Assembly: GCA_014728425.1 (NCBI GenBank)
Contig: WJLO01000026.1
Location: forward strand, 1 to 15,226
Reading direction: 5' to 3'
Source: Minisyncoccota bacterium
Lineage (GTDB): Bacteria; Patescibacteriota; Microgenomatia; UBA1400; PJMF01
Length of the DNA stretch: 15,226 bases
Shown: positions 1 through 15,226 of the stretch, piece after piece
How positions within the stretch are numbered: position 1 is the first letter of the stretch
Layout of the letters: every line of letters starts with the position of its first letter
The notes under the pieces: generated by a model
Database searches by the model: none
Told to the model about the DNA's origin: nothing
The model's input: only the letters and a program-made list of their open reading frames with translations
Program-made: the position numbers and the translations under genes

Positions 1-876
1 AAAACGGTTGCCTTGTTTAGCCTTGGCCTTGACCACTAAGCCATCTTGAAACTCTAAAAAAACATCTTTAATTACATTGCCATAGCGATACAAGGGTTCA
101 TTAAAACGAATCCAGCCCTGAGTTCCGCGCCAATCTGGCGAAGTAAACAACTCAAAACTAGGAATATTGCGACCACTACCCCCTTGCCAAATCCGATCAG
201 CACCAAGCTTGACAGTTAAATCTACATCTGGGCCTTTGATCTTCAAATGTTTAATGCGCAACTTATTTAACTTGTCTTTGATCTCTTGCTGAAGACTAAA
301 AATCTCTTGCCATTTAGCCACTGGATTAGTTAAATCCAAAAAGCAGGCTTTAATAATCTGCTGCCAATAAGCTTCTAGCTCTAAGCCAACTTCAGCTGCT
401 TTAGCTGGTACTCCCCACAGAGCAGTAGTCCAAGTAAACTTGCCCTGAGTTTCTTTAGCTACTAGCCAGTCGCGATAAGCTTTTTTAGAATCTCGAGCTA
501 AAATAATTTTCTTAGGCTCTATTGCTGATAAAGCTCGTGGGTGAGGATCAGCAATGATATTGATTTGATGGTCAATCAGTTCTGTCCGACTTTTTAAATA
601 TTGTTGAGGAAAAAAAGTTAATTGTTTCTGATTAGCCAGATTATAATAATGTTGCTCAAAACCAGTAGCAGCTAGGCGTAATAGGGGATGAGCGCCAGCT
701 TTTAAAAGTTCGTTGTGTAAAGCTAAAGCCAGAGGTTTAGCCACATCAGGCACTATACACATTACTACCTCATCTGCTTTAACTCCCTGGCCTGAATTTA
801 AGGCAAAGTTAACCAGCACATGTGCATACTTTTGCAAAATCTCAGCTGATGGTTGATAATATTGGGGTTGCTTCAT
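1..876 (-). CDS. M29-family metalloaminopeptidase, C-terminus cut by the window edge
   Basis: This gene reads from an ATG at 876 down through base 1, giving 292 residues; the family is usually about 370-410, so roughly the last fifth is missing. Family M29 (AmpS/AmpT) enzymes are cytoplasmic two-metal aminopeptidases that remove N-terminal residues from peptides. Recognisable blocks are WTTALWGVPAKAAEVG (about 149-164), matching the family's W...P..A...G segment, and RNIPSFELFTSP (236-247) followed by LYRYGNVI (262-269). Glu242 in that block corresponds to the first metal ligand; the remaining Glu, His and Asp ligands would lie outside the window. The gene diverges from the cupin gene at 945 across 68 bases. 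No Shine-Dalgarno is visible; a weak box, TAAAGA, ends seven bases before the ATG, echoing the leaderless layout of other genes here. Family assignment is firm; peptide specificity is unknown. Confidence 0.85.
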   Translation of the reverse strand, partial: MKQPQYYQPSAEILQKYAHVLVNFALNSGQGVKADEVVMCIVPDVAKPLALALHNELLKAGAHPLLRLAATGFEQHYYNLANQKQLTFFPQQYLKSRTELIDHQINIIADPHPRALSAIEPKKIILARDSKKAYRDWLVAKETQGKFTWTTALWGVPAKAAEVGLELEAYWQQIIKACFLDLTNPVAKWQEIFSLQQEIKDKLNKLRIKHLKIKGPDVDLTVKLGADRIWQGGSGRNIPSFELFTSPDWRGTQGWIRFNEPLYRYGNVIKDVFLEFQDGLVVKAKAKQGNRF

Positions 877-932
877 TAAATAATCTTTAGTGGTGTAACA
901 TTTTATTATTAATTTTTGTTCATAATTTTAGT

Positions 933-938
933 TATAAT
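933..938 (+). promoter_or_regulatory. -10 box TATAAT, leaderless start of the cupin gene
   Basis: A perfect TATAAT ends six bases before the GTG at 945, so transcription should start at or next to the start codon. No purine-rich Shine-Dalgarno lies between, and no convincing -35 element is present at 16-18 bases upstream. Confidence 0.6.
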
Positions 939-944
939 GAACCA

Positions 945-1553
945 GTGTTAAACAAAAACCTATTTTACCAGCCTGAAGCTGATCTGAGAATATCAGAAAA
1001 CGTTTTTCGCACCCAAATTCAGGATCTTTATTACCTCACTTATACTAAAAAACATGATCAGCGTGGTTTTTTTGCTGAGATGCTTAAAATGCCAGCAATT
1101 GAAAACCTCACTGGCCAAGAGTTTAAGATTCAGCAACTGAATTTTTCTTATTCAAAAACCAAAGTAGTACGCGGCCTTCATGCTGAAGGCTGGAACAAGT
1201 TAGTAGCTGTGGTAGATGGCGAGGCTTGCTGCGTATTAGCTGATGTTCGCCAAAACTCTGAAACTTTTAAAAAAGTTGTTTACTTTAAACTCAATTTCGA
1301 CCCTGAAAATGAAACCGGCCAGATGCTTTATATTCCTCAAGGAGTGGCTAACTCAATTTGCTCGCTAAATGGCCCAGTAAGTTATATTTATGGGGTTGAT
1401 AAACTCTATAAAAATCGAGAGGCTAAAGATAATCTGGCCATCTCAATCTTTGATCCAGATTTAAAGATTCAATGGCCGTTTACCAAAGAGGAAATTATCT
1501 TATCTAACCGCGATCAACAAGCAATTACTTTAACAGAGTTATTAAAAAAATAA
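945..1553 (+). CDS. RmlC-like cupin (dTDP-4-dehydrorhamnose 3,5-epimerase family)
   Basis: The 202-residue product matches the dTDP-sugar epimerase cupin family, which epimerises C3 and C5 of dTDP-4-keto-6-deoxyglucose for rhamnose synthesis or acts on related nucleotide sugars. Visible signatures are RGFF (40-43), the core VVRGLHAEGWNKLV (75-88), the LADVR strand (98-102), the turn YIPQGVANSI (129-138) and FDPDLKIQWP (169-178) before LSNRD (186-190). His79 in RGLH and Asp170 fit the catalytic His-Asp pair, and Tyr147, Tyr149 and Tyr155 are candidates for the acid. The usual AHGF of RmlC is ANSI here, so a histidine beside the sugar site is replaced by Asn136. No rmlA, rmlB or rmlD gene is nearby, so the substrate cannot be named; a 3-epimerase or sugar ketoisomerase is possible. 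The GTG start is chosen because the -10 box places transcription there. Confidence 0.75.
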   Translation: MLNKNLFYQPEADLRISENVFRTQIQDLYYLTYTKKHDQRGFFAEMLKMPAIENLTGQEFKIQQLNFSYSKTKVVRGLHAEGWNKLVAVVDGEACCVLADVRQNSETFKKVVYFKLNFDPENETGQMLYIPQGVANSICSLNGPVSYIYGVDKLYKNREAKDNLAISIFDPDLKIQWPFTKEEIILSNRDQQAITLTELLKK

Positions 1554-1566
1554 CTGGAACAGTAAA

Positions 1567-1599
1567 TTGTCACTAATATTAACTCTTAATAGTGAACAA
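1567..1599. terminator. AT-rich hairpin between convergent genes
   Basis: A stem of TTGT, CAC and TATTAA pairs with TTAATA, GTG and ACAA around a CTC loop (1583-1585), with small bulges at 1574-1576 and 1595. It lies 14 bases past the cupin stop and 82 bases past the stop of the convergent gene, so it could end transcription from both sides. There is no long T run, so this is a weak call. Confidence 0.3.
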
Positions 1600-1680
1600 C
1601 AGCTAGCTTCAATGCCGTTGCAAACCACCAAGTTGATAATCCTAAAAATTTAAGCTGAAGAGGAATGTCTACTAATGAGT

Positions 1681-2265
1681 TTAACCTGAACTATAATCTT
1701 TATTTTGACTCATGTCTCGCTCAATTAAATTGCGCAAATAAACCGAGCGAGGAATTTTTCTATCCTTAGCAATCCAATCTAAATAGTTTTGATGTTTGGG
1801 CGAGATAAAAAAGTTAAAGCGAGCATCCTGTTGGTCTGCTGCATAATCAATGGCATATTTAAGCACATCTGCTAAATCATTTTTGGTGTACTCTAGTACT
1901 TGTAGTTTGTCGTTTTCAATGCCAGTGGCAAAATATGGTTCATAATCTTTAAGATGCAAGGCAATCACTGGCTTGCTGCTTTCCAAGGCCTTTTGTAACA
2001 AATAGCCCATGGAGAGACTGTGTAATGATACCTCTAAAATTACCAGATCAGCAGACTTAATATGCTTCATCGTGCGCTTAAAATGAGCTATGCGGCTTTT
2101 ATGATCCCCTTCATAGAATTTTTTTCTATAAGTGGAACTTTTTTCATTAATGGTCAAATCATTTAGATGAGTATGGCCTAATTTTTTGATTAAACGATAG
2201 ATTTGTTGATAGTTCTTTTCAAATTGTTTGAGGCCCCGGGCAGAATAATCAAAATAGACTTTCAT
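1681..2265 (-). CDS. Nucleoside-deoxyribosyltransferase-like domain fused to a ribbon-helix-helix domain
   Basis: The 194-residue protein has two parts. Residues 1-145 read as a Rossmann-like fold of the nucleoside 2-deoxyribosyltransferase/TIR-like group: strand MKVYFDYS (1-8), helix 11-28, a second strand-helix with ADLVILEVSLHSLSMGY (72-88), then KPVIALHL (98-105). The catalytic Glu expected after the SMGY turn is missing (Leu89-Leu90). Residues 148-184, from ARFNFFISP to YLRNLIERDM, look like a ribbon-helix-helix DNA-binding unit: a short strand, helix, turn and helix ending in the typical YLRxLIERD. I infer a nucleotide-sensing regulator rather than an enzyme; a residual glycosidase is the alternative. 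It follows the cyclohydrolase gene with eight bases between them, but TATAAT at 2278-2273 sits seven bases before its ATG, so it can also be transcribed alone. No characterised homologue comes to mind. Confidence 0.6.
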   Translation of the reverse strand: MKVYFDYSARGLKQFEKNYQQIYRLIKKLGHTHLNDLTINEKSSTYRKKFYEGDHKSRIAHFKRTMKHIKSADLVILEVSLHSLSMGYLLQKALESSKPVIALHLKDYEPYFATGIENDKLQVLEYTKNDLADVLKYAIDYAADQQDARFNFFISPKHQNYLDWIAKDRKIPRSVYLRNLIERDMSQNKDYSSG

Positions 2266-2272
2266 GTTAATG

Positions 2273-2278
2273 ATTATA
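2273..2278 (-). promoter_or_regulatory. -10 box TATAAT overlapping the upstream stop codon
   Basis: TATAAT on the minus strand is followed by exactly seven bases and the ATG at 2265. Its central TAA (2276-2274) is also the stop codon of the cyclohydrolase gene, so the promoter and the end of the upstream gene share bases. Confidence 0.55.
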
Positions 2279-3005
2279 CTATAGATTTAAGATAAGCGAT
2301 AATCCCATTTAAAATTCGCAGGTTGTTCTTGATTTTCACCATCATACCCAGAGTAAAAGGCACTACTGCTGTCTGGCTCTGGTTAGTAAGTCGTTTTAAA
2401 AAGTTGTCAGAAATTAAATGACCTAATTTATTTTTTTTCACGGTCAGATAATCCACGGCTTTCTCCTCTAAATCATAAACCAATTCAACTCGATCTACTT
2501 CATAATCAGCCTGCTGGACTTGCTTGATTTTTTTCGGATTATTAGTTACTAATTTGATCTGTTTACTGACTTTTAGATCGCCCAAGGCGTCAATAGCAGC
2601 TTTATAGCTCCGAGGATCAATTGCATAATGAAGTTTTTTAAAAGCCTCTACAGTATCTAAATTCAATTCATTTTCTAAATTCATGGCATTAATTTTCCTC
2701 AGCAAACCATGTCCCCGACCTTCTTGATCCAGATAAATGATCACTCCTCGGCCTTCTCTTTGGATTAGCTCAAAAGTTTGATTAAGTTGTTGCTTGCAGT
2801 CACACTCAAAGGAATGAAAAGCCTCAGCAAACAAGCAAGAGGAATGGATCCTAACTAGGCAGTTTTTCTGAGTTAAATCACCAGTAGCAAAACTCAAACA
2901 AGATTGAGAATTGTGAGAGCTACGGTGTAATGAAGCCTGGAAGTTTCCAAACTTGGTCGATAATCTAGTACTAGATATAATTGGCACTATACTAAAAACA
3001 TTCAA
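2274..3005 (-). CDS. ribA: GTP cyclohydrolase II-like protein with a Tyr-to-Met active-site change
   Basis: The 243-residue protein has the full GTP cyclohydrolase II core: FGNF (19-22), VRIHSSC (51-57), FECDC (66-70), EGRGVIIYLDQEGRG (84-98), DTVEA (117-121), DPR (130-132), TNNPKK (154-159) and YLTVKKNKLGHL (186-197). Cys57, Cys68 and Cys70 keep the spacing of the zinc ligands Cys54, Cys65 and Cys67 of E. coli RibA. Asp130 and Arg132 match Asp126 and Arg128. The residue matching E. coli Tyr105 is Met108; the HRQEGR Arg90 is Asp93 here. In Streptomyces SCO6655 a Met at this position yields the formylated pyrimidine FAPy instead of the riboflavin precursor. About 45 residues extend past the normal end. 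No ribB, ribD, ribE or ribH is present. The TTG start is supported by TATTAA ending seven bases upstream; GTG at residue 7 is an alternative. Fold certain, product inferred. Confidence 0.85.
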   Translation of the reverse strand: MNVFSIVPIISSTRLSTKFGNFQASLHRSSHNSQSCLSFATGDLTQKNCLVRIHSSCLFAEAFHSFECDCKQQLNQTFELIQREGRGVIIYLDQEGRGHGLLRKINAMNLENELNLDTVEAFKKLHYAIDPRSYKAAIDALGDLKVSKQIKLVTNNPKKIKQVQQADYEVDRVELVYDLEEKAVDYLTVKKNKLGHLISDNFLKRLTNQSQTAVVPFTLGMMVKIKNNLRILNGIIAYLKSIV

Positions 3006-3006
3006 G

Positions 3007-3018
3007 TATTAATTAATA
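3007..3018. promoter_or_regulatory. 12-bp perfect palindrome over the cyclohydrolase promoter
   Basis: TATTAATTAATA reads the same on both strands and lies directly upstream of the TTG at 3005. On the minus strand its first six bases, TATTAA (3018-3013), are a four-of-six match to the -10 consensus at the spacing used elsewhere here. It could be an operator for a dimeric repressor, such as the neighbouring ribbon-helix-helix protein; this is inference, and AT-rich palindromes also arise by chance. Confidence 0.35.
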
Positions 3019-3060
3019 ACCCGGCATACATATTAGCATTGTCATTGACTAAACTCAAGG

Positions 3061-6000
3061 CTAGTTATCTGTAACTTGCTCTAAAAAACTCAATCCTCTA
3101 ATCTCCTGCATGACCTCTTTAATCAGTTTTTTTAACTCGGCCACTTCGCCGCCGTCTAAAATAAACTCGCGTCGCACAAATTTGTTACTTCTTTTTACTG
3201 GTTCAATAAAATCAAATCTAGCTTTAGTGGCAGTGGGAATAAAAGAACGGTCGAGCTCAGTTAATAGTTTATAAAAGAGCAGTTGTCGTTTATATGGTCC
3301 GCGAATGCTCACTGGCAAACTCTGTTCTCGTTCTGATAAATTGGCCGAAACAGTTTTGCCTTCGATCTCATTTTTACTTTTAGGTCGACCGGTTTTGTAA
3401 TCAATCACACAAACAGTTTTCTCGTTCTTATCAAGCCAATCTATACGATCAATTCTACCAGTTAAAACAATGTCGTCAAGCACGGTTTTACTCCAGCCAG
3501 TGCCAAAAAACCGCTCTACAAATAAAGGTGTTACCTGTTCATCTTGATAATGCTGATAATACTGCTTCAAAATCTCTTGACCATGAGCTAATCGCTGGCG
3601 ATAATCTTCTGGAGTAAGCACCTCTTGTTTTAAAGCTTGAGCAAAGCTTTGTAAAAATTTTTTTAATGGTGGACGATGGCCTTGCTCTAACAAAAACTTA
3701 TATTTTTGTTCCAAAGCAGCATGAACTGCACTGCCAAAGGCCATTGGTATTGGCTTGGCTCGAGGCACTCTCAGGAGAAAATTATCTACAAACTCTTGAG
3801 GATCGCGCAAGTAAGTGTTTAGAGCCGTGACTGATAAGCGAAAATCTTTAACCAAAGCTTGAAAAAACTCTTGCTCAGCAGTTTTTAACGGGCGCGCAGG
3901 AGCTGGAGCTAATAATTTTGCTAAATGATCGCTAGCTTGTTCCAAAGTTGATTGAGCCGTGAGTTTGGTAAATTCTGGCAACTCTTCTAAAAATAAACTA
4001 GCAGTAGTTTCTTTAGAGCGCCCTTCTTGTACAAACGAGCGAGGATAAGTAATTGTTACCTGTTTAGCAGCTCGAGTTAAAGCCACATAAAACAATCGAC
4101 GATCATCTTCGTTACGTTCTTTTTTTGATAAATCAGTATTTTTTAAAATTGCCGCTGGCAATTTAATCAACTCCCGATGGCGATTGTTTCCCCATTTGCC
4201 ATCTACAACATGCAACAAAAACACATAATCCCATTCCAAGCCTTTAGCCTTGTGCACAGTAGCTAAGTTAACTGCCTGATCTTTTAGATTAAGATCATCA
4301 ACATTTAACTTTAAACCATAAGCTTGCATGGTTTGAATAGCTTGAAGAAAACCTGCCAATTTAAGATCATGCTGCTGCCACACTAAGGCTTTGATCTGCC
4401 CAAACAATGAGTTTAGCTGATTTAACAACTCTGGCTTATTATCTTGACTTAAAATCCAGTCTAAATAGCCAGACTCTTTAATCACTTGCTCAAACCAGGC
4501 TGGGAAAGTTAATTTTGCATCTAAGCTGCTCCAGGTTAACAACTGATTTAAAAACTGCTCTAGTTGGTTAAACTCCAAAGCGGTGACTTTTTTACCCACC
4601 ACTTTCTTGCTAAAAGGCTCAAAACCAGCTTGAATAGTCTCAACCAAGCCTTGGCGGCTTTTACCAGCTACTCTAGCTAGCTGCATTACTAGCAACTCAT
4701 CCAAATCAACCCAAGGATAAAGCATTAACTGAAAAAACTCTTCGGTTTCACTGCTACTGCGCAAATCTACTAAAACTTGAAAAAACTTAAACAACTGCTG
4801 TAAATATTCTTGTTCTAAAATATTAGCTCCTCCAGTAATTTCATAATCCAATTCCCACTTAGCTAATACTTCAGCTAACTCAGCCTCATCAGCATTATGG
4901 CGATAAAGCACTGCAATTTGATTAGGCTTAACCCCCTGTTTTAATAACTTGCTAATCTCCTGAGCTAACCAAACTAACTCTAAAGTCTGCGCTGGAGCCT
5001 CCAAAACTCTAATAGCTGGTAATTTACTCTGATAACCTTGAATTGGCTCTGGTTCAACCACTAATTGATTGTTTTTGATCACCTGCTGAGCAGAATCATA
5101 AAGAGCTTGCGGACAACGATAACCTTGATCAAGCTGCACTACTAAAGCCTGAGGGTAATGTTCTTGAAACTCTAAAATATTTTCTAAAGAAGCCCCTTGA
5201 AATCGATAGATAGCCTGATTTGGATCACCTACTACAAAAATATTGGCTTGCTGTCCCCAATAATCAGCTAGCTTTATCACTACCTGATTTTGCGCTGAGT
5301 TAGTGTCTTGGTATTCATCAACTAAAAAATAATGAAGGTTTTCTTGATACTCTCGCAATAACAACTGATGCTCAGTAAAAGCCTCAACCACCAAGGCAAT
5401 CATGTCATCAAAATCATAACGACCCACCTGGCGTAATTGTTGCTCATAAGCCTGATACAACAAAAACAGTTCTTGATTTTTATCTAGCTGACGCTGCCAG
5501 CGGCGCTGCGCTGTTAAAGTTAGCTCAGGCTTGCCATTGGGCTTTTTAGCTTTTTTAGCTTGCGCTAGAGCCACTGCCTCTTGTTCTAAAATCTCTTGAA
5601 ACTCTTTTAGGTTAATCCCTTCTCGCTTGAGATCTGAAATAGCTCTAATTACAGTTTTAAGATATAGATAAGGAGCATTCAGTGGTCTTAATAGCTCCAA
5701 ATCAGTCTGGTCAATCAATTTTTGTAACAACTCATAGCGTTCTAAATCTGTTAAGGGCTGACTGCCTTGTTTAATAGGAAAATATTCTGGATGAGTTTGA
5801 ATAATCTCTTTACAAAAAGAGTGAAAAGTATGAATGTGTACATAATAACCAGTTTTGCCAATTAACTTCACAAGGCGTTCGCGCATATTAGCTGCTGCTG
5901 AATCAGTAAAAGTTAAAGCTAAAATAGCTTGTGGATCAGTGTCGGTTTGGTGCAGAATGTGAGCAATTCTAGTAGCCAATACTTGAGTTTTTCCAGTGCC

Positions 6001-6111
6001 AGGACCAGCCATGACCATGACTGGACCTTCAATAGCATCAACAGCTTTTTTTTGACTGGAATTAAGTCGTTGATAAGCGCGGTTAAATGAACTGCTTTTA
6101 GAGTTGGTCAT
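3061..6111 (-). CDS. UvrD/PcrA-type superfamily 1 helicase fused to a RecB-type nuclease
   Basis: From the ATG at 6111 the protein has 1016 residues. The helicase motifs appear in order: Q-motif LNSSQKKAV (16-24), Walker A AGPGTGKT (35-42), Walker B DEYQD (near 266-270), GDPNQAIYRFQGA (near 295-307), GYRCP (near 330-334), VHKAKGLEWD (near 619-628) and RRLFYVALTRA (near 671-681). The C-terminal third is a PD-(D/E)XK nuclease: His796 in GSAVHAAL, Asp888 in GRIDRID, Asp904 and Lys906 in VIDYKTG, then QLLFY (943-947). The set resembles AddA/AdnA-type helicase-nucleases that resect double-strand breaks. The cysteines of an AddB-like iron-sulfur cluster are absent: YLRDP replaces the usual YxxCP near 767. 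An upstream TTG (6144) and ATG (6120) are in frame but lie upstream of or inside the TATAAT that points to 6111. A partner subunit is not in view. Confidence 0.93.
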   Translation of the reverse strand: MTNSKSSSFNRAYQRLNSSQKKAVDAIEGPVMVMAGPGTGKTQVLATRIAHILHQTDTDPQAILALTFTDSAAANMRERLVKLIGKTGYYVHIHTFHSFCKEIIQTHPEYFPIKQGSQPLTDLERYELLQKLIDQTDLELLRPLNAPYLYLKTVIRAISDLKREGINLKEFQEILEQEAVALAQAKKAKKPNGKPELTLTAQRRWQRQLDKNQELFLLYQAYEQQLRQVGRYDFDDMIALVVEAFTEHQLLLREYQENLHYFLVDEYQDTNSAQNQVVIKLADYWGQQANIFVVGDPNQAIYRFQGASLENILEFQEHYPQALVVQLDQGYRCPQALYDSAQQVIKNNQLVVEPEPIQGYQSKLPAIRVLEAPAQTLELVWLAQEISKLLKQGVKPNQIAVLYRHNADEAELAEVLAKWELDYEITGGANILEQEYLQQLFKFFQVLVDLRSSSETEEFFQLMLYPWVDLDELLVMQLARVAGKSRQGLVETIQAGFEPFSKKVVGKKVTALEFNQLEQFLNQLLTWSSLDAKLTFPAWFEQVIKESGYLDWILSQDNKPELLNQLNSLFGQIKALVWQQHDLKLAGFLQAIQTMQAYGLKLNVDDLNLKDQAVNLATVHKAKGLEWDYVFLLHVVDGKWGNNRHRELIKLPAAILKNTDLSKKERNEDDRRLFYVALTRAAKQVTITYPRSFVQEGRSKETTASLFLEELPEFTKLTAQSTLEQASDHLAKLLAPAPARPLKTAEQEFFQALVKDFRLSVTALNTYLRDPQEFVDNFLLRVPRAKPIPMAFGSAVHAALEQKYKFLLEQGHRPPLKKFLQSFAQALKQEVLTPEDYRQRLAHGQEILKQYYQHYQDEQVTPLFVERFFGTGWSKTVLDDIVLTGRIDRIDWLDKNEKTVCVIDYKTGRPKSKNEIEGKTVSANLSEREQSLPVSIRGPYKRQLLFYKLLTELDRSFIPTATKARFDFIEPVKRSNKFVRREFILDGGEVAELKKLIKEVMQEIRGLSFLEQVTDN

Positions 6112-6118
6112 TAGCGTC

Positions 6119-6124
6119 ATTATA
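6119..6124 (-). promoter_or_regulatory. -10 box TATAAT, leaderless start of the helicase-nuclease gene
   Basis: TATAAT on the minus strand is followed by seven bases (6118-6112) and the ATG at 6111. The box overlaps an upstream in-frame ATG at 6120, which would therefore lie outside the transcript. Confidence 0.6.
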
Positions 6125-6149
6125 ATTGATTTAAAATAAAGCAACTATA

Positions 6150-7205
6150 TTAAGCTTTGTAATGCTCAAAAGCTTTTTTAACCTCTTGAGGGCTATTGGT
6201 TTGAAAAAGCTGAACTCGTAAAGCCTTGGCTTGAGAAAAGCCTTTTACATACCAACCCAAGTGTTTTCTCATGGGTGCAAAGCTATATTTTCTTTGTTGA
6301 TGAAAAGTTTGCTCATACAAATAACAGTGTTCTAAAGCCACTTGGATTTTCTCTGCTAAAGAAGGTTGATAATCTTGAAACACCCAAGGATTGCCCCAAC
6401 TCGCCCGACCAATTAGTACTCCTGCCACTCCATAAGTTTGCGCCTTGAGCACTGCCTCTTGTCTAGACTGCACATTACCATTACCTAAAATCAGTGTGTC
6501 AGTACCCTGAGCTAACTCCACTGCTTGCCCAATAGCTGACCAATCGGCTTGGCCACTATAACCTTGTTTAAAAGTACGACCATGCAAAGCAATTGCTGCT
6601 GGTTGCATAGCTAATAACCTTGGCAGCCAATCTTTAAGTTGCTGCTGCTTATACCCTAGTCTAGTTTTAATACTAACCGGCACTGGTTTTCTCACAGTAA
6701 CCAGGATAGGGGAGCAGGGGAGAGTAGTCTGACTAACTGTTTTAACTGCTGCACTTAAATCTGCACAATCAGCTACAGTTTTGCCATTAAGCCAATCTTC
6801 TACCCCAGCCTGAGTAGCTTGGATAATTTGCTGTGCCAACAGGGGAGTCTTGATCAAGCCAGCCCCTGCTCCACTGTTAGTAACATTTTTACTTGGACAA
6901 CCCATGTTAAGATCAATGCCAGCAAAACCTAATTGACAAAGCAACACTGCTACCTGACGAAAAAATCGTGGTGTTTGTCCATAAACCTGAGCAATGATCG
7001 GCTGCTGATCATGATCATAAAACAACTCTCTAGGAAAATACTTTTGTCCTCGACACAAAGCCTCTACACTGCAAAACTCTGTATAAATCAAATCCGGCTG
7101 GCCATACTTTTTAGTAATTTGGCGAAAGGGATGATCACTCACTCCATCCATTGGAGCTAAGCCTAAAATCGGTTGAGTTAATTTTTGCCAACAATACTGG
7201 CTCAT
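6150..7205 (-). CDS. dus: tRNA-dihydrouridine synthase
   Basis: The 351-residue protein is an FMN-dependent enzyme that reduces uridines in the tRNA D-loop using NAD(P)H. It starts with LAPMDGVSDHPFR (16-28), the FMN-binding entry of the TIM barrel. The catalytic cysteine is Cys103 in LNMGCPSKNV. Further contacts are Lys180 in SIKTRLGY, HGRTFKQGYSG (208-218), GNGNV (241-245) and GRASWGNPW (266-274), followed by a helical tRNA-binding end. About 35 residues (roughly 140-175) lie between the helix after the catalytic loop and the SIKTRLG strand, where relatives normally have a shorter link; this accounts for a length slightly above the usual 310-340. The ATG at 7205 is preferred over GTG 7211 because TAAAAT ends exactly seven bases before it. 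The gene lies between the C39-like gene and the helicase with gaps of about 40 bases; each neighbour has its own start signal. Confidence 0.93.
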   Translation of the reverse strand: MSQYCWQKLTQPILGLAPMDGVSDHPFRQITKKYGQPDLIYTEFCSVEALCRGQKYFPRELFYDHDQQPIIAQVYGQTPRFFRQVAVLLCQLGFAGIDLNMGCPSKNVTNSGAGAGLIKTPLLAQQIIQATQAGVEDWLNGKTVADCADLSAAVKTVSQTTLPCSPILVTVRKPVPVSIKTRLGYKQQQLKDWLPRLLAMQPAAIALHGRTFKQGYSGQADWSAIGQAVELAQGTDTLILGNGNVQSRQEAVLKAQTYGVAGVLIGRASWGNPWVFQDYQPSLAEKIQVALEHCYLYEQTFHQQRKYSFAPMRKHLGWYVKGFSQAKALRVQLFQTNSPQEVKKAFEHYKA

Positions 7206-7212
7206 GAACACA

Positions 7213-7218
7213 ATTTTA
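7213..7218 (-). promoter_or_regulatory. -10 box TAAAAT, leaderless start of dus
   Basis: TAAAAT on the minus strand is followed by seven bases (7212-7206) and the ATG at 7205. No Shine-Dalgarno is present. Confidence 0.5.
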
Positions 7219-7249
7219 GCATTCTTAAGATTAAATTCATCTAAGTAGA

Positions 7250-9067
7250 TTAATCAGCTAACAAACTTAATAAATATTGCAGATAAGCTAAAGCAGCTTT
7301 AGTAAGGTGCTGTTGATACCAACCAAGCCAAAAAGCTAACAGTTGCAAATAGCGCTGTTGAGCGGCCAACTCTGCCTGCTGAGCATAGCCAGTTAAGCGA
7401 TCTAACTGATGCCAGGCATAATATTTACTAAGCTGCTGCTGAAACAACAACTCGGTCAAGACCTGCCGAAAAAAATTAAAGTCAACCAAAGGAGTTAACT
7501 CACTGCTGCCATTGGTTTGATAAGTCAAGCCAAACTGCAAAGGCTGTTGACCAACCCAACCCTGTTCTTGCCAGTAACTTAACTCACCTTGCTGATCATA
7601 AGCATAAATCTCTAAATTAAACGGGCCTAAATTGGGCTGACTAAGCTCAATTACATAAGCTCCAGCAGCTGGCTGAGCTAAAAACTGCTGCAAGTATTGA
7701 GGGCTACTTTCTCCTGATTGATCAATCATATCTTGCAAGTGGTCATCCATTAATTGAGTGTTGCTTACCAACTCACCTAAAGCATTTTTTAACTCTACTT
7801 GCAATCCAACTGGATAAACCATTAATAAATAACTCAAATCTGTTTGACTTGGGGTAAAAATACGGGTTGATAATAACTCAGTTTGATGCTCACTAAAAAG
7901 CTGGTAATTAACAAAGGCCGGATCTTTAATAAAAAGGTCTTGCTGATCTGCTGGATAACCATCAGCTACTAAAAAATGGCCAGGTATCTGCAGGATAACT
8001 GGTTGACCTAAATCAAGTTGGGCAATAACCGGTAAAAACTGACCTGGTAGTTCAGTGGATAGCTCAATCTTAAGTTGACTGTATTCTAACTTAGGCAAAA
8101 GTTGCTCTACAGTGGAATATTGTTCACTGATCTGACTGGCTAAGCGCATAGCTGCTAGCCAATTTAATAAGCCTTCTCCTACATAGCCGTCTGGCTGTTC
8201 TTTTAACCAAATGTTAAGCGTGGCCGGAGTTAACTCAGTGCCATCTGGGAGCCAGTTAAGACCATAAAAGCGCATGATCATTGCTAAAGAGCTTAAAGCA
8301 CAACCCCAACGTTTGATGGTTGGTTGCTGAGACCAGTTGCGAGCCTGGTTGTATTCTTGAGCTGCCCAGGCAGGATCAACTTGACTAAATAAGGGTACAT
8401 CTAACTGTACTGGCTCAGCTGTAGGTTTAGTCAAGTTGCGAATCACTAAATTATCCCAATAAACATCAACTGGTACAACAGCACCAGTAGCTACCCGAAG
8501 GGCAAACTTACCAGCACTATTAACATCATAACTAGGATCAGTAAACTCTTTAATTAATTGTTCATTAATCCAAAGCTTGATAGCTGGTCCTTGCACTGCA
8601 ATCTTAAAATGGTAAGTCTGGCCATTCACTAAATTATAATTACCACTGGCAGCCCATAACAAATTTTTGTTTTGCTTGCGCACCAAATAAAACTGACCCG
8701 GAATAAACTGAAGATTATACCAAGTGCCAGGATCTTGATAGCCCCAAGTAATATTACGATCATGGCCTTTTTCTGGCCGAAAATCAAACTCAAACTCCAA
8801 AGCCTGCCATTGCTCGTCCCACAAACTGTCTTGGGGAACCAAATAAGTCTGCCTACCCTGCCACTGCACATAACCTCTGGCTTGTTCGTCAATAATCTCC
8901 CACCATTCCCAATGACCCTTGTCTAGCTGCCATTGAGTAAAACCTTGACTAAAATCTTCTTGAAAAACTACTGGTGCCTGAGTTTGTGCCCAAATCTTAG
9001 GTGGTCGAGTTAAAATCAACCCAGCCACCAACAACAGCCAATACAAATGTGAAAAACACCACCACAT
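7250..9067 (-). CDS. Secreted C39-like cysteine peptidase with an N-terminal lectin-like domain
   Basis: About 605 residues. The N-terminus has a hydrophobic core (9-19) and a possible cleavage site after WAQ or TQA (26-31), so the protein is probably exported. Residues 33-210, from FQEDFS to VYWDNLVI, look like a concanavalin/LamG-type beta-sandwich, rich in Trp and Tyr and possibly sugar-binding. Residues 222-385 match the C39-like peptidase family: VPLFSQVDPAW (224-234), Cys256 in WGCALSSLAMI, TPATLNIWL (280-288), His364 in GHFLVADGY and Asp382 in IKDPA, which fit a Cys-His-Asp triad. The last 200 residues hold a probable second beta domain and an amphipathic helical tail. A run AGAAAGG lies close before two ATGs (9070, 9067); its AAGG lies five bases before 9067, which is favoured over TTG 9088. 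Substrate is unknown; a wall-peptide or protein hydrolase is possible, as is an immunity or adhesion role. Confidence 0.75.
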   Translation of the reverse strand: MWWCFSHLYWLLLVAGLILTRPPKIWAQTQAPVVFQEDFSQGFTQWQLDKGHWEWWEIIDEQARGYVQWQGRQTYLVPQDSLWDEQWQALEFEFDFRPEKGHDRNITWGYQDPGTWYNLQFIPGQFYLVRKQNKNLLWAASGNYNLVNGQTYHFKIAVQGPAIKLWINEQLIKEFTDPSYDVNSAGKFALRVATGAVVPVDVYWDNLVIRNLTKPTAEPVQLDVPLFSQVDPAWAAQEYNQARNWSQQPTIKRWGCALSSLAMIMRFYGLNWLPDGTELTPATLNIWLKEQPDGYVGEGLLNWLAAMRLASQISEQYSTVEQLLPKLEYSQLKIELSTELPGQFLPVIAQLDLGQPVILQIPGHFLVADGYPADQQDLFIKDPAFVNYQLFSEHQTELLSTRIFTPSQTDLSYLLMVYPVGLQVELKNALGELVSNTQLMDDHLQDMIDQSGESSPQYLQQFLAQPAAGAYVIELSQPNLGPFNLEIYAYDQQGELSYWQEQGWVGQQPLQFGLTYQTNGSSELTPLVDFNFFRQVLTELLFQQQLSKYYAWHQLDRLTGYAQQAELAAQQRYLQLLAFWLGWYQQHLTKAALAYLQYLLSLLAD

Positions 9068-9138
9068 CATTGCCTTTCTGGGCAGCAAATTAATAACTAG
9101 TTAAATAACAGTGAAGCAAGACTGCTATTTAAAGATCA

Positions 9139-9147
9139 TTATCCACA
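9139..9147 (+). other. Single DnaA-box consensus nonamer
   Basis: TTATCCACA, the exact DnaA consensus, lies in the 165-base divergent gap between the C39-like gene and the glycosyltransferase. It is alone, with no cluster and no replication gene nearby, so it may be chance or a DnaA-controlled promoter rather than an origin. Confidence 0.25.
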
Positions 9148-9219
9148 AGATGCTGACATTAACTGTAGCATTTACAAAATTGACCCTTTTTGAGTTATAA
9201 AGATTAATTAAAAAAAACG

Positions 9220-9225
9220 TATAAT
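9220..9225 (+). promoter_or_regulatory. -10 box TATAAT, leaderless start of the glycosyltransferase
   Basis: A perfect TATAAT is followed by seven bases (9226-9232) and the ATG at 9233. No Shine-Dalgarno and no clear -35 element are visible. Confidence 0.65.
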
Positions 9226-9232
9226 AGCTTTA

Positions 9233-10192
9233 ATGACTAATGCTCAATTCCCAATCACTGTTATTGTTACTGTGCTTAATGAAGCCAAAACTATTAAAGC
9301 CCTGCTAACAGCACTAACTCAACAAACCTTACTTCCCAAACAAGTGATCATTGTTGATGCTGGTTCTCAAGATGAAACCGTCAAGCTAATCAAGCAATTC
9401 CAAAAAAACCAATCCTGCTTAAAGATCAAACTAATTGTTAAGCCTAGCAACCGAAGCCAAGGCAGAAACTTGGCAGTAAAAAAGAGTCAAACCTCTTGGA
9501 TAGCAATTACTGATGCTGGTTGTATTCCTCAAAAAAGCTGGCTGGCTGAGCTAGCTAAGACCCAGCAGCAAAACCAGGCTCCAGTAGTTGCTGGTTTTTA
9601 TCAAGGCCAAGCACAAACTGCTTTTGAACAAGCCGTAATCCCTTATGTTTTAGTCATGCCTGATCGGGTTGAGCCAGCAAAATTTTTGCCAGCCACCAGA
9701 TCAATGTTAATTAAAAAATCTGTCTGGCAAAGTTTGGGTGGTTTAAATGAACAGCTCAACTTTGCTGAAGACCATCATTTTGCTAGAAAACTGCAAAAAC
9801 AATCAGTGCCCATTGCTTTTAGCCGCCGAGCAATAGTGAGCTGGTTGCCCAGAAAAAACCTGACCCAATTTAGCAAAATGATCTTTCAACTGGCTCAAGG
9901 TGACGCTATGGCTGGAAATTGGCGTCCTAAGGTAGGCTTGGTTTTTTTACGTTATTTATTAATTTTTGGATTGTTATTAGTGCTATGGACGATCAACTGG
10001 CCTAGAGAACAATTCTTAGCTTTATTTACTTTGCTAGGTTTGATTTATCTTGGCTGGGCCATTGCTAAAAACCAACGCTATGCACCTCAAGGTTGGTACT
10101 GGCTACCAGTTCTTCAAGTTAGTGCTGATCTAGCCGTCATGGCTGGAACCTTAACTGGCTGGCTCAAAATTAACCTGAAAATGATAAAATAA
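9233..10192 (+). CDS. Family 2 glycosyltransferase with C-terminal membrane helices
   Basis: The 319-residue protein has a GT-A fold: VTVLNEAKTI (12-21), the nucleotide-binding Asp42 in IVDAGSQDET, RSQGRNLAV (74-82), and ITDAGC (92-97), where Asp94 stands in the DxD position. The acceptor-side LGGLNEQLNFAEDHHF (168-183) carries the ED pair expected for the catalytic base. Residues from about 236 onward contain three hydrophobic stretches (about 238-253, 261-276 and 293-309), which would anchor the enzyme at the inner face of the membrane. It probably moves a sugar from a nucleotide donor to a lipid- or wall-linked acceptor. DAG instead of DxD is common in this subgroup. It is divergent from the C39-like gene, and the two share the promoter region at 9089-9232. 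Donor and acceptor cannot be read from the sequence. Confidence 0.85.
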   Translation: MTNAQFPITVIVTVLNEAKTIKALLTALTQQTLLPKQVIIVDAGSQDETVKLIKQFQKNQSCLKIKLIVKPSNRSQGRNLAVKKSQTSWIAITDAGCIPQKSWLAELAKTQQQNQAPVVAGFYQGQAQTAFEQAVIPYVLVMPDRVEPAKFLPATRSMLIKKSVWQSLGGLNEQLNFAEDHHFARKLQKQSVPIAFSRRAIVSWLPRKNLTQFSKMIFQLAQGDAMAGNWRPKVGLVFLRYLLIFGLLLVLWTINWPREQFLALFTLLGLIYLGWAIAKNQRYAPQGWYWLPVLQVSADLAVMAGTLTGWLKINLKMIK

Positions 10193-10210
10193 AGGAATGG
10201 AAAATGTTGC

Positions 10211-10251
10211 CTAGCGTCCGCCTACCGGCGGAACTGGTCTGAAGCTAGAAC
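10211..10251. repeat. Nested palindrome, first copy of a dispersed repeat
   Basis: TCCGCC (10217-10222) and GGCGGA (10227-10232) form a perfect six-pair stem around TACC, enclosed by CTAGC (10211-10215) and GCTAG (10244-10248). Bases 10227-10251 recur in degenerate form at 10636-10657: both read GGCGGA, a few variable bases, GTCTG and CTAGAAC. Its short reading frames look like repeat translations, not genes. Confidence 0.6.
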
Positions 10252-10275
10252 AGCATAACAATATTGAAATTATTA

Positions 10276-10315
10276 GGAAGTATCGTCCCGGTGACCACCG
10301 GGAGTCAATTACACT
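10276..10315 (+). pseudogene. Relic of a tRNA-Ser 5' half interrupted by a hairpin
   Basis: GGAAGTATCG (10276-10285) and GTCAATTACACT (10304-10315) match the first bases and the D-arm region of the intact tRNA at 10339 (GGAAGTGTCG and GTCAATTGCACT) with one difference each. Between them, in place of seven tRNA bases, lies the perfect hairpin TCCCGGT-GACC-ACCGGGA (10286-10303). The AT-rich sequence in front also resembles that before the intact gene, so promoter and 5' half seem to have been copied together. It cannot fold as a tRNA. Confidence 0.6.
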
Positions 10316-10325
10316 AAAACAAAAT

Positions 10326-10331
10326 TAAAAT
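10326..10331 (+). promoter_or_regulatory. -10 box TAAAAT of tRNA-Ser
   Basis: TAAAAT is followed by seven bases (10332-10338) and then G1 of the tRNA. The spacing equals that of the leaderless protein genes, so the transcript could begin at the mature tRNA 5' end. Confidence 0.45.
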
Positions 10332-10338
10332 AAATTAA

Positions 10339-10424
10339 GGAAGTGTCGCATAGCGGTCAATTGCACTGGTCTTGAAAACCAGAGGCTCACGCCTTCGTGG
10401 GTTCGAATCCCACCACTTCCGCCA
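10339..10424 (+). tRNA. tRNA-Ser (anticodon UGA), CCA encoded
   Basis: A complete class II tRNA that reads UCA serine codons. The acceptor stem is GGAAGTG (10339-10345) with CACTTCC (10414-10420). The D stem is GCA/TGC with GG in the loop at 10355-10356. The anticodon stem CTGGT/ACCAG encloses CTTGAAA, with TGA at 10373-10375. A long variable arm GGC-TCAC-GCC (10384-10393) is typical of serine. The T arm is GTGGG-TTCGAAT-CCCAC (10397-10413). G73 is followed by an encoded CCA (10422-10424). Partial copies of this gene flank it on both sides, at 10276-10315 and 10514-10532. The frame at 10372-10572 that overlaps it is not a gene. Confidence 0.97.
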
Positions 10425-10430
10425 TCGGCG

Positions 10431-10456
10431 AAAAATCCTGCAAAGTAGGATTTTTT
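10431..10456 (+). terminator. Rho-independent terminator after tRNA-Ser
   Basis: AAAAATCCT (10431-10439) pairs perfectly with AGGATTTTT (10447-10455) around a seven-base loop and ends in a T run. It begins seven bases after the tRNA CCA. The stem is AT-rich, but shape and position fit. Confidence 0.65.
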
Positions 10457-10467
10457 GGGCGATGATG

Positions 10468-10514
10468 AACCGGGATGAGAAGTTTATCCCGGTTGAACGA
10501 AGTGAACACCGGGG
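10468..10514. repeat. Overlapping, mutually exclusive hairpins
   Basis: AACCGGGAT (10468-10476) pairs perfectly with ATCCCGGTT (10486-10494). The same TCCCGGT core (10487-10493) can instead pair with ACCGGGG (10508-10514), with one G-T pair. The TCCCGGT/ACCGGGA core also forms the hairpin inside the tRNA relic at 10286-10303, so a repeated palindrome family is present on both sides of the tRNA. Confidence 0.55.
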
Positions 10515-10532
10515 AATCCCACCACTTCCGCC
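10514..10532 (+). repeat. 19-bp exact copy of the tRNA-Ser 3' end
   Basis: GAATCCCACCACTTCCGCC is identical to tRNA bases 10405-10423 (T-loop to the CC of CCA) and lies 109 bases downstream in the same direction. tRNA 3' ends are common integration sites, so this may be one end of a former insertion; the direct repeats now enclose only the terminator and the palindromes. A decayed second tRNA copy is the alternative. Confidence 0.65.
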
Positions 10533-10537
10533 CTTCG

Positions 10538-10586
10538 CCCGCCGAAGCCCTGCCTGCGGCAGGCAGGTTTAGCGGAGGCGGGTTTT
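10538..10586 (+). terminator. GC-rich nested palindrome ending in TTTT
   Basis: The outer stem CCCGCC (10538-10543) pairs with GGCGGG (10577-10582). The inner stem CCTGCCTG (10549-10556) pairs with CAGGCAGG (10560-10567) around CGG. Four T residues follow. It could end transcription on the plus strand, or be a dispersed palindromic repeat of the kind seen in many CPR genomes. Confidence 0.45.
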
Positions 10587-10635
10587 GTTAAGCTGAATTG
10601 ACAAATTTATTATAAAAAAACAATTTTAAGGCTTT

Positions 10636-10657
10636 GGCGGACAGCGTCTGCTAGAAC
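10636..10657 (+). repeat. Second copy of the dispersed repeat
   Basis: GGCGGA, GTCTG and CTAGAAC appear in the same order and direction as at 10227-10251, with three bases missing and a few changed. The two copies bracket the whole tRNA island, about 409 bases apart. Confidence 0.45.
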
Positions 10658-10675
10658 TTTTAACAGGAAAACTGG

Positions 10676-10681
10676 TAAAAT
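10676..10681 (+). promoter_or_regulatory. -10 box TAAAAT, leaderless start of the flavodoxin-fold gene
   Basis: TAAAAT is followed by six bases (GAATTC) and the ATG at 10688. No Shine-Dalgarno is present. A TTGACA at 10598-10603 is too far upstream to serve as the -35 of this box. Confidence 0.5.
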
Positions 10682-10687
10682 GAATTC

Positions 10688-11257
10688 ATGCTTGTTATTT
10701 ATGCTCATCCCAATAAACTAGGCCATTGTGGCTACATCTTAAAAACTCTTGAGGCAGAACTTGCTAAACGACAAGTCGAATATCAATTAATTGATTTATA
10801 TCAACTTAATTACGACCCAGTGATGAAGCCAGAAGAACACTATACCTCTGGTCACAAAAAAATTGCTAAAGATACTGCTAAATTTCAAAAGCTTATTAAA
10901 AATGAAGATAAATTTATTTTTATTTATCCTACTTGGTGGAATTGTTCGCCCGCTATTTTAAAAGGTTTTTTCGATAGGGTTTTGACTAGCGATTTTGCTT
11001 TCAATTATGATGGGTCCATACCCAAACCTTTATTAAAGGGGAAGGCTTTAGTTTTTACTAGCACTGGTAGTCCAGAAATTTATGAAAGATTAATGGCCGG
11101 TAATCGATCTTTGAAATTGGTAATTAATGATACGCTTAATTTTTGCGGCATCAAAGGCAAGGGTGTAGTGATTGGCAATGCTAGAAAACTAACTGATAAA
11201 AATAAAAACAAAATTGAAGAAAAGATTAAAAAATCGCTTTCCTTTTTAAAAATCTGA
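10688..11257 (+). CDS. Flavodoxin-fold NAD(P)H oxidoreductase (NQO1/KefF-like)
   Basis: The 189-residue protein matches the flavodoxin-2 family of NAD(P)H:quinone or nitro reductases, cytoplasmic FMN/FAD enzymes that make two-electron reductions. Signatures are the N-terminal VIYAHP (3-8), where the flavin phosphate loop begins, YPTWWNCSPAILKGFFDRV (80-98) with Trp83-Trp84 stacking on the flavin, FTSTGSPE (123-130) at the flavin ring, and FCGIKG (152-157). Length is normal for the short bacterial members. The gene is visibly more A+T- and Lys-rich than the glycosyltransferase or helicase, and it directly follows the tRNA-Ser repeat island, so it may have been acquired. The ATG is supported by the -10 box six bases upstream. 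The electron acceptor is not predictable. Confidence 0.88.
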   Translation: MLVIYAHPNKLGHCGYILKTLEAELAKRQVEYQLIDLYQLNYDPVMKPEEHYTSGHKKIAKDTAKFQKLIKNEDKFIFIYPTWWNCSPAILKGFFDRVLTSDFAFNYDGSIPKPLLKGKALVFTSTGSPEIYERLMAGNRSLKLVINDTLNFCGIKGKGVVIGNARKLTDKNKNKIEEKIKKSLSFLKI

Positions 11258-11264
11258 CAGAAAT

Positions 11265-11514
11265 ATGCCAGGAGTATTAAATAAAAAATATCACCAAAAT
11301 CGTAAAAAAGAATTGATTTAATTTATCGATTAAATCGTAGAACTCCTGAAGTTAAAAAAAATTATTGAAAACTATTTTAGTAAAATCGATTATTCTAAAT
11401 TAAATTGTTTAGATATAGGCACAGCTGAATGGGCTTCATTTTTTTTACGATAATATACCTAAATTTGAAAATCAAAATGCTTACGACACAACTATCGTGC
11501 CAAAATCGCGCTAG
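11265..11514 (+). pseudogene. Decayed, truncated methyltransferase-like gene
   Basis: Reading from ATG 11265 gives 18 codons before a stop. The reading continues in other frames: RLNRRTPEV, then KKIIENYFSKIDYSKLNCLD with IGTAEWASFF, then YDNIPKFENQNAYDTT, ending at TAG 11512. LNCLDIGT resembles motif I of class I SAM-dependent methyltransferases. The later breaks fall in an eight-A run (11354-11361) and an eight-T run (11439-11446), and losing one base in each restores the frame; an extra T near 11317-11319 would join the first part. So this is either real decay or assembly error in homopolymers. Even corrected it would be only about 82 residues, so it is truncated. The 60 bases at 11341-11400 contain only 11 G+C. 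The methyltransferase identity is tentative. Confidence 0.4.
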
Positions 11515-11541
11515 TAGTGTCTCATGTATCGCGACCTAGCG
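11502..11541 (-). terminator. Possible terminator after fbp
   Basis: Just past the fbp stop, on the minus strand, CGCTAG (11541-11536) can pair with CTAGCG (11514-11509), or TCGCG (11534-11530) with CGCGA (11510-11506); a short TTTT follows. An overlapping inverted repeat, GACACAACTA (11485-11494) and TAGTAGTGTC (11512-11521), matches nine of ten pairs. Loops are long, so the call is weak. Confidence 0.3.
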
Positions 11542-11544
11542 AGC

Positions 11545-12534
11545 CTACAAATATTTCTCTGCCTCTTTAACATCTTTAGTGTTACCAATAAAAAGCGGAA
11601 TGCGTTGATGGAGTTTTTTAGGCACGATTTCTAAAACATCCTCTTGACCATTGCTAGCATAGCCACCAGCCTGTTTTATTAAATAAGCAAAAGGAATGCC
11701 TTCATATAATAACCGCAACTTTCCATTGGGATGTTTTTTATCTGCTGGGTACAGAAAGATCCCACCTTTTAATAAATTGCGGTGAAAATCTGCTACTAAA
11801 GAACCAATATAACGAGCTGTTCTAATCTTGCCCTTAGTGTTTTTGTCTTTTTTTAAGTTATCTACATAACCACGGAATTTCTGACCCCATTTAGGATAGT
11901 AGCTTTCATTAATGCTATAAATGGTGCTAGCCTCAGGTAACTGCAAACGCTCATGAGAGAGAATAAACTCACCAATTGAGGGATCTAAAGTAAAACCATG
12001 CACCCCACCACCTGTGGAGTAAACTAGCATCGTGCTAGAACCATAAACAAAGTAACCAGCACAAACAGCTTGTTTACCAGCCTGTAAATAATCTGCTTTA
12101 GTTAATTTTTTACCTTTACTTACTCGTCTAAAAATCACAAAGTTAGTACCCACGCTCACATTAACATCAATATTTGAACAACCATCTAAAGGATCAAGAT
12201 GTACAATATACTCACTGTGTTGATGATGGGCTTGATTAAAAACTACTATATCTGACACTTCTTCTGAACCCACTGCTTTAACATAAGGCGACTGTTTAAG
12301 TAGCTCAATAAAAGTGGTATTAGCAAAAACATCAAGCTTTTGCACCTCTTCTTGTTGCACATTGATCTCACCAGTAGCACCCAAAATATCTACTAGACCA
12401 GCTTTAGTAACTTCTCGAGACACTAATTTAGCTGCCAAAACCAGCTGGTTAATGATATTAGCCAATTCCAGGCTTTCACGACTATAGGTATTTTCGTGCA
12501 ATAAATGACGAGTTAAATTTACCAGAGAAGACAT
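11545..12534 (-). CDS. fbp: Class I fructose-1,6-bisphosphatase
   Basis: The 329-residue enzyme removes the 1-phosphate of fructose 1,6-bisphosphate, the committed step towards hexose phosphates. Family blocks are complete: GATGEINVQQEEVQKLD (52-68), SEE with Glu91-Glu92, the metal site DPLDGCSNID (114-123) with Asp114 and Asp117, YSINE (206-210), RYIGSLVADFHRNL (241-254), the substrate stretch YPADKKHPNGKLRLLYE (262-278) ending in metal ligand Glu278, and QAGGYAS (288-294). The usual DPLDGSSNID has Cys119 for Ser, and GTIF is GTNF. It is the last gene visible of the pgk-aldolase operon. AAAGGAG lies four bases before the ATG, a strong ribosome site, unlike the leaderless genes here. A nested hairpin occupies the gap in front of it. 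Length and residues indicate an active enzyme. Confidence 0.95.
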   Translation of the reverse strand: MSSLVNLTRHLLHENTYSRESLELANIINQLVLAAKLVSREVTKAGLVDILGATGEINVQQEEVQKLDVFANTTFIELLKQSPYVKAVGSEEVSDIVVFNQAHHQHSEYIVHLDPLDGCSNIDVNVSVGTNFVIFRRVSKGKKLTKADYLQAGKQAVCAGYFVYGSSTMLVYSTGGGVHGFTLDPSIGEFILSHERLQLPEASTIYSINESYYPKWGQKFRGYVDNLKKDKNTKGKIRTARYIGSLVADFHRNLLKGGIFLYPADKKHPNGKLRLLYEGIPFAYLIKQAGGYASNGQEDVLEIVPKKLHQRIPLFIGNTKDVKEAEKYL

Positions 12535-12561
12535 AGAGCTCCTTTCAAAAATTAATTACCT

Positions 12562-12594
12562 AACTGATAACATTAGTCTGACTAACTATCAGTT
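12562..12594. promoter_or_regulatory. Nested hairpin between the aldolase gene and fbp
   Basis: AACTGATA (12562-12569) pairs perfectly with TATCAGTT (12587-12594). Inside, TTAGT (12573-12577) pairs with ACTAA (12581-12585) around CTG. This gives 13 pairs with a small internal loop. It lies 28 bases before the fbp start on the minus strand. No T run follows directly, so an RNA processing, stabilising or protein-binding site is more likely than a plain terminator. Confidence 0.5.
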
Positions 12595-12624
12595 GAGCAT
12601 TTGTTATTCTTTAAGCTGCTGTAC

Positions 12625-13953
12625 TTAATCAGCCAGTCCCTTAACCTCAGGTTGTTGTTCTTGCTGAGGCACAAAATCGGCTTTGGTCTTGTCAATCACT
12701 ACTGGCTTAACCTGCTTAGTTACCAATTTTTGAGTGTTTACCACATTTAACTGCTTAAACATAAAGGTAAACCGCTTAACCAAAGCTTGGCGAATTGGCT
12801 TTTGCACTTTAGCAGGCAAGTCCCAAACTTGTTTTTTAAACTGACCCCAAGCTTTTTTGCGCAGCTTATAATGAAACTGTTCTTCAGATTGATCTTGACC
12901 CTTTTCATCTTTTTTAGCTTGATCTAACCAAGCATAGATCTTTTTTAAGAGATCTTTAGGGAAGGCTTGATGATCCATAATAATGTTTTGAAAACCAGTA
13001 GCTAAATGAACCTCAATTGCCTCTGATTTAGCAAACTGAGCAAAAAACTCATCTGGTAGGGTAGAAGCTCCATGTTGAACTGCTCCTCCCATCTGGTACT
13101 TGTCTCGAGCAATCTGTGAAATATCACGTAAGATAGAAAAATCCACATTAACATCTGCTAATGAGCCATCTGGCAACACCACACCACCATGATGAGTGCC
13201 AGTTTGTACACTAATCTTACTCATGCCAATCATATTCTGAGACAAACCTTGATTATATTGATCCATAAAAGCGGTAAAATCTGTAACTGTGCTGTTTTTT
13301 CCGCCAATATGGCCGATTTCCCCGCCTAAAGACACTGTGACCCCCTGAGGTTCTAAACTGCGGGTCCATTTTGTCAGCTCTAAAGAGTATTTAGCATTAG
13401 GAGTTTGTTGAGCTATTTCATCAGCCTGATCAAGATTAACCAAAGTGGACATATCAATATCAATGTTATAAAAACCAGCTTCAATGGCTTCTTTGATCAA
13501 CTTTTTAATAGTCTCGATCTCCCCTTTTTTAGGTACGCCAGTTTTAGCTGCTTTAGCCTGAAAATGATCACCTTGAATAAACAAAGGTCCGGACCAGCCT
13601 TCTCGCAGAGCTGCTGCTGAAATCACACTAACATATTCTTGAGGTCGTTGGGCAGTGTAGCCAATTTCTGAACGGGCAATTTCAAAAATAATGGCACCAA
13701 CTTGCAGCTTTTTGGCTGCCTGAAAAGCTGCCCTGGCAGTATTATAAGCCATCCCACGTACATTAATCGCTGGCACAGTAAAATCTAGTGGTAGTTTTTC
13801 TTTACCTCTAGCTAAATAAAAATCATTGATTGAAGCAGGAATAATATTTTTAGCAATCGCTTGTTGCCAAATTTGGTAACGAGCAGTTTGTTTTTCGTTT
13901 TGATCACCAAAAACGGCCTGATAAACTAATTGGTCAAGCTGTTGGTTGGTCAT
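12625..13953 (-). CDS. fba: Class II fructose-bisphosphate aldolase, long divergent form
   Basis: The 442-residue protein keeps the zinc-dependent class II aldolase sites: IQGDHFQ (126-132) with catalytic Asp129 and zinc ligand His130, NIDIDMSTL (163-171), SLGGEIGHIGGKNST (208-221) with Glu212 and the glycine-rich phosphate loop, GTHHGG (252-257) and GGAVQHGAST (289-298) with His294. These enzymes join or split dihydroxyacetone phosphate and glyceraldehyde 3-phosphate. Ordinary members have about 280-360 residues; here an N-terminal lead of about 55 and a Lys/Gln-rich tail of about 100 are added. Position between pgk and fbp supports the fructose-bisphosphate reaction; tagatose-bisphosphate remains possible. 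GAGGAGG precedes the ATG by four bases, an excellent ribosome site. The gap to pgk is 39 bases and to fbp 90 bases. Confidence 0.88.
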   Translation of the reverse strand: MTNQQLDQLVYQAVFGDQNEKQTARYQIWQQAIAKNIIPASINDFYLARGKEKLPLDFTVPAINVRGMAYNTARAAFQAAKKLQVGAIIFEIARSEIGYTAQRPQEYVSVISAAALREGWSGPLFIQGDHFQAKAAKTGVPKKGEIETIKKLIKEAIEAGFYNIDIDMSTLVNLDQADEIAQQTPNAKYSLELTKWTRSLEPQGVTVSLGGEIGHIGGKNSTVTDFTAFMDQYNQGLSQNMIGMSKISVQTGTHHGGVVLPDGSLADVNVDFSILRDISQIARDKYQMGGAVQHGASTLPDEFFAQFAKSEAIEVHLATGFQNIIMDHQAFPKDLLKKIYAWLDQAKKDEKGQDQSEEQFHYKLRKKAWGQFKKQVWDLPAKVQKPIRQALVKRFTFMFKQLNVVNTQKLVTKQVKPVVIDKTKADFVPQQEQQPEVKGLAD

Positions 13954-13992
13954 GTGACCTCCTCAATTAATTAAATAATTTTAATAATCTTA

Positions 13993-15226
13993 TTAAGCTT
14001 GAACTGCTTTTACCCCTGGTAAAACCTTACCTGATAAAAACTCTAAACTAGCACCGCCAGCAGCGCTCACATAGTCGTATCGATCTTCTAAATCAAACTG
14101 CCGAATAGCAGCAATAGTGTCGCCGCCGCCAATAATGGTAGTGGCGCTAGATTTAGCAATTGCCCGAGCAATCTCTTGAGTGCCATGAGCAAAAAGTTTT
14201 TTTTCAAACACACCCATAGGACCGTTCCAAAACACGGTTTTAGCCTGTAAAATCAATTCTTGAAACAAACGAATGGTTTTTTCTCCAATATCAAGATACA
14301 TTAACTCATGTTTAACTGATTTTTCATAACCATTAATTAAGTTAAGTTGTTGGGTTTTGCGACTTTTACTAGAACGAGCAGCAATAACATCAATGGGGTA
14401 AACAATTTTAGGTAGAGGAATATAGCCATCTTTTAACAACCGATCGGTTTTACTTTCAGCAATGATTTTTTTCGCAACCTCTACATAACTCACTCCTTTT
14501 TTCTTAAGATCAGCTGGAGTGTCTTGTAAATAAGAACTGGCTACATCATAGCCATCGGCCTTTAAAAAATTATTGGCTACGCCACCGCCAACTAAAACTA
14601 CGTCAGCAATCTTGGTCAAGTTGGTTAAAGCTGCCACTTTATCTGAGATTTTAGCCCCACCTACCACCATCACAAAAGGTCTTTTGGGATTTTCCATTAA
14701 CATTGATAAGGCTTCAACCTCTTTTTCAAAACCAAGACCAGCATAACTAGGTAATAACTTGCTTACCCCAGTGATTGAGGCATGATCACGATGAGCAGTA
14801 GAAAAAGCTTCATTAACATAAAGATCAGCCAAGCTGGCTAGCTGTTTACTAAACTTAGCATTGTTTTGTTTTTCCTGAGGATAAAAACGGAGATTTTCTA
14901 ATAGTAAAATCTCCCCTGGTTGTAACTTTTCAACAGCTGCTTCTACCTTAGGACCAACGCAGTCAGCCACAAACTTAACTGGTTTATCAATCAGTTTCTG
15001 TAAATGCTTGGCTACTGGCTGAGCACTAAGTTTAGGATCAACCTGACCACCTGGTCGACCAAGATGGGTCATTAAAATCAACTTGGCTTTGGCTTCAACC
15101 AATAATTTAAGTGTGGGTAAAGAAACTTTGATACGATTATCGTCTGCTACTTCAGTGTGGTTTTGATGGTAAGCAAAGGGAACGTTATAATCAGCGCGGA
15201 TTAAAACTTTTTTCTGAGCAGCAAGC
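13993..15226 (-). CDS. pgk: Phosphoglycerate kinase, N-terminus cut by the window edge
   Basis: The open frame runs through the right edge: bases 15225-15103 encode KKVLIRADYNVPF and ADDNRIKVSLPTL, the classic phosphoglycerate kinase N-terminus, so TTG 15102 is an internal codon and not the start. About 410 residues are visible, and probably only about ten are missing. The enzyme transfers phosphate between 1,3-bisphosphoglycerate and ADP. Further blocks are THLGRPGG near the start, LLLENLRFYPQE, AHRDHASITG, VMVVGGAKISDK, VFWNGPMGVFE, IIGGGDTIAAI and YDYVSAAGGASLEFLSGK; the last is SxGGGA in most relatives and AAGGA here. It is the first visible gene of the pgk-aldolase-fbp operon; its promoter lies outside the window. 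Confidence 0.96.
   Translation of the reverse strand, partial: LAAQKKVLIRADYNVPFAYHQNHTEVADDNRIKVSLPTLKLLVEAKAKLILMTHLGRPGGQVDPKLSAQPVAKHLQKLIDKPVKFVADCVGPKVEAAVEKLQPGEILLLENLRFYPQEKQNNAKFSKQLASLADLYVNEAFSTAHRDHASITGVSKLLPSYAGLGFEKEVEALSMLMENPKRPFVMVVGGAKISDKVAALTNLTKIADVVLVGGGVANNFLKADGYDVASSYLQDTPADLKKKGVSYVEVAKKIIAESKTDRLLKDGYIPLPKIVYPIDVIAARSSKSRKTQQLNLINGYEKSVKHELMYLDIGEKTIRLFQELILQAKTVFWNGPMGVFEKKLFAHGTQEIARAIAKSSATTIIGGGDTIAAIRQFDLEDRYDYVSAAGGASLEFLSGKVLPGVKAVQA

Follow-up and report, generated by a model that had tools for sequence, protein, structure and literature searches.

A methionine-type GTP cyclohydrolase II homologue in a patescibacterial genome and its probable place outside riboflavin synthesis

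Introduction

A described counterpart of a GTP cyclohydrolase II (GCHII) carrying methionine at the tyrosine site is SCO6655 of Streptomyces coelicolor, which, as Spoonamore reportedly found in 2006, stops after the first reaction step and yields FAPy (2-amino-5-formylamino-6-ribosylamino-4(3H)-pyrimidinone 5'-phosphate). GCHII works in two steps, described in an excerpt of PMC9478397 as ring cleavage with loss of pyrophosphate to give a formylamino nucleotide, followed by deformylation to DARPP. Likewise, GCHII is treated as a DARPP-forming enzyme in an excerpt of PMC13028884, and SCO6655 is placed under riboflavin metabolism by KEGG according to an excerpt of PMC2853524. Among the literature matches listed, from a search covering few subscription journals, no publication describing a family of Tyr-less GCHII enzymes was found.

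Other systems resemble such an enzyme in different respects. GTP cyclohydrolase III (GCH III, ArfA), acting with the ArfB/BrbF formamidase, shares the formylated nucleotide product proposed here (excerpt of PMC9478397) but has an unrelated, GGDEF-like fold (excerpt of PMC7288161). The 8-azaguanine cluster (ptnA to ptnF), as an excerpt of PMC7109123 presents it, combines a GTP ring opener with a nucleosidase within a single operon that does not serve vitamin synthesis; however, PtnA is GCH I-like and thus of another family, and no nitric oxide synthase gene was noticed on reading the whole stretch of DNA analysed here. The stretch analysed here (the window, 15,226 nucleotides) comes from a Minisyncoccota bacterium whose genome (G000) measures 846 kb and is 81% complete.

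A GCHII-family gene with methionine at the tyrosine site

The gene lies on the minus strand at 2274..3005 and encodes 243 amino acids, from a TTG at 3005 to the stop codon at 2276-2274. An in-frame GTG at 2987 (residue 7) is a possible alternative start, giving 237 amino acids, since relatives begin at the residue encoded there in the A1 alignment. An earlier note had named this frame a GCHII homologue, which is borne out by a PF00925 match of 146.8 bits (cut-off 23.3, E 5.7e-43) covering profile positions 5-161 of 165, and the protein aligns with the solved GCHII enzymes 4rl4, 2bz0 (E. coli RibA) and 4i14. It stays under the cut-off of the RibA equivalog TIGR00505 (174.1 bits against 205.85) and passes NF001591, a looser subfamily model entitled 'GTP cyclohydrolase II RibA' (165.1 bits against 148).

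Compared with E. coli RibA (2bz0/2bz1), the protein keeps the PF00925 domain, the three zinc cysteines (Cys54/65/67 in E. coli numbering), Glu92, Arg94, Asp126, Arg128 and Lys154, but differs in Tyr105, which is replaced by Met108, and in Thr56, Asn118, Asp58 and others. Several statements of the earlier note thus hold: the zinc ligands and the Asp/Arg pair are retained, and Cys57-Met108 aligns with Cys54-Tyr105 of 2bz0 without gaps. The methionine itself was also read correctly, but its codon had been placed near 2681-2683, one base off; it occupies 2682..2684 on the minus strand (read from 2684 to 2682; CAT on the plus strand). The replacement of Arg90 by Asp93, which the note had found unusual, is uninformative, as 86 Tyr-type sequences have Arg in 34 cases and Asp in 25 at this site, and it was rejected as a sign of divergence.

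About residues 199-243 (2277..2411, minus strand) form an unmatched hydrophobic and basic C-terminal tail. The note had singled out this tail of some 45 residues, and it is real as an open reading frame; the other rows of the A1 alignment (21 rows in all) reach into it for a few residues at most. On the upstream side, a UvrD/PcrA-type helicase frame of the same orientation (3061..6144, minus strand, named by reading its translation) ends 55 bases before the GCHII start. A promoter scan of 900-3300 gave 12 promoter-like sites against 7.3 expected, too little to be of use, and a terminator scan of the same interval found none. The G+C content over 1501-3000 is 0.349-0.359, at the low end of the window's range of 0.339-0.431. 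Elsewhere in the window, a tRNA-Ser (TGA) lies at 10339-10424, and a class 1 fructose-bisphosphatase, a class II aldolase-like gene and a phosphoglycerate-kinase-like gene (the kinase named by reading) stand in a row at 11545-15225, which reads as a gluconeogenesis-like block.

A distinct tyrosine-less type of GCHII

Two protein searches gave 217 sequences; a tree of 226 leaves was made from these, eight proteins taken from loci, and E. coli RibA. Site 105 was Met in 93 leaves, Tyr in 86, Leu in 39, Ile in 6 and Val in 2, proportions that are biased because the sequences are top-ranked samples of 809 and 7978 matches and the second search was run with an alignment picked to represent the non-Tyr type. 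All but one of the 140 non-Tyr leaves formed one group without any Tyr (139 leaves, support 0.786), around a core of 128 leaves with support 0.987; the outer 11 (nine P0025-like sequences, L004 and L013) attached weakly (0.29). The window protein fell within a subgroup of eight leaves (support 0.913). A mixture-model IQ-TREE analysis of 56 rows likewise separated the 29 non-Tyr rows from all others by a single branch (SH-aLRT 93), with the window's own placement unsure and L013 and L014 on long branches.

The group differs from the Tyr type at several further sites. Thr56 is found in 100% of the Tyr type and is Phe in 96% of the non-Tyr group; Asn118 (98% of the Tyr type) is Phe in 83%, and Asp58 (90% of the Tyr type) is Glu throughout. 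Moreover, Ala34 is replaced by Ser in 85% of the group and Arg64 mostly by His or Asp, with Glu in the window. The catalytic core is retained, with Arg49, the zinc cysteines, Glu92, Arg94, Asp126, Arg128 and Lys154 each present in 135 or more of the 139 leaves. The nearest relatives of the window protein are 53% identical to it, and it keeps the signature sites of the group. Judged by sequence, Met108 is no lone change, and the window protein belongs to a distinct type of GCHII with a signature of its own.

Distribution of the tyrosine-less type

The type is patchily distributed around the window's lineage. Within its family and order, the window protein has matches in 5 of 37 genomes: the window genome itself, G013 (with Tyr), G028 (the divergent Leu-type L004) and two more, with E values of 1e-5 to 6e-5, in which the residue was left unread. 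Across the phylum, profile matches occurred in 53 of 379 sampled genomes (55 matches in total); loci were read for 30 of these, the window and 29 others, and all 29 inspected loci, among 54 non-self matches, carry Tyr. For the phylum that contains the Pacearchaeota genome G458, there were 65 matches, spread over 61 of 371 genomes, and the 30 loci read comprised 27 with Tyr, two with Met (G458 and G460) and one without the motif. When 84,980 species genomes were scanned with search patterns that favour the non-Tyr type, eight loci came back, none with Tyr.

A phage or plasmid origin of the window gene was considered and rejected, as the tblastn matches of the protein, in 5 phage and 205 plasmid records, all lie below 60% identity. 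Residue 105 was read in one plasmid match (H5) and in none of the phage matches; loci on viral contigs carried Tyr in 12 of 12 cases. Plasmid searches with P0007 and P0011 gave no match at 60% identity or more.

Some non-Tyr loci have gene rows of their own. L004 (156-2307), from the window's order, encodes a Leu-type GCHII-like protein with an insert of about 15 residues right after the switch site, and the gene is followed by an AA_kinase gene and a uridine-kinase-like gene. In the patescibacterial locus L007 (2984-10243), arginine-decarboxylase-like, deoxyhypusine/homospermidine-synthase-like, fluorothreonine-transaldolase-like and aminotransferase genes are followed by a Leu-type GCHII and an acetolactate-synthase-like TPP enzyme, perhaps a biosynthetic cluster. 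L013 of Methylomonas (1302-8078), a possible natural-product cluster, holds genes for an epimerase-like protein, an Ile-type GCHII, NADAR, asparagine synthase and a weakly matching N-acetyltransferase-like protein.

Riboflavin genes in genomes with the tyrosine-less type

The window genome has a single PF00925 gene, the Met-type one. The earlier note had seen no other riboflavin gene in view, which is true of the window; at 81% completeness, the genome as a whole also yielded no second PF00925 gene, no RibH (PF00885) and no RibB (PF00926). Its one RibD_C match is a frame of 185 residues, which reads as dihydrofolate-reductase-sized rather than RibD-sized. RibH occurs in 1 of the 37 genomes of the window's family and order (window included), namely G013, in which genes read from their translations as RibE-, RibH-, RibB-, RibA- (Tyr) and RibD-like form a cluster.

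The search was extended to eight more genomes that carry the non-Tyr type (G457-G464). In the small genomes G457-G461 the non-Tyr gene is the only PF00925 gene; G462, G463 and G464 have four, three and three PF00925 matches. RibB and the creatininase-type formamidase PF02633, the family of ArfB/BrbF, were each found in 0 of 6 genomes (G000 and G457-G461). RibH was found in 3 of the 9 genomes with the non-Tyr type (G457, G462 and G464), and hence in only one of the six just named. In G457, a Leu-type GCHII is the sole PF00925 gene and RibH adjoins a RibE-like gene, so that riboflavin synthesis in that organism might still draw on a non-Tyr enzyme. For the window genome, the non-riboflavin role proposed in the note gains support, as its sole GCHII is of the Met type and RibB, RibH and PF02633 were not found; by these gene contents the enzyme probably stands outside riboflavin synthesis.

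The DNPH1-like neighbour and possible N-glycosidases

Downstream of the GCHII gene, with its ATG 8 bases after the stop codon, lies a gene for a 194-residue protein of the DNPH1/Rcl/MilB fold (1681..2265, minus strand), positive in the Rcl fold test and bearing a helical C-terminal extension. Its Glu78 is the same in all 11 rows of the A3 alignment and aligns with the nucleophilic Glu of Rcl. The catalytic Asp, D69 in rat Rcl, corresponds to D80 of human DNPH1 (mutated in 8rps and 8rpt; D80N, D80A). Unlike the N-glycosidases DNPH1/Rcl, MilB and BlsM, the DNPH1-like protein of the window has Thr62 at this site in addition to its extra helical part; Asp occurs in 0 of the 11 A3 rows at that column, and in the DNPH1-like protein of L089 an Asp stands one residue away.

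The DNPH1-like family, which shares the added C-terminal helices, is present in 49 of the 88 genomes of the window's order, at times in arrays, such as the six matches that share a contig in G027. Seven stretches with such a gene were read (L083-L089); it never stands beside a GCHII gene, and in three of them it directly follows a recR-like gene. The A3 profile found no DNPH1-like gene in 55 other GCHII loci (29 Tyr-type controls, each about 3.5 kb long, plus another 26 loci of both types), a control that is weak owing to short flanks, a NADAR query of one sequence and a Q_salvage query of two rows. Conserved synteny of GCHII and DNPH1-like genes was found in neither set. An anti-phage link of the pair was also dropped, as PADLOC gave no match for either protein.

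Possible N-glycosidases of three different families stand next door in 4 of 10 non-Tyr loci: DNPH1-like in the window, NADAR in L013 and Q_salvage-like in L012 and L014. With the narrow queries used, none was found in the other six. The name Q_salvage-like rests on Pfam matches below the curated cut-off (0.0038 for L012, 2.4e-4 for L014), and the predicted structure of the L012 protein has a pLDDT of 37. An Ile-type GCHII, the Q_salvage-like gene and a convergent DNA methyltransferase-like gene lie together in L012 (7890-10730) and L014 (about 3800-6790), an arrangement common to a Pseudomonas genome and a genome labelled Deltaproteobacteria. A search of the family to which G462 belongs (298 genomes) turned up the L012 protein in G462 itself only, and the pairing is thus rare. 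Taken as gene neighbourhoods, these loci suggest a possible module of ring opening and base release, although the DNPH1-like protein lacks the catalytic Asp and its family mostly occurs apart from GCHII.

Proposed reaction and alternative explanations

As in GCHII, a zinc-bound water would open the imidazole ring of GTP at C8 and pyrophosphate would leave; without the tyrosine, the formylated nucleotide FAPy, which is also the product of archaeal GCH III, would be released rather than deformylated. That the window gene encodes such a zinc-dependent GTP ring opener, which has left riboflavin synthesis and stops at FAPy, is the reading towards which we lean, with moderate confidence. FAPy as the product, which the earlier note had put forward, is plausible on the grounds of one residue and the reported SCO6655 work. 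The window protein shares with SCO6655 the Met reported at the Tyr105 site of the latter. The only Streptomyces Met-type found (L107, on an S. globisporus plasmid and not SCO6655 itself) differs in keeping the canonical Ala34, Glu53, Thr56, Asp58 and Asn118, all five of which are changed in the window, and in the best trees it groups with Tyr-type RibA outside the window's group. Met may therefore have arisen twice, and FAPy is transferred to the window protein by analogy. A separate origin in Streptomyces is favoured by the residues and best trees, but an AU test did not reject a single origin (L107 with the window group; p 0.408). At L107 (743-6609), RibD_C, PTPS and glycosyltransferase genes lie near the Met-type GCHII, perhaps an SCO6655-like cluster.

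An enzyme with the same fold and zinc site but another substrate or reaction, for which FAPy from GTP is not the physiological product, is rather unlikely: Thr56, Asn118, Asp58 and Arg64 changed together, which is more than a single switch needs, and the gene neighbourhoods are mixed, yet the near-complete retention of Arg49, the zinc cysteines, Glu92, Arg94, Asp126, Arg128 and Lys154 across the group speaks against it. We consider it improbable that the gene is an ordinary RibA that tolerates Met and makes DARPP, with the other pathway genes lying in sequence that the assembly lacks or being carried by a partner organism. Such an explanation can draw on the incompleteness of the genome, the rib cluster of the relative G013 and the RibH of G457 with its Leu-type enzyme; against it stand the single RibH-bearing genome among the 37 of the family and order, the lack of RibB in the six genomes and the Tyr of all 29 non-self loci inspected in the phylum. 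Least probable is a horizontally acquired gene that drifts without function and owes its tail to a lost stop codon. Its patchy distribution, unmatched tail and low G+C would fit, but the frame is open over 243 codons with all catalytic residues, and the signature sites are kept at 53% identity to the nearest relatives.

Beyond the FAPy-forming ring opener that we prefer, a further step is speculative: the DNPH1/MilB-like neighbour might cut FAPy at the N-glycosidic bond, which would give the free formamidopyrimidine base and ribose 5-phosphate. In its widest form, Tyr-less GCHII and an N-glycosidase from at least three families would free a ring-opened guanine base in a patchy, riboflavin-independent pathway spanning Patescibacteria, DPANN archaea and environmental bacteria and serving a metabolite or base modification. 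Taken as a whole, this proposal is unlikely.

Significance

What would be new is the possible coupling of the enzyme to N-glycosidases that can stand in for one another. As NF001591 accepts the protein, annotation would credit the window genome with a riboflavin step that it probably lacks. Should the preferred reading be true, a formamidopyrimidine derived from GTP would be made, apart from vitamin B2 synthesis, by a sizeable group of enzymes (139 leaves, from biased sampling), some of them in genomes under 1.3 Mb.
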